Shown here piece after piece: positions 1 through 64,000 of a stretch of 64,000 nucleotides of DNA. The notes beneath the pieces were generated by a model. The model had not been told where the DNA came from. It was given only the letters and a program-made list of their open reading frames with translations, and searched no databases. A program made the position numbers and the translations under genes. Source of the stretch: Acidobacteriota bacterium (lineage in GTDB: Bacteria; Acidobacteriota; Blastocatellia; UBA7656); assembly GCA_038040445.1 (NCBI GenBank), contig JBBPIG010000004.1, forward strand, positions 1 to 64,000, in the 5' to 3' direction. The stretch's first letter is position 1. Each line of letters opens with the position of its first letter.

Positions 1-29
1 CGATCGCAACGGGAGTGGAACGCGGTGCC

Positions 30-134
30 GCCTAACAAAGGGATGGAGCTGACAGGCAAAAGCGACACGCCCTTTGCAAAGAGAAGAGCAAAGGGCGTGT
101 CGCTTTTGCCTGCAGCTCATCCCAGGCGTTGGGC
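30..134 (+). other. attC recombination site (integron cassette), first copy
   Basis: Full attC architecture is visible. The R'' box GCCTAAC (30-36, fits RYYYAAC) pairs with the R' box GTTGGGC (128-134, fits GTTRRRY). L'' GGGATGGAGCTG (40-51) pairs with L' CAGCTCATCCC (113-123), leaving one G unpaired as the extrahelical base typical of attC. Between them lies a perfect 25-bp stem (53-77 with 88-112) around a 10-nt loop, which is the variable terminal structure. The expected cut is between G128 and T129. An open frame from the window edge ends in TAA at 33-35 inside R'', as is common for cassette genes, so the tail of an earlier cassette is probably present at 3-35. Confidence 0.82.
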
Positions 135-182
135 AGACGCGCGATCAGTTCCAAGTCTGAAACCCGGAAATGGAGGGAGACC

Positions 183-638
183 ATGTCTCAACTGCTTGCG
201 ACAGTGTTTGCATTAATGCTAATCGGTCTTAACAGTTGTAGCCGATCATCTTCTGCGGAGGATTCACATATGACTGCTGATTTGGAACGTCTCAATCAGA
301 TGTGGGAGCGAGCTTGGCTAGACAAGGATGTAGCGCTGGTCGAAAAACTGATGGCAGATGAGTATGTGTATATCGCCGCCAACGGCCAAATGCTGGATCG
401 CCAGGCCATCCTCAAGATCATTCGGTCGCCAAGCTATCACCTAGACAACGGCACACGCACCGAAGTGATAATCAAACCTGTCGGGGAGGATGCCGCCGTG
501 GTTGTGCATCGCTCGCAGGCGGAAGGCGGGTTCGAGGGGAAGTCCTTCAAAGATGACCATAGATGCACAATGCTATGTGTCCGGCGTGGCGGTGAGTGGC
601 GAGTGATATTAGAGCAATGTTCGCCAAACAATCCATGA
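183..638 (+). CDS. Cassette-borne NTF2/SnoaL-like lipoprotein (DUF4440 type)
   Basis: A 151-residue protein. The start is ATG 183, directly after GGAGGGAGACC, rather than the upstream TTG at 129, which lies inside the attC site. Residues 1-19 form a lipoprotein signal with lipobox LNSC (Cys19), so the mature protein is probably membrane-anchored outside the cytoplasm. The rest (about 30-150) resembles small NTF2-like domains: a helix with NQMWERAWLDKD, then LMADEYVYI, and a C-terminal strand ending GEWRVILEQ. Members of this superfamily include enzymes and binding proteins, and no catalytic residues identify a substrate here. The gene is the only one between two attC sites, so it is a mobile cassette cargo; its function is unknown. 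Confidence 0.8.
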   Translation: MSQLLATVFALMLIGLNSCSRSSSAEDSHMTADLERLNQMWERAWLDKDVALVEKLMADEYVYIAANGQMLDRQAILKIIRSPSYHLDNGTRTEVIIKPVGEDAAVVVHRSQAEGGFEGKSFKDDHRCTMLCVRRGGEWRVILEQCSPNNP

Positions 639-691
639 GGCACTTGCGGGATCAGATTCAGGGCGGCGGGCGCTGCCCAACAACTTAAGAA

Positions 692-782
692 TGACAACAC
701 GGCGTTCGACGCGAGCGCGCAAACGCACGCTTCATTGTGACTCGGTGTGCCGCTCGCGCGCCGCGTCAACTTTCCGTTAGCA
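692..782 (+). other. attC-like site closing the cassette, second copy
   Basis: A more degenerate attC. R'' TGACAAC (692-698) faces R' GTTAGCA (776-782), conserving the essential AAC/GTT. Five-nucleotide spacers (699-703 and 771-775) separate these from L'' GTTCGACGCG (704-713) and L' CGCGTCAAC (762-770), which pair perfectly except for an extrahelical C at 707, the same position as in well-known attC sites. An imperfect GC-rich stem fills the middle. With the site at 30-134 it bounds a cassette of about 129-776. GTTAGCA departs from GTTRRRY at two positions, so confidence is lower than for the first copy. The stretch 783-908 has no gene; it leads to the stop of the convergent dehydrogenase gene. 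Confidence 0.65.
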
Positions 783-908
783 CGCCGCCGAACTTGCGAT
801 AAGCATTCTTGAGAGACGGAGTAAGCGCTTCCTTTAAGGCACAAAGTCCGCTGCCCAATACCTCGCAGACAAAGAACCTCGTGCGAATGAAAAAGTTCCC
901 GTGCGCAT

Positions 909-3900
909 TTACGCCGAGCCGAAAGCGTTCTTCACCAACTGCTGCTGCTCCATCTGATGAATAGTATGCGAGCCAGTAGCGGGGCTAGCGCTCGGCGGCC
1001 GGCCGACATAGAGCAGATTTCGCTCAGGCCCGACAAGTTTCAGAAGGCGCGGCTCCATGAATGACCATCCGCCCATGTTCTCAGGCTCTTCCTGGACCCA
1101 TCGAACGTCACTCCCGTTTGGGAAGCGATTGAGTTGCTCAACCAGAAGGTTCCTCGGAAAGGGATAGAATTGTTCCACACGCACGATAGCGCTGCTCGAG
1201 TCATCACGCTTCTTTCGCTCGGCGACCAAGTCGTAGTGGACCTTGCCGCTGCACAGCAAAACTCGAGTCACCTTAGCTGAGACGGCCGAGTCATCGCCGA
1301 TCACCGGCAGGAATCCGCCGCTAGTGAACTGCTCAATTGCGGACGCAGCTTCGGGATGCCTCAGCAGGCTCTTCGGTGTTATCACCACCAGCGGCTTGAT
1401 TACCTTCTGTAGTCCCTGCCGCCTCAGCACGTGAAAGTACTGTGCGGCAGTCGACGGGTTCACAACCTGCATATTCCCTTCCGCGCAAAGCTGAAGGAAG
1501 CGCTCGATCCTCGCGCTTGAATGCTCCGGACCCTGGCCTTCGTAGCCGTGCGGCAACAACAGCCCGAGGCGAGTCCGCTGGTTCCACTTCTCTTCCCCGG
1601 GTGCGATGAACTGGTCCACGATCACTTGAGCCGCGTTGATGAAGTCGCCGAATTGCGCCTCCCACAGCACCAGCGCGGAGGGCGCCGCGATGCTGTAGCC
1701 GTACTCGAAGCCGAGCGCCCCCGCTTCAGACAAAGGGCTGTCGTAGATCTCGTACTTCGCGCCCTTCTCCGATAGCTGAGCGAGCGGCGCCCATTCCTCG
1801 CCCGTCTGCGTGTCCGTGAACGCCGCGTGACGATGGCTGAACGTACCACGAACGGTATCCTGACCTGTGAGCCGCACCCGCGTGCCTTCGATCAGCACCG
1901 AGCCGAACGCGAGCGCTTCTGCCATGCCCCAATCGACCGGCGTCGCGCCTTCAACCATCTTGGCTCGCCGTGCAAGCAAGCCGACGATCTTGGGATTCAG
2001 ATTGAACCCGCGAGGCACCGTAGTGATTGCATGCGCGATCGTGCGAAGCGTCTGTTGATCGACGCCGGTCGCGATCACTTCAACGGTTTCAGGTTCGGGC
2101 TCGTGAGCGGGCAGCGCGATTTGAGTGTCTTGTTTCTCGACGATCGCTTTCGCTCCAAGCTGTGCGTTCTCGTAGCGCCGGGTTCGCTCATCCATAAGCG
2201 TTGCGATTAAGTCTTCGGTCATCACGCCCTCAGCGATCAGCTTCTTTGCGTACAGCGCCCGAACGCCGGGGTGCTCGCGGATTCGCTGATACATCACCGG
2301 CTGAGTGTAAGTCGGCTCGTCGCCTTCGTTGTGACCCAGCCGCCGAAACCCGATCACGTCGATCACCACGTCCTTCTGATACTTCTGCCGATAGTCGAGC
2401 GCGATCTGAAGCACGTTGTAGGCGCCTTCGACATCGTCGCTGTTCACGTGAAAGACCGGCGCCTGGATCATCTTCGCGATGTCGGTGCTGTAAGTCGACG
2501 AACGTCCTTCTTCGGGCGGCGTGGTGAAGCCGAGCTGGTTGTTTGTGACGATGTGAATCGTCCCGCCGGTTTTGTAGCCGAGCAACTGCGACAGGTTGAG
2601 CGTCTCAGCCACGATGCCTTCGCCCGCAAACGCCGCGTCGCCGTGAAGCAGAACCGCCAGCGTGCTCGAGCGCTCGCCGTCGATGTCTTGCCGCGCGCGA
2701 ACAATTCCCTCGACGACCGGATTGACGAATTCGAGGTGGCTGGGGTTCGGTACTACCGCGAGCGCGACCTCGCGGCCGCTTGCAGTCTCACGCACGCCGC
2801 TCGCGCCCTGATGATACTTAACGTCGCCCTGGTCGTGTGGAAAGTTTGGATGAATCGATCCTTCAAAGCTTGTAAAGATCCGCTCGCACATTTTGCCGAT
2901 TACATTCGCGATCACGTTCAACCTGCCGCGGTGGGCCATGCCGATCGTTATGTCGTCGATGCGGCGCACGGCGGCGCTCTCGATCAATTGATCGAGCACG
3001 GCGATGACAGTTTCGTTGCCCTCGATTGAGAATCGCTTTTGTCCGAGATACTTCGTCCCGAGGAATTTTTCAAACAACTCGGCTGAGATGAGCTTCCACA
3101 AAATCTGCTTCTTCACTTCAACGGGAACTGGCGGCCGTGCCGTTTCAACCCGCGCGCGAATCCACTCCTTCTCCTCGGGAGTCTGGATGTTGCGATACTC
3201 GATGCCGACCTTCCCGCAGTAGTACTCGTGCAGACGGTCGACGATCTCCCGCAGCGCCGCCGTCTCCGCTTCCCCGACGCCGCCGATGATGAACTGGCGG
3301 TCGAGGTCCCAGATCGTCAGACCGTAGGTCTCGATGTCGAGCTCGGGGTGATACTGGACAGTTTTGCAGCCAAGCGGGTCGAGGTCCGCGATCAAGTGTC
3401 CGCGAACTCGATATGCGTTGATCAGCTCGAAGACGCGCGCCTGCTTGCGGACAACATCGATGTGGCGCTCTTCACCCAGTATCGCCGGGTTGACGTCCAT
3501 CGCCCATCGATACGGCCGATAGCGGATGCCGAGGTCGGCGAAGATATCGTCATAAAATTCGTGTTGACCGCGAAGCAACTCGTCGATCAGCGCCAGGAAT
3601 CCGCCCGACTCGGCGCCCTGGACGATGCGATGATCGTAGGTGCTGCTTATGGTCATCGCCTTGCCGATGCCAATGCGCGAGAGACCTTCGGGCGACATCG
3701 CCTGGTACTCGGGCGGATAAGCGATCGCGCCGGTTGCGACGATCACCCCTTGCCCGGACATCAATCGCGGATTCGACGCCGTCGTGCCGATCGTGCCCGG
3801 ATTGGTCAAACTAATGGTCGTTCCTTGAAAGTCTGAGACCTGAAGCTTGCCGGCGCGCGCGCGGCGGATGACATCGTCGTAAGCATCGAGCAGTTGTGAA

Positions 3901-4715
3901 AAAGTCAGCGTGTCAGCTTCCTTGATGTTCGGAACAAGCAGCGTGCGAGTTCCATCCTTTCGAGCGACGTCGACCGCCACGCCAAAGTTCACTTGCCGGT
4001 GACGCACGCGAAACGCTTTTCCATCCACCTCCTCAAATGAATCGTTGAGCTGGGGGAAACTCTCGAGCGCTTTCAGAATCGCACGCACGACCACGTGGGT
4101 GTACGAGACCTTGCGGCCCGAGGTGGCGAGGTGTTTAGTGATGAGCCGGCGATTGTCATCCAACAGCTTGATTGCGATTTGCCGCTGCGAAGTAGCGGTC
4201 GGGACCGGTAGACTCGCTTCCATGTTCTCGGCTAGCCGAAGCGCGGGACCTCGGAGGGGTAAACGCTCGACCTGTTCCGATTGAGCAACCGCGGGACGGG
4301 GAGCGCTCGGCTGAGGGGCTGCCGCCTGCGCCTCAGCTTTGATGGAGACAGCTTGAGTCGAAGCAGAACCGCTCGCCGGCGGTGTTTGCGATGAAGGCGC
4401 GGTTTGGGCGGGGCTCGACGCCCAATCGTAAGTCGTATGCAGCCCGCCCCGCGGTTGTGCCGGCTCGGTCGATCGCCCTGCATTGTCCGAAGCCCTCGCT
4501 GGTTCGCTCGAGCCCGGCGTTTTGCCGGTCGCGGCTCCAGTTGTGTCGTTGCCAACGAGCAACTCGCGAAAGTATGCGCTCCATTCCTGGTCAACCTCGG
4601 CCGGGTTGCGCTCATACTGGCGCAGAAGCTCGCTGACGTAATCAGCGTTGACGCCGAACTCGTCGGCGATTAATTGATCGAGCTGCGCCTCGGTCATTTG
4701 TTTGATTGTGGCCAT
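909..4715 (-). CDS. kgd: Multifunctional 2-oxoglutarate dehydrogenase, fused E2-E1 (Kgd type)
   Basis: A 1268-residue protein that oxidatively decarboxylates 2-oxoglutarate in the TCA cycle. Residues 1-52 are the short E1 N-terminal segment (ELLRQYERNPAEVDQEW). Residues 55-148 are an Ala/Pro-rich linker. Residues 150-385 are a 2-oxoacid dehydrogenase E2 catalytic domain with DHRIVQG at 361-367. From about 390 on is the thiamine-diphosphate E1o part, with IGMAHRGRLN (591-600) and GDAAFAGEG (692-700). No lipoyl domain is present, as in mycobacterial Kgd (about 1230 residues), so a separate lipoylated E2 and E3 must exist elsewhere. The start is ATG 4715 after GAGGAAAACG. It stands alone, facing the cassette array at its 3' end and the repeat cluster at its 5' side. 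Confidence 0.95.
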   Translation of the reverse strand: MATIKQMTEAQLDQLIADEFGVNADYVSELLRQYERNPAEVDQEWSAYFRELLVGNDTTGAATGKTPGSSEPARASDNAGRSTEPAQPRGGLHTTYDWASSPAQTAPSSQTPPASGSASTQAVSIKAEAQAAAPQPSAPRPAVAQSEQVERLPLRGPALRLAENMEASLPVPTATSQRQIAIKLLDDNRRLITKHLATSGRKVSYTHVVVRAILKALESFPQLNDSFEEVDGKAFRVRHRQVNFGVAVDVARKDGTRTLLVPNIKEADTLTFSQLLDAYDDVIRRARAGKLQVSDFQGTTISLTNPGTIGTTASNPRLMSGQGVIVATGAIAYPPEYQAMSPEGLSRIGIGKAMTISSTYDHRIVQGAESGGFLALIDELLRGQHEFYDDIFADLGIRYRPYRWAMDVNPAILGEERHIDVVRKQARVFELINAYRVRGHLIADLDPLGCKTVQYHPELDIETYGLTIWDLDRQFIIGGVGEAETAALREIVDRLHEYYCGKVGIEYRNIQTPEEKEWIRARVETARPPVPVEVKKQILWKLISAELFEKFLGTKYLGQKRFSIEGNETVIAVLDQLIESAAVRRIDDITIGMAHRGRLNVIANVIGKMCERIFTSFEGSIHPNFPHDQGDVKYHQGASGVRETASGREVALAVVPNPSHLEFVNPVVEGIVRARQDIDGERSSTLAVLLHGDAAFAGEGIVAETLNLSQLLGYKTGGTIHIVTNNQLGFTTPPEEGRSSTYSTDIAKMIQAPVFHVNSDDVEGAYNVLQIALDYRQKYQKDVVIDVIGFRRLGHNEGDEPTYTQPVMYQRIREHPGVRALYAKKLIAEGVMTEDLIATLMDERTRRYENAQLGAKAIVEKQDTQIALPAHEPEPETVEVIATGVDQQTLRTIAHAITTVPRGFNLNPKIVGLLARRAKMVEGATPVDWGMAEALAFGSVLIEGTRVRLTGQDTVRGTFSHRHAAFTDTQTGEEWAPLAQLSEKGAKYEIYDSPLSEAGALGFEYGYSIAAPSALVLWEAQFGDFINAAQVIVDQFIAPGEEKWNQRTRLGLLLPHGYEGQGPEHSSARIERFLQLCAEGNMQVVNPSTAAQYFHVLRRQGLQKVIKPLVVITPKSLLRHPEAASAIEQFTSGGFLPVIGDDSAVSAKVTRVLLCSGKVHYDLVAERKKRDDSSSAIVRVEQFYPFPRNLLVEQLNRFPNGSDVRWVQEEPENMGGWSFMEPRLLKLVGPERNLLYVGRPPSASPATGSHTIHQMEQQQLVKNAFGSA

Positions 4716-4786
4716 CGTTTTCCTCGTCGATAGAATTTAGAGTCTAATCCGCGCGGCAGCGGTTAACAACTGTGGGAGCTTGGCGA

Positions 4787-5259
4787 CAATCCCAACGGGA
4801 TTGCGGCTCAAAGCCCAAGGTTGCCGGACTCGGCTACCGGACGGCGTGCATGCCGGGGGCAATCCCAACGGGATTGCGACTCAGAGCCCAAGGTTGCCGT
4901 ACTCGGCTACCTTGGGGACCGCGCGCACACAGGGCGACAATCCCAACGGGATTGCGACTCAGAGCCCAAGGTTGCCGTACTCGGCTACCTTGGGGACCGT
5001 GCGCACACAGGGCGACAATCCCAACGGGATTGCGGCTCAGAGCCCAAGGTTGCTTTACTCGGCTACCTTGGGGAGGGCGTGCGAAAACTATCAAGCCAAT
5101 TGTGGTTGCGTCGCCGACCGCCGTTTGGATCGTTCAAAACATGTTTATCTTACCGATGCGGGACACAACCCCGTTGGGGTTGCGACTGAATCACCGCTGC
5201 CCCCCAAGGTAGCCGAGTACGGCAACCTTGGGCTCTGCGCTGCAATCCCTTTGGGATTG
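4787..5259. repeat. Cluster of REP-like two-hairpin repeats
   Basis: This is the gene-free gap between the dehydrogenase and the S41 protease. Four direct copies start at 4787, 4860, 4938 and 5016; the last three are 78-bp tandem units. An inverted copy lies at 5213-5259. Each unit has a short palindrome CAATCCC-AAC-GGGATTG followed by a second hairpin CCCAAGGT-T-GCCG-TACT-CGGC-T-ACCTTGGG. The first copy is truncated (ends near 4838). A variant palindrome CAACCCCGTTGGGGTTG sits at 5166-5182. The pattern resembles REP/BIME elements that are spread through genomes and act on mRNA ends. The open frames across this region are translations of the repeat. Nothing else was recognised between 4716 and 5468. 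Confidence 0.9.
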
Positions 5260-5468
5260 CCTTGCGGAGCTAGGCTGCAATCGCTTTGTTGCCGCATGGT
5301 AGATCATGCTGCGTTGGTTGCAGACCGCAGCCGTCCTGGCGTGTCGCTTGTTCGGCCGCTCCGTCGTGGGATAAACTTCAACGTGGCCCTTTCAATGAAC
5401 CCGAGAGCACGCATTCGTCGTACAGATAGCGGCTCTCCGTTCATCAACTTTCGACTGGAGAAACATAG

Positions 5469-6806
5469 TTGAAGAAGTTAACGCTGACAATCCTCCTGCT
5501 CACCTTGCTGTCGCTCGCCGCGGCGGCTCAAACGCAAGCGCCCGGGCAGTCGGTCTCCGCTACCGCGCCAGTCGCCGCGTCTACCGATCTTCGGCAAGAG
5601 ACCTTTGATGTGGTGTGGACAACGGTCAAAGAAAAGCATTTCGATCCCGACTTCGGCGGCGTCAACTGGGACAAGGTGCGCGAGCAATATGCCCCCAAAG
5701 TCGCCGCAGTCAAGAGCAATCAGGAGCTATACCTCATCCTTCAAGCGATGCTCGGTGAGCTTCATCAATCGCACTTCAGCATCATCCCACCCGAGGCGAT
5801 CGTCGACGACGACTCGAAAGAACCCAAGGGCGGCGGCATCGGGCTCGACATTCGTCTGGTCGACGGACAAGTGATCATCAACAGGGTTGAGGCAGGCTCT
5901 AAGGCTTCCGTGGCCGGCTTGCGGCCCGGCTTTATCATCAAGAAGATTGACGACATGACGATCGATCAAATCCGCCAGCGCTTCGCGAAGAGCACCGAGT
6001 CGCCGGCCATCACCCGCACTCGAATAACCCGCGTTGCGCTTGCCCGCATCAACGGCAAACCGGAGACGACCGTTCGGCTCACCTACCTCGACGAAGCCGA
6101 CCAAGCTCGCGAAGTAACGGTCGAACGCGAGAAGCTCAAGGGAGAGATGTCACCTCGCTTCGGGAACTTCCCGCCTCAATATGCCGAGTTCGAATCGAAG
6201 CGGCTTGCGGGAGGAATTGGCTACATCAGGTTCAACGTCTTCGTCACGCCGCTGATGGACAGAATTCGCGGAGCGATTCGCTCGATGCCCGACGCGCCCG
6301 GGATAGTCATCGACCTGCGCGGCAACCCGGGCGGTTTTGGCGGTATGGCTCCGGGCATCGCCGGACAGCTCGAAGCAAAGCAGACCTCGCTCGGCGTCAT
6401 GAAGGGCCGCGCGAGTCGGCTGGCCTTCATCGCCTTTCCGCAGAAAGACGCGTACCTCGGCCCGGTCGTCATACTGGTTGACGGAGGCAGCGCTTCGACC
6501 AGCGAAATCTTTGCGGCCGGGCTTCAGGAGAACGGGCGGGCCACGATAGTCGGGGAACGAACGATGGGAGCAGCGCTGCCGTCGATCTTTGGCAAGCTCC
6601 CAACCGGCGCGCTGTTTCAGTACGCCATTGCGGATTTCAAAACTCCAAACGGCGTGTTGATCGAAGGAGTCGGCGTGAAACCCGACATCGAAGTCAAACT
6701 CACTCGCCGCGCTTTGCTCGAGGGTCGCGATCCTCAGCTTGACGCTGCGGTAAGCATCATCGATCAGAAGAACTCGAAACAACGGCGGGTGTCGGCTGGC
6801 AGGTGA
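5469..6806 (+). CDS. Secreted S41-family (C-terminal processing) peptidase with PDZ domain
   Basis: A 445-residue protein. The start is TTG 5469, nine bases after GGAG; no better start is in frame. Residues 1-20 are a signal peptide ending in AAAAQ, so it acts outside the cytoplasm. About 40-110 is the tricorn-core-like N-terminal part. About 120-170 is a PDZ domain (GGGIGLDIRLVDG, then VEAGSKASVAGLRPG). About 240-420 is the S41 catalytic domain with IDLRGNPGG and the serine region GGSASTSEIFAAGLQ, followed by GERTMG. S41 enzymes cut non-polar C-termini of envelope proteins. The next gene, an exported LolA-like protein, begins 55 bp downstream and may be co-transcribed. Confidence 0.9.
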   Translation: MKKLTLTILLLTLLSLAAAAQTQAPGQSVSATAPVAASTDLRQETFDVVWTTVKEKHFDPDFGGVNWDKVREQYAPKVAAVKSNQELYLILQAMLGELHQSHFSIIPPEAIVDDDSKEPKGGGIGLDIRLVDGQVIINRVEAGSKASVAGLRPGFIIKKIDDMTIDQIRQRFAKSTESPAITRTRITRVALARINGKPETTVRLTYLDEADQAREVTVEREKLKGEMSPRFGNFPPQYAEFESKRLAGGIGYIRFNVFVTPLMDRIRGAIRSMPDAPGIVIDLRGNPGGFGGMAPGIAGQLEAKQTSLGVMKGRASRLAFIAFPQKDAYLGPVVILVDGGSASTSEIFAAGLQENGRATIVGERTMGAALPSIFGKLPTGALFQYAIADFKTPNGVLIEGVGVKPDIEVKLTRRALLEGRDPQLDAAVSIIDQKNSKQRRVSAGR

Positions 6807-6861
6807 CTCTTGCTGGTCACTTCCCATGCACTAGCCGCTCGCATTGAGAAAGGATGAACTT

Positions 6862-7644
6862 ATGAAACGAACTCTCACGCTCATGATTCTTTGTCTGGCA
6901 GTCGCAGTCACCGCGCTGGCTCAACAGAAGCCCGCTGATCAAGGCGCCAAGCCGCCTGATCAAACCATGAAACCGGCAGCCGCGATGCCTACTGTCGATC
7001 AGATTCTGGACAAATACGTGCAGGCGCTTGGCGGAAAGGCCACGATCGAGAAGTTCACCAGCTCGGCGTCAAAAGGCTCATTCGAAATCCCGACTTTCGG
7101 CGCGAGCGGGACGGCCGAGATCTGGGAGAAGGCGCCGAACAAGACGGCCTTGAGGTTGGACATCCCCGGCTTCGGAATCGTGCAAGAAGGCTTCAACGGA
7201 ACCGTTGCCTGGTCTCAGGATCCGCAGAGCGGGTTCCGCGAAAAGACCGGCGCGGAACTCGCCACTACGAAGCTTGATGCGGATTTCTACAAGCCGATAA
7301 GGCTCAAACAGCTCTATCCAAAAATCACAGTAAAGGGCAAAGACAAGATCGGCGACAAGGATGTTTACGTGCTGGAGGCGGCGCCGGCAGAAGGTTCACC
7401 GGAAACGTGGTACTTCGATGCGGCGAGCGGTCTGCTGTCGCGCATGGATATCGAGCGCGAGTCGCCGCAGGGCAAGATGGCGGTGCAGGTCTTTACGGAG
7501 GACTACAAGGACGTCGATGGAATGAAGGTCCCGCACACCGTCCGTCAGGTGACTCCCGCCTTCACGATCATCATCAAGGTTGATGAAGTGAAGCACAACG
7601 TTCCGATCGACGAAAGCAAGTTCAACAAGCCCGCGGCGCAGTAA
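6862..7644 (+). CDS. Exported LolA/outer-membrane lipoprotein-sorting-like protein
   Basis: A 260-residue protein. The start is ATG 6862 after AAAGGATGAACTT, preferred over the TTG at 6844. A signal peptide ends near LAQQK (about residue 21). The body from about 47 (VDQILDKYVQALGG) to 255 resembles the half-barrel lipoprotein-binding fold of LolA and related DUF proteins: alternating strands such as SKGSFEIPTFG, TAEIWEKAPNK, TWYFDAASGLLSRMD and YKDVDGMKVPHTV. This layout is common in proteins that follow metalloproteases or S41 peptidases in Acidobacteria-like genomes. The exact ligand cannot be told from sequence. It follows the S41 peptidase gene on the same strand. Confidence 0.75.
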   Translation: MKRTLTLMILCLAVAVTALAQQKPADQGAKPPDQTMKPAAAMPTVDQILDKYVQALGGKATIEKFTSSASKGSFEIPTFGASGTAEIWEKAPNKTALRLDIPGFGIVQEGFNGTVAWSQDPQSGFREKTGAELATTKLDADFYKPIRLKQLYPKITVKGKDKIGDKDVYVLEAAPAEGSPETWYFDAASGLLSRMDIERESPQGKMAVQVFTEDYKDVDGMKVPHTVRQVTPAFTIIIKVDEVKHNVPIDESKFNKPAAQ

Positions 7645-7800
7645 TAACTAATCCAGGAGAATCGGCGCGCGGACGGACGGCCCATCCGCGCGCCGCCCTT
7701 CCACTCAACCTCGTTCAGTGACCGGGTTTCGAGCGTGGCAGGCTCGGTTCCTGAATGCTATTCTTGCAGACTTCTCAGCCAGATCCCGACGGAGGTTGTT

Positions 7801-9327
7801 ATGAAGCGAATCGTGGTCGCCGCTTGCTTGCTTGCCGCGCTGTTCCCGCCCGTCACATTTTCAATCCCTCGCCCTCAAGCCTCGGCTACCCGCGCTCGAG
7901 AATACCGGAAAGCACACGAAGCGGAAATCATCGCCGAGCTTACGGACCTGCTCTCAATCCCGAATGTCGCGTCGGACACGGTGAACATCCGGCGCAACGC
8001 CGCGAGATTGATCGAGATGATGAGCCGCCGGGGAATCGAGGCGCGATTGCTCGAAGGCAAGGGCTCACCCGCCATTTTTGGCGAGTTGAAGACGCCTGGC
8101 GCGACTCGGACGGTAGGCATCTATGCGCACTACGATGGGCAGCCGGTTGAACCGTCGAAGTGGTCAAGCGATCCATTCAAACCCACGCTGCGTGATAAGC
8201 CGCTCGAAGCGGGCGGTCGAAACATACCCTTTCCACGAGCCGACGAGAAGTTTGATCCCGAGTGGCGCATCTACGCGCGGTCTGCTTCTGACGACAAGGC
8301 GCCCATCATCGCGATGCTTACGGCGCTCGATGCTCTGAAAGCCTCAAACGCGAACCCCACCTCGAATCTCAAATTCCTTTTGGACGGCGAAGAAGAAGCG
8401 GGTTCGCCTCATCTGGGCGATATCGTTAACCGCAACGCTCAACTGCTCGGCGCGGACGTGTGGATCTGCGCGGACGGGCCCGTGCACCAGTCGCGGCGGC
8501 AGCAACTCTATTTCGGCGTGCGCGGGATAGTCAAAGTAGACATCACGGTCTATGGCGCGAATCGCGCCCTGCACAGCGGGCACTACGGCAACTGGTCGCC
8601 GAATCCCGGTATGCGGCTGGCGAAACTGCTCGCGAGCATGAAAGACGACAACGGCCGGGTGTTGGTGGAAGGCTTCTACGACGGGGCTGTGCCTCTTGGC
8701 GCGGAGGAAAAGAAGGCGTTGAAAGAGATGCCCGGTACCGACGCCGACTTGATGCGAGAGTACGGGTTGGCGGCCACCGACGGCGGGGGGCGGTCGCTCG
8801 GCGAACTGATCAACGAGCCGTCGCTCAACATCGACGGCCTGCGCAGCGAAGACGTCGGCCGGCAGTCGCGTACAATCATACCGGCCGAAGCGACAGCCAC
8901 CGTCGATCTCCGGCTGGTCAAAGGAATCGAGCCCCGGCGGCAGGTGGATCGGCTGATCGCGCACATCAAGAAGCAGGGCTACTTCGTCGTGGGTGAAGAG
9001 CCGAATGCGGAAACTCGATTGAAGCATCCGCTGATCGCGCGTGTCGCGAGTGAAGAAGGTTATCCGGCGGTGCGCACGCCGATGAATCTTCCAATAGTGA
9101 AGCAGATAATCAACGCGGTCGAGAGGGCCATCGGGCGGCAGCCGGTGATGCTGCCGACGATGGGCGGCAGCGGTCCGTTGTGGGCGATCGATGTCACAAC
9201 GAAAGCTCCTCAAGTGGGAGTGCCGATCGTTAATCACGACAACAATCAGCACAGCTCGAATGAGAATCTGCGAATTCAGAATCTGTGGGATGGCATAGAG
9301 ATCTTCGCGGCGTTGCTGACGATGTAG
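7801..9327 (+). CDS. Secreted M20-family metallopeptidase (dipeptidase-like)
   Basis: A 508-residue protein. The start is ATG 7801 behind GGAGGTTGTT; the longer frame from 7735 has no ribosome site. Residues 1-20 form a signal peptide. The M20 catalytic signature is intact: AHYDGQP supplies the first zinc ligands, SASDDKAP the bridging aspartate and DGEEEAGSP the catalytic glutamates; ALHSGHYG belongs to the dimerisation/lid domain. C-terminal SNEN in HDNNQHSSNENLR carries the last ligand region. The family hydrolyses dipeptides and short peptides. It ends 8 bp before the convergent HD-GYP gene. Peptide use together with the neighbouring proteases is an inference. Confidence 0.92.
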   Translation: MKRIVVAACLLAALFPPVTFSIPRPQASATRAREYRKAHEAEIIAELTDLLSIPNVASDTVNIRRNAARLIEMMSRRGIEARLLEGKGSPAIFGELKTPGATRTVGIYAHYDGQPVEPSKWSSDPFKPTLRDKPLEAGGRNIPFPRADEKFDPEWRIYARSASDDKAPIIAMLTALDALKASNANPTSNLKFLLDGEEEAGSPHLGDIVNRNAQLLGADVWICADGPVHQSRRQQLYFGVRGIVKVDITVYGANRALHSGHYGNWSPNPGMRLAKLLASMKDDNGRVLVEGFYDGAVPLGAEEKKALKEMPGTDADLMREYGLAATDGGGRSLGELINEPSLNIDGLRSEDVGRQSRTIIPAEATATVDLRLVKGIEPRRQVDRLIAHIKKQGYFVVGEEPNAETRLKHPLIARVASEEGYPAVRTPMNLPIVKQIINAVERAIGRQPVMLPTMGGSGPLWAIDVTTKAPQVGVPIVNHDNNQHSSNENLRIQNLWDGIEIFAALLTM

Positions 9328-9335
9328 GATCGACT

Positions 9336-11399
9336 TCAGTGTGTGAGTTCGTATTCCAGTACGGTGTCCGCGAGCCCCAGTGACGAGCCTGGAACTACCA
9401 GCGGCGTCTGCGAAGCAGCGTTGCCACGAGGAGCCCGCAGTCTACTGTTGTCCCACGTGCCGGTTTCAGTGATGGCTGCGAGCGCCGTCGCCAACAGCAC
9501 CGCAGCCTCTAGCATCAGTCTCTGGTGAGATTGTGTGTACTCAGTCAGCGCGGACGAATAGACCGACACAGCTCCGTACATCGTGGCGTTCTTCATGATC
9601 GGGAAGACTGCAAGCGTAAGATAGCCTGCGATCTGCTCGCCGAGTGACGGTGGGAGGTCGAGTTTCGGATCAGTGTTGCAGAACGGTGCGCGATTAGCAA
9701 GCACCCAGCCTGTCACGCCTTCGCCGGACGCGATCTTGCGTCCTTCTAGGAACATCGAGTGTGAGCCGGCCGCGTGTACGACTACGTTGTTGCCGGTCTC
9801 CGGCTCAACCAGCGTGATAGCACACATACAATAGGGTACAACCGCCTTGAGCTTCTCTGTGAACGCCGCCACCATTTCATCGCGATAGCGGGCGCCTATC
9901 ACTGCCTGCGCGAGCTCGCATAACGCATTCATTTCATCGCGAACTTTTTCGCCTGGAGGGCAGTCTTGCTCTGCAAAGCCTGCTGCGGGAGGGACTCGGC
10001 GCGCGGCTTCGGAAAGCTGCTCAATTGGTTCGATCCCGAACGTTGGCAGCGGCGAGCCGCGATGCGCCCGAATCTCCGCTTCGAACTCCGGCAAGTGAGC
10101 GATGAAAATACCTACCACGCGCGGATCGTATTGCGTGCCGCGTCCGCGCATGATCAGGTCAATAGCTTCTTCGCGAGACATGCCTTTGCGGTACTGGCGG
10201 TCCTCCCGCACGGCATCGAAGCAGTCCACAACAGTCAATATCCGCGCAGTCAAAGGTATACCTTCGCCGCTCAGACCGTCAGGATAACCTTTGCCATCCC
10301 AGCGCTCGTGATGATGCCTCACGACAGGCACGACCGGGTAGGGAAACTCGACACGGCTGAGGATCTGCGCCCCGGCGATTGTATGGATCTTCATCTTCTC
10401 GAACTCGGCGGCGTTGAGCTTGCCGGGTTTATTTATAATATAGTCTGGCACGGCGATCTTGCCTATGTCGTGCAGAAGCGCGCCTGCCTTGAGCGCGGCG
10501 ATCTCGGCGGGCGAGCATCCCATAATGCGCGCGACACCTGCGGCGTAGATCTGCACGCGAACGACGTGCTCGTGAGTTACTTCGTCTTTAGCATTGATCG
10601 CGACCGCCAGGGCTTCAATTGTTTCGCGATGCGCTTTCTCCATCACCTCTATTCGCTTTTGTATGCTGTCTTGATACAGTCGCTGGCCGAAATACAAAGC
10701 TATGAAGAGAGGCCCGCCTATTACGGCGATGATTTTCAAGTCATGTTGAAGTGCATAGTACATCAAAGCGGCGACGGCACTTGTGGGGAGAAACATGGGA
10801 ACGGCCCAAAGAAACCCTTTGAATACATCGGCTGCGCGATTATCTTGGCGCAACACGAACAAAGTGGACAACAACGCCACGTTCATCGCAATCTGCACCA
10901 CGCTCCCTACCAGCATTGCGACGGCCGCCGCGAGTAGAGTGCGATTGAGCCCCGTCCCTGCCTCCTCGCCAAAGCCGTAGTGCAGCGTGGCGCCGAGAGT
11001 GAAAGAAGCGGCGGCGGCAGCGAGCGACATCATGCCGGATGAGAAAAGGTCGCTGGAAAGACGGCGCACAGTGCGACGCGATGAAGTGAATCCCTCAATA
11101 CCAGCAAGAGCCACTGCCGGAGAGGGCCCAAACCAGCACGCCACCAGAAGGACGATTGCATCTGTTAGAGTGAACACAATCCTGTCTTGTGTGAACTTGA
11201 GACCTACGGGCAATCGGAAGTGTTGAACGAACAGACCGGCAGTGATTATCACCGGCACCAGTGCCAGAAAAGTGAGTTGCTCTCGCCACCCATAGCTCTT
11301 GCAAATCGTCGCAACGGCAATAAGCCACGCGGCGAACCCTGCCGCGCTGACTGCCACTTGATACCCGTAACTATTCCGATTTGTTCGTCCGTTCGTCAT
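9336..11399 (-). CDS. Membrane HD-GYP cyclic-di-GMP phosphodiesterase with GAF domain
   Basis: A 687-residue protein. Residues 1-245 hold about seven hydrophobic segments forming a sensor-like membrane domain. About 250-430 is an HD-GYP domain: HEHVVRVQIY, HDIGKIAVPDYI (HD pair) and HHERWDGKGYPDG (GYP motif), so hydrolysis of cyclic-di-GMP is likely. About 500-650 is a GAF domain (EMNALCELAQAVIGARYRDE to YGAVSVYSSALTEY), an input site for small ligands. The arrangement membrane sensor, HD-GYP, GAF is unusual in that the GAF follows the catalytic part. A ribosome site GGCAAGGCGGGTAA lies before ATG 11399. The neighbour downstream on the other strand ends 8 bp away. A role in motility or adhesion would fit the pilin operon nearby, but that is inference. 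Confidence 0.92.
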   Translation of the reverse strand: MTNGRTNRNSYGYQVAVSAAGFAAWLIAVATICKSYGWREQLTFLALVPVIITAGLFVQHFRLPVGLKFTQDRIVFTLTDAIVLLVACWFGPSPAVALAGIEGFTSSRRTVRRLSSDLFSSGMMSLAAAAASFTLGATLHYGFGEEAGTGLNRTLLAAAVAMLVGSVVQIAMNVALLSTLFVLRQDNRAADVFKGFLWAVPMFLPTSAVAALMYYALQHDLKIIAVIGGPLFIALYFGQRLYQDSIQKRIEVMEKAHRETIEALAVAINAKDEVTHEHVVRVQIYAAGVARIMGCSPAEIAALKAGALLHDIGKIAVPDYIINKPGKLNAAEFEKMKIHTIAGAQILSRVEFPYPVVPVVRHHHERWDGKGYPDGLSGEGIPLTARILTVVDCFDAVREDRQYRKGMSREEAIDLIMRGRGTQYDPRVVGIFIAHLPEFEAEIRAHRGSPLPTFGIEPIEQLSEAARRVPPAAGFAEQDCPPGEKVRDEMNALCELAQAVIGARYRDEMVAAFTEKLKAVVPYCMCAITLVEPETGNNVVVHAAGSHSMFLEGRKIASGEGVTGWVLANRAPFCNTDPKLDLPPSLGEQIAGYLTLAVFPIMKNATMYGAVSVYSSALTEYTQSHQRLMLEAAVLLATALAAITETGTWDNSRLRAPRGNAASQTPLVVPGSSLGLADTVLEYELTH

Positions 11400-11428
11400 T
11401 ACCGCCCGCCTTGCCAGCTACTCCTTCC

Positions 11429-12334
11429 TTAGTTCTTCAGGTGCAAAAAGATTGTGTCGTAATAACCGCAAAGCGTGAAACCAGCCTTGTGATAGAAGGC
11501 TTGCGCTTGCTTATTCTGCTCGTTCACGAGGAGGCATATTGACTTCGCGCGTTGTAGGAGGTTGCGGCTCAACTGAGAAAGACAGCGTAACCCATAGTCT
11601 TTGCCGCGCTCGTCAGGGTCGACGTAGATTCCTTCGAGATAAACGCAATCGGGCGTGTCGCACATGATGTCGGCGTTGAAGATCAACCGCCCGTCTTCTA
11701 TCCATACCCAGACACGGCCCTGCTCGATACGGCGCAGCCATCGCTGTTGAAAGCCTGCGGCATCGGCCTCGAGCGGGTCGACTCCGCTTTCGGCAATAAC
11801 CATTTGGGCATACACAGGCAATACGATCTCTAAATCATCTGACGTGGCGAGGCGCAGGCCTCCCACCGGCTCGGGCACTTCCAAGGGCTGCCGCTGTTCG
11901 AATAAGAGCTCGCGGCAAGCTCGACGCGGCGTTTGCCCGCTCCGCGCATAGTAACTCCAAAAGCGCTCGACCTTTTCGCGCTCACCCAAAATCATGTAGG
12001 TGGAGGGACAGTATTGGGCGAGCTGAGCAAAAGCCGCCAAGGCGCCTTCGCTCGCTTCCACGAGCGTGGCATGGCCCATCAGGGCGACTCCTTCCAACCG
12101 GCCATTCCTATCCCGGCAACCGTAAAACGTGCCGCGATTGAAATCGCTCACCAGGCCGTTGTCGCGGATGAAACCAGCCATGAAAACGGTGTGGACCGGG
12201 CGCTCGCCAAGAAAAGCAAGAACTTCAGCCTGGTGCTCAGCGCTGAGCGCGTGGATTGTCAATAAGCTGGCGCTTTCCGAAAGCGGCTCAAACGCCATTG
12301 CTGCGAATTCTTGTCTATCAGCCGCTGACAACAT
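11429..12334 (-). CDS. GNAT-family N-acetyltransferase, two-domain
   Basis: A 301-residue cytoplasmic protein. The start is ATG 12334 after AAGGAGCAGCTTC. Residues about 20-140 look like an N-terminal GNAT-related domain (DUF4081-like: VFMAGFIRDNG, YMILGEREKVERFW). About 160-298 is a second GNAT fold with VYLEGIYVDPDERGKDYG, whose last residues match the acetyl-CoA pyrophosphate loop (usual form R/Q-x-x-G-x-G/A, here RGKDYG, slightly altered), followed by LLVNEQNKQAQAFYHKAGF. The substrate is unknown. It lies 29 bp downstream of nothing on its own strand except the HD-GYP gene, which follows it and could share a transcript. Confidence 0.85.
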   Translation of the reverse strand: MLSAADRQEFAAMAFEPLSESASLLTIHALSAEHQAEVLAFLGERPVHTVFMAGFIRDNGLVSDFNRGTFYGCRDRNGRLEGVALMGHATLVEASEGALAAFAQLAQYCPSTYMILGEREKVERFWSYYARSGQTPRRACRELLFEQRQPLEVPEPVGGLRLATSDDLEIVLPVYAQMVIAESGVDPLEADAAGFQQRWLRRIEQGRVWVWIEDGRLIFNADIMCDTPDCVYLEGIYVDPDERGKDYGLRCLSQLSRNLLQRAKSICLLVNEQNKQAQAFYHKAGFTLCGYYDTIFLHLKN

Positions 12335-12434
12335 GAAGCTGCTCCTTATGGTTTCTGACGCTATCAGTTCGAGTCAACACACGTCACAGACGTAACGTGA
12401 GGTCTCGGTGCCTCGCCGACATTTTCAGAATAGA

Positions 12435-14462
12435 CTACGGTTCCACTATCTCGATGGTGTCGCCAGGCTCACCGCCCACTGTCGCACCGTTTGACTGCGC
12501 AATGGTATCGCCCAGCAACATTCCGTCGCCCAGCAACATTCCGTCGCCTAGCAACATTCCGTCGCCTAGCAACATTCCGTCGCCTAGCAACATTCCGTCG
12601 CCTAGCAACATACCGCAGGCGAGGAAAGGCGAGCCATCACCCAGCAGCATTCCGCTACTGACTAGAATGTTGTCGCCCAGCAGCATCCCGCTCGACATCA
12701 TCGTAGTATCACCCAGCAGCATGCCGTTGCTGAGGAGAATACCGTCCCCCAGCAACATTCCCAGGCCGTAGATCTTCTGGTACTGGGTGATGAGATTGTC
12801 TCCAGTGACATAAGTGTAGTTTGTGATGATGCCCCGTCCCCAATTAAATGTTTGTGTGGCGATAGTTGATTGAGGGACAGGAGGCGTATTCGTGATCAAC
12901 AGAGGCGAACCGAGCGCTGTGCTATTGGTCAGATCAGTGCGAACCGCTTTGGCCAGACGCATTGCCCCTTCGATGTTCACCTCTCCCGCGCCCTGCTCGA
13001 GCATATTGAAGCCAGCCAGCGGCTGCGCGGTGTACATTAAGATCGCCTTGACCATGTTCGGGGTCAGATTTGGATTGGCCTGCAGCAACAACGCCGCAGC
13101 GCCCGCTACTATAGGCGTAGCCATCGACGTGCCGCTCAGGAACATCATGTCTTTCTGTTCAACAGCGGTCTTAGTGGCGTCTAATTGCGGATTCGTTGTT
13201 ACGAGCAGGTTGCCCTGCGCTTCGGCCGAGATAAGCTTGTTGCCGGGAGCAACGACGTCAGGTTTGATCAGGTTGTCGTAGTGCTTGACGCCTTGCGTGT
13301 CCGTCCAGTAGCTGCGCGTCGGACCGCGTGAGCTGTACGTTGCGACGCTATCGTCGCTTCGCGCATCGGTTGCGTAAGTGTTGGACGCGCCAACAGTGAT
13401 CGCCGACGGCTCGTTGCCCGGTGAATGTATAGATCCGTAAATTTTTTGGCCGAGGCTGTTTTTGCCGTTATTCCCGGCGGCGGCCACGCATACTATACCT
13501 GCGTCAACCAGCCGACGCACAGCACGGCACGCAGGGTCGTTCCTGTAAGAATCAATAGACAGAGCGCCGAGACTCATGTTGACCACACGGATGTTGTAGG
13601 TCGCGCGATTGGTCATCACCCAATCAAGAGCGCTCAAAAGCGCGGACGTAGTACCCTTACCCTGCGAGTTCAAAACACGAAGGTTAATCAGGTTAGCATT
13701 GGGCGCAATGCCCTGGTACGCGCTCGGGACGCCGGTGCCCGTGCCGTTACCGCCCACCAGTCCAGCGACGTGAGTGCCATGGCCAAATGGGTCACTTGTA
13801 TTTATCCCCTCGCCCGTGAAGTCCACGTTCGCTACGATACGACTGCTGGCATTGCCGCCGGTATTAAACGAAAGGTGCGGGTTGTAGATACCGGAATCAA
13901 GTACTGCGATGCCGATGCCCGTTCCGTTGAGTCCGCCGTTACCAGACTGTTGACGCATCGCCTCTGCGCCGGTCGTCTTCTCGACGTGGCCGAGCAACTC
14001 AACATCTCTGTCCAAGGAAATGTAGGACACTTCCTTGAAGCTGGCTATTTGGCTGACGACGCTCAGGGGCGCCTCGATCACTCTGGCATTGAGGTAATAG
14101 AAGCGACCTTTTTCCGACACGCTATTGCTGTTCAGCAGCCCGTTGAGCCTGCCGCTCGGCTGTTGATTGAGTTGAACAATTGCTCTTAGGACCCCTTCTT
14201 TCGCCGCCATCGTGCCGAAACCATGTCCGTCAGGCGAAGTGTCGACCTGCGCGCGAAGGTCCGGGGACAACTTGTCTCCTTGCGTCGAGTCATCGTTGGA
14301 TGGGTCAGAAGACTCATCGGCTTGAGTTCTCTCGAGTTGAGCGGGCGGGTCGTCAGATTGCGCTTGAGCTGAGCCAGTCAGCACAATGCCTGCGCACAAA
14401 CTGAGCAAAAGCGTGAATGAAGTGAACCAGGCTATCGATGGGGAACGTCTCATCCTGTTCAT
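12435..14462 (-). CDS. Secreted S8 subtilisin-like protease with MLLGDG repeat tail
   Basis: A 675-residue protein. The start is ATG 14462 (MNRMRRSP) seven bases after GGAGG; the longer frame lacks a site. A signal peptide ends at AQAQ (about 35). The catalytic triad is Asp189 (AVLDSGI), His228 (FGHGTHVAG) and Ser446 (SGTSMATP), with Asn331 in AAAGNNG as the oxyanion residue, so it should be active. A propeptide-like segment covers about 85-160. From about 560 the chain turns into repeats: degenerate GMLLGD units, then six near-identical GDGMLL units, ending in a short acidic tail GDTIEIVEP. Hydrophobic six-residue repeats of this kind could form a solenoid or a surface-sticking tail; their role is unknown. 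Confidence 0.93.
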   Translation of the reverse strand: MNRMRRSPSIAWFTSFTLLLSLCAGIVLTGSAQAQSDDPPAQLERTQADESSDPSNDDSTQGDKLSPDLRAQVDTSPDGHGFGTMAAKEGVLRAIVQLNQQPSGRLNGLLNSNSVSEKGRFYYLNARVIEAPLSVVSQIASFKEVSYISLDRDVELLGHVEKTTGAEAMRQQSGNGGLNGTGIGIAVLDSGIYNPHLSFNTGGNASSRIVANVDFTGEGINTSDPFGHGTHVAGLVGGNGTGTGVPSAYQGIAPNANLINLRVLNSQGKGTTSALLSALDWVMTNRATYNIRVVNMSLGALSIDSYRNDPACRAVRRLVDAGIVCVAAAGNNGKNSLGQKIYGSIHSPGNEPSAITVGASNTYATDARSDDSVATYSSRGPTRSYWTDTQGVKHYDNLIKPDVVAPGNKLISAEAQGNLLVTTNPQLDATKTAVEQKDMMFLSGTSMATPIVAGAAALLLQANPNLTPNMVKAILMYTAQPLAGFNMLEQGAGEVNIEGAMRLAKAVRTDLTNSTALGSPLLITNTPPVPQSTIATQTFNWGRGIITNYTYVTGDNLITQYQKIYGLGMLLGDGILLSNGMLLGDTTMMSSGMLLGDNILVSSGMLLGDGSPFLACGMLLGDGMLLGDGMLLGDGMLLGDGMLLGDGMLLGDTIAQSNGATVGGEPGDTIEIVEP
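12511..12618. repeat. 18-bp tandem repeat encoding (GDGMLL)n
   Basis: Six units of 18 bp, CC(C/T)AGCAACATTCCGTCG, at 12511-12618. Units 1-5 differ at one position and the sixth is slightly diverged. Looser copies continue to about 12765. They encode the C-terminal repeats of the subtilase on the minus strand. The near identity at DNA level points to recent expansion by slippage or unequal exchange, so copy number probably varies between strains. Confidence 0.9.
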
Positions 14463-14801
14463 TTCGGCCTCCAAGAACCACGAATTGAAAAGTACAAACA
14501 TGCAAATCGAATTAGAACCCAGCATCAGCTAGGGCAAGGTCCGTGCCTGACCGCACTCATTTCGCAATTGGCGATATGATTCGGATTAGGATAGTGGTAC
14601 CTGTTCGGGGCTGAATGCAGGCTGACCTTGGAGATTGACCGTTTTAGGCAGAGTTCCGTCAATTTGACGGGTGGCGAGAAACATTGGGCTACTGCGGCTT
14701 TGAACGTGGCTGAAGCCACGGAACCGGCTCGAAAGCCAAATTGCGTGGCTTCTTTCGACTTGCGTTTAACTGGCGCCCGGCTGAGGACGACTCTCAACTG
14801 A
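14463..14801. other. Intergenic region with short palindromes
   Basis: This is the 339-bp space upstream of the subtilase and downstream of the esterase, both on the minus strand. A perfect palindrome CGTGGCTGAAGCCACG lies at 14705-14720 and a small hairpin GGCTCGAAAGCC at 14726-14737, with GCGTGGCT repeated just after. They may form the transcript end of the esterase or a short REP-like element. No convincing promoter or gene was seen; the 118-codon minus frame here has no family features. Confidence 0.45.
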
Positions 14802-16355
14802 TCATTTGCTCTTCGATCCGGCGGCGGCAGCTTTCGCCTCGGCGTTTTTCCGGCGGTGCGCGTCGAACCAATCGAAGACATCCTTGAAGGTCGGAGCCAC
14901 GACGTTGCCGTGGTCGCCGCCGGGAACTTCGACGTACTTGATCTCCATCCCGAGCTTTTTGCCCATCGCGACCATCACCCGAGAGCGCTCAACCGGAACC
15001 GTCGCGTCATTGTCGCCGTGAACCACGATCTCAGGAATGTGAGCGATCTTGGACATCCCCGCTGGAATATTGGATCCACCGGACACGGGAGCGATCGCCG
15101 CGAACACATCAGGATGGCTCATAGCGACCGACCATGTGCCGAAGCCGCCCATAGAGTGTCCGGTCAAGTAGACGCGATCCGCATCGATGTTGTAATCGCG
15201 TCTCACTTCGGCGATCACATCCATTACGTCCTTCTCGGCGTCGCCCATGTACATCGAAGCCGGCTTGCGGCCCTTCGGACAGGCGACAATGTATCCGCGC
15301 TTCTCAGCTTCAAGCTTGAACGCGCCTTGCCCGTAAGCTTGAAAATAACTGTTCTCATCTCCGCCCATACCGTGAAGCGCGATCACCAGTGGAAACGGTT
15401 TCGATTTGTCGTAAGCGGACGGCACGAACACTTGATAAGGTTGAAGCGCGTTGTCCACTTTCGAGCGGTAGGCCTTCTTGAATTCTCCTCGACGCGCAGC
15501 GAACGGATCGTTGCCCGCGCCGAGAGTGTCGAGCAACGAGTTTGCTTCCTTGAGCGAGTCGCGGAAATCTATCCGCTCGAAGTTGATCTCGCCGGCTCGG
15601 GCGAGCTCGAAAAGCGATATGCGATACTCGGCCGAAGGCACCGCGGCAACGAGGCCGACTTGACGCTTGGCCTTGAGCGCCGTTTCTATCTTTGCCGCGC
15701 GGGCCTTCGCTTCAGCAAACTCGGAGGCAAGCCCTCGTTCGATGTGAATCGTCGCGTACTTGACTATAGGCTCGTCGCCCAATTGAATTCGCACAGCTAT
15801 TCGGTAGTTCCCAGCTCCGATGTCGGGCACGACGACTTCCGCGGATAGAGGGTGCGACATAAAGTCAGGATCGAGCGAGTCAATAGTCTTGAGATCCTTT
15901 ACCGTCTCGTCGCCCTTCATCTTGAGCAGCGAAACGTTGGCGGTGAGTTTGCCGCTCGGCTTTTCGTCGAGCGCGTACATCTGAGTGATTCGAACCGCGA
16001 CCTTTTCGCCAGGATCGAGCATCGCACGGTCGAGCTTGACGGTGAGCGCCGAGGTAAGCGCGCGCGCCGGCGTCCATTCCGTTCCACGCATCAACGCCAA
16101 CGCGTGATAGAGGTGTTTGAGCGCATCGCCGTACTTGCCTTCCGCGTTCGCCGCCCGAGCCAACTCGCCGAGGCGGTCGACTTCGGCGCGCGCCTCCGGG
16201 GTCAGCTTAGCCATGACGGCCGGCGTGTTCTTCATCGTTCCATAGCCCACCGAAACGCGTAGCACCTGGCCGGAGTCTTGCGCGAACACGATCGCGCAGC
16301 AGGCGATCACAATTGCCGTCTGAAAAATAAATCGTCGAGTCGCTTTCGAAATCAT
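14802..16355 (-). CDS. Secreted alpha/beta-hydrolase esterase (PHB-depolymerase/dienelactone-hydrolase-like)
   Basis: A 517-residue protein. The start is ATG 16355 behind AAGGAGAACCCCAACG; the longer frame begins in non-coding sequence. A signal peptide runs to about residue 26 (CCAIVFAQ). Residues 27-290 form an N-terminal region with a helical pair near AELARAANAEGKYGDALKH and beta-rich sequence, unassigned. From about 300 is an alpha/beta hydrolase: VIALHGMGGDENS (oxyanion), GHSMGGFGTW (nucleophile Ser), HGDNDATVP (Asp region) and GGDHGN (His). The layout matches esterases that cleave polyesters or acylated polysaccharides, but the substrate cannot be read from sequence. The tail is Ala/Lys-rich (AEAKAAAAGSKSK). 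Confidence 0.85.
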   Translation of the reverse strand: MISKATRRFIFQTAIVIACCAIVFAQDSGQVLRVSVGYGTMKNTPAVMAKLTPEARAEVDRLGELARAANAEGKYGDALKHLYHALALMRGTEWTPARALTSALTVKLDRAMLDPGEKVAVRITQMYALDEKPSGKLTANVSLLKMKGDETVKDLKTIDSLDPDFMSHPLSAEVVVPDIGAGNYRIAVRIQLGDEPIVKYATIHIERGLASEFAEAKARAAKIETALKAKRQVGLVAAVPSAEYRISLFELARAGEINFERIDFRDSLKEANSLLDTLGAGNDPFAARRGEFKKAYRSKVDNALQPYQVFVPSAYDKSKPFPLVIALHGMGGDENSYFQAYGQGAFKLEAEKRGYIVACPKGRKPASMYMGDAEKDVMDVIAEVRRDYNIDADRVYLTGHSMGGFGTWSVAMSHPDVFAAIAPVSGGSNIPAGMSKIAHIPEIVVHGDNDATVPVERSRVMVAMGKKLGMEIKYVEVPGGDHGNVVAPTFKDVFDWFDAHRRKNAEAKAAAAGSKSK

Positions 16356-16678
16356 CGTTGGGGTTCTCCTTCTCACTTTATCGTGACCACGACTAAGTCT
16401 GTGGGGCACAGGGATGTTACTACCCATATTTGGGGCATTCAAGGTGATCGCTGCCTTGCAGATATGGCAATTCCCTCGATTCCCAATTCGGGTAATGAGC
16501 ACGCTTCCATTTCACAACTCGAGCCTCAGGGACAGCCTCGAGCCCAAGAAGCTCACGCAGGTGCGCGGCAGCACTGCCAAGTTTGACTCTGACGAGGACC
16601 AGCTTATAATCCTTCAAGGTTGTATTGTCGATCGTTGCCTAGCTTCTGAATAAACTGTTCAATCGAGGAAATGCTATC
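16356..16678. other. Divergent intergenic region, no clear element
   Basis: This 323-bp region separates the esterase from the response regulator, which point away from each other. It must hold both promoters. No good sigma-70 or sigma-54 match was found by eye, and no repeat or RNA structure stood out. Confidence 0.4.
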
Positions 16679-17071
16679 GTGGAGGGTGAAAGAAAACGAA
16701 TACTCTGTGTCGAGGATGACCTTGATTCGTGCGACATGCTGCGCGTTCTTCTGCAAGACTACGAAGTAGTAACCGCCAACAGCGCGCGAGACGGGCTGAG
16801 ATTGGCGAGCACCGAGCGCTTTGATCTTTATCTTCTTGACAGTAGATACCCCGACGGAAGCGGCGTCGAACTCTGCCGGCAGTTGCGCCTCTTTGACACG
16901 CACACACCGGTTCTGTTCCATTCAGGACTAGAAGGTGAATCCGACATTCGTGATGCAATAAGCGCCGGAGCGCAAGGCTATCTGGTGAAGCCGATCGGCA
17001 TCGATGAGCTGGAAAAGAACATAGAACGGCTTCTTGACGCGGGGTCAAATCTGAGCACCGAGAATTCCTGA
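16679..17071 (+). CDS. Stand-alone response regulator receiver protein (CheY-like)
   Basis: A 130-residue protein with a receiver domain only. The start is GTG 16679, nine bases after GAGGAA. The acidic pair is in ILCVEDDLD, the phosphorylated Asp is in LYLLDSRYPDGSG, the conserved Thr/Ser position is Ser in VLFHSGLEG, and Lys is in YLVKPIG. No output domain follows. Such proteins act by protein-protein contact, in phosphorelays or on motility machines. The pilin operon lies downstream on the other strand, which suggests but does not show a link with type IV pili. No kinase is next to it; the nearest is at 27593-30595. Confidence 0.9.
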   Translation: MEGERKRILCVEDDLDSCDMLRVLLQDYEVVTANSARDGLRLASTERFDLYLLDSRYPDGSGVELCRQLRLFDTHTPVLFHSGLEGESDIRDAISAGAQGYLVKPIGIDELEKNIERLLDAGSNLSTENS

Positions 17072-17472
17072 AGCTCAATATGCAGCGGCAGACAAGGAGT
17101 GATCTACTGACCACAACCTACCGCCCACAATGATCAGCGCAATCGCGATGCCCAAGCCAAGCAAGTGGTACTCGAAGCAGTCACCTCAAGATCAGTCCCA
17201 CGACACTGCCATCTGTTTCCAATAGCGATCTCAGCATAACGAGTCTACGTCGAGGCTGAATGCCATCTTGGTCCTTGTTAAGCACCTGGCAGCACCTGGC
17301 ACGAGTGCGGCGCAAACGCTAGTTAAAGCGAAAAGGGATTCACACTCGCTTTGTTCAGACAGGAGAAGGATTGAGGTGTTCTGACTATGACGAATGACAC
17401 GTCTGGTTCTCAGTTTCGCCTTAAGAGCCGTCGTCAGCGCAAAGCTGATTGACTTGCAAACACCATTCAGAA
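17072..17472. other. Intergenic region, no gene
   Basis: The 401 bases between the response regulator and the pilX-like remnant contain no credible coding frame. A short direct repeat, AGCACCTGGC twice, is at about 17280-17300. The region probably includes the 3' ends of both convergent transcripts, but no strong terminator hairpin was seen. Confidence 0.4.
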
Positions 17473-17880
17473 CTATCTTTTGATTTGCCGCCAGGAGTAG
17501 AGCTTGACCCTGCCGATGGCATCACCCTGGTTCAGGTTCAGTTGGAAGCTGCCCGTGACCATATTGAGCGCGTCAACCGGCGAGTTGCTGACGTGCGGCC
17601 AGTTAAATGCGATCATCTGTCCATTGATAATTCCGTTGCCGCTCAACTTTACCGCCTCGCCTGCGTAGCTGACGCCGGTAAACGCGATGTTTGCCGCGAA
17701 ATCGCCATTGACCCAGATGTCTTCCACGGCCATACGGAAGGCATTATTCAAATGGCGCAATGGCTCAGGGAAGGAAACCTGACTGACAAAGGGGCCATTG
17801 AGGTATTTGAAGGTCGTGGCTCCATCAGCCTCGACTGCTGATGCTGAACAGGCGACAGCAGCGAAACGTGCCTTAGTTGG
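17473..17880 (-). pseudogene. Partial duplicate of the pilX-like gene 3' end
   Basis: On the minus strand an open frame runs from about 17880 to the stop at 17473, with no good ATG (only a TTG near 17760). Its last 90 residues repeat the end of the neighbouring pilX-like protein. AVEDIWVNGD, AFTGVSYAGEAVKLSGNG, INGQ and SWRQIKR match AVEDLKINGD, SFTGVSYAGEQVELSGSG, INGQ and SWRQIKR there. The rest of the gene is absent and the two copies have diverged at many residues, so it is an old partial duplication. It starts about 50 bp after the parent stop and lacks a ribosome site. It could still be translated as a coupled small protein; I call it a remnant. Confidence 0.7.
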
Positions 17881-17927
17881 TAAGAACAGCCCGTCGCGTT
17901 GAAGGAAGCCCCGCGTCCCGTCGCCTG

Positions 17928-19766
17928 TTACCGTTTGATTTGTCTCCAGGAGAACAATTTTATGTTCCCGACCGAGTTGCCGTTATTGAGCGTCAGATTG
18001 AAGCTGCCTGTTATGGTATTAGCTGAAACAGGCGATCCACTGACGTTACGGTTGCTCATCGAGATGACCTGTCCGTTGATGTCGCCACTCCCGCTCAATT
18101 CGACTTGTTCGCCCGCATAGCTGACTCCGGTGAAGGAGATCGCCGTGTTATTGTCGCCATTAATCTTGAGATCCTCCACCGCAGCCAACAACATATTGAT
18201 ACGAACGAATGGCGGAAGCAGCGGCGTATTTACGTTAACGAGGTTGGCAGTCATGTTTGGAGTTCCACTGATCACAATTGATCCTGTGGCCAGGATGCTT
18301 ACATTAAGCGGCGCCCCATTCGAACCTACGTTGCCAGTCAGAACCACGCGCCCGCCATTTGGAGTGCTGGGATTTGCACCCGTTGGGCCATCGTTATAGT
18401 TGTCTTGACCGACGACGTAGTACGTTTTTCCACCTGCTAACATCCCGTTGTTATTGACGAGGATGCCCCAACTGGCATTCGTGCCGCCGGAGTAACTCCA
18501 GCCAGTGTCTGCCGTGACCATCTTTGCGACGGCAGTCACAGCGCCACCTGGCGTGGCGCGTGTAAACTCTACGGCCGCGTCATTGCTCTGTTGGACCTTA
18601 GTAGCTGCGGCGTCCGAATCAAGCTGACTGGCAAGTACCCCGTAGTCCACACCCAGTCTCTGGGCTAGCGAAGAAAGTCGTCTGGTTGCCTTGTTGCCAT
18701 TTACGTCTCCCGTGGCGTCGTTGGGATCGGAGGTGTGGGCGCCATCCGCAAAGCTGGGATCTATGAGAATTCTATCCGCCCTCCTGATCAAGAAATCTTG
18801 AAGGCGGGGAGGGGTAGCAGGTCCTCCGGACGTCAAAGGCTCAGTTGTGACGAAGGCGGGGATATCGAGCCGCGCCTGGCCGCCACCATAGAATCCACCC
18901 ACATGCCCGGCGGCGGCGGTAGTATCAGGCAGAATGTTGGAGCAAGCGGTAAAGGTCTGTTCAACTTGCCAGTTGTTTCCGCCTCCCTGGGCAATTACGA
19001 GATTGGCATTTGAGTGGATACCGCCATAGATACCGCTCACTTCCATGCTGCCGCCTACATTAATGTCTTCATTCGCGGCCAATGCCGGATAGGGCAAGAA
19101 GGCAACCCACCCTTCGAGCGTTACCGATGCATTGGCGAAGGTGCCGGTCGAGTAGATGACCAGTCGGTTGTTTAGATCAACACTCGGATTGTTGGGGTTT
19201 GGAAATGCGGGTACGCCAACAGTCTCCGGAAACGTGGCCGCCGGAATGAAATTCGGCACACTGGGGGTTGTCGCCCCCCATGGTTCGTCGTCGATAAGGT
19301 TCACTCTGTAATACGCGTCGGGCACTGGGACCGGCTGCCCAGTAGCCGGATCGATCCTGGCGCTGCGGAGTTGGTAACCACGGCTCGGGTCTTCATTAAC
19401 GATCATGTTGGCCCCCGCTGTGAACCACGCCGAGTTGGCGGCGCTAAAAGGATTGTAGTTGCCCAACAGGTATGATTGGTCCAGTGGCCCTGGACGAAGC
19501 AGAAGCAAATCGGTGAAGCCAGGATTAGGGGTGTTTGGCGGCGGGATGTAGTTCATGACCAGGCTCGCTGCGTGATTCAGCCCCGCCTCCGCGGCCTCGA
19601 GTGCGACGGTCTGATTTCCGTATGTGTTACTCACACCCAGTTCGGAAATTGCCGTCAGACTCATGCCCATCGTGAGTGCAAGGAGAAGCGCTAGCGTAAG
19701 CAGCGCCATAATCAGCGCGGCCCCGCGTTCGCCGTTGTCGCGTGTCTGCATCGTTTCGTCAGTCAT
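17928..19766 (-). CDS. PilX-like type IV pilus assembly protein (large)
   Basis: A 612-residue protein, start ATG 19766, 17 bp after the pilW-like gene. The N-terminus has the PilX layout: RGAALIMALLTLALLLALTMG (about 14-34) is a hydrophobic helix after a short basic leader, then LGVSNTYGNQTVALEAAEAGLNHA, typical of PilX_N. The remainder (about 60-612) is a long, Gly/Asn-rich extracellular part with beta-helix-like strands, e.g. GGSMEVSGIYGG and NGDNNTAISFTGVSYAG. PilX proteins are minor pilins located at or near the pilus tip. At 612 residues it is much longer than classic PilX (about 170), so it may carry an adhesive or capping domain. It is the last intact gene of the operon. Confidence 0.85.
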   Translation of the reverse strand: MTDETMQTRDNGERGAALIMALLTLALLLALTMGMSLTAISELGVSNTYGNQTVALEAAEAGLNHAASLVMNYIPPPNTPNPGFTDLLLLRPGPLDQSYLLGNYNPFSAANSAWFTAGANMIVNEDPSRGYQLRSARIDPATGQPVPVPDAYYRVNLIDDEPWGATTPSVPNFIPAATFPETVGVPAFPNPNNPSVDLNNRLVIYSTGTFANASVTLEGWVAFLPYPALAANEDINVGGSMEVSGIYGGIHSNANLVIAQGGGNNWQVEQTFTACSNILPDTTAAAGHVGGFYGGGQARLDIPAFVTTEPLTSGGPATPPRLQDFLIRRADRILIDPSFADGAHTSDPNDATGDVNGNKATRRLSSLAQRLGVDYGVLASQLDSDAAATKVQQSNDAAVEFTRATPGGAVTAVAKMVTADTGWSYSGGTNASWGILVNNNGMLAGGKTYYVVGQDNYNDGPTGANPSTPNGGRVVLTGNVGSNGAPLNVSILATGSIVISGTPNMTANLVNVNTPLLPPFVRINMLLAAVEDLKINGDNNTAISFTGVSYAGEQVELSGSGDINGQVISMSNRNVSGSPVSANTITGSFNLTLNNGNSVGNIKLFSWRQIKR

Positions 19767-19783
19767 AATAACCCTGTTCTCGT

Positions 19784-20419
19784 CTATCGATTCCTTAGCC
19801 TGATCGTCGCGTTGTAGCTCACCTCGCGATAGCGCGGGTCTCCGATCGCGATACCGCTTGGCGCCGCGACCAACCGCACGTGAATCGCTTTATTCGTGTT
19901 GCTCGCCCCGTTCGGATCGGTGAAGGTCACGCTGCGAATATTTTCGGCGATGGTAACGCTCAACGGCGGCGTCACGGTGTTATCGTCCATCACGATCCAA
20001 CTGTTGGCTGCATCCAACCGAAGCGTTACATTCTCAGATGTCACTATCACATCCGAGTTGGAGGAAATCGTCGCGGTGTTCAGCGTGTCTCCGTTCAAGT
20101 CGCTTCGAAGCTGGATCGACGAAGACGAGATCGCGGTCCCTGAAGCAGTCGCCGGCGCCAGCAACGAAACAAAGTTGGTGGGATTGACCGTCGTATTGGC
20201 GGTGGGATTCGTGCCCGCGCTGCGGATTATTTCGTTCAACCGCGCGACCGCGAAGCGAGCGTTGCGCTGGGCATCCGCGTACGCCTCCTCGTACCTGTAA
20301 GTCTGCTGGAACCTATTTAGCAGCGAAAACGCAATACCCACCACTATCGTCAACACCATTAGCGCTATGATTAGCTCCATCAAAGAGAAGCCGCTCTCAT
20401 ATTTTCTTTCCGGTTTCAT
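19784..20419 (-). CDS. PilW-like type IV pilus minor pilin
   Basis: A 211-residue protein, start ATG 20419. A prepilin cleavage motif follows a short basic leader: GFSLMELIIALMVLTIV (residues 10-26), with Glu at the fifth position of the mature chain, so it is processed by prepilin peptidase (PilD). YADAQRNARFAVARLNEIIRSAG continues the N-terminal helix. The C-terminal part (about 60-211) is beta-rich and matches PilW-type minor pilins in layout. The gene lies between pilV-like and pilX-like genes with gaps of 7 and 17 bp, so the four are co-transcribed. Such minor pilins prime pilus assembly. Confidence 0.85.
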   Translation of the reverse strand: MKPERKYESGFSLMELIIALMVLTIVVGIAFSLLNRFQQTYRYEEAYADAQRNARFAVARLNEIIRSAGTNPTANTTVNPTNFVSLLAPATASGTAISSSSIQLRSDLNGDTLNTATISSNSDVIVTSENVTLRLDAANSWIVMDDNTVTPPLSVTIAENIRSVTFTDPNGASNTNKAIHVRLVAAPSGIAIGDPRYREVSYNATIRLRNR

Positions 20420-20426
20420 AGATTGC

Positions 20427-21041
20427 TCAGTTCCTAACTATTATCGTCGTGACCGTGAACCCGCTCGCCAAATTTGGCGGGGCACCGATTTGCGCCACGT
20501 TGATCGTTACGTAGCGAACATCGGCGGTAGCCCCCTGCCTCACCTGCCAGGTGATATTAAGATCGCCCACAGGAGTTCCCGATGCCGTAGCGTGATGCGG
20601 GTTGGCTGGGTCAAGCGTGTAGGTGTATGTCGCCCCCACTGGTGTCGGCGTAGGTGTGGGGCTAGGTGTCGGGCTGGGGTTAGGCGTCGGGGCTGTCAAT
20701 AAGTAAGCAGTGTTAGGCCGGGTAAAGTTCAAGATGGTTGGTTCCGATCCCGACACGCTCGCAACAGCCGGCACCGAGCCGCCAATCGTGAGCATAGGAT
20801 CTGTTAAGGTCGGGGTCCATCGCGCCGTGCGAAGCCTGTCAACTTGATCCTGAGCAGCGGCCGCCAGCACGTTCAAAGTAGCCGAGATCGAATTGGCGCG
20901 AGAAACATAAGCCGATATTCCAACAATCGAGACGAGACCGAATGTGACGACCACTATCGCTATCAGCATCTCGATCATCGAGAACCCACTCTCGCCGGCA
21001 CTGGGTTGTAAAAGCCTCTTGTCGAATTGTTTTTCAGTCAT
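20427..21041 (-). CDS. PilV-like type IV pilus minor pilin with PT-rich insert
   Basis: A 204-residue protein, start ATG 21041. The prepilin motif is GFSMIEMLIAIVVVTFGLV (19-37), followed by SAYVSRANSISATLNVLAAAAQDQVDRLR, the PilV/PulJ-like helix. Around 120-138 lies a Pro/Thr/Ser stretch (PNPSPTPSPTPTPTP), which is unusual for a pilin and looks like a flexible or glycosylatable spacer. It lies 15 bp downstream of the fimT-like gene in the minor pilin operon. Assignment to PilV rather than PilW rests on the motif and gene order. Confidence 0.82.
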   Translation of the reverse strand: MTEKQFDKRLLQPSAGESGFSMIEMLIAIVVVTFGLVSIVGISAYVSRANSISATLNVLAAAAQDQVDRLRTARWTPTLTDPMLTIGGSVPAVASVSGSEPTILNFTRPNTAYLLTAPTPNPSPTPSPTPTPTPVGATYTYTLDPANPHHATASGTPVGDLNITWQVRQGATADVRYVTINVAQIGAPPNLASGFTVTTIIVRN

Positions 21042-21056
21042 CGCTTCTACTCCTGA

Positions 21057-21566
21057 TCACTGGACGCTAATCCTGCCTCGCAAGTTGACGCTCACCGTCG
21101 CGGACCTGCCAGAGCTTTGGAGCACCAGGTTCTGCGCTACAGCGCCGATAGGTAACTCGCCGCGCGAGTTGAAAGTAATCGCGATTGGATTGCCACCTGG
21201 GAAGGTTGTAGTGACTCCGTCCGGTAGGGTGCCCCAGTAATAGCCTCCTTGCAGAGGGTCGTCAGGATCACTCGTATCTGGGGCGCCGTCACCATTAAAA
21301 TCAAACCCGTACCGGCCGGTATTATTATTGAAAGAAAACGTCACATTTCTGTTCTTAGCCATTGCAAGAGCGCGCACAGCGCTTAATCGTTCAGCCAAAT
21401 GATCGGCGGCGCTGCGAAGGTTGTAGGCTCTTATCGCCCCGCTTACAGCAGGCAGCGTGAAGGCAGTCACGATAGCTACTACGAGAGTCACCATCACCAC
21501 CTCGACTAGGGATACGCCGGCATCTGATCTTCCACTAGCTGTGGCTCGTGGTGTTTTGTTGAACAT
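21057..21566 (-). CDS. FimT/GspH-like minor pilin
   Basis: A 169-residue protein. The start is ATG 21566, seven bases after GAGGGAG; a GTG two codons upstream is the alternative. The prepilin motif is GVSLVEVVMVTLVVAIVTAF (about residues 17-36), followed by LRSAADHLAERLSAVRALAMAKNRNVTF, a good match to the GspH/FimT helix. The C-terminal half is beta-rich, with DFNGDGAPDTSDPDD resembling a Ca-binding loop (DxNxDGxxD). It is the first gene of the operon and lies about 75 bp downstream of the predicted sigma-54 start point. Confidence 0.87.
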   Translation of the reverse strand: MFNKTPRATASGRSDAGVSLVEVVMVTLVVAIVTAFTLPAVSGAIRAYNLRSAADHLAERLSAVRALAMAKNRNVTFSFNNNTGRYGFDFNGDGAPDTSDPDDPLQGGYYWGTLPDGVTTTFPGGNPIAITFNSRGELPIGAVAQNLVLQSSGRSATVSVNLRGRISVQ

Positions 21567-21650
21567 AATCACACTCCCTCATGGCGCGGATTGCCTCCAT
21601 TGCTATCCAGCACGTTCAAGACGTCCTTTGGATCGAACAACCTGACTTAG

Positions 21651-21666
21651 AGCAATAGGGGTGCCG
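21651..21666 (-). promoter_or_regulatory. Sigma-54 (-24/-12) promoter of the minor pilin operon
   Basis: On the minus strand the 16 bases read CGGCACCCCTATTGCT. Against the sigma-54 consensus TGGCACRNNNNTTGCW the GG and GC are 10 bases apart as required, GGCAC and TTGCT are exact, and only positions 1 and 7 differ. The predicted start point near 21640 leaves a leader of about 75 bases to the fimT-like gene. Type IV pilin genes are often sigma-54/PilR dependent. Nothing else was recognised in 21567-21939 apart from a small hairpin GGTGAGGTAATCACC near 21790. Confidence 0.65.
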
Positions 21667-21939
21667 CTAGACAAGATGAATCGTCATGTGTCTGTGAGAC
21701 CGGCGAAACGCAGCGGGCGGGCAACTCGACAACGACTGCGTCGGCGTTAGCTCCAACGAGGACGAAGAGAATCGCGGTTGGGGTTACCCGGTGAGGTAAT
21801 CACCAGGGCTTGACCATCTGTCAAAAAGACTGGCGACAGTCCGCGCCCGCCGATTAGCGTACCTTACACGCCTGGTAATACGCTGAACGCGCTGTCACAC
21901 AAGAACACAGTTTGGAGAGCGGGGGGGGCGGCTTTCGGC

Positions 21940-22485
21940 TTAACGGAATATGTCTTTGCAGTCTCCGCCTTGGACGCGGTCCTTGATGCATCGCAGCATC
22001 AAATCCTCAAGCTCACCCTTTGACGTGAGCGGAACCCATTCGCTGCCGGTGACCGCGTTTGTCATCCCCTCGAACTTGGCATAGACGCCGACCTGAGAAC
22101 TCTTCGGCGTGGCCGGAGTGATCTGAAAGCGAAGCACGAATCGGCCCCTGACCCAGTTGCGCACATCGACCGCCGGCGTCTCGCAGTAGTGCCCGAGCTG
22201 ACTCTTGGTTGCTATGCCCTTGATGAAAACGACGGACTTCGTGAGCAAAGTGCATTCGCCAGTTGTAGAGTTGCAGTCCTCCTTGTCGAGCGAAATCTCA
22301 CGTGTTTCGAGCATCTGCTTCGTTATTGACAACACCTCATCGCGCGGCGAGAGGATAACCGAAGGGTTGGCCAGAGGCTTGACCGGCTTCGGCTTGCTAA
22401 ACTCCATCTGCGCGAGCGCAGTCATGCATGTCAACAAAAGCGCGAGGACTACTCGTGAGGCGGGCGCAATTACTCGGTCGGACAT
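21940..22485 (-). CDS. Exported hypothetical protein
   Basis: A 181-residue protein of no recognised family. The start is ATG 22485 (MSDRVIAPASR), behind AGAGGAACAAGTTA; the longer frame to 22545 has no site. Residues 5-28 are a signal peptide ending in TALAQ. Residues 60-181 include four cysteines (CNSTTGEC, HYCETP, LRCIKD, GDCKD), which may form disulfides in the periplasm, and the strand-like segment RGRFVLRFQITPATP. Mid-protein wording such as YAKFEGMTNAVTGSEWVPLTSKGELE suggests a compact domain. It lies between the pilin operon and a glycine-zipper protein on the same strand; no functional link is evident. Confidence 0.7.
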   Translation of the reverse strand: MSDRVIAPASRVVLALLLTCMTALAQMEFSKPKPVKPLANPSVILSPRDEVLSITKQMLETREISLDKEDCNSTTGECTLLTKSVVFIKGIATKSQLGHYCETPAVDVRNWVRGRFVLRFQITPATPKSSQVGVYAKFEGMTNAVTGSEWVPLTSKGELEDLMLRCIKDRVQGGDCKDIFR

Positions 22486-22585
22486 TAACTTGTTCCTCTT
22501 AGCTGATGTGGACTGAACCATAGCAGCACCCCTGAGTTTATTCAAGGAACCCTCAGTGATCAGTCCTTACCCATACTCAGACGTG

Positions 22586-23227
22586 TCATCGACGATTGGC
22601 GCGGATCAGCATCTCAGTGCCGCTCTCAAGTTTCAGCTCCTTGCTACCCTCAATTGCTATCGAGCCCGCACCTGCCGCACCACCAACTATCATTCCGATA
22701 GCCGCGCCTTTTCCACCACCCGCAATTCCGCCGATCACAGCTCCGGCCACTGCGCCAATGCCACTTCGCTTGAGCGTCTGCTTTCCGCGGCCACCTGATT
22801 GGACGCGTCCTTCCTCATCGACGTTCTTCGCCGAGTCGGAATCATAGACGCGCACGACCTCGGCGCGCAGTGGGCCAGTCCGCCCATCCACAAGTCTAAT
22901 GGAGTCGAAGGACAAGCTCATCGTCGTGCGTCCCTCAACGCGTCCTGACTTCGATATCGAGCGAATGTGGCCTGTTACTTTCGCCTCCTCGTAACGTGAT
23001 GGATTAACCACCGTTGCGGTGAACCGGTCGCCAGCACGCGCTTCTTTGCTCGACAGGGTATCGTTGAGTCGTATTCGCAGTTGAGTCCCTGCAGGCACGA
23101 GCACCACCGTCGCAGGCCGCCGACGCGTGCGCCTCGTCTGGGCGTCCGCAGTGGAGTCCGGCAGCCCACCCAAAACAATCGCCGCCATCAGCATCAGCTT
23201 CGCAGCGGTAATCAAACTTCGTCTCAT
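22586..23227 (-). CDS. Exported protein with glycine-zipper C-terminus
   Basis: A 213-residue protein, start ATG 23227 after GAGGAGAAAGCAA. A signal peptide runs to about residue 30 (STADAQ). Residues 35-130 are a beta-rich domain (VLVPAGTQLRIRLNDTLSSKEARAGDRF and following) that recurs in Acidobacteria-like exported proteins. Residues 150-195 are a Gly/Ala zipper (GIGAVAGAVIGGIAGGGKGAAIG and GGAAGAGS), a hydrophobic hairpin that packs in membranes. The combination suggests an envelope protein held in the outer or inner membrane. It is 100 bp upstream of the preceding exported protein and likely in the same direction of transcription. Confidence 0.75.
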   Translation of the reverse strand: MRRSLITAAKLMLMAAIVLGGLPDSTADAQTRRTRRRPATVVLVPAGTQLRIRLNDTLSSKEARAGDRFTATVVNPSRYEEAKVTGHIRSISKSGRVEGRTTMSLSFDSIRLVDGRTGPLRAEVVRVYDSDSAKNVDEEGRVQSGGRGKQTLKRSGIGAVAGAVIGGIAGGGKGAAIGMIVGGAAGAGSIAIEGSKELKLESGTEMLIRANRR

Positions 23228-23405
23228 TTGCTTTCTCCTCGTTTAGTGCTGCCACAATAGAAGCGTCCCGTTAGGTGAATATTATACACACGTGCGAGCC
23301 AGGAAGGGCATGCGGCTCGCTCGCGGCAAGGTATCAGCGGGGGCGCTTGTGGTCGAGGCCCGCGCTTCAACGACCAGCTTCATCAATCCATCGGTGCGAA
23401 GTCTC

Positions 23406-23434
23406 TTTCAAATGATGTTGCCAGCCGATATAAT
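23406..23434 (+). promoter_or_regulatory. Candidate sigma-70 promoter before the second subtilase
   Basis: TATAAT at 23429-23434 is an exact -10 box. TTTCAA at 23406-23411, 17 bases upstream, is a modest -35 match. This would start a transcript near 23441, about 50 bases before the subtilase ATG at 23494. It is a by-eye match in a 266-bp gap. Confidence 0.35.
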
Positions 23435-23493
23435 TCCCCCTGCTCAGCGTACGAGCGCAGGGTAAGCGGATTAGACTGTTTTCTCTTGTACAA

Positions 23494-26085
23494 ATGAACC
23501 GATTGACTGCACAAAGGATCAACCTTTATCTGGTGGCGTTCGCAGCCGCGATGGTGTTTTTCCCGGCGCTTCTCTCGCCTGGTGCGGCTTCGTCTGACAT
23601 TAACCAACCAGCGCGGAGCGGCTCGATTCGCGATCAGAACTTAATCCTTTTCAAACGGGCGGCCCTCGACACAGCGGCGCGCCGCGATCTGGACACTTCA
23701 AGAGAAGACCAGCAGGTTATGTCCGCGATGAGTGTTTCGGCCTCGAAGCGCACGCGCATAGTTCAGTTCGCGGGTCCAATCAGATCAAAGTGGATTGATG
23801 CGCTTCACGCAGCCGGCGCCGAGATAGTCGGCTATATTCCGAACAACGCCTACATCATTCGAGGTGCTCCGCGCGATCTCGCGCGCGTGGCGAAGCTCAA
23901 TGCCGGAGCGGATTGGGAAGACGCGCGCCCGATACGATGGATGGGTCGGCTGCTTGCAGTTCAAAAGCTCGACCCAACGTATACCGATGAAATGCTCGGC
24001 GGCCCGTCCCGAAGAGACGCCGAGGTAGAGATCGAGTTGATAGATTCAACCGATTCCGCGGCGGCAATTGAGGCGATCAATAGCACGGCATCGAGCATCA
24101 ACCGCGAGCCCAGGAAGTTCCTCAACTTCGTTATTCTTTCGGTCACCTTGCGGACGGATCAATTGTTGGATATCGCCGGTCTCGATGAAGTGCTGTTCGT
24201 GAGTCCAGCTCCCAAACTGAGGTTGCATGATGAACGCGCGGCTCAAATAGTCGCTGGGAATTTGAGCGCGGACGGCAAGCAGCCAAGCGGGCCCGGCTAC
24301 ACGGCCTGGCTGGCGGAGAAAGGGTTGGACGGCCAGCCCGACTTTGTTATCGACTTCGCGGATTCGGGGCTCGATCGCGGGTCTGCTTCGCCAACCCAGC
24401 TTCACCCGGATTTTCTCGACTCGGCTCTCCGCAGCCGCGTGGCGTATATGTTCAACTATGCGACTGACGGGCTGATAGACGATCGGCCCGGGCACGGCAC
24501 AATCGTGGCGTCAGTCGCCGCCGGGCGAGGCGACAGCAGCCGCGACGATGCGCCAGGCTATATGTACGGGTTGGGCGTCGATCCTGCCGCGAGGCTGGGC
24601 GTCTCTCGAATATTTGATGACAGAGGGCGGCAGCCGTCTACCTTGAGCTTTACCAGCGTCGCGTCTATCGCGTACGCTGCCGGCGCTCGTGCTTCGAATT
24701 GTAGTTGGGGCAGCTTTCTAAACACCTATGACGCCACAGCGCAGGAATACGATGCGCTTGTCCGGGACGCTCAACCGACGGTCTCCGGCAATCAAGAGAT
24801 GATCTTCGTCTTTTCAGTCGGCAACACGGGCGCCGGGGGACATGTGGGGTCGCCCGGAACCGCGAAAAACGTCATCTCGGTTGCGGCGAGCGAGAACTAC
24901 AGACCGGAAGGATTTGACTCTTGCGACTTCGACGGCGGCGGCGCAATAGGGCCGGACGGCGCGGACAGTGCACTCGATATCTTGAGGTTCTCATCGGGAG
25001 GGCCGACCGCGGACGGGCGTGCGAAGCCCGACATCGCGGCGCCTGGAACACACGTCTACGGCGCCGCGTCTCAATCACGGGGCTTCTTCGGCGAAGGTTT
25101 GTGCGCGGGCCGACCCGTTTTTCAGCCGCCAGACCAGTCGCTCTACACGTGGTCTTCAGGAACGAGCCTGGCTGCGCCTCACATCACCGGAGCGGCGTCG
25201 CTTGTGCGAAGGTACTTTGTCTCGCGGAACGTGCTTGGAGACGCTCGCGCGCCCTCGCCGGCGATGACCAAGGCTTACCTGATCAACTCTGCTTCCTACA
25301 TGACCGGTGAGAATGCTGGTGGAAACCTACCGGGTGAAAGGCAGGGCTGGGGTCTTGTGGACCTGTCCCGGTCGTTTGACGGCGCGCCGAGAGAGCTGGT
25401 TGATCAGACAAAGCTGTTCACGGAAAGCGGCCAGGCGTTTGAGGTGCAAGGCTCGCTCGCTGACCGGTCGCGTCCGTTGCGGGTGACGCTTGCGTGGACC
25501 GACGCACCCGGATCGCTTGTTGGACCGGCCATAGTCAACGACCTTGACCTCGAAATTGTAGTCGGCGGCGTGACCGTGTATCGCGGCAACAACTTCGCAG
25601 GCGCCTACTCAGTCGAAGGGGGCGAGGCTGACAGACTCAACAACGTTGAGTCGATCTATCTTCCACCAGACGCGATACCTCAAGGTTTTCAAGGCGACCT
25701 CACAATCACGGTGCGCGCGGCAAACATCGCGGGCGACGGAGTGCCTGGGAACGAAACGAGTCTCGATCAGGACTTTGCCCTGGTAGTCTACAATATTGCG
25801 GCGACCGTCCCGCCTCCTCCTCCGCCACCTCCAAGAAATGGCCCGCTCATCTTCGGCGTGACCTACGTGAAGAAAACCATCACAATCGTGGGACGCGATT
25901 TCACTGCCGCCGCTCTAGTGGAAATAAACGGACGGATGATCGACCGGCTTTTTGAGTTTGACTCAACGGCCAATTCTCTGCGCATCAGGCTGAAACGCGG
26001 CAAACTCAACCTGGGCGACGGTGATAATCACATCGTCTTGATTGAGAACCACGAGCGGTCGCAGCCTTTCGTGCTGCGGCTCTGA
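23494..26085 (+). CDS. Secreted S8 subtilisin-like protease with C-terminal TIG-like domain
   Basis: An 863-residue protein. The start is ATG 23494; the ribosome site is weak. Residues 1-35 are a signal peptide, and about 50-240 is a long propeptide-like region. The triad is Asp290 (FADSGLD), His334 (GHGTIVAS) and Ser558 (SSGTSLAAP), with Asn444 in SVGNTG. The catalytic domain is followed by a P-domain-like jelly roll (about 640-770, RPLRVTLAWTDAPGSLVGP and DLDLEIVV) typical of the large subtilases. A Pro-only linker (VPPPPPPPP) leads to a C-terminal 80-residue IPT/TIG-like domain (GVTYVKKTITIVGRDFTAAA). Probably active, secreted and surface-retained. No neighbour shares its strand. Confidence 0.92.
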   Translation: MNRLTAQRINLYLVAFAAAMVFFPALLSPGAASSDINQPARSGSIRDQNLILFKRAALDTAARRDLDTSREDQQVMSAMSVSASKRTRIVQFAGPIRSKWIDALHAAGAEIVGYIPNNAYIIRGAPRDLARVAKLNAGADWEDARPIRWMGRLLAVQKLDPTYTDEMLGGPSRRDAEVEIELIDSTDSAAAIEAINSTASSINREPRKFLNFVILSVTLRTDQLLDIAGLDEVLFVSPAPKLRLHDERAAQIVAGNLSADGKQPSGPGYTAWLAEKGLDGQPDFVIDFADSGLDRGSASPTQLHPDFLDSALRSRVAYMFNYATDGLIDDRPGHGTIVASVAAGRGDSSRDDAPGYMYGLGVDPAARLGVSRIFDDRGRQPSTLSFTSVASIAYAAGARASNCSWGSFLNTYDATAQEYDALVRDAQPTVSGNQEMIFVFSVGNTGAGGHVGSPGTAKNVISVAASENYRPEGFDSCDFDGGGAIGPDGADSALDILRFSSGGPTADGRAKPDIAAPGTHVYGAASQSRGFFGEGLCAGRPVFQPPDQSLYTWSSGTSLAAPHITGAASLVRRYFVSRNVLGDARAPSPAMTKAYLINSASYMTGENAGGNLPGERQGWGLVDLSRSFDGAPRELVDQTKLFTESGQAFEVQGSLADRSRPLRVTLAWTDAPGSLVGPAIVNDLDLEIVVGGVTVYRGNNFAGAYSVEGGEADRLNNVESIYLPPDAIPQGFQGDLTITVRAANIAGDGVPGNETSLDQDFALVVYNIAATVPPPPPPPPRNGPLIFGVTYVKKTITIVGRDFTAAALVEINGRMIDRLFEFDSTANSLRIRLKRGKLNLGDGDNHIVLIENHERSQPFVLRL

Positions 26086-26130
26086 GTTGGAAGGTAGAAA
26101 GCAGAAGAGCAGCAAGTTCCGCCCTCCGAT

Positions 26131-27531
26131 TCACGGCCTGATATTGTAATACCTGATCTTGCTATTAAGCGTAGTGGTGTTCATCCCAAGCAGCTTGGCC
26201 GCGCGTGATTGATGACCGCCAGTTATCTCGAGCGCACGGCGGATTAACTCAATCTGGAACCGGTTTACTTCATCGTAGAAAGATATTCCGTGCGACAGGT
26301 CGATCTGGGTTGCCACCTTCTGCCCTCCAACCTGCGCGGCGGCGCGCTGAGGATTGATGACTTCTTCGCGCAAGTCTTCCTTTTCGATCGTCTTTCCGCG
26401 CGCAATGATGACCGCGCGCTCCATCACGTTCTCAAGCTCGCGCACGTTGCCCGGCCAGTTATGGGCCTCGAGCGCAGACAGGACCGCGGCGCCGATGTGA
26501 TCTGAGATCTCCCGCTTGTTTTCCGCGGCGTACTTGCGAATGAAGTGCTGAGCAAGCGGAAGAATATCTTCGCGGCGCTCTCGAAGCGGGGGCAGAGCTA
26601 TTGAAATCACGTTGAGCCGGTAAAAGAGATCTTCGCGAAAGCTGCCTTCATCCACCGCTTGCTTGAGATCGACGTTGGTCGCCGCGATGATTCGCACGTC
26701 AACCTGGCGGCGCGTGGTATCGCCGAGCGGCGAGAAGTCGCGTTCCTGAATGACGCGCAGCAGCTTCGCTTGCGTCTCCATCGAGATGTTTCCAATCTCG
26801 TCGAGGAAAATCGAACCGCCGTCAGCAACTTCGAAATAGCCTTTCCTGGCTGCGATGGCGCCAGTGAACGCTCCGCGAACGTGGCCAAACAACTCCGATT
26901 CCAACAACTCGGTGGGTAGGTTCGCTGAGTTGACGGTGATGAACGGCTTATCGGATCGCGCGCTTTGATTGTGGATTGCGCGAGCGATCAACTCCTTGCC
27001 AGTCCCGCTCTCGCCGGTGACCAGGATTGTGCTGCGCGCGGGCGCAACCTGCTCGAGAAAGGTAAGGATCTCGAGCATCTTTTCGCTGCGCGCAACGGTC
27101 TCTCTGGGTTCGGTGCTGCGCTTGAGAGTCTGCTTCAGCGTGCGCCGCTCTTCGTCTTTGCGGCGGCGGCGTATGCCCGCGGTGACGAGCTTGAGGATCT
27201 CTTTGTTGTCGAACGGCTTGCTGATGCACGTGAAGGCGCCCCGCTGCATTGCGGAGATGGCGGTGTCGAAGGTCGCGTAGGCCGTTATCATTACCACCAC
27301 AGCCTCGCCATCGAGCTTGAGTATTTCTTCGAGCGCCCTCAAGCCGCCCATGCCTGGCATTGAGACATCGAGCAAGACCAGGTCGTATGCGCGCTGCTGA
27401 AGCTTTTCCAGCCCTTCCTCGCCGCTCCTGGCAAGATCAACCTGATAGCCTTCGGCCGACAGCAAGCTATCGAGCACGTCACGCATTACTTCCTCGTCGT
27501 CCACAACGAGGATGCTGCCTTTCTTTGCCAT
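26131..27531 (-). CDS. NtrC-family sigma-54 response regulator
   Basis: A 466-residue protein. The start ATG 27531 (MAKKGSILVVDDEEV) is preferred over TTG 27549; neither has a strong ribosome site. Residues 5-120 are a receiver with DDEE (11-14), Asp55 in LVLLDVSMPG, and Lys in ISKPFD. Residues about 145-370 are the AAA+ activator with GESGTGKE (Walker A), GAFTGA (sigma-54 contact loop) and LDEIGN. The C-terminus is a Fis-type helix-turn-helix (GGHQSRAAKLLGMNTTTLNSK). It should turn on sigma-54 promoters when phosphorylated. It lies 61 bases after the sensor kinase gene on the same strand, so the two form a two-component system. Confidence 0.95.
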   Translation of the reverse strand: MAKKGSILVVDDEEVMRDVLDSLLSAEGYQVDLARSGEEGLEKLQQRAYDLVLLDVSMPGMGGLRALEEILKLDGEAVVVMITAYATFDTAISAMQRGAFTCISKPFDNKEILKLVTAGIRRRRKDEERRTLKQTLKRSTEPRETVARSEKMLEILTFLEQVAPARSTILVTGESGTGKELIARAIHNQSARSDKPFITVNSANLPTELLESELFGHVRGAFTGAIAARKGYFEVADGGSIFLDEIGNISMETQAKLLRVIQERDFSPLGDTTRRQVDVRIIAATNVDLKQAVDEGSFREDLFYRLNVISIALPPLRERREDILPLAQHFIRKYAAENKREISDHIGAAVLSALEAHNWPGNVRELENVMERAVIIARGKTIEKEDLREEVINPQRAAAQVGGQKVATQIDLSHGISFYDEVNRFQIELIRRALEITGGHQSRAAKLLGMNTTTLNSKIRYYNIRP

Positions 27532-27592
27532 ACGAGTGAATGTTACCAACTAGCCGCAAGCGTGTACCAGCGGACGACTCGATTGAGGAAAG

Positions 27593-30500
27593 TCAATCGC
27601 TCGCCGCCTGCAGCTGGCGCGCGAAGGCGGTGGGTAGCTTGATGGTAAAGTGCGCGCCTTCCCCTGGGCGGCTCTCAACGAAGATGCGGCCGTTGTGCTC
27701 CTGGATAATTCCATAAGACAACGCGAGGCCGAGACCCGTGCCTTGACCAACTCCTTTCGTCGTGAAGAACGGATCATAGATCCGCGCGATATTCTCAGGC
27801 GCGATGCCCTCACCGGTGTCCCTAAAGTCGATAACCAGCGAACTGTCGGCGGCGCGCGTGTGTATCGTCAGCCGCCCGCCGTTGGGCATCGCGTCGCGCG
27901 CGTTTAGTATCAGGTTCATGAACACCTGTTGAAGCTTCGACGCGCTGCCGTATGCCTGATGAAGGTGCTCGCCGTAGTTGCGCGTAATTTGGAATCTCGC
28001 GTTCCGTAGCTGCGGCTCCAGCAACTGAATCGTGTCATCGAGAACGCGATTGATATCGACTTCGCGGAATTCAGCGTCGCCTGTGCGGGAAAAGTTCAGC
28101 AGGTTATTAACTATCCCCGATGCCCGAAGTGTCTGAGCATGAATCTTCTCGAGGAGCTTGCGCTTGGGATCGTTCTCCTGGACCTGTTGCAGCAGCATCT
28201 GCGCATAAGACGAAATCCCCGCGAGGGGGGTGTTGACTTCATGCGCGACTCCCGCTGCCAGCAATCCGATCGACGAGAGCTTCTCGCGCTCGAGCAACTG
28301 CTGTTCGAGTTGCGCGCGCTCGGTCACGTTTTCGATCACCACAAGAGTGCCGGTCACCACGCCGCGAGCGGCTTCAAACGGCGCAAGCGAGATATTGAGC
28401 GTCAGCGGGCGGCCGTCCTCGGTCGAAGCATTGTATTTGTAGAGATGCCTGGTGTCGCGAATCGCCCAACCTTCCTGACCGATCACATTCCGGATGGTCT
28501 CAATCAAGTCGCGGTCGAAAATATCGTCAATGCTGCGGCGCAACGCCTGCTCGCGCGCGACTCCCAAAATCTCTTCAAGAGAGCTGTTCCAGGTCGTAAT
28601 CCGGCCGTCGAAATCAACAACGAGTATGCCGACATTGACACTTTCGATGATGTTCTCGGAGAACTCCTTGAGCCGGGCAAGCTCTTCAGCCTTCTCCATC
28701 TCGGACCGGTACAGCAGACTATTGTCGATCGCGACTGCGACGTAGCCCGATACCGCTCTCAACAAATCCGTATCTTCGCTGGTGAGCATCGCGCCGGTTG
28801 TCGTGCGCCCGATCCCAATGATGGCCACCATCCGGTCTCTCACCACACACGGCACATAGTAGTGAAGCTGTTCGTATCCCCGGGCCAATGACTCGACTTC
28901 ATCATTGTCTAAGAAGGAGTCTTGTTCCCTGCGCAGATCGTGGGCCACGATGAAGCCCCGTCCCGCTGAGCGGATTCGAATCGTCTGCTTTACGTCCTCC
29001 GGCAGACTCACATCGCCATCGATGCCAGGCCCATGCGCAAGTCGAAACCCTGAAGCCGTGCCCGCATCTTCGATGAAGATTGCGACCTTGCCGACCGAAA
29101 GCATGTCCGATAACCGCCGGACAAGCGAGTCGAGCAATTGCGGAAGCGCCGTCGTTTGCGAGAGCGTTCTCCCAAAATCCTGAAGCCCGGTTCGCATCGT
29201 GTATCTCTCGCCGTAGAACCAGCGGTCGGCCCATACCTGAAGCCTGTTCTTGATCGGCGCGAACAGCATCGCCACGATGAGCATTCCCGCGACGACCACC
29301 ACGCGCGTCCGCCAGGAGTTCAGGTCTGCGGTCTTCCAGATGAATCTCACAAGATCGCCCACGCCGAGCAGCACCGCCATGTAGATCGCGGCCACCGCGA
29401 GGCTCGCCATAGCATGCACGAAGCTCCGTCGCATTATCACGTCGACGTCCATCAGACGGTAGCGGATTATCGAGTAGCCAAACGAGAATGGGATCAGGAT
29501 CAGCGGCCCGTAAGCGACCGTCTCCATCACCGGAGTGATCTCGAGGTTCGAGACGTAAGGAACCAGATACAACAATGCGAACGGCAGCCCTGACAGCCCG
29601 AGTCCCCAAATGATCCACTTGAGCTGCTGGCGAAGCAGCGGCTTCTCAGCTCGAAGGAATGTTCGCAGAAGAAGCATGCTTCCGATGATGAAGAAGACTG
29701 CGCCGTGAGCCAGCTCCACCTTTCCAAGCGTATTGCCCCAGTCAACGAGCGATGCCTTGCCGAAGAGAGACGCGTCCGCTCCTAGCTTAAAGTCAGGTTT
29801 GTAGTGCCAGAAAGCTTGAATAGTAATGAGGGCGAGCGCGGGAACGTATAGCGCTGCGATTACCGGCCGCAGCCGTACTGTCAATCCACGTCCCGATGGA
29901 AAGTTCGCGCAGAAGTGCAGGAATAGAGGCGCCAGCAGGGCCCATGCCGCGCCATCAAGAAAGCTCGCCAGCTTATCGAGTTTTGTGAACTCGAAGGTGG
30001 AGCTGTAGAAATACCCTACGAATGAAAGCAGCGACCACGCGTAGAAGTGGTAGGTCAGCGCGGCACGCCGCTGCTTGAAAAGCACAAATAACCCGATCGC
30101 TAGATAAACGAATCCGATAAACGCCAGATAGAGCCCGCGCCCGAGATGCTGGTCGCGACCGACGACCTTGAAGTCCACATCGTAAATCGGATGCTTAATT
30201 CCGTAGAGGTCCTTGAGAACCGCATCTTGATGCACAATCGCATAGCGCGCATTGTTCCCCACACCCTGGTTCTCAAGATACCGAGAGAGCGTTTCCGCCC
30301 GGGCGACTACCTCATAGTCAAGATTGCGAGAGTCCGGTTTGCTTCGCGCAGCGTCATCGCCAATATAGAAGAACGCTCTGACGTAGTCACCTTTCCTTAC
30401 GGCTGAGGCGAGAGGTGAATCCGCGGTGACCGACTTGGCTTGAACACCGTCGGAGGTATCGACCCATTCAATTCCATCATCGGCTACGGGTGGCAGGCTC

Positions 30501-30595
30501 AAACGATCACGCAGGTTGAGAGTACCTATCACGACAAGCGCGACGGTTACCGCCAGGATGGCGACAAGCTTGGTCGTGCTCATCAGATCTTTCAT
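27593..30595 (-). CDS. Membrane sensor histidine kinase with PDZ-like, GAF and PAS domains
   Basis: A 1000-residue protein. The start ATG 30595 (MKDLM) is behind AAAGGGGCTTGAGC; ATG 30613 is the alternative. Domains in order are: a first membrane helix (about 10-26), an extracytoplasmic PDZ-like segment (GVQAKSVTADSPLASAVRKGDYV), then about seven membrane helices to about 405, a GAF domain (about 470-620), a PAS domain (SVNVGILVVDFDGRITTWN), HisKA with the His box LLAAGVAHEVNTPLAG and an HATPase_c domain (RDTGEGIAPENIARIYDPFF). It should phosphorylate the NtrC-type regulator 61 bp downstream. The PDZ-like input is unusual for a kinase. Layout and partner resemble PilS/PilR and ZraS/ZraR systems. 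Confidence 0.93.
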   Translation of the reverse strand: MKDLMSTTKLVAILAVTVALVVIGTLNLRDRLSLPPVADDGIEWVDTSDGVQAKSVTADSPLASAVRKGDYVRAFFYIGDDAARSKPDSRNLDYEVVARAETLSRYLENQGVGNNARYAIVHQDAVLKDLYGIKHPIYDVDFKVVGRDQHLGRGLYLAFIGFVYLAIGLFVLFKQRRAALTYHFYAWSLLSFVGYFYSSTFEFTKLDKLASFLDGAAWALLAPLFLHFCANFPSGRGLTVRLRPVIAALYVPALALITIQAFWHYKPDFKLGADASLFGKASLVDWGNTLGKVELAHGAVFFIIGSMLLLRTFLRAEKPLLRQQLKWIIWGLGLSGLPFALLYLVPYVSNLEITPVMETVAYGPLILIPFSFGYSIIRYRLMDVDVIMRRSFVHAMASLAVAAIYMAVLLGVGDLVRFIWKTADLNSWRTRVVVVAGMLIVAMLFAPIKNRLQVWADRWFYGERYTMRTGLQDFGRTLSQTTALPQLLDSLVRRLSDMLSVGKVAIFIEDAGTASGFRLAHGPGIDGDVSLPEDVKQTIRIRSAGRGFIVAHDLRREQDSFLDNDEVESLARGYEQLHYYVPCVVRDRMVAIIGIGRTTTGAMLTSEDTDLLRAVSGYVAVAIDNSLLYRSEMEKAEELARLKEFSENIIESVNVGILVVDFDGRITTWNSSLEEILGVAREQALRRSIDDIFDRDLIETIRNVIGQEGWAIRDTRHLYKYNASTEDGRPLTLNISLAPFEAARGVVTGTLVVIENVTERAQLEQQLLEREKLSSIGLLAAGVAHEVNTPLAGISSYAQMLLQQVQENDPKRKLLEKIHAQTLRASGIVNNLLNFSRTGDAEFREVDINRVLDDTIQLLEPQLRNARFQITRNYGEHLHQAYGSASKLQQVFMNLILNARDAMPNGGRLTIHTRAADSSLVIDFRDTGEGIAPENIARIYDPFFTTKGVGQGTGLGLALSYGIIQEHNGRIFVESRPGEGAHFTIKLPTAFARQLQAASD

Positions 30596-30927
30596 GCTCA
30601 AGCCCCTTTGCATGCTTCAGCCAAGATGGAGGGCACCGGCAGCCTGTGCTGCGTTGGTGCAACTGCTATTCCCGGTCTTGCTCTCACTTACCGCTAACTA
30701 AACCAAGGCTTTAACTCCGCCGTACGAATATGTTAAGGCGCCGGCTTCCATATTTTCGGACGAGACTCCAATTTTTTGGATATCAACAAGTCCTTCTTTT
30801 AAACCAAGAAACCGACGGATCGATCGATGTATAGCCGTGGGAGCAGGGGAGTTGAACTCAAAGCGACTTCAGGGTGTTTTGTGAACTCGAATCAAACGAG
30901 GGATCACCTAAGCCCGGAACCGCTTTA
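30596..30927. other. Intergenic region upstream of the kinase operon
   Basis: This is the 332-bp gap between the kinase start and the barrel gene's stop, both minus-strand. It should contain the kinase promoter and the barrel gene's 3' end. I found no sigma-54 match, no clear terminator and no credible gene; some A/T-rich tracts (CCAATTTTTTGGA near 30770) may mark a short transcript end. Confidence 0.35.
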
Positions 30928-32616
30928 CTAGAATCTAAGCGACAACCCGACGCGGACCAGCCTATGGAAGCGGCTCGCCACCAGTTCCTGGCGTTCATCG
31001 CTAATAGAGGCCTGTTGGTCGAACAGATTTCGCAGATCGATGACCGCAGCCCATTGTCCCGGTATGAAGCTAATGCTGGGCAGCTCCTGGGTCAGCGAAA
31101 CGCTCAGGTTTGGATCATAAGTGGAGATCTGTCCCTGAAAGGGATCTATCGCGAACACGGCCTGTCCGGGGGAAAGCCTCAGAACAGTCGAGACTCTTGT
31201 CCCGGTGCCGACAAAGTTCGCGTCCAGCTTCGTTGAGACGACATGGAAGAGCCCGTTGCTGAAGAGATTCGCCGGGGTCGTTATGCCTCGTCTATCAAGT
31301 CGCTGCCCCTCGCCAAACGAATAGCCGATAGAGCCGTCAATCACTTTGTTGACGTGTCTATGGTAAACAACACGCAGCCCGCGAGTGCGCCCCGATTGCT
31401 CTTCGCTGCGAAACGCCGGATTAGCTTGAGAGGCGTCGTTCGGGACAGCAAGTAGCCCGACGCCGTGGCCTGAGACCGTATCGAAGAAAGCCATCATTTC
31501 GAGCGACGATTTGTCCGATAGTATTTGTTCGCCTCCGAACTCGAGTCGGTAGCTACGCTCCATCACTGGCTGGCCTCCAGCAAGCGCCACCGGTTTCGGT
31601 TCAGAGAATTCTATTTCGCCCGACTCAAGATTGACTCTTGACTGAGTATCACTGGAGGAGCCAGGCACTAGCCCGGCAAACACCCGGGTGCGCGTTCCTG
31701 CGTCAAGCGCTACGCCGAACCTGGGCAAAAAGCTTGTGCCGGATCCTCTTTCGGCGAAACGCGCGAACTCCAGCCCGTAAACGATCAGCACGGGGCCGGA
31801 GACCTGCCAGGTGTCCGTTGCCGAAATCGAGAACTGCCCAAGCCTCGGGGTCGCGCTGTGCCGCGAGAACGTGAAACGTCCATAGCCCATCGCAACCGAT
31901 AGGCGATGCCGATCGCCCGCATGCACCGTGGTCCGGGCCGTCAAACTCTGGGGCGCTCCATTGCCATAACCAAGCTGCCCGCTTACTAAAAGATTGGCAT
32001 CTTTCCCGATCTGTTCTGAGACCGCGAAATTCGCTCCTGCGAATGAGCCACCGTCGGCGTTACCGCTTGCAGTGGTCTGCGCAAACGTATTCACCGCACC
32101 GTGCAGCTCTGTAGAGCGCGCGGTCAGCGCGACAGTCGATGAGTCCGGCGCTGCCGAGACGTCCTTCTTCGTTTCATCATAATGGAAGATCGAGCCACGA
32201 ACGCGGCGCGCGGCGTATTTCGAATCGAGGTTTAGATTCGTCTCGTCGCCCAGTGTGGTTATCCGTCGCAAGAATATGGAATCGAATACGGTGACCTTGT
32301 TAGGCTTCACGTCCGCCGCAAGCTCGACCGGGTCGAAGCCCTCGGCCTCAGCTTTCACGCGGTAGCGACCAGGAGTGATGCCCGCCGCGGTGAACTTTCC
32401 TTCGCCGTCGGTGCTGGCTCGCTTAACAACCTTGTCGACTTTAGCTGCTTCAGCTTCAGCCAGAACCACGACGGCAGCTCCAATCAGCGGGCTGCCGCTG
32501 CCATCCATCACAATGCCGCGTATGGATCCGCGGCCCCCGGCAGCTTGTGCTGGTACGCTGGCGTACGCGATTACTCCAACAGCGATTAGCGCCCACAGTC
32601 TTGTCGCTTGTCTCAT
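30928..32616 (-). CDS. TonB-receptor-like outer-membrane protein with carboxypeptidase-regulatory domain
   Basis: A 562-residue protein, start ATG 32616. A signal peptide ends about residue 25 (VPAQAAGG). Residues 30-115 form a carboxypeptidase-regulatory-like domain: SIRGIVMDGSGSPLIGAAVVV, STDGEGKFTAAGITPGRYRV. The rest is a beta barrel with aromatic strand ends (e.g. SYRLEFGGEQI, YHRHVNKVIDGSIGYSF), ending in LVRVGLSLRF, the C-terminal Phe needed for BAM insertion. No TonB box or plug was recognised, and it is shorter than full TonB receptors, so it may be a porin-like or partial family member. It is 28 bases downstream of rdgB on the same strand and could be in one transcript. Confidence 0.8.
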   Translation of the reverse strand: MRQATRLWALIAVGVIAYASVPAQAAGGRGSIRGIVMDGSGSPLIGAAVVVLAEAEAAKVDKVVKRASTDGEGKFTAAGITPGRYRVKAEAEGFDPVELAADVKPNKVTVFDSIFLRRITTLGDETNLNLDSKYAARRVRGSIFHYDETKKDVSAAPDSSTVALTARSTELHGAVNTFAQTTASGNADGGSFAGANFAVSEQIGKDANLLVSGQLGYGNGAPQSLTARTTVHAGDRHRLSVAMGYGRFTFSRHSATPRLGQFSISATDTWQVSGPVLIVYGLEFARFAERGSGTSFLPRFGVALDAGTRTRVFAGLVPGSSSDTQSRVNLESGEIEFSEPKPVALAGGQPVMERSYRLEFGGEQILSDKSSLEMMAFFDTVSGHGVGLLAVPNDASQANPAFRSEEQSGRTRGLRVVYHRHVNKVIDGSIGYSFGEGQRLDRRGITTPANLFSNGLFHVVSTKLDANFVGTGTRVSTVLRLSPGQAVFAIDPFQGQISTYDPNLSVSLTQELPSISFIPGQWAAVIDLRNLFDQQASISDERQELVASRFHRLVRVGLSLRF

Positions 32617-32644
32617 AGGTCACCTATATCTGAGAAACAGAGGT

Positions 32645-33277
32645 CTAATCCGCGGTAGTCATAATTCTATCATCCGACCTCGATGTGTCAAGCAGGCCTG
32701 ACTCCCTAAACCACGCCGCAAGCCGGCGAAAAGCGTGGCCGCGGTGACTCACGTCCACCTTCTCCGATCGTGTGAGTTCCGCGAAGGTCTTCTCCAACGG
32801 TTCGTAGAAAAAAATGGGGTCGAAGCCGAAACCATTTACGCCGCGTTCGGTCTTGAGAATGACCCCATGCACTTCGTCCAGAAATACCTTCTCTCCGCCT
32901 TCCCACACAACAGCGGCGGCGCAAACGAACCGAGCGCGCCGAAGTTGTTCCGGTAGATCCTTCATCTCATCAAGCAACTTCGCTATCCGGTCGCTATCGC
33001 ATGAGCTTTCTCCCGCATAGCGCGCTGAGTAAATGCCAGGGGCCCCGCCAAGCGCTTCGACTTCGAGCCCGGAATCGTCCGCAACAGTCGGGAGGCCTGA
33101 GACCCGATAGTAGTGCCGGGCTTTCAGCAGGGCGTTCTCTACAAACGTCGAGCCTGTTTCTATTTCTTCGGTCGAGTCTGAATCGCTTAGGCCGGCCACT
33201 TCAATCCGTTGTTCACCCAGTATTTGTCTCAATTCGGCGAGCTTGCCTTGATTGGTCGTGGCCAGCAGGATACGCAT
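32645..33277 (-). CDS. rdgB: XTP/dITP diphosphatase (RdgB/HAM1)
   Basis: A 210-residue protein that hydrolyses XTP, dITP and ITP to monophosphates, cleaning the nucleotide pool. The start is ATG 33277 (MRILLATTNQGK), since family members begin just before TTNQGK; the frame's earlier ATG at 33319 adds an unrelated segment. Motifs are LLATTNQGKLAEL (nucleotide-binding start), VADDSGLEVEALGGAPGIYS (catalytic acid region), GFGFDPIF and SHRGHAFRRL. The length matches the family. It is followed by the barrel gene on the same strand after 28 bases. No ribosome site is strong, so the start is by homology. Confidence 0.95.
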   Translation of the reverse strand: MRILLATTNQGKLAELRQILGEQRIEVAGLSDSDSTEEIETGSTFVENALLKARHYYRVSGLPTVADDSGLEVEALGGAPGIYSARYAGESSCDSDRIAKLLDEMKDLPEQLRRARFVCAAAVVWEGGEKVFLDEVHGVILKTERGVNGFGFDPIFFYEPLEKTFAELTRSEKVDVSHRGHAFRRLAAWFRESGLLDTSRSDDRIMTTAD

Positions 33278-33477
33278 ACGCTCAGTATACCATTTCAACT
33301 TTCTGGCCGACTCGCCCAAAAACTCTTGCCAGCTCGCTTGGAACTAGAACCATTCGGGAAAATATTCTTGCGGACTGTGGCAAATTGGGTCAGTCGATTC
33401 TCGTTCGAACGCGATGCGAACGTGGACGATCAACGGCAAGACGGACGGTAAATATTTCTTCCAACTTATGTACTTTT

Positions 33478-33731
33478 TACACGTGAGCGAGCCTCTCTCG
33501 CATGGTGGCGGATGCTCATCCGAGCAATAAGTCATCCGAAACATTGAGCAGCGTAACCGGAATGAGTGCTTCTCAACTCGTGGCCTGTCGCTTGCTCGAC
33601 AGTGGATGGGGCAAGAGAAACGGGTGATGACAACATCACTTCCTGTTCTCGATTCTCGGCTGCTGTGATGAGGACAGTAGCCCGAGACAAAAGGCGACGC
33701 AGTCTTCCCACGCTGCGTCGCCTCTTTTTTT
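33478..33731 (+). ncRNA. Candidate structured RNA with intrinsic terminator
   Basis: A 700-bp gap before aroB contains a chain of perfect or near-perfect hairpins on one strand: GCGAG/CTCGC (near 33487), CGGAT/ATCCG (near 33508), CTGTCG/CGACAG (about 33585-33602), GTGATG/CATCAC (about 33634-33649) inside an outer GAGAA/TTCTC helix, TCTCGG-CTGCTGT with ACAGTAG-CCCGAGA (about 33652-33687), and the terminator at 33692-33731. Such a run of helices followed by a terminator fits an independent small RNA or an attenuator/riboswitch leader for aroB 270 bp downstream. I do not recognise the family; the helix series does not match 6S, SRP, tmRNA or RNase P. The 5' end is a guess. Confidence 0.5.
33692..33731 (+). 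terminator. Strong intrinsic terminator upstream of aroB
   Basis: AGGCGACGCAG (33692-33702) pairs perfectly with CTGCGTCGCCT (33713-33723) around a 10-base loop, followed by C and seven T's (33725-33731). It ends the structured RNA on the plus strand. If it lies in an aroB leader it would be an attenuator; 33732-33999 has no other recognised element. Confidence 0.85.
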
Positions 33732-33999
33732 CCGCTCAGTCCTGCGTAGCGATTGCCGTTTCCCGGCTGGCCGTTCTCTTTGAGTGGTTCCGTTTCGCAT
33801 CTCCAGCTTGACACCCCATTTGCAGCGCCGATATGTTCAAGCTTCGAAACAGTTCGAGGCTCTTAATGCTGGATCAGCGAGGAGATAGGTCAATAGGCAT
33901 CGGTCCCATAAGATTCGACCCGCTGATCGATGAATTCAACGCGGCCTTGACGTGACACGTCGGCGGCAGAGCTTCCTCTCCACATCGGTGTTACCCGCT

Positions 34000-35091
34000 A
34001 TGCGCACAACCGCCGTAAAACTTGGCTCGCGCAGCTATCAGGTTCAAATCTCCTCCGGCTTGCTGGACGAACTAGGTGCCCTCGCACGCGGCGCGCTCGG
34101 CGAGAATACCAGACACGCCATTGTTGTGAGCAACTTGACTGTGGACTCGATCTACGGCGGCCGCGCTGTTAAATCGTTAGCCGGCGCCGGCTTCAAAGTT
34201 AGTCGTTTTTCAATTGGCGACGGCGAGCGGTTTAAGAACCTGCGCACCGCGGAGTCATTGTTTGCGTTCTTGATCGAGCGGCGCATTGAACGCTCCGACG
34301 TTATCGTCGCGATGGGTGGAGGTGTTGTCGGCGATCTCGCCGGTTTTGTCGCCGCGACTTACCTGCGCGGCATACGCCTGATTCAGGTTCCAACTACGCT
34401 GCTCGCTCAGATAGACAGCTCAGTCGGAGGGAAAACTGCGGTCAATCATCCTCTTGGTAAGAACCTGATAGGCGCTTTCCACCAACCTTCGCTTGTGGCC
34501 ATCGATCCCGAGATGCTTCGCTCGCTTCCCGCGCGCCAAATGCAATCGGGACTCTACGAGGCCATCAAGTACGGCGTGATTGGCGATCGTCGATTGTTCA
34601 ATCGAATCGCGCTGAACATCGACGAGTTGAAAGAATTTGAATCCGCCGAACTGGAGCACGTAATCGCGCGCTGTTGCGCCATCAAAGCCCGCGTGGTGCA
34701 ACGCGATGAGCGCGAGGGCGGGCTCCGGCGAATCCTGAACTTCGGCCACACCGTCGGGCACTCTCTCGAAGCGGTTACACACTACCGGCGCTTTCTCCAC
34801 GGCGAAGCAGTTGGCCACGGCATGCGCGCCGCATCGCGCATAGCGGAACGGTTGGGGCTTCTTGGGACCAGCGACCGTCAGATGATCGAGACCGCGATTG
34901 CCAGCGTCGGAGGGCTTCCAAGCGCCAATACTCTTGCGCTCGATGATATAATCTCAGCAATGCATCGCGACAAAAAGGTCGAATCCGGCCGAGCCGCATT
35001 CGTGCTGCCGGTTGAGATAGGAAAAGTCGTGATCAGATCGAACGTGCCCCCGCAGGTCGTTAGAGCAGCCCTCAAAGACACTTTCAGATGA
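34000..35091 (+). CDS. aroB: 3-dehydroquinate synthase
   Basis: A 363-residue enzyme that turns DAHP into 3-dehydroquinate, the second step of the shikimate pathway. Chosen start ATG 34000 (MRTTAVKLGSRSYQV) matches the family N-terminus; the GTG at 33952 would add 16 residues, and neither has a clear ribosome site. NAD-binding and catalytic motifs are GGGVVGDLAGFVAATYLRG, QVPTTLLAQIDSSVGGKTAVN and HPLGKNLIGAFHQP, and metal ligands include the two-His motif GHTVGHSLE and the later LHGEAVGHGM. Length is normal. It follows the structured RNA/terminator region, which may control it; a small membrane protein gene follows 102 bp later. Confidence 0.95.
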   Translation: MRTTAVKLGSRSYQVQISSGLLDELGALARGALGENTRHAIVVSNLTVDSIYGGRAVKSLAGAGFKVSRFSIGDGERFKNLRTAESLFAFLIERRIERSDVIVAMGGGVVGDLAGFVAATYLRGIRLIQVPTTLLAQIDSSVGGKTAVNHPLGKNLIGAFHQPSLVAIDPEMLRSLPARQMQSGLYEAIKYGVIGDRRLFNRIALNIDELKEFESAELEHVIARCCAIKARVVQRDEREGGLRRILNFGHTVGHSLEAVTHYRRFLHGEAVGHGMRAASRIAERLGLLGTSDRQMIETAIASVGGLPSANTLALDDIISAMHRDKKVESGRAAFVLPVEIGKVVIRSNVPPQVVRAALKDTFR

Positions 35092-35193
35092 GAGAGGATT
35101 GAAGCGGTTTCGGTAAACGCATAGCAGCGTTGCTGCAAGCATGGTTTATCGGCGCTCACTCCTCGATACACTAACTACGACTGGAGACAAATC

Positions 35194-35577
35194 ATGAGCA
35201 ACGCCACTTGCGCCGATGCCCGGCCGCGCGAGCGCGGAGCAATATCAATCAAGACGCTATTAATGCTTGTTCTCGTTGCCGTCGCGGCTTTCGTTGTGAT
35301 CAAAATCGCGCCGGTTTACGTAGACGAGCGGCAAGTTACCTTCAGGGTCGACGACCTTGCAAACAAATCTGCCGTCCGAAACTCCAAGGAGGTCGATATC
35401 AAGAAGGCGATCGACGCGATCAAAAAAGAATACAACCTCCCGGAGAATAGCATCAACCTCGTATCCCGTGAGAGCGGCAAAGTCCAGATATCTATCAGTT
35501 ACCAAAGAGACATAGACTTTCTGGTAACGACATATCAGTGGAAAGTCGACCGCACGGTTGCTGGCAAGGACCTGTAA
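35194..35577 (+). CDS. Small single-pass membrane protein (DUF4845-like)
   Basis: A 127-residue protein, start ATG 35194 after GGAGACAAATC. A basic leader (PRERGAISIKT) is followed by one hydrophobic helix (LLMLVLVAVAAFVVIKIAPVY, about 22-42), then a 75-residue soluble part (VDDLANKSAVRNSKEVDIKKAIDAI, SGKVQISISYQRDIDFLV). The layout resembles DUF4845 pilus-like small membrane proteins, whose role is unclear. It is between aroB and the M16 gene, all on the plus strand. Confidence 0.65.
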   Translation: MSNATCADARPRERGAISIKTLLMLVLVAVAAFVVIKIAPVYVDERQVTFRVDDLANKSAVRNSKEVDIKKAIDAIKKEYNLPENSINLVSRESGKVQISISYQRDIDFLVTTYQWKVDRTVAGKDL

Positions 35578-35865
35578 AGCAACGCCCAGTCTGCACACCG
35601 CTATATTCTCACGTTGGGTTAAATTCCTTCACCTGTCAGCCGCGATTCTCAGGCTGGGCCTGCGCCAGCGTCAGCAACCGGACTATTTTGCTAGCCAGTT
35701 TCCTTCTCGACAACAACCCTCCTTCGCCCGAAGACACACTCCATCCCTCTCGCCAAAGCGCTTAGCGTCTTGGGGGACTCCGGCCCAAGTCGTTGGTTCT
35801 CTCTTCGTTGACTATCCAGACAACCGACCTTTATGATTCTTTGTAGCAGTCAGCGAGGAGCGGCG
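35578..35865. other. Intergenic leader of the M16 gene
   Basis: A 288-bp gap with C-rich sequence and several short out-of-frame open frames that show no family features. Apart from the ribosome site just before the M16 GTG, no promoter, terminator or repeat was recognised. Confidence 0.4.
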
Positions 35866-38800
35866 GTGCAATACTCGAAGCCTTCCAAAACAGCTTTCTC
35901 GATTCTTATCCTAATAACAACGACGCTAGCGGCTCCAGGCCTGTCGCAGAGCGGGCGAGGCCGGCCCAAAATTCCTCAGCCCTCGCCCACTACTTCTCAA
36001 CCTCCGCCCGTGATTAACGTGCCGGCTGCCGCAGCGGTGATCAAGCAAGAGCAAGTAGGCACAACCTCGCGTTTCGTGCTGCGCAACGGAATCACGATCG
36101 TCATCAGCGAACACCACGCAACCCCCATAGCGGCTGCTGTAGCCTATTTCAAGGCTGGTGCCCTTGATGAGCCTTGGTCGATGAGCGGCGCCCAGCAACT
36201 GGTCGAGCGCATGATCTTCAACGGAACCGTGCTGCGGCCTGGTGATCGCGCATTGGGTGATCTGCGTACGTTGGGCGCGTCCATTGAGGCCGGCACATCG
36301 TATGACGGCGCCGCGTATTCGGTGGTCGCGCCTTCAGACAAGATCAAAGAGGCCCTGACGATTCAAGCTGATATGCTGCAGAACCCGAAGGTGGACGCTG
36401 AGGCGTTGCGCCGAGAAATTGCGACGGTGATCGAGGAGACACGAGGTCAGGGAGTTCCGCTGGTAACCGGGCTGACGCCTCCTTCACACGCCTTTACGAC
36501 TCGAACCTTCACCGCGGATCCTGGCGATCAAGCCCTCACCCGCTTGAAAGACTTCGATGATCCCGCCGCCTTTTCGATGGTCAGACTCTTCAACATCGCA
36601 TTCACATCGGGAGCTTCCGTGAACATCGATGCGTTGCGCTCGGTGACCCGCGAGCAGCTTGTCGAATTCTATCGAAGCCACTATCGACCCGACAATCTGA
36701 TTGTCTCGGTCGCCGGCGATGTATCGACGTTCAGCACGCTGGTCGAGATTCAACAACTCTACGGGGATTTCGGAGTGAAACCCGAACCAGCGGTGGAGCA
36801 GGTCAAAGCAGCAGAAGTCATCAAGACTAAGACTCCCTCTGCGCGCGCCGCAATTCCCACGTCTGACAACCAGCAGCAGACCGCCAAGCCGAACGCACCC
36901 AAACCAGAAACACTCCAAACGGTTAAGCCATCGCCGCCGGCCGAACAAACCAAACTTCGCTACGCAGCGGATCGCGGGGACATAAGTCAATCAATCGTGA
37001 GCGTGGGTTTCAACGTACCCGGAGCCGAATCAAAGGACTGGGCCGCACTCGAAGTGTTGGCAGCGGTCGCCGGCCGTGGTCGAGCGTCACGTTTGAGCCG
37101 TTCTTTGATCGACGGGCAAATGGTCGCCAACCGCATCGAAGCGCACTATGTGGCAGTCGCAGGCGCGGGATTGGTTGCCCTTCAGACGTGGTCGTCGAAA
37201 GACTCGCGCGAAGGCTCCTCAATCGACAAAGCGGAGTCTGCGCTGTTCAAAGAAGTGGACCGGTTGCGACGCGAGATACCGGCCGAAGGGGAATTGGCGC
37301 GTGCAAAAACGATTCTGGAAAAAACGGCCGTCGCCGAGAGCGCGACCTATCTCGGACGCGCCAAAGCGCTGGCGCGCGCTGAAGTTGCGGGAGTGGGGTT
37401 CCGCGCAGCGCTCGACTATCGATCGCGCATTCGCGCCATTAGCGCCCAGGATGTACAACGCGCTGCCGCCAAATATCTGACGCTCGGCCACACTTCAATT
37501 CACGAATACGAGCCTCTCTCTGCTCCTGCGCGCACGTTCGACGCCGACACTTTTTCTGCGACTGTGACGGCGTGGGCGCCAGGGTTCGCGCAACCGGTTG
37601 AGAGCGCCATTGTGCAAACCGCAGACGCCAACTCGTCGCTCGCTGCTGTGGCGCAAGGCCCGGAGCGCTCTCCCGAACGGCAGTCGATCCTCGAGTCCGT
37701 TCAGCCGATGCCTGTCAAAGACTTCTCAACGCTGAACGGCTCAAGAGCCTTCGTGCGCGAAGACCACGCTCAGCACGAGGTGGCCATCGCGATACTGTTT
37801 CAAGGGGGCCGCCTCGTTGAGGAGGCGACAACCAGCGGCGCGACCGAGTTGATGCTTCGCTCTATTTTGTATGGCACGCCCCGCAGGACTTTCGCGCAGG
37901 TCACTCAAGAGCTGGAACAGCTCGGAGCAGATATTGAGATTGTTGCGGAGCCCGACTTCTTTGGCTTTATGCTGAGCGTCCTCTCGCGCAATGCCGACCG
38001 CGCGCTAAAGCTTCTGCGCGACATGATCGAGGAACCTGCCTTTAGAGATGACGACGTGGCGCGAGCACGGCTCGGGCAGATCGCGTCGATTCGCGACGCC
38101 CGCGACTCGAGCTTCACGCGGTCGCGAGAGCTGCTGCTTCAAGCGCTCTTCCCCGGACATCCTTACTCACTCCCATCGCACGGACGTGAGGAGATCGTCG
38201 GCGCGTTCACCGCTGAGAAGCTCCGCGAGTGGCATGCACGCGCGATCGTGCGGCAATTTCCGCTTGCGATCATCGTCGGCGACACGGATGGTTCGGCCCT
38301 GGTTTCCTCACAGATCGCCGAGGGTTTCAAGAGAAGAGACGTTGACGCTGCGCTTCAAGTAAGAACGGCTCAGCCCGCTGCCGCGGGAGAAAAAAGCGAG
38401 CAGCGACGGCTCGAGCAGGCTACCATTGCCGTTGGTTTCGCAGGACCAAAAGCGGAGAGCGCCGATCTCACAGCCGTCCAGTTGATCGAATCCGCGTTGA
38501 ACGGGCCAGGTGGGCGTCTGCTCAGAGAACTGCGCGACAAACAGAACCTGATCTCGATGGGTGGGTTTGAACACCAGACCATGTTCGCCGCGGGAGTGAT
38601 AGCCGCGTATTCGGCGACCCGGGCTGAGAACGAGCAGAAGGCGCGGGCGGCACTCCTTGCCGAGTTCGAGCGCCTGGCGCGCGGGGGACTGACAGCCGAT
38701 GAGATGGCAAGCTCCCGGGCATTGGCCACGACGTCGCGTATTGCGCTTCAGCAATCACACTCGCAACACGCGCTTCAGTACGCGCGAGCAATCTTCCATC

Positions 38801-38973
38801 GGCAGCAAGCTTCAGCGTCTGATGTCGATAACTTCGCTGAGCTGTTGTCGAAGGTGACTTCCGAGGACATCAAGCGAATCGCCGGTGCTTATTTGAAAGT
38901 ATCGTCCGCTGGCGCCGGTATCGTTCGAGGCACCCCGCAACAACCAGTCCTGTCTCCACCGAAACAGGACTGA
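35866..38973 (+). CDS. Two-domain M16-family (insulinase-like) protein lacking the zinc motif
   Basis: A 1035-residue exported protein. GTG 35866 is preferred (AGGAG six bases upstream, and the signal peptide then starts cleanly); ATG 35833 would add 11 residues. Signal peptide to about residue 28. Two M16 halves follow, each with N- and C-terminal lobes: RNGITIVISEHHATPIAAAVAYFKAGALDE begins the first, with a linker near residue 355 of Pro/Lys/Thr composition. The HxxEH zinc site is QLVER here (MSGAQQLVERMIFNGT), losing both histidines but keeping Glu. The second half (SGATELMLRSILYGT) also lacks it. M16 peptidases often pair an active and inactive half; here both look inactive, so binding rather than cleavage is likely. 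Confidence 0.88.
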   Translation: MQYSKPSKTAFSILILITTTLAAPGLSQSGRGRPKIPQPSPTTSQPPPVINVPAAAAVIKQEQVGTTSRFVLRNGITIVISEHHATPIAAAVAYFKAGALDEPWSMSGAQQLVERMIFNGTVLRPGDRALGDLRTLGASIEAGTSYDGAAYSVVAPSDKIKEALTIQADMLQNPKVDAEALRREIATVIEETRGQGVPLVTGLTPPSHAFTTRTFTADPGDQALTRLKDFDDPAAFSMVRLFNIAFTSGASVNIDALRSVTREQLVEFYRSHYRPDNLIVSVAGDVSTFSTLVEIQQLYGDFGVKPEPAVEQVKAAEVIKTKTPSARAAIPTSDNQQQTAKPNAPKPETLQTVKPSPPAEQTKLRYAADRGDISQSIVSVGFNVPGAESKDWAALEVLAAVAGRGRASRLSRSLIDGQMVANRIEAHYVAVAGAGLVALQTWSSKDSREGSSIDKAESALFKEVDRLRREIPAEGELARAKTILEKTAVAESATYLGRAKALARAEVAGVGFRAALDYRSRIRAISAQDVQRAAAKYLTLGHTSIHEYEPLSAPARTFDADTFSATVTAWAPGFAQPVESAIVQTADANSSLAAVAQGPERSPERQSILESVQPMPVKDFSTLNGSRAFVREDHAQHEVAIAILFQGGRLVEEATTSGATELMLRSILYGTPRRTFAQVTQELEQLGADIEIVAEPDFFGFMLSVLSRNADRALKLLRDMIEEPAFRDDDVARARLGQIASIRDARDSSFTRSRELLLQALFPGHPYSLPSHGREEIVGAFTAEKLREWHARAIVRQFPLAIIVGDTDGSALVSSQIAEGFKRRDVDAALQVRTAQPAAAGEKSEQRRLEQATIAVGFAGPKAESADLTAVQLIESALNGPGGRLLRELRDKQNLISMGGFEHQTMFAAGVIAAYSATRAENEQKARAALLAEFERLARGGLTADEMASSRALATTSRIALQQSHSQHALQYARAIFHRQQASASDVDNFAELLSKVTSEDIKRIAGAYLKVSSAGAGIVRGTPQQPVLSPPKQD

Positions 38974-38980
38974 TCGCCTG

Positions 38981-41866
38981 TTACCTGGAACCTCCCGAGG
39001 CGGCGGCTGCTCCCTCTTCGCCCACAATCACAACAAGTGAGGACCCGTCCCTCATCACCTGGTAGCGTAAATTAGTCCGAAGGTCTATCACGATGCGCAC
39101 CGCGCCCGGCCCCGGCTCGCCCACTCTTACCCGATCAACCAGGCTGCCGGTGACCGGGATCGTCTTGCTTCCTAGTTCGCTACGGACGCCCGTGAGATCG
39201 ATGACGATGCGCGACGGTCCAGTGAGCGTGAAGTCTTTGAACTGAACAGCGCGATCCGTTGCGACTGTGACGCGAAGCGCGCCCTCCACCATCTTGACCC
39301 CGACCGAACGCACCACGCTCGCGGGCGCAAGCTGTCGCTCGCTTCGTGTGCTCGTGGTTGCCGTGATGTTCGGTGACAACCGGCTCTCCGGCTCTGCCAG
39401 TGCACCGATAGGCTCGGGTCTTCTGGTGCGAGAAGGCCGAACGGGATCTCCCAACGCGGGCTGCTCATCGGTTATCTCTCGCGGTGTCGAGCCTTCCCTG
39501 CATCTCTTCACCGCGTCGATGTCGGAGAGCGTCGAACCCTCGGGGAGTATCCACATCTCAACTCGACGGTTGACCTGGGCATCGCTCCTTTCTTGCGGGC
39601 ACGTGTCGCCGAAGTTCCGCACCGTTATGCGAGCCGGATCGACTCCCTTTTCGCTAACGAGGTAGTCGCGAACGTTGTTTGCGCGGGTGAGCGATATGCC
39701 TGGGCGTTCAGACGAATCCCGGTGTCCGTCGATCACCAAGGCCGCGCGCGGGTCCTGCTGTAGAGCAAGCTGGATCTGATCGAGACATGCCTTGTGCTCG
39801 TTATTGATCCGAGCCGAATTGAACTGGAAGGAGATCGGTCCGCAAGGCTTGATCACCTCGGGTCTTCGCGGAGGCGGCGGGATTGGTTGCACCGTTATCC
39901 TGGCGACACAGCTACTGCCCGGACAAGGCTGATCGCAACGACGCTGGTCTGTGGTGACCATCGCTCGAATGGTGACCGGGCTTGTTACGCCGGTGGTGTC
40001 CAGTGTGACTTCAGTGCCTGTCGTCGACGACAGCCTTCCGCCAGTCGTCGTCCACGTGCATGTCGATCTGCCGGCGCCCGCAATCGCGGCGCGCAATGCG
40101 ACGCGATCGCCCTCGGTTACCGTCGAAGCCGATGCGATGATGCTGCACGTTACGTTTGGACAAGGCGGCTCGGTTACTTCGAATGACGTTGAGCAATTTG
40201 ATTCCCCGGTGCTGACGCAACCAGACGGATGATCGATGGCTTCAGTGGTGACAGTGACGGTCGTGGTAACCGAATAGCCCCCGCAAGCAAGCTGCGCAGT
40301 CGGGACCTCAACGGTGGCCCCACTTCCGTTCAACCCCACGGAACGGCCCTGGGCATCCTTCACTTCCCAGCGGAACTTGTAGCTCACTTTCGCATCGGGA
40401 TAACCCGGGGTAGTCGCCTTCGCGGTAAGCGTCAACCGATCGCCCCGCGTGATTACTGCCGGTGAGGCTTCAACCACACAGCTTGGCACAGGCGGCGGAG
40501 GGCAGCCGTTTCGAGTGCCGATCGAAAAGAACCCAACAAAGCCGTGACGCTCGCCCTCGCCAAATTCAAACTCCTTGGGCTTGCACTCTATCACCGGGGG
40601 AGGCGGGGGAGGCGGTCCGCCATATATGTGTGGGTCGGAATAAGAGTTAACTTGATGTTCTTTGACGATCTTCATGCACTCAAGCACCGACAGAGTGCGC
40701 TTGCTCGCGCTGTTTAGCGCATAGCGATAACCGCCGCCAAAGGCAATCGAGCCGCCTCTCAGATAGAAGCGCATGCCAACATTCAAGTCGACGGGGTTGA
40801 TGCGCTCCAGGCTCCGCGTTCCGTCTCCAACATAGACTGTGCTTGCCACCTCGGCGAGAAACTCGATGTACTTGTTCAGCGCAAACGATGCACCTGCATT
40901 CAACAGGACCTTGTCGCGAAGATCCAGAACTTTCACGCCGCCCTTCCTGATATCACCGGTGTGGATGTATCCAACGTTTTCGTAGAATCTGAGCCGATGG
41001 CTGGAATTCTCCTGGCCGAAAATCAGAATGGGTCCGTACTCGTACTCGCCGTTAGTGCGACCTCTGGCGCGAGCGCCGTCCTCGCGCGAAATTGGAATCT
41101 TCACGTAGCCGCCCAGCGCCATGCTGAACCAATGGCGGTTCGCATCGATGAGGTTGTACTTTGACCCGACGTAAACATCTCCGGAGCCGTTCGCTGACGG
41201 GCGAGGCCCTAAGACCGGCCTGCCGAGACCATCGAAGCCGAGAAAATCAACTACGCCAAAGAATGGAAGATCGTTATAGAAGTTCGCCTGGTTGGTGACG
41301 ATTGCCGGACCAAGCCCGGCAACAAGAGGGCCACCGGCGCCTCCTGGCGAAGTGGTGCTCACGCCGTTGAGGCCGGCCGGAGTGCCGAAGCGGCCAAGCG
41401 CTGGAAGTATCCCGCCGCCCTCCACTTCAGTCCCTGGAAAGAATGCCGCGTTTCCATCGCCGCCGCTCGGCGGGCCGAGTATCTGAACCGGATCGCCGAA
41501 AAGCCGAACCGCGTTGTACTGATACCCGCTCAGTAACAGCGGATTGTTTGACTTGGTCTTCTGCCAGGCCACCCAGTCAACCCACAGCTCCCACCTGTTA
41601 GTGAGTCCGACGGTGAAGTTGAATGGGGTCTGATCGATTCGCAAGCCGCCGGGGTCGCGATTGAATCTATTCCAGAAGGCCGCAAAGTTGAACTCGCCCT
41701 TGTAGAGAGTGCGGGTGGAAAACGTGTTGAACATTCCGGTGCCGCCCAGCACCGTCGATGTCCGCTGGCGCTCAGCGATGTTACCGAATTGATTCTCTTG
41801 CGCCAGTGCCACTCCGCTGATGATGAGGAGCGTGAGAACCAGCGCGTTTGTTTTCATCGTTTGCAT
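38981..41866 (-). CDS. Outer-membrane barrel protein with OmpA and AMIN domains
   Basis: A 961-residue protein. The start ATG 41866 (MQTMKTNALVL) is behind GAGAGGC; the frame's earlier start at 41959 has no site. Signal peptide to about 22 (VALAQ). About 30-440: a beta-barrel-like domain (GGTGMFNTFSTRTLYKGEF, NRWELWVDWVAW, IPISREDGARARGRTNGEY). About 470-700: PKD/Ig-like repeats with cysteines and the Pro-rich linker PPPPRRPEV. About 700-790: an OmpA C-terminal domain (FQFNSARINNEHKACLDQ, VIDGHRDSSERPGISLTRA) that binds peptidoglycan. About 860-960: an AMIN domain (RVTVATDRAVQFKDFTL, RIVIDLTGVRSELG). Together it anchors the envelope to the cell wall. A close paralog lacking AMIN follows at 42317-44833. 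Confidence 0.88.
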   Translation of the reverse strand: MQTMKTNALVLTLLIISGVALAQENQFGNIAERQRTSTVLGGTGMFNTFSTRTLYKGEFNFAAFWNRFNRDPGGLRIDQTPFNFTVGLTNRWELWVDWVAWQKTKSNNPLLLSGYQYNAVRLFGDPVQILGPPSGGDGNAAFFPGTEVEGGGILPALGRFGTPAGLNGVSTTSPGGAGGPLVAGLGPAIVTNQANFYNDLPFFGVVDFLGFDGLGRPVLGPRPSANGSGDVYVGSKYNLIDANRHWFSMALGGYVKIPISREDGARARGRTNGEYEYGPILIFGQENSSHRLRFYENVGYIHTGDIRKGGVKVLDLRDKVLLNAGASFALNKYIEFLAEVASTVYVGDGTRSLERINPVDLNVGMRFYLRGGSIAFGGGYRYALNSASKRTLSVLECMKIVKEHQVNSYSDPHIYGGPPPPPPPVIECKPKEFEFGEGERHGFVGFFSIGTRNGCPPPPVPSCVVEASPAVITRGDRLTLTAKATTPGYPDAKVSYKFRWEVKDAQGRSVGLNGSGATVEVPTAQLACGGYSVTTTVTVTTEAIDHPSGCVSTGESNCSTSFEVTEPPCPNVTCSIIASASTVTEGDRVALRAAIAGAGRSTCTWTTTGGRLSSTTGTEVTLDTTGVTSPVTIRAMVTTDQRRCDQPCPGSSCVARITVQPIPPPPRRPEVIKPCGPISFQFNSARINNEHKACLDQIQLALQQDPRAALVIDGHRDSSERPGISLTRANNVRDYLVSEKGVDPARITVRNFGDTCPQERSDAQVNRRVEMWILPEGSTLSDIDAVKRCREGSTPREITDEQPALGDPVRPSRTRRPEPIGALAEPESRLSPNITATTSTRSERQLAPASVVRSVGVKMVEGALRVTVATDRAVQFKDFTLTGPSRIVIDLTGVRSELGSKTIPVTGSLVDRVRVGEPGPGAVRIVIDLRTNLRYQVMRDGSSLVVIVGEEGAAAASGGSR

Positions 41867-42316
41867 CTTTGCCTCTCTTAGCATCCGTACGCGACTCGCG
41901 GGGGGCCCAGCGCTAATCGAGCGCAGGCACAACTCGCCTGATGGTTTTTGATCGGCCATAGCGAGCGAATCTTAGGGGGCCTTCTCCCTAGCTTTCTTTT
42001 CTTGAACGAGCGTACGGATCTTGAACCGCTTTTCTCACTTCGGCAGCCGCCGGAAATGGGCGGCTTTGCAGCCTGAGCGCGCGGCTACAGGAAGCCTTTT
42101 TCGGTGAGTTTCTAAAAGCAGAAAACGTAAGCGCCACGTGGAATAGTTCAACACCAGTGGCGCCATTCGCGACTATACACCAAAGATTTGACGCGTCAAT
42201 TCCCCGCGTGGGTAAGCAGGTGGGTGGCCGGTGGCCGTTGAGGAGCGGGCGATCCCATAAACAAAGCGGGGCGATCCGAAGACCGCCCCGCTGTGGGTCC
42301 GAGAGGATTCCCGGAG
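41867..42316. other. Intergenic region between the two paralogs
   Basis: The 450-bp gap contains the transcript end of the 42317-44833 gene (terminator at 42258-42292) and probably the promoter of the AMIN paralog. I see no coding frame with family features and no other repeat. The stretch 42000-42250 is unremarkable. Confidence 0.4.
42258..42292 (-). terminator. GC-rich hairpin terminator after the barrel/OmpA paralog
   Basis: On the minus strand AGCGGGGCG (42292-42284) pairs perfectly with CGCCCCGCT (42273-42265) around a 10-base loop, followed by the moderately T-rich TTGTTTATG. It sits about 25 bases after the stop of the 42317-44833 gene, as expected for its transcript end. Confidence 0.65.
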
Positions 42317-44833
42317 TTATTGGTTCGTCGACGCGCTGAACGTTTCCGGCTGAAGGATCATTCCAACCGGCTCGCCGGGCCTCCGAGCTCGTCGTCGAGG
42401 AACGCGGCGCGCCGGCTTCTTGTCTACCGACGCCGCGGGTTCCTCAGTCGTGATGACCGAAGGTGTGGCGCCGGAAGCGCACTTCTTCATCCCGTCGATG
42501 TCAGAAGCTCTGCCGTCCGCAGGCACGATCCAGAATTCGACCCGACGGTTGAGGTTCGGATCACCGGAGTCATGCGGGCAGGTGTCGCCGAAGTTGCGCA
42601 CCGTTATGCGAGCGGTGTCGACGCCCTTCTCGTTCACCAGATAGTCGCGCGCGTTGTTGGCGCGGGTGAGCGAGATGCCTACGCGCTCAGAAGAGTCACG
42701 ATGGCCGTCAACCACGAGCGACGAACGCGGGTCTTGCTGCATTCTGAGTGCGATTTCATCAAGACACGCCTTGTGCTCGTTGTTGATCCTCGCCGAGTTG
42801 AACGGGAAGAAGATCGGTCCGCACGGCGAGATCGGTGGCGGTATAATTGGCTTATCGGGCGACACCACAGTGACGCTTGTCGAGCAGCTTCCACCAGGAC
42901 ACGGTTGGTCGCAACGCGTCCTGCTGGTGCCGACATTCACCGTTACAGTGATCGTCCCAGGCGATGCGCCTGTCGTATCGAGCTTGACTTCAGCACCGGT
43001 CGTTGACGAAAGCGTTCCGCCGGTTGTCGACCAGGTGAAGGTTGCTCCGTCAGCACCCGTCGCTGTTGCGCTGAAGGTGACGGTATTGTTAACTATCACA
43101 GACGATTCCGAAGCTCGGACCTCGCAAGTGACGGTCGGGCACGGCGGCTCGGTTACTTCAAAGCTTGCCGTGCAAGTGGTCTGACCAGTGGTTACGCAAT
43201 CGCTCGGGCAATCAACCGCCGGGACCGTTGCGGTCACGGTGGTCGTCACCGAATACCTGCCGCAGGCAAGCGATCCGGTAGCTACGTCAACCGCAGCTCC
43301 AGTGCCGCTTACCGTAACCGGCCGGCCTTGCCCGTCGGTCACCTGCCAGCGGTACTCGTAAGTGACCGTGCTCGATTCGTAACCCGGAGTGGTCGGCGTC
43401 GTGGTCAGCGTCAGCCGGTCTCCTTTGTTGACCGTCGTCGCGCTGCCTGCAAGCACACAAGTCGGAGCCGGAGGCAACGGACAACGCTTTCGAGTTCCTA
43501 TCGAGAAGTATGCGACGAATCCGTTTCCGCCTTCCGACTCGAACGTTTGAGGCGTGGTGCTGAAAAGCGGATTGATGATAAAGAACTGCGGGGTCACACC
43601 GCGCGATTTGATGAAGGTGGTATTCGAAACAAACACGGGCAGGGTTACGTCGTCCGCGTTGTTCAGGTTTCGCCTGTAGCCGCCGCCGAAAGAGATCGCG
43701 CCGTTCTTGAAGAAGAACCGCAGTCCGAGGTTCAAATCGGTTGGACTGATATTCTCGCCCAGGAATGGCAGGAGGTTTGGCGTGCGATGAGCGACGAACT
43801 GCGTGTGCGCCAACTCAGCAAGAAACTCGACGTGCGAGTTTAGGGCAACCGACATACCGGCGTTCATCAGAAGCTTGTCGGGCAGATCCAGGATCTTGAC
43901 GTCGTTCTTGCTCGGGTCGGTGGTTCGAATGTACCCAATGTTCTCATAAAGCCTGAACCGTTTTCCGCCACTCTCCTGACCGAACATCAGGATTGGCCCA
44001 AACTCATATTCACCGCTGGTGCGTCCGCGCGCCCGCGCGCCATCGCCGCTCGAAATCGGTATTTTCAAGTAGCCGCCGAGCGCCATGCTGAACCAGTGAT
44101 GGTTAGGATCGATAAGGTTGAACTTGGTGCCGATGTAGAAATCGCCAGAGCCGTTTGATGACTCGCGGAATCCAAACACCGGACGGCCCGAGCTGTCGAA
44201 GCCCTGAAAATCGAGCTCGCCGAAGAACGGCAATTCAGGATAGTAGCTCGGGAGGTTGATGGCGATCAGTGGGCCAAGGCCCCTAACCAGCTTGCCACCC
44301 GGCCCAGCGGGTGAAAAGTTGCTCGACGGGAATCCGATCGGCGTGCCGAATCGACCCAACGAAGGAAGTATTCCTCCAACGGCCGAACCGCTTCCCGGGA
44401 AGAATGCCGCCGACTTGCCCTGTCCACCAACCGGCGGACCTAACAGCACAAAAGGATCGCCAAAGAAGCGCGACGCACTCAACTGATATCCACTCAACAG
44501 TTGCGGTTGGCGCGAGGTCGTGTTGGTCCACACGTTCCAGTCGAGCCATAACTCCCACCTGTTGGTGATGCCGACGGTAAAGTTGAATGGAACTTGATTG
44601 ATGCTCAGGTCACCGGGGTCGCGCGTGTAGTTGTTCCAAAACAGCGCGAAGTTGAACTCGCCCTTGCACAAAGTGCGAGTCGAAAAGGTATTGAACAATC
44701 CGGTGCCGCCGAGGACCGTTGGCGCCTTCTGCCGCTCGGCAAGGTTACCATCGTGGTGCTCCTGTGCGAGCACAGTCCCCGCGAGAACCAAAAGCACTGT
44801 TACAAGCGTGCTTATCTTTCTAGCCGCTTTCAT
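42317..44833 (-). CDS. Outer-membrane barrel/OmpA-domain protein, paralog without AMIN
   Basis: An 838-residue protein, start ATG 44833 after GGAGGCAAACTA. Signal peptide to about 24 (GTVLAQ). The barrel part (about 30-430) closely follows the 38981-41866 protein: GGTGLFNTFSTRTLCKGEFNF, NRWELWLDWN and IPISSGDGARARGRTSGEYE match there. Ig/PKD-like repeats with cysteine pairs follow, then an OmpA domain (FPFNSARINNEHKACLDE, VVDGHRDSSERVGISLTRA). The C-terminus is short, basic and Pro-rich, with no AMIN domain. The two genes are tandem, same-strand duplicates that differ at the tail. Both are predicted cell-wall tethers. Confidence 0.88.
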   Translation of the reverse strand: MKAARKISTLVTVLLVLAGTVLAQEHHDGNLAERQKAPTVLGGTGLFNTFSTRTLCKGEFNFALFWNNYTRDPGDLSINQVPFNFTVGITNRWELWLDWNVWTNTTSRQPQLLSGYQLSASRFFGDPFVLLGPPVGGQGKSAAFFPGSGSAVGGILPSLGRFGTPIGFPSSNFSPAGPGGKLVRGLGPLIAINLPSYYPELPFFGELDFQGFDSSGRPVFGFRESSNGSGDFYIGTKFNLIDPNHHWFSMALGGYLKIPISSGDGARARGRTSGEYEFGPILMFGQESGGKRFRLYENIGYIRTTDPSKNDVKILDLPDKLLMNAGMSVALNSHVEFLAELAHTQFVAHRTPNLLPFLGENISPTDLNLGLRFFFKNGAISFGGGYRRNLNNADDVTLPVFVSNTTFIKSRGVTPQFFIINPLFSTTPQTFESEGGNGFVAYFSIGTRKRCPLPPAPTCVLAGSATTVNKGDRLTLTTTPTTPGYESSTVTYEYRWQVTDGQGRPVTVSGTGAAVDVATGSLACGRYSVTTTVTATVPAVDCPSDCVTTGQTTCTASFEVTEPPCPTVTCEVRASESSVIVNNTVTFSATATGADGATFTWSTTGGTLSSTTGAEVKLDTTGASPGTITVTVNVGTSRTRCDQPCPGGSCSTSVTVVSPDKPIIPPPISPCGPIFFPFNSARINNEHKACLDEIALRMQQDPRSSLVVDGHRDSSERVGISLTRANNARDYLVNEKGVDTARITVRNFGDTCPHDSGDPNLNRRVEFWIVPADGRASDIDGMKKCASGATPSVITTEEPAASVDKKPARRVPRRRARRPGEPVGMILQPETFSASTNQ

Positions 44834-45245
44834 TAGTTTGCCTCCTGACGTAGTCATCCACGGAATGTAGTTCGTTTTCAGGATCGCCTCCCAAAACTTA
44901 GTGAGGTGATTTGCCTCCCCTTAAGAACCAAGGGGGCGGGATGTAGTTCTATGTGAGCGTCCACCTGAACCGTCCTGCGAGGTTCATTATGAGTTCGATG
45001 CTTGCTAGCCGATGAAGCTGGCTCTACTACGGCCCATTACAGGTATATCTATACTCGGAATTAGCGTTGGGGTCAACATAAAAATTACTTTTTTTTCAAC
45101 AACCCTCACACTTTAGAAACCGCCGCGCGGACGTGCGCCGACCGAGATTTCGGCGCTCCTTTCAAAGACTTGAGTCGGCCCACCAGGATGCCCCACCAGG
45201 ATGCCCCACCAGGATGCCCCGCCAGGATGCCATGATAAACTTCGC
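44834..45245. other. Gap with promoter region and 13-bp repeats
   Basis: This gap lies upstream of the barrel/OmpA gene and downstream of glutamate dehydrogenase, both minus-strand. Besides the tandem repeat at 45181-45232 it has an A/T-rich tract (TTTTTTTT near 45090) that could end a transcript. The open frames here, including a 155-codon minus frame, translate the repeat and show no family features. Confidence 0.5.
45181..45232. repeat. 13-bp tandem repeat behind glutamate dehydrogenase
   Basis: Four head-to-tail units, three of CACCAGGATGCCC and a last of CGCCAGGATGCC, lie just 14 bases past the dehydrogenase stop. The units are identical but for one base. They are too short to encode a product here and may have arisen by slippage. 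Confidence 0.85.
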
Positions 45246-46526
45246 TCAGGCGTATATGCCGCGCAGCCGCGTGTCGTAGGCCACCCGATCGATAGCAAGC
45301 ATGTAGGCCGCCAGACGGGTATTGACGCGATACTTGTCCGCAAAGCCGACCACATCGTTGAAGCTGCTCACCATTATCTCGTGCAGACGCGTGTTGACGG
45401 TCTTCTCGTTCCAAAAAAAGCCCATTCGGTCCTGCACCCACTCGAAGTAGCTGACGGTGACTCCCCCGGCATTCGCCAGGATGTCCGGTATGACGAAAAT
45501 ACTCTTCGCGGAGACGATCTCGTCGGCATCCGCTGTCGTCGGACCGTTTGCACCCTCGGCGAGAATTCGACACTTGATGCGGTCAGCGTTGTGGGTGGTT
45601 ATCTGGTTTTCGGTTGCCGCCGGCATCAGTATTTCGCACTCTACCTCGAGCAGATCGGCCGTGCTGATATGCTCGGCTTCGGCATATCCCTCGACCGTCT
45701 TGTTTTCTTTCAAGTATTGGAGCACGCCTGGAACATCAAGCCCCCGCGGGTTGTAGAGCGAACCTGTGATGTCAGCGAGACCGATGACCTTGTAACCCTC
45801 CTGATGCATCAACAGCGCAGCCGTACCGCCCACGTTGCCGGCGCCTTGAACAACGACCCTGGTGTCGTTGATTCTGAAACCGAACTTCTTGCAGGCCTCG
45901 TTGCAAACGAAAAGCAGCCCGCGCCCGGTGGCTTCCTTCCTGCCGCGCGATCCGCCGATCTCGATCGGCTTGCCGGTCACGACGGCCGTAACCGTGTGCC
46001 GAGCGTGCATCGAGTAAGTGTCCATCATCCACGCCATCGTTTGCTCATTGGTGTTCATATCGGGGGCAGGCACGTCTCGCTCGGGACCAATGAAATCAAG
46101 CAATTCGGCGGTGTAGCGCCTGGTCAACCGCTCGATCTCGATCAGACTCATCTCGCGCGGGTCGCAGATGATTCCTCCCTTTGCGCCGCCAAAAGGGATA
46201 TTGACGACGGCGCACTTCCACGTCATCCACGCAGCAAGCGCCCGCACTTCATCCAGGTTGACGTCCGGGGAATACCTCACTCCGCCTTTTGCAGGGCCGC
46301 GCGCGAAGTTGTGTTGCACGCGATAGGCGGTGAACACTTGATAGTTCCCGTCATCCATCATCACCGGAATATAGATGGTGATCTCCCGGTTCGGCCATCG
46401 CAGTATCTTATAAATGTTCGGGTCCAGATTGAGCCTGGCCGCGGCTTCATCGAACCGCTGCATCATCGACTCGAATGGATTCTCTTCTTTGATCTCTTTG
46501 GCGTCGTCAACAAAGGCGCTTGGCAT
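45246..46526 (-). CDS. gdhA: Glutamate dehydrogenase (Glu/Leu/Phe/Val family)
   Basis: A 426-residue enzyme interconverting glutamate and 2-oxoglutarate plus ammonia. The start ATG 46526 (MPSAFVDD) follows GGAGGAAGTCA; the longer frame from 46652 has no site. Family motifs are [13 protein letters not shown], the catalytic lysine region [28 protein letters not shown] and the NAD-binding GAGNVGG. Length and motifs match the hexameric type, but cofactor preference (NAD or NADP) is not settled by sequence alone. It shares substrate with the fused 2-oxoglutarate dehydrogenase at 909-4715. The eIF2B-like gene diverges from it 146 bp away. Confidence 0.95.
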
Positions 46527-46672
46527 TGACTTCCTCCGAACACAGATGTTAAGTGCAAAGGCTACTTGGTTCGAGGCAATTTTCTTGAGCGGACTGAGAT
46601 GTCCACTTGCCCGTTGAGTCGCGATTATACCCAACGTTGAAAGGCCAGGCAACGAGCGAGCGGAGTCACCTC

Positions 46673-47635
46673 TTGAGCCGAAGAAACATTCAAGCAGATC
46701 AAGTAATAAATCAGATCGCGGCAGACAACTCCTCGGGGGCCGCGCAGATCCTGCGCCGCGCCGGGGAGGTGTTTCCGCTGCTCACCGCCCGGCAATTCGG
46801 GCACGCTCCAACAAGCGTAGAGGAAGCGCGACAAGCTGTCATCGAGACCTGCATAGCTCTGGTTAGGGCTCAGCCTCACATGAGTCCGCTACTCCGGTTG
46901 GCAAGTTTCGTGATTTCGGTGGCGCGAACGGCGGAGGGCGCGGGGGAAGCGCTCGAGTCCGCAGAAGCCGCTTCGATGACATTCATCGAGAACTCCGAAC
47001 GCGCGGCTCATGCGGCGGCAGTGCAAGCGGCGAGTTTGATTCGCAGCGACGCGACCGTGTTGACTCATTCGCGAAGCTCTACAGTGCTGGCAGCTCTCGT
47101 CGAAGCTAAGCGCGCCGGAAGAGACTTTTCGGTCATCGCGACCGAGAGCCGCCCGATGCTGGAAGGCCGCAGCTTAGCTGAGACCCTTGCCGGTCATGCC
47201 ATTCGCGTTACCTTGATCGCCGACGCAGCAGCTTCGCTCGCTATGGACAAAGTCGATATTATCCTCGTTGGAGCCGATACGATCACGCCACAGAATCTGG
47301 TGAATAAGATTGGCACCCGGATGATTGCGCTTGCGGCGCGCGCGGGTGGTCTGCCCGTCTACTCGGTTTGCGACACATCGAAGCTCATACCTGCGGACTA
47401 TCGTAGCGCCTCCGTTTTCGACGAAGGAAGCGCCAGTGAATTGTGGCCGGACGCACCTAAGGGAGTGAGGTTGGTAAATTGCTATTTCGAACCGACACCG
47501 CTTACTTACTTCACCGGGATCATCACTGAAGACGGCGCGCTATCGAGCCAAGAGGCTGCGAGCCGGGCCGCAGGTGCTTCGATAGATGACGTGCTGGTGA
47601 ATGCTCTGGATAGGTTGCCGGGACCGATCAGATGA
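46673..47635 (+). CDS. eIF2B-alpha/ribose-bisphosphate-isomerase-like protein
   Basis: A 320-residue protein of the IF-2B alpha/beta/delta family. The start TTG 46673 has GGAG seven bases upstream; longer frames to 46607 have none. The C-terminal two-thirds carry the family's Rossmann-like core: [59 protein letters not shown] and [22 protein letters not shown]. Bacterial members act as sugar-1,5-bisphosphate or methylthioribose-1-phosphate isomerases; which one cannot be told here. Its end overlaps the convergent propeller gene by eight bases. It is transcribed away from gdhA. Confidence 0.85.
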
Positions 47636-48890
47636 CCGCCAGTATCATAAGCTGGTTAGAGAACTGATGGCCGTTGGCGGTGTTGCTGTAGAACAGCAGC
47701 CCTTCATCCCGGCCGACTATTGAAGCGTCGATCCAGACGATATGAAGCACGCCCCGGCTGTCGACAGTCATCGCCGGACTATGCGCACGACCAATGCTAT
47801 TGTTGGCGTTGGAAACCCGCGCTACCTCTCCGAAACTCGCTCCGGCGTTGTCAGACTTCGCGAGGAATACCTGCCGGTTCTTGATCGACTCTTCCCCGAA
47901 CAGGTCTCCGTTTTGAAACGCGACGTAAACCGCATTCTGGAAAGCGATCACCGACGGCTTGTGAATATCGCCAGTAGGAAATCTGCTGACGTTGATCGGC
48001 TCAGCGAAGGTCCCGCCACTATCGGTCGAGCGCGAGTAATAAGCCTCAGCGTTGCCGGCGCTCTCGTCCACCCAAACAACGCTCAACCGGCCCTCGCCGT
48101 CGGCCGCAATTGCCGCCTCGGTAGCTGCACCGGTCCCGGTTGAAACTTGCAAAGGCTCGGAAAAGGTCTGCCCCCCATCAATCGAACGCGCGAACATCAC
48201 GACGCTAGTGCCCGGAGCCGTGTCTTGCCACACTACGTTTATCGCGCCGCCTGGATCGACGGCTATCTCCGGATCGAATGCAACACCCGATGACCTTGAA
48301 ACATCAAGAGGCCCCGAAAACGTTGCGCCTAGATCGGTAGATCGTACGAAGATAACCCTACCGCCGTTGTCCCTGGTGTCGCCCCAAACAATGTTGACTG
48401 CCTCGTTGGAGTCGAGCGCTACACGCGGCGCGAAGGCGCCGCCGCTGTGCGGCGTGATGTTTGCCGGTTTTCTAAACTTCGTTTTCTTTTTCGTGCGAAT
48501 CAGATAAGCCTGGGTGGTCCCCGTCGAGTTATCGTGATAGGCGACGTAGATTTTCACCTTGCCGGTCTTATTTATCGCCAATGAAGGGCCGAACGCTTCG
48601 CCGGGCGAGTTCGAAAGATTGCGCGTCGCCGGGAGATTGTCCCACGCGGCGCCGTAGTCACGCGACATCGTAAAGAAGATCTGGCTATGCGGCCTGTGTT
48701 CACTGGCGGGAGCAGTTGCGACCGACATCATCAAGTAAAGATTGTCACCGCTGTCGACGTCGATTGCGGGAAAGCGCTGCGCTCCGAAAAATGTCTGAGC
48801 CCGAGCCCTCCTGGACATTGGAGAAGAACCGGCGATGACGAGCATCACCGCCGCAGCCAACAGAATCACTGAAACACTTTTTCTATTCAT
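47628..48890 (-). CDS. Exported BNR/sialidase-like six-bladed propeller protein
   Basis: A 420-residue protein, start ATG 48890. Signal peptide to about 31 (RARAQ). The body is a series of Asp-box/BNR-like repeats: RDYGAAWDNL, STDLGATFSGP, SIDGGQTFSEP, STDSGGTFAEP and SDNAGASFGEV, each with the S-x-D-x-G-x-x-F pattern. Such repeats form a beta propeller. Sialidase catalytic arginines were not identified, so binding rather than hydrolysis is likely. Its C-terminal eight bases overlap the eIF2B-like gene from the other strand. Confidence 0.82.
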   Translation of the reverse strand: MNRKSVSVILLAAAVMLVIAGSSPMSRRARAQTFFGAQRFPAIDVDSGDNLYLMMSVATAPASEHRPHSQIFFTMSRDYGAAWDNLPATRNLSNSPGEAFGPSLAINKTGKVKIYVAYHDNSTGTTQAYLIRTKKKTKFRKPANITPHSGGAFAPRVALDSNEAVNIVWGDTRDNGGRVIFVRSTDLGATFSGPLDVSRSSGVAFDPEIAVDPGGAINVVWQDTAPGTSVVMFARSIDGGQTFSEPLQVSTGTGAATEAAIAADGEGRLSVVWVDESAGNAEAYYSRSTDSGGTFAEPINVSRFPTGDIHKPSVIAFQNAVYVAFQNGDLFGEESIKNRQVFLAKSDNAGASFGEVARVSNANNSIGRAHSPAMTVDSRGVLHIVWIDASIVGRDEGLLFYSNTANGHQFSNQLMILAVI

Positions 48891-49140
48891 GTGACGAGCG
48901 TTGAAGAGTGAAGTCTAACTGAAACCCGCAAGCGACGGATTAGATGTTACCCGAGTTTCAACTCGTATTTCAACTGTAGCTTCCAAGCCGAAGCTTCAAA
49001 CGATAGCACAGTCACCGATCCCGAATCCGCGTCTCACTGCTATTGAAAGGTCACCATCTGGCCATCCGTCGTGAAGTTTGACACCTCGCGCGGGCGGACA
49101 TCATACTCAGACCTCGCAACTCATCTGCAGGGGAAGATGG

Positions 49141-50067
49141 ATGACGGCTACGATTCTGGATGGCGCGAGCGTCGCAAAAGCAATAAGAGACGAAGTCGCA
49201 AGCGAGGTGGCCGAATATTCAACGCGCGGGCTCCGGCCAGGACTCGCGGCGGTGCTGGTAGGAAACGATCCGGGATCGCAGATTTACGTTTCGGGAAAGG
49301 TGAAGACCTGTGAGCAACTTGGACTCTATTCCGAGAAGATCGACTTACCGGAGACAACGACCACCGGCGCGTTGCTCGCGCTGGTTCGCGATCTGAATGC
49401 GCGCGACGACATAGACGGCATACTCATTCAGCTCCCGCTGCCCAGGCAAGTCGATGCCGCTCTTGTGCTGAATACGGTTGATCCCGCGAAGGACGTCGAT
49501 GGCTTTCATCCGGTTAACGTCGGGAGACTCGTGCTGAATGAGCCGGGGCTGAGGCCGTGCACGCCGGCTGGGATCATTGAGTTGCTCGAGCGCCACGACA
49601 TACGGATGACGGGCGCACGTGTCGTGGTGATGGGTCGAAGCCGGATTGTCGGATTGCCGGTCGCGTTGTTGCTCTTGCAAAGGCACGCGACGGTGACGAT
49701 CTGCCACTCGCGAACACCCGACTTGCCCGCGATTGCCCGCGAGGCCGACGTACTTGTCGCCGCAATTGGAAGGATGGGTATGGTAGACAGCAGCTACATA
49801 AAACCGGGCGCTGCCGTTGTTGACGTGGGCATGAACAGGGTAACAACCCGAGAAGATTTCGACCGTTTCTTCGGCGACGACCCCAAAAGGCGCGCGGCTT
49901 TTGAAAAGAACGGCTACACGCTGATTGGCGACGTGAACCCGCGCGAGGCCGCAGAGGTGGCCGGCTACCTGACGCCGGTTCCAGGCGGCGTTGGGCCTCT
50001 GACGATCGCGATGTTGATGAAGAATACTCTGGCGGCGATGAAGATGCGCCGCGGTTCCAAAGACTAA
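49141..50067 (+). CDS. folD: Methylenetetrahydrofolate dehydrogenase/cyclohydrolase
   Basis: A 308-residue bifunctional enzyme of one-carbon metabolism, linking 5,10-methylene-THF to 10-formyl-THF. The start ATG 49141 (MTATILDGASVAKAI) follows GGGGAAG; the longer frame to 49078 has no site. Motifs: VGNDPGSQIYVSGKVKTCEQLG with the catalytic Lys, ILIQLPLP, DGFHPVNVGRL, VVMGRSRIVGLPVALLL (NADP site) and PVPGGVGPLTIAMLMKN. The small zinc-finger gene starts five bases after its stop, so the two are co-transcribed. The region 48891-49140 has no recognised element. Confidence 0.96.
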   Translation: MTATILDGASVAKAIRDEVASEVAEYSTRGLRPGLAAVLVGNDPGSQIYVSGKVKTCEQLGLYSEKIDLPETTTTGALLALVRDLNARDDIDGILIQLPLPRQVDAALVLNTVDPAKDVDGFHPVNVGRLVLNEPGLRPCTPAGIIELLERHDIRMTGARVVVMGRSRIVGLPVALLLLQRHATVTICHSRTPDLPAIAREADVLVAAIGRMGMVDSSYIKPGAAVVDVGMNRVTTREDFDRFFGDDPKRRAAFEKNGYTLIGDVNPREAAEVAGYLTPVPGGVGPLTIAMLMKNTLAAMKMRRGSKD

Positions 50068-50071
50068 CTCT

Positions 50072-50341
50072 ATGGGAAATGTCACAGCAAATGAGTGCCC
50101 GCACCTCGCGGACACAAACATCAAGGCTCTCGAAGTCACCAGCACCGCCTGCGTGGAATGCGGCGTGAGCGCGCCCACCCGAGTGTGCATGACGTGCGGT
50201 CACATCGGATGCTGCGAGACCACCAGCGGTCACGCACTCGCGCATTCGAAGTCGAGCGGCCATCCGCTCATACGCGAGCTTCCGGTCTCCGAGCGTTCGT
50301 TCACATGGTGCTACGGGTGCAACGCGTATTTGAAGAACTGA
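50072..50341 (+). CDS. UBP-type zinc-finger protein
   Basis: An 89-residue protein starting five bases after the folD stop. Residues 9-64 hold a UBP (ubiquitin-hydrolase-like) zinc finger: Cys9, His11, Cys27, Cys30, Cys39, Cys42, Cys47, Cys48, His54, His58 and His64 follow the spacing C-x-H, CxxC, CxxC, HxxxH. Key text includes CVECG, VCMTCGHIGCCE and GHPLIREL. The domain binds C-terminal peptides in eukaryotes; its bacterial role is unknown. The link to folD is only genomic. Confidence 0.88.
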   Translation: MGNVTANECPHLADTNIKALEVTSTACVECGVSAPTRVCMTCGHIGCCETTSGHALAHSKSSGHPLIRELPVSERSFTWCYGCNAYLKN

Positions 50342-50454
50342 GCACAATGGGATGACGGCCGGATCCGCAACGCCGTGACTACGGAGCACGAAGTCAACTG
50401 CCGCTCACCAGTGTTGTATTGTAAGTAGATGGTGTGTTATAAACAGCGTACTCG

Positions 50455-50907
50455 ATGACCGGCGAACTCACAACGCAACCTATGCTTGAAGCGCTCCTGG
50501 AGGGACAGCGCCAGCTTGCTTCCCAATTGGCGGAGATGCGTGACGCCATCGCCACGATGTCCGATAAGCAAGGCGCGATTGATGCTAAGCAGGACACAAT
50601 TTCTGCTAATCAAGACGCGATTGATGCTAAGCAGGACACAATTTCTGCGATGCAAGACGTGATCGCTGCGAAGCAGGAGACAATTTCCGCGATGCAAGAT
50701 GCGCTTGCTGGTAAGCAAGACGAACTCGCAGCCAGACAGGACCGGCTTGACGTGCGCCTCACGGAACTTACTAGCAAGGTTGAGGACGGGTTCGACGACA
50801 CCACCCGCAAGATAGAGATCTTCAACGACCGTCTCCTCGGTTTTGAAAGTTGGCTGAAGAGGGTCGACCGGCGCCTGCACGACGAAATCCTCGCTCGCAC
50901 CCGCTGA
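50455..50907 (+). CDS. Heptad-repeat coiled-coil protein
   Basis: A 150-residue protein, start ATG 50455. From about residue 39 to 105 it is made of near-identical heptads (DAKQDTI, SANQDAI, DAKQDTI, SAMQDVI, AAKQETI, SAMQDAL, AGKQDEL, AARQDRL), with Ile/Leu every seventh residue. The 42-bp units in the DNA at about 50575-50705 repeat almost exactly, so it grew by recent duplication. The C-terminus (FDDTTRKIEIFNDRLLGFESWLKRVDRRLHDE) continues as helix. There is no signal peptide or membrane segment. A cytoplasmic rod or oligomeriser is likely; the function is unknown. The ribosome site is weak and no partner gene lies in the same transcript. Confidence 0.7.
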   Translation: MTGELTTQPMLEALLEGQRQLASQLAEMRDAIATMSDKQGAIDAKQDTISANQDAIDAKQDTISAMQDVIAAKQETISAMQDALAGKQDELAARQDRLDVRLTELTSKVEDGFDDTTRKIEIFNDRLLGFESWLKRVDRRLHDEILARTR

Positions 50908-50933
50908 CAAGAACCACCGGCATAGTCCACAAT

Positions 50934-51719
50934 CTATCCCCGAGGAATCCACGGAAAGAACGCGCTCGTGCGGCGGACATAGTTGCGATACTCCGGCTTG
51001 GTTTTCGTGAGCGTCTTCTCAAGCAAAGCAACTCCTGAGACCTTCATCAAAAGCCCAGTCATAATCAGTGGACTCATCACCGTCCATACTCCTCCGGGCG
51101 TAGACAGCGCGATCAAAAAACAGCCCCACCACAACAGCGCATCGCCAAAGTAATTCGGGTGCCGCGTGTAGCGCCACAGCCCACGGTCCATAACCTTGCC
51201 TTTGTTCCGGGGGTCAGCCTTGAACCGCGCGAGCTGAAGATCACCGGCTGATTCAAACAGAAATCCGATGAGCCATATCGCTGCGCCGGCCCAGTCGAGC
51301 CAGGTGAGCCGCGCAGGCTCGCGCGAAATCTGCGCTATCTGAAGCGGCAATGAAATGATCCACATCAGCAACCCCTGAAGCCCAAACACCGTGAAGAGGC
51401 TCACGATCGGGAATCGCTTGCCGAAACGCGCTCGCATCGCCTGGTATCGGAAGTCCTCCCCCTTCCCTTTGTTCCGCCAGAAGATGTGCGACGCAAGCCG
51501 AAGTCCCCACACCGCGGCGAGCGACGTTATCAGGACCTTGCGATCCGGGTAGCCGTTTGTGGTCGCATAGCACACGACCGCAATCAGAACAAATCCGAGT
51601 CCCCAAAAGATGTCGACGATGCTCGCGTCCTTCTTGATAAGGCTCAGCAACCAGACGCTCAGCATCAACCCGCCAGTCGCGGCCAACGTGGTGAGGATGA
51701 CGCACAGTGTTTCGCTCAC
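50934..51719 (-). CDS. DUF1295 steroid-5-alpha-reductase-like membrane protein
   Basis: A 261-residue integral membrane protein with about six helices. The start GTG 51719 follows CGGAGGTGATTT. C-terminal KGKVMDRGLWRYTRHPNYFGDALLWWGCF is the region most conserved in DUF1295 and related isoprenylcysteine methyltransferase/steroid reductase families (RHPNY motif). The exact reaction is unknown. A 65-bp gap with a REP-like hairpin separates it from the PlsC acyltransferase on the same strand, so the two may be co-expressed and involved in lipid metabolism. Confidence 0.88.
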   Translation of the reverse strand: MSETLCVILTTLAATGGLMLSVWLLSLIKKDASIVDIFWGLGFVLIAVVCYATTNGYPDRKVLITSLAAVWGLRLASHIFWRNKGKGEDFRYQAMRARFGKRFPIVSLFTVFGLQGLLMWIISLPLQIAQISREPARLTWLDWAGAAIWLIGFLFESAGDLQLARFKADPRNKGKVMDRGLWRYTRHPNYFGDALLWWGCFLIALSTPGGVWTVMSPLIMTGLLMKVSGVALLEKTLTKTKPEYRNYVRRTSAFFPWIPRG

Positions 51720-51735
51720 AAATCACCTCCGAGAG

Positions 51736-51782
51736 GTAGCACAGACTTTAGTCTGTGTTTGCGCAGACTGAGTCTACGCTAC
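51736..51782. repeat. REP-like inverted repeat between DUF1295 and PlsC genes
   Basis: A 47-bp element begins with GTAGC and ends with GCTAC. Inside are two short hairpins, CAGACTTTAGTCTG and CAGACTGAGTCTACGC. It fills nearly the whole gap. The form fits a dispersed REP-type element, which may end or stabilise the transcript. Confidence 0.65.
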
Positions 51783-51783
51783 G

Positions 51784-52827
51784 TCAACGCTGTTTCTGTT
51801 GTCCCACCCATTCATCGACCCGCGACCAGTGCTCATACAGCCAGGCGGTCTGGGACGCGCGATCTCTCGGAATCTCTTCGAATGCCACTCGCCAAAAGCG
51901 GACGCGGAGCACTGCGCCCACCATAGACCCTCGCAAGAAATCCCGAAAGTTGGTCACGCCCTCCAGACCCCAGTGTCCACAAAAAAGCGCATGCGCACGG
52001 ACGTTCCGTTCGAGCAAAGCAAGCGTCCCTCCCAGTCGAGGCGGCAGCACATTCTTGAGCGTGCTCGCCTTGCGAAAAAGTTCGCCGTCGCCGCTCGCCA
52101 GCCGCTCGAGTATCCGCTCGCGCTTTTCAGGGGTGAAGCGTGTACCTTCCGGATAGATCAGCACACCGTCCTTCGTACCCAGACCATCCATCAGCCGCCG
52201 CACCGCCGAGATTGCCAGCTCGTCCCCGGCCCCCCGGCGCACGAAGCAGTTGGGAAGCCTGTTGCCTACGATGTCCAGACACGGGTCCCACAGAAGTTGA
52301 CTCTTGAGCACGAAGCGCAGCCGAAGACCCTGCCGCTTCGACAAGATAGTCGACGGAAGCAGCGTGTCTCCAAGACTCACGTGCCGAATGAAAACGATGA
52401 ACGGCCCTTCTCCAATGTCGTCCGCTCCTTCGATGTCGACCCTGATTCGAAAGAGCACCCTTCCCGCGCGGAACAAACAGCCGGCCCACCACTGTTGCAG
52501 CGCAAAGTTCCAGTCGAGGAATCGCTCATGCCCGGCTCGTGTAAGCACGCTCGCCAGCCATAGGAAAAAGCTCATCGCGATCCCCGCCACTTCGCAGCAT
52601 AGATAAAACGCCAGAAGCGCGATGAAGCGAACGGCGGCCCAGTTGCTTCGGCGCGCGATGTCCGCAACGGCGGCAATCACGATCAGCGCGGGGAGACTGG
52701 CAAGAAGCGCGAGACACGACGCTGTGTACAGCGGCACAGTGATCGCTCGCCGGCCCCATCGCTTTGCAAACGATTCGGCCGCGCCCAACCCGTTGCCCAT
52801 CGGCGAGCCTTGCGTCTGTTGCTTCAT
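51784..52827 (-). CDS. PlsC-type 1-acyl-glycerol-3-phosphate acyltransferase family protein
   Basis: About 347 residues. Start ATG 52827 is tentative; 52842 and 52800 are alternatives, and upstream codons fall in an inverted repeat (52852-52923), so the 374-codon frame overstates the protein. Two hydrophobic segments (about 28-54 and 62-90) are followed by the acyltransferase: FIRHVSLGDTLLP holds the H-x4-D motif and YPEGTRFTPEKRER the substrate-binding EGTR block. The family puts the second acyl chain on phospholipids; the added domain to about 350 makes it longer than E. coli PlsC (245). It is next to the DUF1295 gene. Confidence 0.88.
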   Translation of the reverse strand: MKQQTQGSPMGNGLGAAESFAKRWGRRAITVPLYTASCLALLASLPALIVIAAVADIARRSNWAAVRFIALLAFYLCCEVAGIAMSFFLWLASVLTRAGHERFLDWNFALQQWWAGCLFRAGRVLFRIRVDIEGADDIGEGPFIVFIRHVSLGDTLLPSTILSKRQGLRLRFVLKSQLLWDPCLDIVGNRLPNCFVRRGAGDELAISAVRRLMDGLGTKDGVLIYPEGTRFTPEKRERILERLASGDGELFRKASTLKNVLPPRLGGTLALLERNVRAHALFCGHWGLEGVTNFRDFLRGSMVGAVLRVRFWRVAFEEIPRDRASQTAWLYEHWSRVDEWVGQQKQR

Positions 52828-52851
52828 GCCGTTTCGGTTCATCTCCAATGT

Positions 52852-52923
52852 CCGGCAAACTTCAGCTTGTCGCCCGTTCGGCCTCGGCCGTGTTCGCAAA
52901 CGCGACAACTTGAAGTTTGCCGG
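52852..52923. repeat. Inverted repeat upstream of PlsC gene
   Basis: CCGGCAAACTTCAGCTTGTC (52852-52871) pairs with GACAACTTGAAGTTTGCCGG (52904-52923), with small mismatches, around a 32-bp GC-rich spacer. The arms look like a REP-type or transcription-end element. Any start codon placed inside it is unlikely to be the real start of the acyltransferase. Confidence 0.7.
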
Positions 52924-53000
52924 GCCTCGTTTTCAGTTCGGGGAGATTATCAAATTGCTTTATACTTCTCATCCTTTATTGACTCCCGGAGGATCACTCG

Positions 53001-54443
53001 ATGCGAAAAACGACATGCGCCTTCGTCTTGCTTCTCGCGACCTGGCCCCAAATGGCCGCGCCTCAATCAAGCGACACGATGTCTTCACGGTTAGTTGGCG
53101 AAGTACTCACGAGCGGTCAACAGTTGAAATACCTCTCGATGCTCAGCGATGAGATCGGCAGCCGCCTGACGGGTTCACCTGGCGCGCGCCGGGCCGAAGA
53201 AGCAATGGAAGCCGAAATGAAGCGGCTCGGACTGGCGAACGTACATCGCGAGGCGTTCACAGTTGCCGTGTCCTGGGAGCGCGGCTCGGCCGAGGCGCGG
53301 CTTGTTTCTCACTCGAACCGCCCGCTCACGGTCGCTTCGTACACGTGGACGCCGGGAACCGGCGGGGCTATCGAGGGGGAAGTCGTCGACGTCGGGGCCG
53401 GCCGTCCGGAAGACGTCGAGCGAGTGCGAGCGCGCTTGCGAGGGCGGGTCGCGTTTGCGATTCCAGCGGGCGAGACGCTCGACGCGGTCATCTACAACTT
53501 CTATCGCACGCCGCTGCTTGCGCGTGAATTAAGAGATGCAGGTGCTATCGCCTTGCTGATCGCTTCGGACAAGCAACACGCAATGCTGTACACAGCGCCC
53601 GTCGATTTCAACGCTCGCGTTGCGGCGCTCCCGACTCTCTCCCTTGCGCGCGAAGACGTGGGCTTGCTTCAGCGTTTGCTTGCTTCCGGTCAGAAGCCGC
53701 GCATTGCTCTGGACGTGCGCAACAAGCTTGGTCCGGCCTTTGAATCAACCAATGTCGTCGGCGAGATCATCGGGCGCGAGCGCCCGAACGAGATAGTTTT
53801 GCTCGGCGCGCACCTCGACTCAAACGATCTCGGCCCCGGCGCGCTCGACAACGCAGCGGGTTCGGCAGCGGTATTGGAAACGGCTCGCGCGATCAAATCG
53901 CTTGGGGTAGCTCCGCGGCGAACCATCCGCTTCGTTCTGTTCACCGGCGAGGAGGAAGGAATGCTCGGCTCGAACGCCTACGTGGCTCGGCATCGAGACG
54001 AGATGGATAGCACGGTCGCGGCTTTGATAATGGACGTCGGAGCGGGAAGGCCTGTTGGATGGTTTTCGATGGGACGAACAGATCTCGACGAGCAGATTCG
54101 AGAGTTGATGAAGCCGCTCGCGCCCTTCGGCGTGTCTACGATCGAGCACGGCGCCTTCGCCGCCACTGACAACGCCGCCTTCATGGCTGAGGGCGTCCCG
54201 AACCTCATCCTGCTTCAGGACGAGTCGGTATACTTCACCGTGCATCACACCGTCGCCGACACCTTTGATAAGGCAGACCCGCGTGACTTTGCGACGTGTG
54301 TTGCTACGGTAGCCGCCAGCACGTTCGGCATAGCCGATCGCGTGAATCGTTTCGGACGCCGGCTGACTTCCGAGGAGGTGAGGAAGATGGCGGCGGAATC
54401 AAAAGTGGATGAACAGTGGCGCGCGGCAGGAATATGGAAGTGA
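53001..54443 (+). CDS. Secreted M28-family zinc aminopeptidase
   Basis: A 480-residue protein, start ATG 53001 behind GGAGGATCACTCG. Signal peptide to about 19 (WPQMAAPQ). A PA-domain-like insert covers about 90-190 (GRPEDVERVRARLRGRVAFA). The M28 site is GAHLDSNDLGPGALDNAAG (His and Asp ligands), FTGEEEGMLGSNAY (Glu-Glu pair) and MDVGAGRP, with the last ligand in HTVADTFDK. It should clip amino acids from peptide N-termini outside the cell. The plus-strand transcript ends in a GAAGGCA repeat shared with the convergent propeller gene. Confidence 0.93.
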   Translation: MRKTTCAFVLLLATWPQMAAPQSSDTMSSRLVGEVLTSGQQLKYLSMLSDEIGSRLTGSPGARRAEEAMEAEMKRLGLANVHREAFTVAVSWERGSAEARLVSHSNRPLTVASYTWTPGTGGAIEGEVVDVGAGRPEDVERVRARLRGRVAFAIPAGETLDAVIYNFYRTPLLARELRDAGAIALLIASDKQHAMLYTAPVDFNARVAALPTLSLAREDVGLLQRLLASGQKPRIALDVRNKLGPAFESTNVVGEIIGRERPNEIVLLGAHLDSNDLGPGALDNAAGSAAVLETARAIKSLGVAPRRTIRFVLFTGEEEGMLGSNAYVARHRDEMDSTVAALIMDVGAGRPVGWFSMGRTDLDEQIRELMKPLAPFGVSTIEHGAFAATDNAAFMAEGVPNLILLQDESVYFTVHHTVADTFDKADPRDFATCVATVAASTFGIADRVNRFGRRLTSEEVRKMAAESKVDEQWRAAGIWK

Positions 54444-54445
54444 GG

Positions 54446-54533
54446 CGAGAAGGCAGAAGGCAGAAGGCAGAAGGCAGAGACGCGACATCTGCCTTCTGAC
54501 TTCTGCCTTCCGCCTTCTGCGTTCTGCCTTCTG
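54446..54533. repeat. GAAGGCA repeat hairpin between convergent genes
   Basis: Four GAAGGCA-type copies (about 54447-54480) face their complementary TGCCTTC/TTCTGCC copies (54489-54533) around a short spacer, giving a stem of some 30 bp with few mismatches. It lies between the two convergent stops (54443 and 54536), so it probably ends both transcripts. The 7-bp motif may belong to a dispersed repeat family. Confidence 0.75.
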
Positions 54534-54535
54534 TC

Positions 54536-56650
54536 CTACCTGATGTAAAACATTCCCGACTGTCCAAACACCGAGTCGTTTGAAGAGTCTGTCAGCCGCA
54601 CGAGCACAGTCTCAGACCTTGGTTTCTTGGCTTTGACGCGAAGCGTACCCAAGCTTGAATCGACGTCCTCGGCCAATACCTGCCACGTACTTCCGCCGTC
54701 ACGCGAGATGCTGACGTCGAGCTTGTTCACGGCTGCGCTCGCGGACCAGCTAATTCTGTACTTTTCACCAGGCGTCCATTGCTCGCCGGCGCTTGGCGAG
54801 TTAACCGCAATCGATGCGGAGGCCGGCGGTTGAGGGCCCACGTTTGGAAGAGAGAACGCATAAACACTGTTATCTATCGATCCGATGAATACGCTCGCTG
54901 CTGAGATCGACACCCCACCCAACATTTGGCTGTGCTGCGGGGTGTTCCAGATTTCGCTCCCGGTCGAAGCGTCAAAAGCGCGAAGCCTTCCGTCAGCGCC
55001 CCCGACGAACACCGCGCCTCCGGCCACTGCTGCCGCTCCTATCACAGGAAGCGATAGCGGAGTGTCCCAAACTATCCGTCCGTCTCGTTGATCGAGCGCT
55101 ACAACTTTACCGGTGGCGACTCTGACGGTCGCGCCAAAAAAGATCTTGCCGTAGGCTGTGGCCGGCGACGAGATGCTGCCGCCTCGTGAGTCGCCGTCGC
55201 TCACCACGGTATCCCAAATCAACTCTCCGGTCGCCCGATGGAGCCCGTAGCAGTGTCCGTCCTTGGATGGGATCGCCAGCATCGGACGACCGTCGATGTC
55301 GAACAAGACCGGCGATGCGCCGAAGTCGAGATTGTTCAGGTCGGCGCGCAGCTTCTTGAACTCCCATACCAGTGCTCCGGTGTCCGCGTTGAGCGCTATT
55401 ACCGCGGACGAATGAGTATCGGCGCCGGTGCAGAAGTTGCCCGTGCCTACGTATATCATCCGCCGCCCGGGGTCTACGGTGGCCGACGACCAGACCGCCC
55501 CGCCCTTGCTTCCGTCGGGCGCCGTCGCAAAATTCCAGAGAACGCGCCCGTCGCTCGCGTCCACACAGACCAGTCTGCCGGTAATGCATGGGTTCACGCA
55601 GTGGCTGGCTAAGCCTATGTATATCTTTCCGTCAAACACCAGGGGTGAACCATAGATGTGAAAAGCCTGGGTGGGATCTGCAAGCTGGGTCCGCCAGATT
55701 GCTTGCCCGTTCGCTGCATTCACAGCGTGAAGCTGCGCCAGACCGTTGCCGAAATACAACTTGCCACCCGAGAGCGCAGCCGTGCCATCGATCCCGTAGG
55801 TGTCCGCGCAGGGATCTATGCGTATAGTGCCCGCGTTGTAGCTCCAGAGTACGGCTCCGTCGCTCTCGCGCAACGCGTACATGTTGCCGTCCCACGAGCC
55901 TACATAAACAACACCACCCGACACGAGAGGCGTACCGGTAACCCAGTCGCCCGTTGGAAACGACCATGACTGTGTCAGAGTCCCGGCGTTGGCGGCGCCG
56001 ACCGCCGACGTTTCCGAAAACGCCGAATGTGCTGAGTCATGCTGATAGGATGTCCACTCGGCTGACGTGCTGACCGCCAGCGCTCCGATGACCGGGTTGT
56101 CGATTCTGCCGCCGACCGTCAGAAAAGACGCTGCGGCAAATAGCGGGTAGCTCGGAGCTTTCGAGCTCGTATGAAAAAGCCCGCCGTTTTTGTAGTACCT
56201 CACCACGTTCGCTTGTACTGCTATGCGAAACACATCGCCTATACGGTAGGAAGTCTCTCCTCCGTAGGCGTTGTTTTCGCGGATCTCAGCGAAGCCAAGT
56301 TCGGTGAGCTTGATGGCGAAGTCTATCTCTGAAAACCCGGTGCCGATGGCTGCGTGTGTAAGCCCGCAGAATAAGACCTTGTTTGAGTCGCCGGCGGCAA
56401 ATTCGAAAAGGGCATCGCCTGATGTCACGATCTGCTGCGATCTCGCTCCGGCATCCGCGGAATCGCTGCGGCCCGCGGTCTTCTGAAGACTGTTCCCGGC
56501 GATCGTGCAGTTCGTCGTGTTGATCCAGATGACGTTTTGCGGCACGCCGGCGCCCACCTGTCCAATTGACGCGGGCGCAAAACAAAGTGAGAGGAGGGGG
56601 ATGGCAATAACAAGGTATTGGGCTGCTCTAATTGGCATAAGGGGGTACAT
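54536..56650 (-). CDS. Secreted PQQ-like beta-propeller protein with lectin-like N-terminal domain
   Basis: A 704-residue protein. Start ATG 56650 is uncertain (56638 also possible; ribosome sites are poor). Signal peptide to about 30. About 33-195 is a lectin-like jelly roll seen in Acidobacteria-type proteins (SEIDFAIKLTELGFAEIREN, GDVFRIAVQANVVRYYKNGGL). About 200-600 is a PQQ-binding-like propeller of repeats such as YVGSWDGNMYALRESDGAVLW, YVGTGNF, IPSKDGHCYGL and FVGGADGRLRAFDASTG. No heme or PQQ ligands were recognised, so it is probably a binding or scaffold protein. The tail (about 615-704) is an Ig-like domain (SPSAGEQWTPGEKYRISW). Confidence 0.83.
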   Translation of the reverse strand: MYPLMPIRAAQYLVIAIPLLSLCFAPASIGQVGAGVPQNVIWINTTNCTIAGNSLQKTAGRSDSADAGARSQQIVTSGDALFEFAAGDSNKVLFCGLTHAAIGTGFSEIDFAIKLTELGFAEIRENNAYGGETSYRIGDVFRIAVQANVVRYYKNGGLFHTSSKAPSYPLFAAASFLTVGGRIDNPVIGALAVSTSAEWTSYQHDSAHSAFSETSAVGAANAGTLTQSWSFPTGDWVTGTPLVSGGVVYVGSWDGNMYALRESDGAVLWSYNAGTIRIDPCADTYGIDGTAALSGGKLYFGNGLAQLHAVNAANGQAIWRTQLADPTQAFHIYGSPLVFDGKIYIGLASHCVNPCITGRLVCVDASDGRVLWNFATAPDGSKGGAVWSSATVDPGRRMIYVGTGNFCTGADTHSSAVIALNADTGALVWEFKKLRADLNNLDFGASPVLFDIDGRPMLAIPSKDGHCYGLHRATGELIWDTVVSDGDSRGGSISSPATAYGKIFFGATVRVATGKVVALDQRDGRIVWDTPLSLPVIGAAAVAGGAVFVGGADGRLRAFDASTGSEIWNTPQHSQMLGGVSISAASVFIGSIDNSVYAFSLPNVGPQPPASASIAVNSPSAGEQWTPGEKYRISWSASAAVNKLDVSISRDGGSTWQVLAEDVDSSLGTLRVKAKKPRSETVLVRLTDSSNDSVFGQSGMFYIR

Positions 56651-56935
56651 TCCTAACTGTTCGATTCACGGGTCACCCTTCCAGGTGAGACTCCGAACGC
56701 CGAATCAGGTCGCGCAAATACGGCGAGATCAGCGCCGTGACACTCCTAGGATAGTTCGAATGTCACTGGAGTTCCGATTCCCGCGGCCTGGGAAGACCCG
56801 ATCCGGATCACCGGCAGGCTCCAACGACGCCGCCGTCATCCGTTCGAGCGATCGCAAACAACTCTGGTCGCATAGCGTACCATCTCATAGTGGCATTGAG
56901 CTTGCTAAAGATTGAGCGTGCCGATAGGTGAACGA

Positions 56936-57943
56936 ATGAGCCAAATGCCTGCTGACAACGAAACACTGACGGCTCTGCAAACCGAACTCCCAGCGAGCCC
57001 GCCAAGAGTACGGGTGCCGGCTTGGCTGCGGCTCGCGGGCTACCTGGCGCTAGGGACGGCGGGCTCGCTTGCGATCGCAATGGGCGCTGCGAGCTACCCG
57101 CTTTCGGGACTGCTCATTCGTCCCAGACTCAAGCGACTCTCTCAACTCAAAAGCCCACACATCAGACACCTGATTCGCCGAAACGGCATAGCATTCGAAG
57201 ATGTCACGATTCCCTCATTCGATGGAACGCGATTATTCGGCTGGTGGATGAGCGCCGATCGAAAAGCGCCGACGGTGGTCGTCCTTCACGGCGTGAAGAA
57301 GAATCGCACGGACGTCTTGCGAGCTGCCCTGGTGCTGCGGCGCGCGGGCTTCAACGTGCTGATCTTCGACGGCCGCGGACACGGCGACAGTGAGGGGCGC
57401 TTTGTGACATACGGCTTTTACGAACGCCGCGACGTCGAATCGGCGATTGAGTGGCTGGCAGACGAGAAAAAGATCGACCGCAATCGGGTTGGAATAGCCG
57501 GAGAATCAATGGGCGCGGCCATCGCGCTTCAAGTCGCGGCTCACAACCCGTGGATACGGGCGGTGTGGGCGGACAGCCCCTTCGCGTCACTGCGCCGCAT
57601 AACCGAAGAATTTGTTAAGCGAGCCACCCGGCTGCCCGGCGCGGTTTTGAACCCGGTGTTGTGGACGACTATTCAGGTTGCGAACTACAGAGGCAGCTTC
57701 GATGTGCACTCGGTGGATCCGTTAGCGCTTGCGGCTCGGATAAAGTGTCCGGTGTATCTGGTGCACGGCACGGCCGACCAGGTGATAGCCAGTTCGCACT
57801 CCGAAAGCATTCACGCGGCTCTGGGCAGCGAGAAGGAAATATGGTTCGTGGAAGGCGCTCGTCACGCCCGATCGATCCGCCACGCCAGAAGCGACTACAG
57901 TGACCGGCTGACTCGCTTCTTCAGAGCAAAGCTGAAGGCTTAA
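56936..57943 (+). CDS. Membrane-anchored alpha/beta hydrolase (DUF/BAAT-like)
   Basis: A 335-residue protein. The start ATG 56936 (MSQMPADN) has AGGTG six bases upstream; the TTG at 56912 does not. One hydrophobic helix (GYLALGTAGSLAIAMGAA, about 36-53) anchors it. The hydrolase carries VVLHGVKKNRTD (oxyanion), FDGRGHGDSEG, GESMGAAIALQ (Ser nucleophile), YLVHGTADQVI (Asp region) and the C-terminal HARSIRHA near the catalytic His. Substrate unknown. It lies upstream of tRNA-Asn with no gene in between. Confidence 0.85.
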   Translation: MSQMPADNETLTALQTELPASPPRVRVPAWLRLAGYLALGTAGSLAIAMGAASYPLSGLLIRPRLKRLSQLKSPHIRHLIRRNGIAFEDVTIPSFDGTRLFGWWMSADRKAPTVVVLHGVKKNRTDVLRAALVLRRAGFNVLIFDGRGHGDSEGRFVTYGFYERRDVESAIEWLADEKKIDRNRVGIAGESMGAAIALQVAAHNPWIRAVWADSPFASLRRITEEFVKRATRLPGAVLNPVLWTTIQVANYRGSFDVHSVDPLALAARIKCPVYLVHGTADQVIASSHSESIHAALGSEKEIWFVEGARHARSIRHARSDYSDRLTRFFRAKLKA

Positions 57944-58086
57944 GCCAACTTCTCGCCCCGCCTTCCTTTTCACATTCCGCTTTCGTCGCGTCGCAGCCGG
58001 GTGCGCGCCCGTTTCAGGCCCGATGGTTGACACTCGCGCGAACGCTCTGTTAGTTTCAGGTTTTCGTTAAACCGACGATTTCTTTC

Positions 58087-58161
58087 CTGAGTAGCTCAAT
58101 GGTAGAGCATCCGGCTGTTAACCGGAGGGTTGTAGGTTCGAGTCCTACCTCAGGAGCCAGA
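58087..58161 (+). tRNA. tRNA-Asn(GTT)
   Basis: A complete cloverleaf. The acceptor stem is TCCTGAG (58087-58093) with CTCAGGA (58151-58157). The anticodon loop CTGTTAA holds GTT and lies on a TCCGG/CCGGA stem. The T arm has GTAGGTTCGAGTCCTAC. Discriminator G58158 is followed by an encoded CCA (58159-58161). Confidence 0.97.
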
Positions 58162-58176
58162 TCCCTCAAAGATTGG

Positions 58177-58203
58177 AGGCAGCCGCTGAGTGGCTGCCTC
58201 CAG
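58177..58203 (+). terminator. GC-rich hairpin after tRNA-Asn
   Basis: GGAGGCAGCC (58177-58186) and GGCTGCCTCC (58194-58203) pair perfectly around GCTGAGT. A T-run does not follow directly, so it may be a processing or stabilising hairpin, or an imperfect terminator. The next 140 bases to the kinase have a short direct repeat GTGTGACCGA. Confidence 0.55.
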
Positions 58204-58341
58204 TTGTGTGACCGATTTGTGTGACCGAGATTTTGGCCTCCTGACATTTTTTCAATAGTGCGTTTTCTGTCGTCGGTCGCGTGGGTATGACGAGCCGACT
58301 TCTGGATTGTACTCTGCCCCAAGATCGCCGCCTGAATCAAG

Positions 58342-60843
58342 ATGGATAAAGAACTGTCAGCCAACACCAATCTCTCGCATTACCGCATCGTCTCCAAAAT
58401 CGGCGCGGGCGGGATGGGAGAGGTTTATTTGGCTGAGGACCTGAAACTCGGCCGCCGGGTGGCCCTCAAAGTCTTGACTCACGAGCTGACAAAGAACCCG
58501 GAACACTTGCAGCGTTTTGAACGAGAAGCGCGTGCCGCTTCGGCACTCAATCATCCAAACATTTTGACGGTTTATGAAATCGGTGAGTCAGCAGGCGCGC
58601 ACTTCATTGCGACCGAGTTTATTGAGGGCGAGTCGTTGCGCCAGCGCATCAGGCGCGGCCCATTGGAATTGCCCGAAGTTCTGGACATAGGCATCCAGAT
58701 CGCCTCGGCTCTTGCGGCAGCGCATGAAGCGGGAATCGTGCATCGCGACATCAAGCCGGAAAACATCATGGTGCGCAAAGACCATCTGTTGAAAGTCCTG
58801 GACTTTGGTTTGGCCAAACTGGTCAAGCAGGAAACGCGCGAACTCGACAAGGAAGCGGTTACGCGGGCGCTGCTCAAAACGACTCCCGGCACCGTCATGG
58901 GAACGACCATCTACATGTCGCCTGAGCAGGCGCGCGGTCGCGACGTGGACGAGCGCACAGACATCTGGAGCCTGGGCGTTGTGCTTTATCAACTGGTGAC
59001 TGGAAGCGTGCCGTTTGCCGGCGACACGATGAGTGACGTCATTGCCTCGATACTGAAAACAGAGCCGCCGCCGCTGGTCCATGAAGCGGAGTCGGTGCCC
59101 CGCGAGCTGGAACACATAGTCAGCAAGGCGCTGCGCAAGAACCGCGAAGATCGCTACCAACACATCAAGGATCTGTTGATTGATCTGAAAGACTGCAAAC
59201 AAGAGTTGGAGTTTCTGTCAAAGCTGGGAGGATCCCTCCCCCCAGAGCAGGCCGCCAAGCAACCATCTTGGCTGACTGCCCGGGGTGCCGCTGTTGAGAC
59301 GAGCGGCGTAACCGGCCTCCACACAACTTCGAGCGCCGAGTACATCGTCAATGAGATTAAGCGCCACAAGCTCAGTGCGACGACCGCTCTCGTTGTTTTG
59401 ATTGGTCTGGTAACCCTTGGATCACTTGCCTCCTCGCGCTATTTTGCCGGCAGCGACAATACCGGCATCGATTCTCTTGCGGTCTTACCCTTCGCTAACG
59501 ACACTGGCGACTCGGAAATGGAGTATCTATCCGATGGCCTTAGCGAAAGCTTGATCAACAATCTCTCGCAGTTGCCGCGGTTGAAAGTGATCGCCCGAAG
59601 TTCTGCTTTCAGATACAAAGGCAAAGACGCCAACGCCGAGGAAGTGGCCCGCGCGTTAGGCGTGAAGAGCATCCTGACCGGAAGAGTCTTGCAGCACGGC
59701 GATAACCTGCAAATCAGCGTCGAGTTAATGGATGCCCGGGATAAGACGCAGGTGTGGGGCGCCCAATACAATCGCCGAGCGACTGATCTGCTGGCCGTTC
59801 AGCAGGAGATCGCCCAGGAAATCTCGCGCAACTTGCGGCTCAAGCTTTCAAGCGCTGAGCAAAGCCGCGTCGGGAATCTGCACACCTCAAACGCCGAAGC
59901 CTATGAGCTCTACCTCAAAGGCCGCTTCTACTGGAACAAACGCACGGGCGAGGCGCTGAAGAAAAGTGTCGACTATTTCAATCAAGCCATAGAAAAAGAT
60001 CCGAGTTATGCTCTGGCGTATGTTGGGCTCGCCGATGCCTACGTCGTGATCCCGTTCTATTCCGTGGGTTCGCCACAGGATTCTTTCCCGAAGGCCAAAG
60101 CGGCCGCCCGGCGCGCGCTGGAGATCGACGATACCCTCGCCGAAGCGCACACCGCGTTGGCCGCCGCGCTGATAGATTACGATTGGAATTTGACCGAATC
60201 AAACAGAGAATTTGAACGAGCCATCGAGCTCAATCCCAACTACGCGAACGCTCATCACTGGTACGCCAGAGAAAACCTGACGATTATGGGGCAATTCGAC
60301 AAAGCTCTCGCAGAGATGCGGCGGGCGCAGGAGCTTGATCCGCTGTCGTTGATAATTAATGCGAACTTTGGCAAGGCCTACTTCAACGCGCGCCGTTACG
60401 ACGAGGCCATCCAGCAACTGCGTAAGACGGTTGAGATCGATCAGGGCTTTTTCGTGGCGCATCATTATTTGGGCTCGGCCTATGCGATGAAGGGCGCTTT
60501 TTCAGAGGCGCTCTCCGAATATCAGAAGGCTCACCAACTGAACGATGATCCCCACGTGGTGGCCCTGACGGGACGTCTCTATGCCGTGTCTGGCAAAAGA
60601 GCGGAAGCGCTGAAAACGCTCGCGCAACTGAAGTCTCTTGCCCGGCAGCGCTATGTTGCTGATTACAGCGTAGCCCTGATCTACGCGGGACTCGGCGAGA
60701 AGGACCAGGCGTTCGAACTGCTTGAAAAAAGTTACCGAGAGCATACAGTGGATATGCTCACTCTTTACTATGATCCGCTCATCGACAACCTCCGATCAGA
60801 TCCGCGCTTCGCCGGCCTCCTGCGACGCGTGGGATTGCAGTGA
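58342..60843 (+). CDS. Membrane Ser/Thr protein kinase with FlgO-like and TPR domains
   Basis: An 833-residue protein, start ATG 58342; the ribosome site is weak. Residues about 10-285 are a eukaryotic-type kinase: IGAGGMGEVYLAED (Gly loop), VALKVL (Lys), HRDIKPENIM (catalytic loop), LDFGLAKL (DFG) and YMSPEQARG. Residues 345-365 (ATTALVVLIGLVTLGSL) form one membrane helix. About 380-500 is the domain beginning SLAVLPFANDTGDSEMEYLSDG, shared with adenylate-cyclase-type TPR proteins. From about 515 on are TPR motifs (EAYELYLKGRFYWNKR, GLADAYVVIPFY). The kinase core is complete, so it should phosphorylate targets; they are unknown. It stands alone, with the minus-strand cluster beginning 70 bp later. 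Confidence 0.93.
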   Translation: MDKELSANTNLSHYRIVSKIGAGGMGEVYLAEDLKLGRRVALKVLTHELTKNPEHLQRFEREARAASALNHPNILTVYEIGESAGAHFIATEFIEGESLRQRIRRGPLELPEVLDIGIQIASALAAAHEAGIVHRDIKPENIMVRKDHLLKVLDFGLAKLVKQETRELDKEAVTRALLKTTPGTVMGTTIYMSPEQARGRDVDERTDIWSLGVVLYQLVTGSVPFAGDTMSDVIASILKTEPPPLVHEAESVPRELEHIVSKALRKNREDRYQHIKDLLIDLKDCKQELEFLSKLGGSLPPEQAAKQPSWLTARGAAVETSGVTGLHTTSSAEYIVNEIKRHKLSATTALVVLIGLVTLGSLASSRYFAGSDNTGIDSLAVLPFANDTGDSEMEYLSDGLSESLINNLSQLPRLKVIARSSAFRYKGKDANAEEVARALGVKSILTGRVLQHGDNLQISVELMDARDKTQVWGAQYNRRATDLLAVQQEIAQEISRNLRLKLSSAEQSRVGNLHTSNAEAYELYLKGRFYWNKRTGEALKKSVDYFNQAIEKDPSYALAYVGLADAYVVIPFYSVGSPQDSFPKAKAAARRALEIDDTLAEAHTALAAALIDYDWNLTESNREFERAIELNPNYANAHHWYARENLTIMGQFDKALAEMRRAQELDPLSLIINANFGKAYFNARRYDEAIQQLRKTVEIDQGFFVAHHYLGSAYAMKGAFSEALSEYQKAHQLNDDPHVVALTGRLYAVSGKRAEALKTLAQLKSLARQRYVADYSVALIYAGLGEKDQAFELLEKSYREHTVDMLTLYYDPLIDNLRSDPRFAGLLRRVGLQ

Positions 60844-60915
60844 GCAATACGAGGCCCATCTTGGCACTCGCAAAATCGGTTTCATCAGGTACATTCGGCT
60901 GCTTGAGGGCAGTTC

Positions 60916-61278
60916 CTACTTCAGCGGGATGGCGGGCAATCGCTTCAGCGTCCGGCTGGCAGGGTCGACCGTTATTCCGACCGATTCAAGCGCAGTGACG
61001 CCGAGTAGCGGTTCCACGGTGTCCGGACCAAAGATGACTCTCCCCGCCGTGACTTCACCCATGAAAGTAATCTCAACCAGCCCGAATGGACACTCCTGAA
61101 GCGTGCCGTCCGCCAATTCGTAGACCATCTTACCGGCAGGCTTCACCCCTATCCTGGTTAACTCGGCGCCAGGCGCGAGCGAGTCCGTAGCGCCAGTATC
61201 GACGAGGAACTCGGCTTCATAAGTTCCTTTCTCAGATCCGAAGCCCTTCAACGTCACGGTTACGTGGGTAAGTCCCAT
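60916..61278 (-). CDS. Retropepsin-like aspartic protease (clan AA)
   Basis: A 120-residue protein, start ATG 61278 (MGLTHVTVTL) behind GGAGAG; the longer frame to 61335 lacks a site. The DTG signature is FLVDTGATDS (Asp27 of DTG), and DGTLQECPFGLV and VIFGPDTVEPLLGVTALES match the flap and second half of clan AA single-domain proteins. A dimer would supply the second Asp, as in retropepsins. No signal peptide is seen. It is the last gene of the minus-strand run at the right end, 62 bases after the nucleotidyltransferase stop; whether it belongs to the same transcript is open. Confidence 0.85.
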   Translation of the reverse strand: MGLTHVTVTLKGFGSEKGTYEAEFLVDTGATDSLAPGAELTRIGVKPAGKMVYELADGTLQECPFGLVEITFMGEVTAGRVIFGPDTVEPLLGVTALESVGITVDPASRTLKRLPAIPLK

Positions 61279-61339
61279 ATCAGACTCTCCGTTACGATCA
61301 CAATGATCCTGGTCCAAACAATTCAGACGTGTCAAGCAA

Positions 61340-62449
61340 TCACCGCCCTTCTCGCAGCGCCCTCGGCAACCGCGCGATGAACATTGCGGTTCGGCCTACG
61401 CATTCACCGATCTGGAAAGGCAGCCTTGGAAGCTCATTCAAACGCCCGCCCGTGTACACCGTCGCTTCGATCGGGTTCGGCCACCGGCGTTTGAGGTCCG
61501 CAAGCACGCCTCGTGGGTGTCGAATGTACTTAGCCATCGGCGCGTGATGAGTCACCGGTGCTTGCGACATGCTGTAAGGCGTTTCCCATTGCTTGAGCAC
61601 GTCTGAAATCAGCCACTGCGGAAGTTTCATCGCATTACTAGCCAAGGGCGTGCCGCCAACTTCCGCTCCCAGTAACCTATGCGCCAGTCCTATCGCGCAA
61701 GTGACCCAGTTCGCCCGCGCTTTGTCTTTTCCCAGACAAATATCCCAGTCGAAGTTCTCAGCCCGCGATTCCAAACTTGCCGCAATGTCGCACAGCCAAA
61801 GCGGTCGATGCACGCTATGCCGAAGCATGTGCACGCATAGAAGACGCAAGTGGTCTTCAGGCGCGAGCACCCTGACCGCAACATCGTCAAGCTCGACGAT
61901 CCTCGACCGCGCGTACAGATCCTCGATTGGCCTTTTGTCCAAACTGCCTGCGCCTTCGTGCAGGTCAACCCAATGAAACACCTTGACGCTCCGCAGCGTC
62001 TCCCTGGCAAGCGCGTGCTGCTCGCGTCGTACGACTAGATCGATGTCGCCATAAGGGCGCAACCCTGCCTCCGGGTAGAGCCGCGCAACCGCCCAGCCTT
62101 TGACAAGCAGCGGCTCCACCCCCGCTGAATGCAGCACGCTCAGTACTTGTTTGATTGAATGTTCGCGAAGCTTGCTGCCGATCGAGTGCAGTCGGTAGGC
62201 TTTCTGAAGTGTAAGACCGGCCGGCGAAGACCCCAGCTCTGTGTGGCGAATATTCCACCATGCAATCGCGCCCGACATCGATCCGACTAGTTGAGGGATT
62301 ATTTCGGCAAGGCTGGACGCGCAACACTCAGGCGCTTGCGGCGAGCGCCTCCAACTACCGGCAAGCGCCGTCGCAATCACATTTCCAATTTGGTGGGTTG
62401 ACTTGGACGCGGCCACGGCACAACAGGTCCTTGGTGCGGAAGACTGCAC
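61340..62449 (-). CDS. Nucleotidyltransferase-fold protein (NTP_transf_5 type)
   Basis: A 369-residue protein. The start GTG 62449 is uncertain; its ribosome site is poor and the true start may lie downstream, perhaps near residue 57. The core is LLVKGWAVARLYPEAGLRPYGDIDLVV: GDIDLVV supplies the Asp pair (135 and 137) of the nucleotidyltransferase fold. HMLRHSVHRPLWLCDIAA is the conserved region after it. Homologs (PF14907-type) are common beside PqqD-like proteins in peptide-modification and exosortase-linked clusters. Their chemistry is not known. The stop of the PqqD-like gene lies 15 bases upstream, so it is co-transcribed with it. Confidence 0.85.
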   Translation of the reverse strand: MQSSAPRTCCAVAASKSTHQIGNVIATALAGSWRRSPQAPECCASSLAEIIPQLVGSMSGAIAWWNIRHTELGSSPAGLTLQKAYRLHSIGSKLREHSIKQVLSVLHSAGVEPLLVKGWAVARLYPEAGLRPYGDIDLVVRREQHALARETLRSVKVFHWVDLHEGAGSLDKRPIEDLYARSRIVELDDVAVRVLAPEDHLRLLCVHMLRHSVHRPLWLCDIAASLESRAENFDWDICLGKDKARANWVTCAIGLAHRLLGAEVGGTPLASNAMKLPQWLISDVLKQWETPYSMSQAPVTHHAPMAKYIRHPRGVLADLKRRWPNPIEATVYTGGRLNELPRLPFQIGECVGRTAMFIARLPRALREGR

Positions 62450-62464
62450 GCCCCTATGCGCGCT

Positions 62465-62953
62465 TTAGTTGCAGAGACCGGCAATGCAAATCCCGTTACA
62501 GCACGAACTGTTTGGGCCGGTTGGGCTGCACCCAGCGTTAGGCGGCAAACACGATGCTGCTTCAACGGCGCTTGGCGCCATTATTGAAGTGATTAAAGGC
62601 AACGCTGCTGCGGCTGCGATCCCCGCCCTGTTGATCAACTCCCTGCGCGTCAGCTTTCGGGAGTCCCGCCGCTCGAACGTCTTATCGATAAGGTGTGCTC
62701 GCCCAAGTTGCTCGAGCGCAAACCAAACGGCGTCGTCATTGATCCCAAGCGCAGATGCGACGTTAACAGCACGGGTTATTTCGGGTACTGCGGTCCTCCC
62801 GTCGCACTGTCTCCACACAAGCCCCGCCGTCAGATTGAGGCAGTGGGCCTTATGCCGCTCTAGATCGTAAACGAGCAACTCTCCCGCCACTTCGCAGGTA
62901 ACCAGCCCCTTCTCGCGCGCCCGGGGCAGAGCTCGCTGTGCTGCGTTTTCCAT
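62465..62953 (-). CDS. PqqD-like domain fused to Tat-like segment and cystine-knot-like peptide
   Basis: A 162-residue protein, start ATG 62953 after AAGGTTAACTC. Residues about 15-95 are a PqqD-like fold (LLVYDLERHKAHCLNLTAG, VWRQCDGRTAVPEI, ALEQLGRAHLID), the type that binds leader peptides in RiPP pathways. From 102 comes TRRELINRAG (Arg103-Arg104) with a hydrophobic run (110-128), a Tat-like signal; VEA-AS at 130-134 is a plausible signal-peptidase site. The last 30 residues have six cysteines (135, 142, 151, 152, 156, 161) spaced C-x6-C-x8-CC-x3-C-x4-C, the inhibitor-cystine-knot pattern. So one chain appears to join recognition domain, export signal and mini-peptide. Neighbours are a nucleotidyltransferase and a C25 peptidase. 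Confidence 0.8.
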   Translation of the reverse strand: MENAAQRALPRAREKGLVTCEVAGELLVYDLERHKAHCLNLTAGLVWRQCDGRTAVPEITRAVNVASALGINDDAVWFALEQLGRAHLIDKTFERRDSRKLTRRELINRAGIAAAAALPLITSIMAPSAVEAASCLPPNAGCSPTGPNSSCCNGICIAGLCN

Positions 62954-63013
62954 GAGTTAACCTTCCCGTGGGGATTAGGACGCCTCGAACCTTGGGAACA
63001 TCGCTCGTCTCTT

Positions 63014-64000
63014 CTATTTCAACTTCATTGAGGGATCGCCGAACAAAATCCACGTGCGTCTTATGTCGGAGTCAGTCACCGACGACTTCGCTTTCACGGT
63101 CGCTTCGCCGAGCGTAAGCGCTTGTGCGCCGGACTTCTGAGAGCCCGGCTGGAACAGCAATTTGTAGAACTGCTGATTCATTGCCGCCTGACCATTCGGC
63201 TCGGTGAACCCGCTCGAAGCCCACACCGCTATCGCTCCACCCCGGGGAGCGTTCAGCAGGGCAGCCGCCAACGTGTTTAACTCAGGGCGCTGAAACTCTC
63301 CGTTCAAACACGTCATCGCGACGAACAGCGGGTATCGCCCGGTGTTTGTTAGAGCCAATGCGTCGGCCGCCGTGAGCAGGTTGCCCCTCCATACGCTAGG
63401 CGAACCGTGCCCGACATAGTTCACGATCTTCTGCCCGCTAGCGAGGCCGTCTAATAACTGTTGCCTGGCAGCCCCCGTCCCTATCTGCCCGCGATTGATC
63501 TGTTGAACAGTGATCGCCGCCGGGAACAACGGCGCCAACTTATTGTTTGCCGCCTCGAAATTGAATCCAAGGTTTTCGTCGGCCACTAGCAGAGCTGACT
63601 TCTGCGGCGTTGTTGCTTCATACGACACAAGCTTCGCCACCGTGCTTGCCGCCTCTTCCGGCGTGTGGGCGGGCAACCGGCCAACCGCCATCTCAGCTAT
63701 GCCGTCAAGATTGAAGTCCGCAAACCAGTCATCGCTCGCCGTCTCCATGAATTGCGTATCTACCATTCGCGTCGGTACCAGGTCATACCCGCCAAGCCCG
63801 TTGTAGTTCTTTGGATCGTAGCTCGCGCTTCCGGCAAGCAACACGTACCTCGGCGGTCTAGCCCAGTTGCTCCTCGCGTACGACAGAAAGTCCTTCACCG
63901 CCTGCGAGCGCTTGTTGCCAAAGTTGAACTCGTCGTAAATGTCCTGGACGTCGACCATCGCCACCTTCAACCCCTGCGATTGTCTGAGCGCCGCGAGTTG
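63014..64000 (-). CDS. C25 (gingipain-like) cysteine peptidase, 5' end outside window
   Basis: At least 328 residues; the frame is open to the window edge (codons continue past 64000 as QLAALRQSQGLKV), so the N-terminus, including any signal and propeptide, is missing. The catalytic His is in NYVGHGSP and Cys in AMTCLNGE, the C25 dyad. Further family text: VLLAGSASYDPKNYNG, VPTRMVDTQF and ASDDWFADFN before them, and ASSGFTEPNGQ and LGEATVKAK after, ending in WILFGDPSMKLK. These peptidases are secreted and cut after Arg or Lys; specificity here is unknown. It lies 60 bases upstream of the PqqD-like gene on the same strand and may be its partner in processing. Confidence 0.9.
   Translation of the reverse strand, partial: QLAALRQSQGLKVAMVDVQDIYDEFNFGNKRSQAVKDFLSYARSNWARPPRYVLLAGSASYDPKNYNGLGGYDLVPTRMVDTQFMETASDDWFADFNLDGIAEMAVGRLPAHTPEEAASTVAKLVSYEATTPQKSALLVADENLGFNFEAANNKLAPLFPAAITVQQINRGQIGTGAARQQLLDGLASGQKIVNYVGHGSPSVWRGNLLTAADALALTNTGRYPLFVAMTCLNGEFQRPELNTLAAALLNAPRGGAIAVWASSGFTEPNGQAAMNQQFYKLLFQPGSQKSGAQALTLGEATVKAKSSVTDSDIRRTWILFGDPSMKLK

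Follow-up and report, generated by a model that had tools for sequence, protein, structure and literature searches.

The terminal gene cassette at a contig edge of an Acidobacteriota genome, very probably the distal end of a chromosomal integron array

The DNA analysed here, referred to as the window, is a stretch of 64,000 nucleotides from an Acidobacteriota bacterium. Window position 1 is the left end of contig C4 in an assembly of 6.75 Mb and 72 contigs. At this edge lie the end of one gene cassette, a second cassette bounded by two attC sites, and the first gene beyond them:

1-29, plus strand: end of the cassette before site 1 (29 bases); C33:61605-61659, where a glyoxalase (VOC) cassette ends, is identical to window 1-55
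30-134, plus strand: attC site 1, supported by its arms, folding, covariance model and register test
129-776, plus strand: gene cassette of 648 bp between two predicted G/TT cleavage points, placed from the sequence and the generally known cleavage position
183-638, plus strand: cassette gene, 151 aa, DUF4440/SnoaL-like, supported by a profile match and a decayed homologue in a related genus
692-782, plus strand: attC site 2, terminal, supported by its arm register and the leave-out covariance model
909-4715, minus strand: 2-oxoglutarate dehydrogenase (E2-E1 fusion type), the first gene past the array, convergent with the cassette

Two other repeats occur in the window. A tandem repeat with a period of 78 and 3.8 copies (4782-5074) separates the dehydrogenase gene from the next gene, and 7-bp tandem repeats of AGGCAGA with inverted TCTGCCT are found at 54443-54533 and recur in part on contig C33.

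An earlier note on this DNA described a 648-bp segment between two attC sites that holds one promoterless lipoprotein gene, and this description is borne out. The spacing from the R' box at 128 to the R' box at 776 is 648 bp. The cassette carries a single gene at 183-638 on the plus strand, which matches DUF4440 at 61.7 bits (cut-off 25.2), and the N-terminus of its product resembles a lipoprotein signal (..LIGLNSC). A scan of window 1-1000 returned 0 promoter-like matches, compared with 0.4 +/- 0.6 in shuffles. This is weak evidence for a promoterless gene because the scan covered only a sigma-70 consensus. Among the 39 genomes searched, matches to the cassette gene at E<=1e-15 come from its own genome and from G006 only. 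G006 belongs to another genus of the same family, and its homologue is decayed, lying in two adjacent pieces with 85% DNA identity over 458 bp. Four attC-like matches of 14.8-26.7 bits precede the homologue (G006:C187:13975-14399, L185) on its strand, and no covariance-model match was found after it. The homology begins at window 185 and not at the 5' border of the cassette, so this boundary is not common to both genomes.

The boxes of attC sites follow the consensus RYYYAAC and GTTRRRY. Site 1 has all the features of such a site: consensus R boxes, paired L boxes, extrahelical bases on the R'' side and a variable palindromic core. Its R'' box is GCCTAAC (30-36) with a spacer at 37-41, and its R' box is GTTGGGC (128-134) with a spacer at 122-127. 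The L'' arm (42-52) carries the unpaired bases G45 and A52 and faces the L' arm at 113-121. The stem consists of perfectly paired 25-bp arms (53-77 and 88-112). In site 2, the core GTT[C]GACGCG[A]GCGCG (704-719) pairs with CGCGCCGCGTCAAC (757-770) at 14 of 14 positions, and the unpaired bases C707 and A714 occupy the same two positions as in site 1. Site 2 thus has paired L boxes with extrahelical bases, but its R boxes are not intact. R' is GTTAGCA (776-782) and R'' is TGACAAC (692-698); both are off consensus, and the R'' box, which is the one in register, fits RYYYAAC poorly. The sequence GCCCAAC at 675-681 looks like a better R'' box and was rejected as out of register. The earlier note had credited both sites with R and L boxes, an extrahelical base and a palindromic core; site 1 is canonical in each respect and the core of site 2 is perfect, whereas its R'' box is degenerate.

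The earlier note had also suggested comparing the folded bottom strands with shuffled sequence, and here the two sites part ways. The bottom strand of site 1 folds at -50.6 kcal/mol, compared with -16.0 +/- 2.3 kcal/mol for shuffled sequence (z -14.9), and 0 of 200 shuffles fold as well. Site 2, in contrast, folds no better than GC-rich sequence after shuffling (z 0.02), and 92 of 200 shuffles equal it, so by energy alone it does not pass the check that the earlier note set. The support for site 2 therefore rests on a register test. The register is an arm pattern of 3 pairs, 1 unpaired base, 6 pairs, 1 unpaired base and 5 pairs that also requires AAC and GTT where the spacing of the boxes places them; it was derived from arrays of the same genome and searched on both strands of the 64-kb window. 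The full 14/14 register occurs at exactly two places, which are the two reported sites, and in 0 of 20 dinucleotide shuffles.

Covariance models were built from alignments A2 and A6, leaving out the poor alignments A1, A4 and A5. The leave-out model is composed of eight attC sites from contig C28 and two from C33 and excludes the window sites. In a search of 132 kb, site 1 scores 43.6 bits (E 5.8e-9), and site 2 scores 18.3 bits (E 0.028) over model positions 5-53. With filters off over window 1-3000, site 2 is the best match at 13.5 bits, over positions 13-45 and thus the core only, and site 1 appears only as fragments of 2.8-3.9 bits, likely because of its long middle insert. The model match leaves out the R boxes of site 2 or reaches them just at its margin. 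Site 2 is absent from the matches listed in the whole-genome covariance-model search, and Rfam gave no attC match in the four stretches tested.

It is highly improbable that the two sites are chance palindromes or members of another repeat family. The ordinary energy of site 2 and the presence of a second attC-like repeat type in the genome would fit such a reading. The register test, the leave-out model, and the integrase and arrays of the same genome speak against it. The register argues against chance palindromes at both sites, and at site 1 the folding energy and the model also reject them. The second repeat type has a CCTAACAA...AACTTAAGA core, apparently lacks the usual extrahelical register and occurs on several contigs: at the end of C33 (L024 19938-20000), at C16:92008-92059 on the minus strand, at C61:11396-11431 and at C68:2294-2330. 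Two attC sites at 30-782, as first reported, are supported by the register found at exactly two places in 64 kb, the z of -14.9 for site 1, a leave-out model that finds both, the integrase and arrays of the genome, and the G006 homologue behind a run of attC. The window edge is thus very probably the distal end of a chromosomal integron array, where a 648-bp cassette with a well-formed attC is followed by a terminal, partly decayed attC.

Contig C28 encodes an integron integrase (IntI) of 340 aa at 3329-4351 on the plus strand. It scores 459 bits against a curated cut-off of 265 and has the integron-specific insert, as is expected of the integrase of a complete integron. None of the 14 control genomes has an IntI over this cut-off. 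The protein matches 2a3v, the solved structure of the Vibrio cholerae integron integrase, at E 6.3e-86 over 312 residues and is collinear with it over residues 27-338. The catalytic motifs R, K, HxxR, H and Y are retained. Integron integrases are mobile, and the closest named relative, with 69% identity, comes from a metagenome-assembled genome (MAG) of Terriglobia (Acidobacteriota). The C28 array has at least 19 attC matches of at least 28 bits, on the plus strand, at 5087-28544, and a pattern scan found one further attC with a long stem at 29938-30110. From its sequence, C28 is a complete-looking integron with a full-length IntI, a putative attI and an array of at least 19 attC that all point the same way. 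Rfam hits to parts of group II introns (L022 16301-16452 and 17066-17142) lie right behind the attC at 16179-16247 of this contig.

The C28 intI points toward attI and the cassettes, a layout termed facing. Of 80 named IntI loci collected through sequence similarity, those with an attC match at E<=0.1 number 37, and of these 29 are divergent and 7 facing. The seven facing loci belong to Acidobacteria (5), Krumholzibacteriia (1) and Elusimicrobiota (1). At one of the 37 loci (L035 209-1636 and 3118-4065), plus-strand attC lie upstream of a plus-strand intI, which is neither divergent nor facing. Among relatives and the genome itself, 16 of 58 genomes have an IntI over the cut-off. Nine of the 16 IntI loci of relatives have attC, seven divergent and two facing. 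An IntI tree of 74 rows was made from 57 of the 80 named loci, the 16 relatives and the IntI of this genome; the 23 named loci left out had given no attC match, and the Treponema denticola IntI is not among its rows. The 10 rows with the facing layout cluster on this tree, requiring 2 changes, a number as low as in 0 of 500 shuffles, and they come mostly from Acidobacteriota MAGs. The divergent pair of genome G013 falls within the facing group with weak support (91/13). Both the facing layout and Acidobacteria integrons are already in print, and no claim is made that the facing layout in Acidobacteria is unpublished.

A second platform lies on contig C33. At C33:52053-52427 (L024 9423-9797), intI lacks about 216 internal codons, and the deletion preserves the frame. 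The remaining 124-aa reading frame fuses the first ~43 residues of intI in frame to the last ~80. The remnant keeps HxxR, GH and Y, whereas the motifs with the first Arg and with Lys, at positions 154 and 180 of the C28 protein, are gone. At least six attC matches of 26 bits or more follow in its array, and the contig ends at 62630 inside another attC-like repeat.

The two platforms share their putative attI region. From the deletion junction to GTTAGGC/GTTCGGC, C28 and C33 are identical at 443 of 456 positions (97%), and then they diverge. Upstream of this 456-bp stretch they are 70% identical, and the 307 bp at C28:4217-4523 have no mismatch to C33. The end of identity at GTTRRRY would mark the attI border, as expected where the first cassettes differ, and the mismatch-free tract may reflect recent gene conversion. 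The pair thus offers a natural comparison that places a putative attI border. It is also a testable case of an integrase-deleted platform whose attI has stayed almost the same as on an intact platform.

Across the whole genome, the covariance search lists 43 matches at E<=10; at least 37 of them, on 16 contigs, have E<=0.01. This count is a lower bound, with 150 of 4050 candidates scored. The earlier note found no integrase in the window and concluded that intI lies to the left or that the array is integrase-free. The window indeed has none, but the intact IntI on C28 and the deleted intI on C33 had been missed. The lack of an integrase is a limit of the window and not a trait of the genome, because the same genome has an intact IntI on C28. 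The genome around the window-edge cassette therefore has many cassettes and an integrase that looks intact.

Two origins are considered for the distal end seen in the window, the C33 array, of which it would be the tail, and a CALIN; the assembly fits both. With a probability put somewhat short of even, it is the tail of the C33 array, separated from it by a few unassembled cassettes, and its own platform is then the one with the deleted intI. The C33 array runs off the right end of its contig, and the window array enters from the left in the same orientation. Between window 1-133 and C33:61605-61737 the identity is 96%, and the stretch without any difference covers exactly the first 55 bases. 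This suggests that a de Bruijn assembly broke within a duplicated cassette, and it fits a join of C33 to C4. However, array pieces also lie at the ends of C37 and C25, which are thus further candidates for a join to C33. In addition, recR neighbours the C33 platform, and in nearly all of 39 genomes it lies on a different contig from the 2-oxoglutarate dehydrogenase gene; where the two share a contig, they are ~75-77 kb apart. Synteny therefore lends no support to a link between C33 and C4.

An even chance is given to the window being a CALIN, a small platform-less cluster of cassettes that arose by off-target insertion or rearrangement. Small groups of attC and single sites do lie inside long contigs away from both platforms, for example on C16, C13, C17 and C46. 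Against this, the contig end conceals how many attC precede site 1. Another scheme, considered unlikely, has the C28 IntI alone serving all the scattered arrays. The C33 platform would have lost its intI, gene conversion would hold its attI alike, and its array would be fed in trans, the window array included.

For the distal end of an integron array, a mechanism can be proposed by analogy with the integron family. The substrate of IntI is the folded bottom strand of attC with its extrahelical bases, and cleavage is at G/TTRRRY. The bottom strands of the attC sites described here would fold into such hairpins. IntI would synapse a hairpin with attI or another attC and exchange one strand at G/TTRRRY, and cassettes would be inserted, shuffled or lost as a result. 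The recombinase would be the intact C28 IntI, which would serve its own array in cis and the others in trans, because most of the coding sequence is missing from the C33 intI. Since the R'' box of site 2 is degenerate, the last cassette would be a poor excision substrate and is probably near-fixed, with decay as the presumed cause. The cassette gene is probably transcribed by read-through in the direction of the array.

The earlier note regarded cassette arrays as rarely described in this kind of host, which the literature does not bear out. Passages of PMC8352920 present attC covariance models for Acidobacteria, among 11 taxa, and those of PMC9176274 repeat attC covariance models of Acidobacteria. 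Acidobacteriota are listed among integron-bearing phyla in sections of PMC8618304, which also treat possible origins of CALINs, and of PMC10500605, which name an "inverted integrase group". The sections considered of PMC3414803 hold nothing on Acidobacteria integrons.

The window cassette is an ordinary, well-supported example of a known system. The earlier interpretation was right in kind and too narrow, given the intact integrase and the second, broken platform found elsewhere in the genome. The C28/C33 pair is one modest point of interest in this otherwise ordinary member. In part of PMC3607928, the Treponema intI is described as transcribed toward attI; in contrast to that Treponema-type layout, the IntI group here is centred on Acidobacteriota MAGs, with the T. 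denticola IntI outside the tree rows. The two attC and the lack of intI within the window resemble a CALIN, defined in a passage of PMC8618304 as an attC cluster without integrase. Unlike in a CALIN, an intI could lie nearby, because only 29 bases separate site 1 from the left end of the contig. As in sedentary chromosomal integrons, there are a TIGR02249 IntI, an attI-like site, attC with R and L boxes and extrahelical bases, and mostly single-gene cassettes in one orientation. What sets this genome apart from them is that it has two platforms, one with an internally deleted intI, and attC scattered over many contigs.

What the first reader, a model, noticed from the sequence alone, without database searches (positions are those of the whole stretch)
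60916..64000. Candidate new peptide system: PqqD-like protein carrying its own cystine-knot peptide
One gene joins a PqqD-like recognition domain, a Tat-like signal and a C-terminal 28-residue segment with the six-cysteine knot spacing C-x6-C-x8-CC-x3-C-x4-C. It is co-linear with a nucleotidyltransferase-fold gene, and a secreted C25 peptidase gene lies 60 bases upstream. I infer that the peptide is modified in the cytoplasm, exported folded through Tat, cut at the VEA-AS site, and perhaps further processed by the C25 enzyme. The retropepsin-like gene could be part of it.
Basis: inference. Interest (0 to 1): 0.8.

Follow-up and report, generated by a model that had tools for sequence, protein, structure and literature searches.

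The report
Self-guided, Tat-exported cysteine-knot peptide family
The gene is one member of a large, apparently undescribed bacterial family in which each protein carries its own docking domain, an export signal and a rapidly changing tail that nearly always has an even number of cysteines, so these bacteria appear to make and secrete sets of disulfide-locked mini-peptides, some shaped like venom or plant knottins.

Summary
The gene at 62465-62953 (-) is a PqqD/RRE domain, then a twin-arginine signal, then a Cys6 tail. It belongs to a family found in 62 of 98 related genomes; two genomes hold at least 37 copies each. In 113 full members read, the twin arginines are invariant and the front is conserved, but the tail is hypervariable. 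111 of 113 tails have an even number of cysteines (99 of 101 distinct spacings; other residues about 50%), and the two exceptions look decayed. The tails are therefore most likely exported and disulfide-paired; one subgroup has the knottin spacing. The usual operon is HprK-like kinase - peptide gene - NTP_transf_5 nucleotidyltransferase (32 exact trios in 32 genomes). Other copies sit beside a 2OG-Fe(II) oxygenase or a MauE-redoxin gene. The C25 link is real in a subset (7 seen, 0.11 expected). The retropepsin gene is not part: no related locus has it. Cytoplasmic modification and the C25 role remain inference. I found no description of the family in open papers or in Pfam/NCBIfam.

The parts
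62465..62953 (-). Precursor gene: PqqD/RRE domain + twin-arginine signal + Cys6 tail (162 aa)
62684..62926 (-). PqqD-like (RRE) part, about residues 10-90; Pfam match at residues 26-63
   Evidence: PF05402 at gathering score; conserved in 36-row alignment; AF2 model two strands then helices, pLDDT about 80 over residues 31-90
62558..62650 (-). Twin-arginine signal TRRELINRAGIAAAAALPLITSIMAPSAVEA, residues 102-132, with VEA-AS as likely cleavage site
   Evidence: RR invariant in 113/113 relatives; TIGR01409 E 0.028, below cut-off
62468..62557 (-). Predicted released peptide; Cys tail from 62551: C-x6-C-x8-CC-x3-C-x4-C (28 aa), knottin (ICK) spacing
61340..62449 (-). NTP_transf_5 nucleotidyltransferase, directly downstream; conserved partner
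   Evidence: PF14907 E 4e-25; DxD and KG conserved in family; co-occurrence
63014..64000 (-). Peptidase C25 (caspase-like), C-terminal part; gene continues out of the window to contig about 67387; partner in a subset of loci
60916..61335 (-). Clan AA aspartic protease (retropepsin-like): neighbour, judged NOT part of the system
54536..56650 (-). Beta-propeller (PQQ-repeat-like) secreted protein; 73% identical to the gene next to the C25-HprK-precursor-NTP cassette of the sister species; marks orthology, not shown to be a functional part

Best explanation
This is a precursor of a secreted disulfide-rich peptide that carries its own recognition domain. The PqqD/RRE part docks tailoring enzymes in the cytoplasm: here an NTP_transf_5 nucleotidyltransferase, usually with an HprK-like kinase, and in other paralogs a 2OG-Fe(II) oxygenase. 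These modify the covalently attached tail. The twin-arginine signal then sends the precursor through Tat. Signal peptidase cuts at the A-x-A-like site (VEA|AS), and the cysteines pair into disulfides outside the cytoplasm, giving a knottin-like peptide in this subgroup. A conserved front with hypervariable, multiplied tails suggests peptides diversified against changing targets, such as competitors, proteases or partners. Shown from sequence: family, architecture, invariant RR, even cysteine counts, operon partners, C25 association in a subset. Inferred: RRE docking, tail modification (by analogy with HprK and nucleotidyltransferase tailoring of lasso peptides), cleavage, knot fold and biological role.
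For: Family: 62 of 98 relatives, at least 37 copies in G076 and in G090; 118 genes placed in context. RR in 113/113, S in the S/T slot 77 times, K/R at +4. Even cysteine count in 111/113 tails and 99/101 distinct spacings, while other residues are even in 43-54%; 35/35 even in the two multi-copy genomes. Tail Cys 16%, Lys 0.7%. Tail pN 0.295 vs leader pN 0.084 at similar pS. 32 exact HprK-precursor-NTP trios in 32 genomes, with Walker A 56/56 and DxD 56/56. All six copies of a 2OG-Fe(II) oxygenase subfamily in G076 lie directly downstream of family members. MauE-redoxin gene 59 nt upstream of the third own copy and inside the G041 operon. Knottin-type tail profile against PDB: the best hits are ICK peptides, best E 7e-4. 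Lasso peptides: HprK homolog phosphorylates Ser, then a nucleotidyltransferase adds hexose (PMC8498205).
Against: No modification has been observed. The RRE assignment of the window protein rests on a match just above cut-off, and the full-length model is weak (pLDDT 58, no significant fold match). A Tat signal about 100 residues from the N-terminus is unusual. Many copies (G076, G090) lie far from any kinase or nucleotidyltransferase, so those enzymes would have to act in trans. In this genome the kinase is on another contig, in a polysaccharide locus. The knottin fold search gave only E above 1.
Confidence: 0.6

Rival explanations
1. Plain secreted disulfide-rich peptide. The RRE part is only a chaperone or quality-control handle that keeps the tail export-competent for Tat; kinase and nucleotidyltransferase act on the RRE/signal part or on something else, and the tail carries no modification except disulfides.
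For: The even-cysteine rule is explained by disulfides alone. A MauE-redoxin module beside two members fits oxidative folding. Many copies have no enzyme beside them.
Against: Tight trios in 32 genomes and six of six 2OG-oxygenases paired with copies are hard to explain without peptide tailoring.
Confidence: 0.22
2. The peptide is a carrier for surface glycan: the kinase phosphorylates a Ser/Thr of the tail, the nucleotidyltransferase adds a sugar, and the exported peptide anchors or caps exopolysaccharide.
For: In 29 genomes a WecA-like sugar-phosphate transferase lies near the cassette, and further glycosyltransferases and epimerases follow. The own-genome kinase lies in a polysaccharide export locus. 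Pseudomycoidin precedent: nucleotidyltransferase adds hexose to phospho-Ser (PMC8498205).
Against: The glycan context is largely one syntenic locus (more than 20 genomes sharing TsaB and other housekeeping neighbours) and is absent at most paralogs. No glycan gene is next to the window copy.
Confidence: 0.1
3. Protease-inhibitor or protease-substrate pair in the C25 subset: the knottin-like peptide inhibits, or is matured by, the neighbouring C25 peptidase.
For: C25 within 3 kb in 7 cases vs 0.11 expected, P about 4e-11; the single C25 gene of the own genome and of G031, and both of G016, lie there. Several C25 copies keep a His and Cys consistent with the catalytic dyad. By spacing the tail resembles plant trypsin-inhibitor knottins.
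Against: Most family members have no C25 near; G004 has 17 C25 genes, none near its copies. It cannot explain the family as a whole.
Confidence: 0.08

Closest known systems
Lasso peptide clusters with HprK-like kinase and nucleotidyltransferase (paeninodin, pseudomycoidin)
   Same: Same trio of parts: PqqD-type RRE, HprK homolog, nucleotidyltransferase (PMC8498205)
   Different: Here the RRE is fused to the precursor, export is by a twin-arginine signal, the core is cysteine-rich and does not end in Ser. No asparagine-synthetase-type cyclase or B2 protease family was recognised among the conserved neighbour clusters; this was not searched by model
HPr-rel-A and SynChlorMet systems (TIGR04352/TIGR04353, TIGR04248/TIGR04249)
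   Same: Kinase scores against HprK_rel_A (E 3e-14) and PqqD part against PqqD_rel_X and ScmD
   Different: All scores far below the curated cut-offs; those PqqD proteins are stand-alone peptide chaperones by their model descriptions
Inhibitor-cystine-knot peptides (spider, cone-snail, plant knottins)
   Same: C-C-CC-C-C spacing; profile hits in PDB are such peptides
   Different: Bacterial, with RRE-Tat front; similarity is cysteine spacing and may be convergent; fold match not significant
RRE fusions catalogued by RRE-Finder
   Same: RRE fused to another segment; 21% of PF05402 proteins are longer than a single RRE but carry no other Pfam domain (PMC12710340), the bin where this family would fall
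   Different: Described fusions are to enzymes; I found no account of an RRE fused to an exported core peptide

Membership tests
RiPP (ribosomally made, modified peptide) | Gene-encoded precursor with conserved leader and variable core | tested here: met
   Leader pN 0.084 vs tail pN 0.295; alignment
RiPP (ribosomally made, modified peptide) | Recognition element (RRE/PqqD) | tested here: met
   PF05402 just above gathering score; relatives hit TIGR03859 at E 1e-5 to 1e-6, below its cut-off. Only some RiPP classes need an RRE
RiPP (ribosomally made, modified peptide) | Modification enzymes linked to the precursor | tested here: met
   HprK-like and NTP_transf_5; 2OG-Fe(II) oxygenase
RiPP (ribosomally made, modified peptide) | Post-translational modification of the core | not testable with these tools
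   Needs mass spectrometry
Lasso peptide | Lasso cyclase and B2 protease in the cluster | tested here: inconclusive
   Neither family was recognised among the conserved neighbour clusters, but they were not searched by model
Tat substrate | S/T-RR-x-F-L-K type motif plus hydrophobic region and A-x-A site | tested here: met
   RR 113/113, hydrophobic at +2 and +3, K/R at +4; TatC present
Tat substrate | RR-dependent export | not testable with these tools
   Needs RR to KK test
Inhibitor cystine knot (knottin) | Six cysteines with ICK spacing | tested here: met
   Window tail and 12 further members; PDB profile hits
Inhibitor cystine knot (knottin) | 1-4, 2-5, 3-6 disulfides with a threaded ring | tested here: inconclusive
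   Single-sequence model pLDDT 66; Foldseek finds ICKs but E above 1

The most novel reading that the evidence does not exclude
A previously undescribed class of bacterial secreted peptides: precursors that carry their own RRE, are tailored in the cytoplasm by a phosphorylation/nucleotidyl-transfer (or 2OG-hydroxylation) set, leave through Tat, and fold outside into disulfide-rich, venom-like mini-proteins that single genomes multiply to dozens of hypervariable paralogs.
Probability: 0.45. Interest if true: 0.9.

Novelty: new variant of a known kind. Interest (0 to 1): 0.8.

Why it matters
It would be a precursor design that I did not find among the described RRE-dependent peptides: recognition domain, export signal and product in one chain, leaving by Tat. 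It shows bacteria diversifying disulfide-rich mini-proteins on a fixed front, much as venomous animals do. It gives a sequence rule (RRE + RR + even cysteines) for finding many more. It also offers a testable substrate for two enzyme families of uncertain use, NTP_transf_5 and HprK-related kinases.

Tried and rejected
Chance or frame artefact: rejected, the family is conserved in 62 of 98 relatives. Retropepsin gene as a part: rejected, only in the window among 94 loci with a member (motif scan, phmmer). Positive selection on the tail: not shown, pooled pN/pS stays below 1. Full-length AF2 model and fold search: uninformative. Plasmid search: one weak hit in Gemmatirosa kalamazoonensis. Literature searches for RRE-precursor fusions, Tat-exported RiPPs and bacterial knottins found no description; most subscription papers are not held, so this is weak evidence of absence. 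A first cysteine count with a rough cut of the tail gave 91 of 104 distinct patterns even; recounting from a fixed point after RR gave 99 of 101.

Full report
What is in the window. The gene at 62465-62953 (-) encodes 162 aa: a PqqD-like domain (PF05402 just above its gathering score), a twin-arginine signal (TRRELINRAGIAAAAALPLITSIMAPSAVEA) and a 28-residue tail with the spacing C-x6-C-x8-CC-x3-C-x4-C. The next gene on the strand, 61340-62449, is an NTP_transf_5 nucleotidyltransferase, and about 60 bases upstream lies a Peptidase_C25 gene of 1457 aa that leaves the window, with the C25 domain at its C-terminus.

The family. A protein search of 98 related genomes finds members in 62, and at least 37 copies each in G076 and G090. 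The own genome has three. Across a sample of the phylum, 26 of 297 genomes have strong matches, 20 of them in the own class. I fetched about 90 neighbourhoods and read 113 full members. All have the twin arginine followed by x, two mostly hydrophobic residues and mostly K/R, usually preceded by S or T, which fits the Tat consensus SRRxFLK. TatC is present in the own genome.

Paired cysteines. Counted from 20 residues after the RR motif, 111 of 113 tails have an even number of cysteines (4 to 18), and 99 of 101 distinct spacing patterns are even. Other residues in the same tails are even in 43-54% of cases. Of the two exceptions, one (G063) is reported with a TGA at its end and an extra cysteine in the signal junction, and the other ends in an aberrant CLQWFLLR; both look decayed or atypical. 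The simplest reading is that the cysteines form disulfides pairwise after export; thioether links to other residues would not demand parity. Thirteen members, the window's among them, have the C-C-CC-C-C knottin spacing. A profile of nine such tails returns cystine-knot peptides from the PDB as its best hits, best E 7e-4. A single-sequence model of the window tail resembles the same class, but without significance.

A variable core on a fixed front. For close pairs, pooled nonsynonymous divergence is 0.084 in the PqqD part and 0.295 in the tail, at similar synonymous divergence (0.64 and 0.72). pN/pS stays below 1, so this is relaxed or diversifying change, not demonstrated positive selection. 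Tandem arrays of two to four copies occur (L100, L101, L111).

Partners. The commonest conserved neighbours are NTP_transf_5 directly downstream and an HprK-like P-loop kinase directly upstream. Of 118 family genes placed in context, 32 sit in an exact kinase-precursor-nucleotidyltransferase trio, in 32 genomes. A Walker A motif (in its relaxed form) is present in 56 of 56 kinases and DxD in 56 of 56 nucleotidyltransferases. The kinase resembles HprK_rel_A below its cut-off. [quoted passage not shown] Here the tails do not as a rule end in Ser, so the target residue would differ. In G076 a 2OG-Fe(II) oxygenase family (PF13640) has six copies genome-wide; five lie directly downstream of precursors in the loci read, and the sixth (C8:578925-579542) lies 83 nt downstream of the precursor listed at C8:579625. 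A MauE-AhpC/TSA-redoxin gene lies 59 nt upstream of the third own copy and inside the G041 operon, which fits oxidative folding. G090, with at least 37 dispersed copies, keeps a kinase-nucleotidyltransferase pair without a precursor between them, suggesting action in trans.

C25 and retropepsin. The own genome has one C25 gene, and it is this one. G031 has one, G016 two, G007 three, G001 two and G053 two; one or more of each lies beside a family gene. Over 21 genomes, 7 C25 genes lie within 3 kb of a member against 0.113 expected (P about 4e-11). But G004 has 17 C25 genes and none near its copies, so C25 is an accessory of a subset. The retropepsin-like gene is found beside the precursor only in the window.

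Orthology of the window locus. In the sister species G001 the order is C25 - HprK-like - precursor - NTP_transf_5 - beta-propeller (L071). The propeller is 73% identical to window gene 54536-56650, the C25 46% and the NTP_transf_5 52%. The window is thus probably the same cassette with the kinase gone from it and other genes inserted. The own genome's only close kinase homolog (56% identical to that of G001) is on contig C6 in a polysaccharide locus.

Interpretation and limits. I conclude with high confidence that these are exported, disulfide-paired peptides on a conserved RRE-Tat front, and with moderate confidence that the RRE recruits enzymes that modify the tail before export. Modification, knot topology, cleavage site and biological role are inferred. 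Novelty rests on searches of open papers and on Pfam/NCBIfam scans. RRE-Finder's authors report that 21% of PF05402 proteins are longer than one RRE but have no other Pfam domain (PMC12710340), which is where this family would be hidden.

Noticed in passing
L004 9691-11402 (contig C4 about 67.7-69.4 kb, just outside the window): Three copies of CCACCAACGCAGTTGGTGG around a 279-aa transposase-like ORF (L004 9853-10692), lying between the two precursor-nucleotidyltransferase copies: looks like a REP/RAYT element (name by inference).
   Followed up: no
L132 7109-7801 (G110): A PqqD-RR protein whose tail is a Gly/Asp/Thr repeat (GDTGGGDTG) without cysteines, running off the fetched stretch: the RRE-Tat front may carry quite different cores.
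   Followed up: no
L133 2655-3062 (G232): A family member beside an HprK-like kinase that stops at the predicted cleavage site and has no tail.
   Followed up: no
L139 7238-9024 (G090): Kinase-nucleotidyltransferase pair without a precursor, at the TsaB-linked locus where related genomes have the full trio.
   Followed up: partly
L098 8225-9808 (own genome, C22): MauE-AhpC/TSA-redoxin fusion 59 nt upstream of the third precursor, whose 80-residue tail resembles that of G041, which also has the MauE gene in its operon.
   Followed up: partly
window 58342-60843 (+): Ser/Thr kinase with C-terminal TPR-like repeats; homologs lie near several family arrays in G076 and G090, but such kinases may simply be abundant in these genomes.
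   Followed up: no
window 54443-54533: Two short 7-nt tandem repeat arrays (AGGCAGA and its complement TCTGCCT) facing each other between two convergent genes.
   Followed up: no
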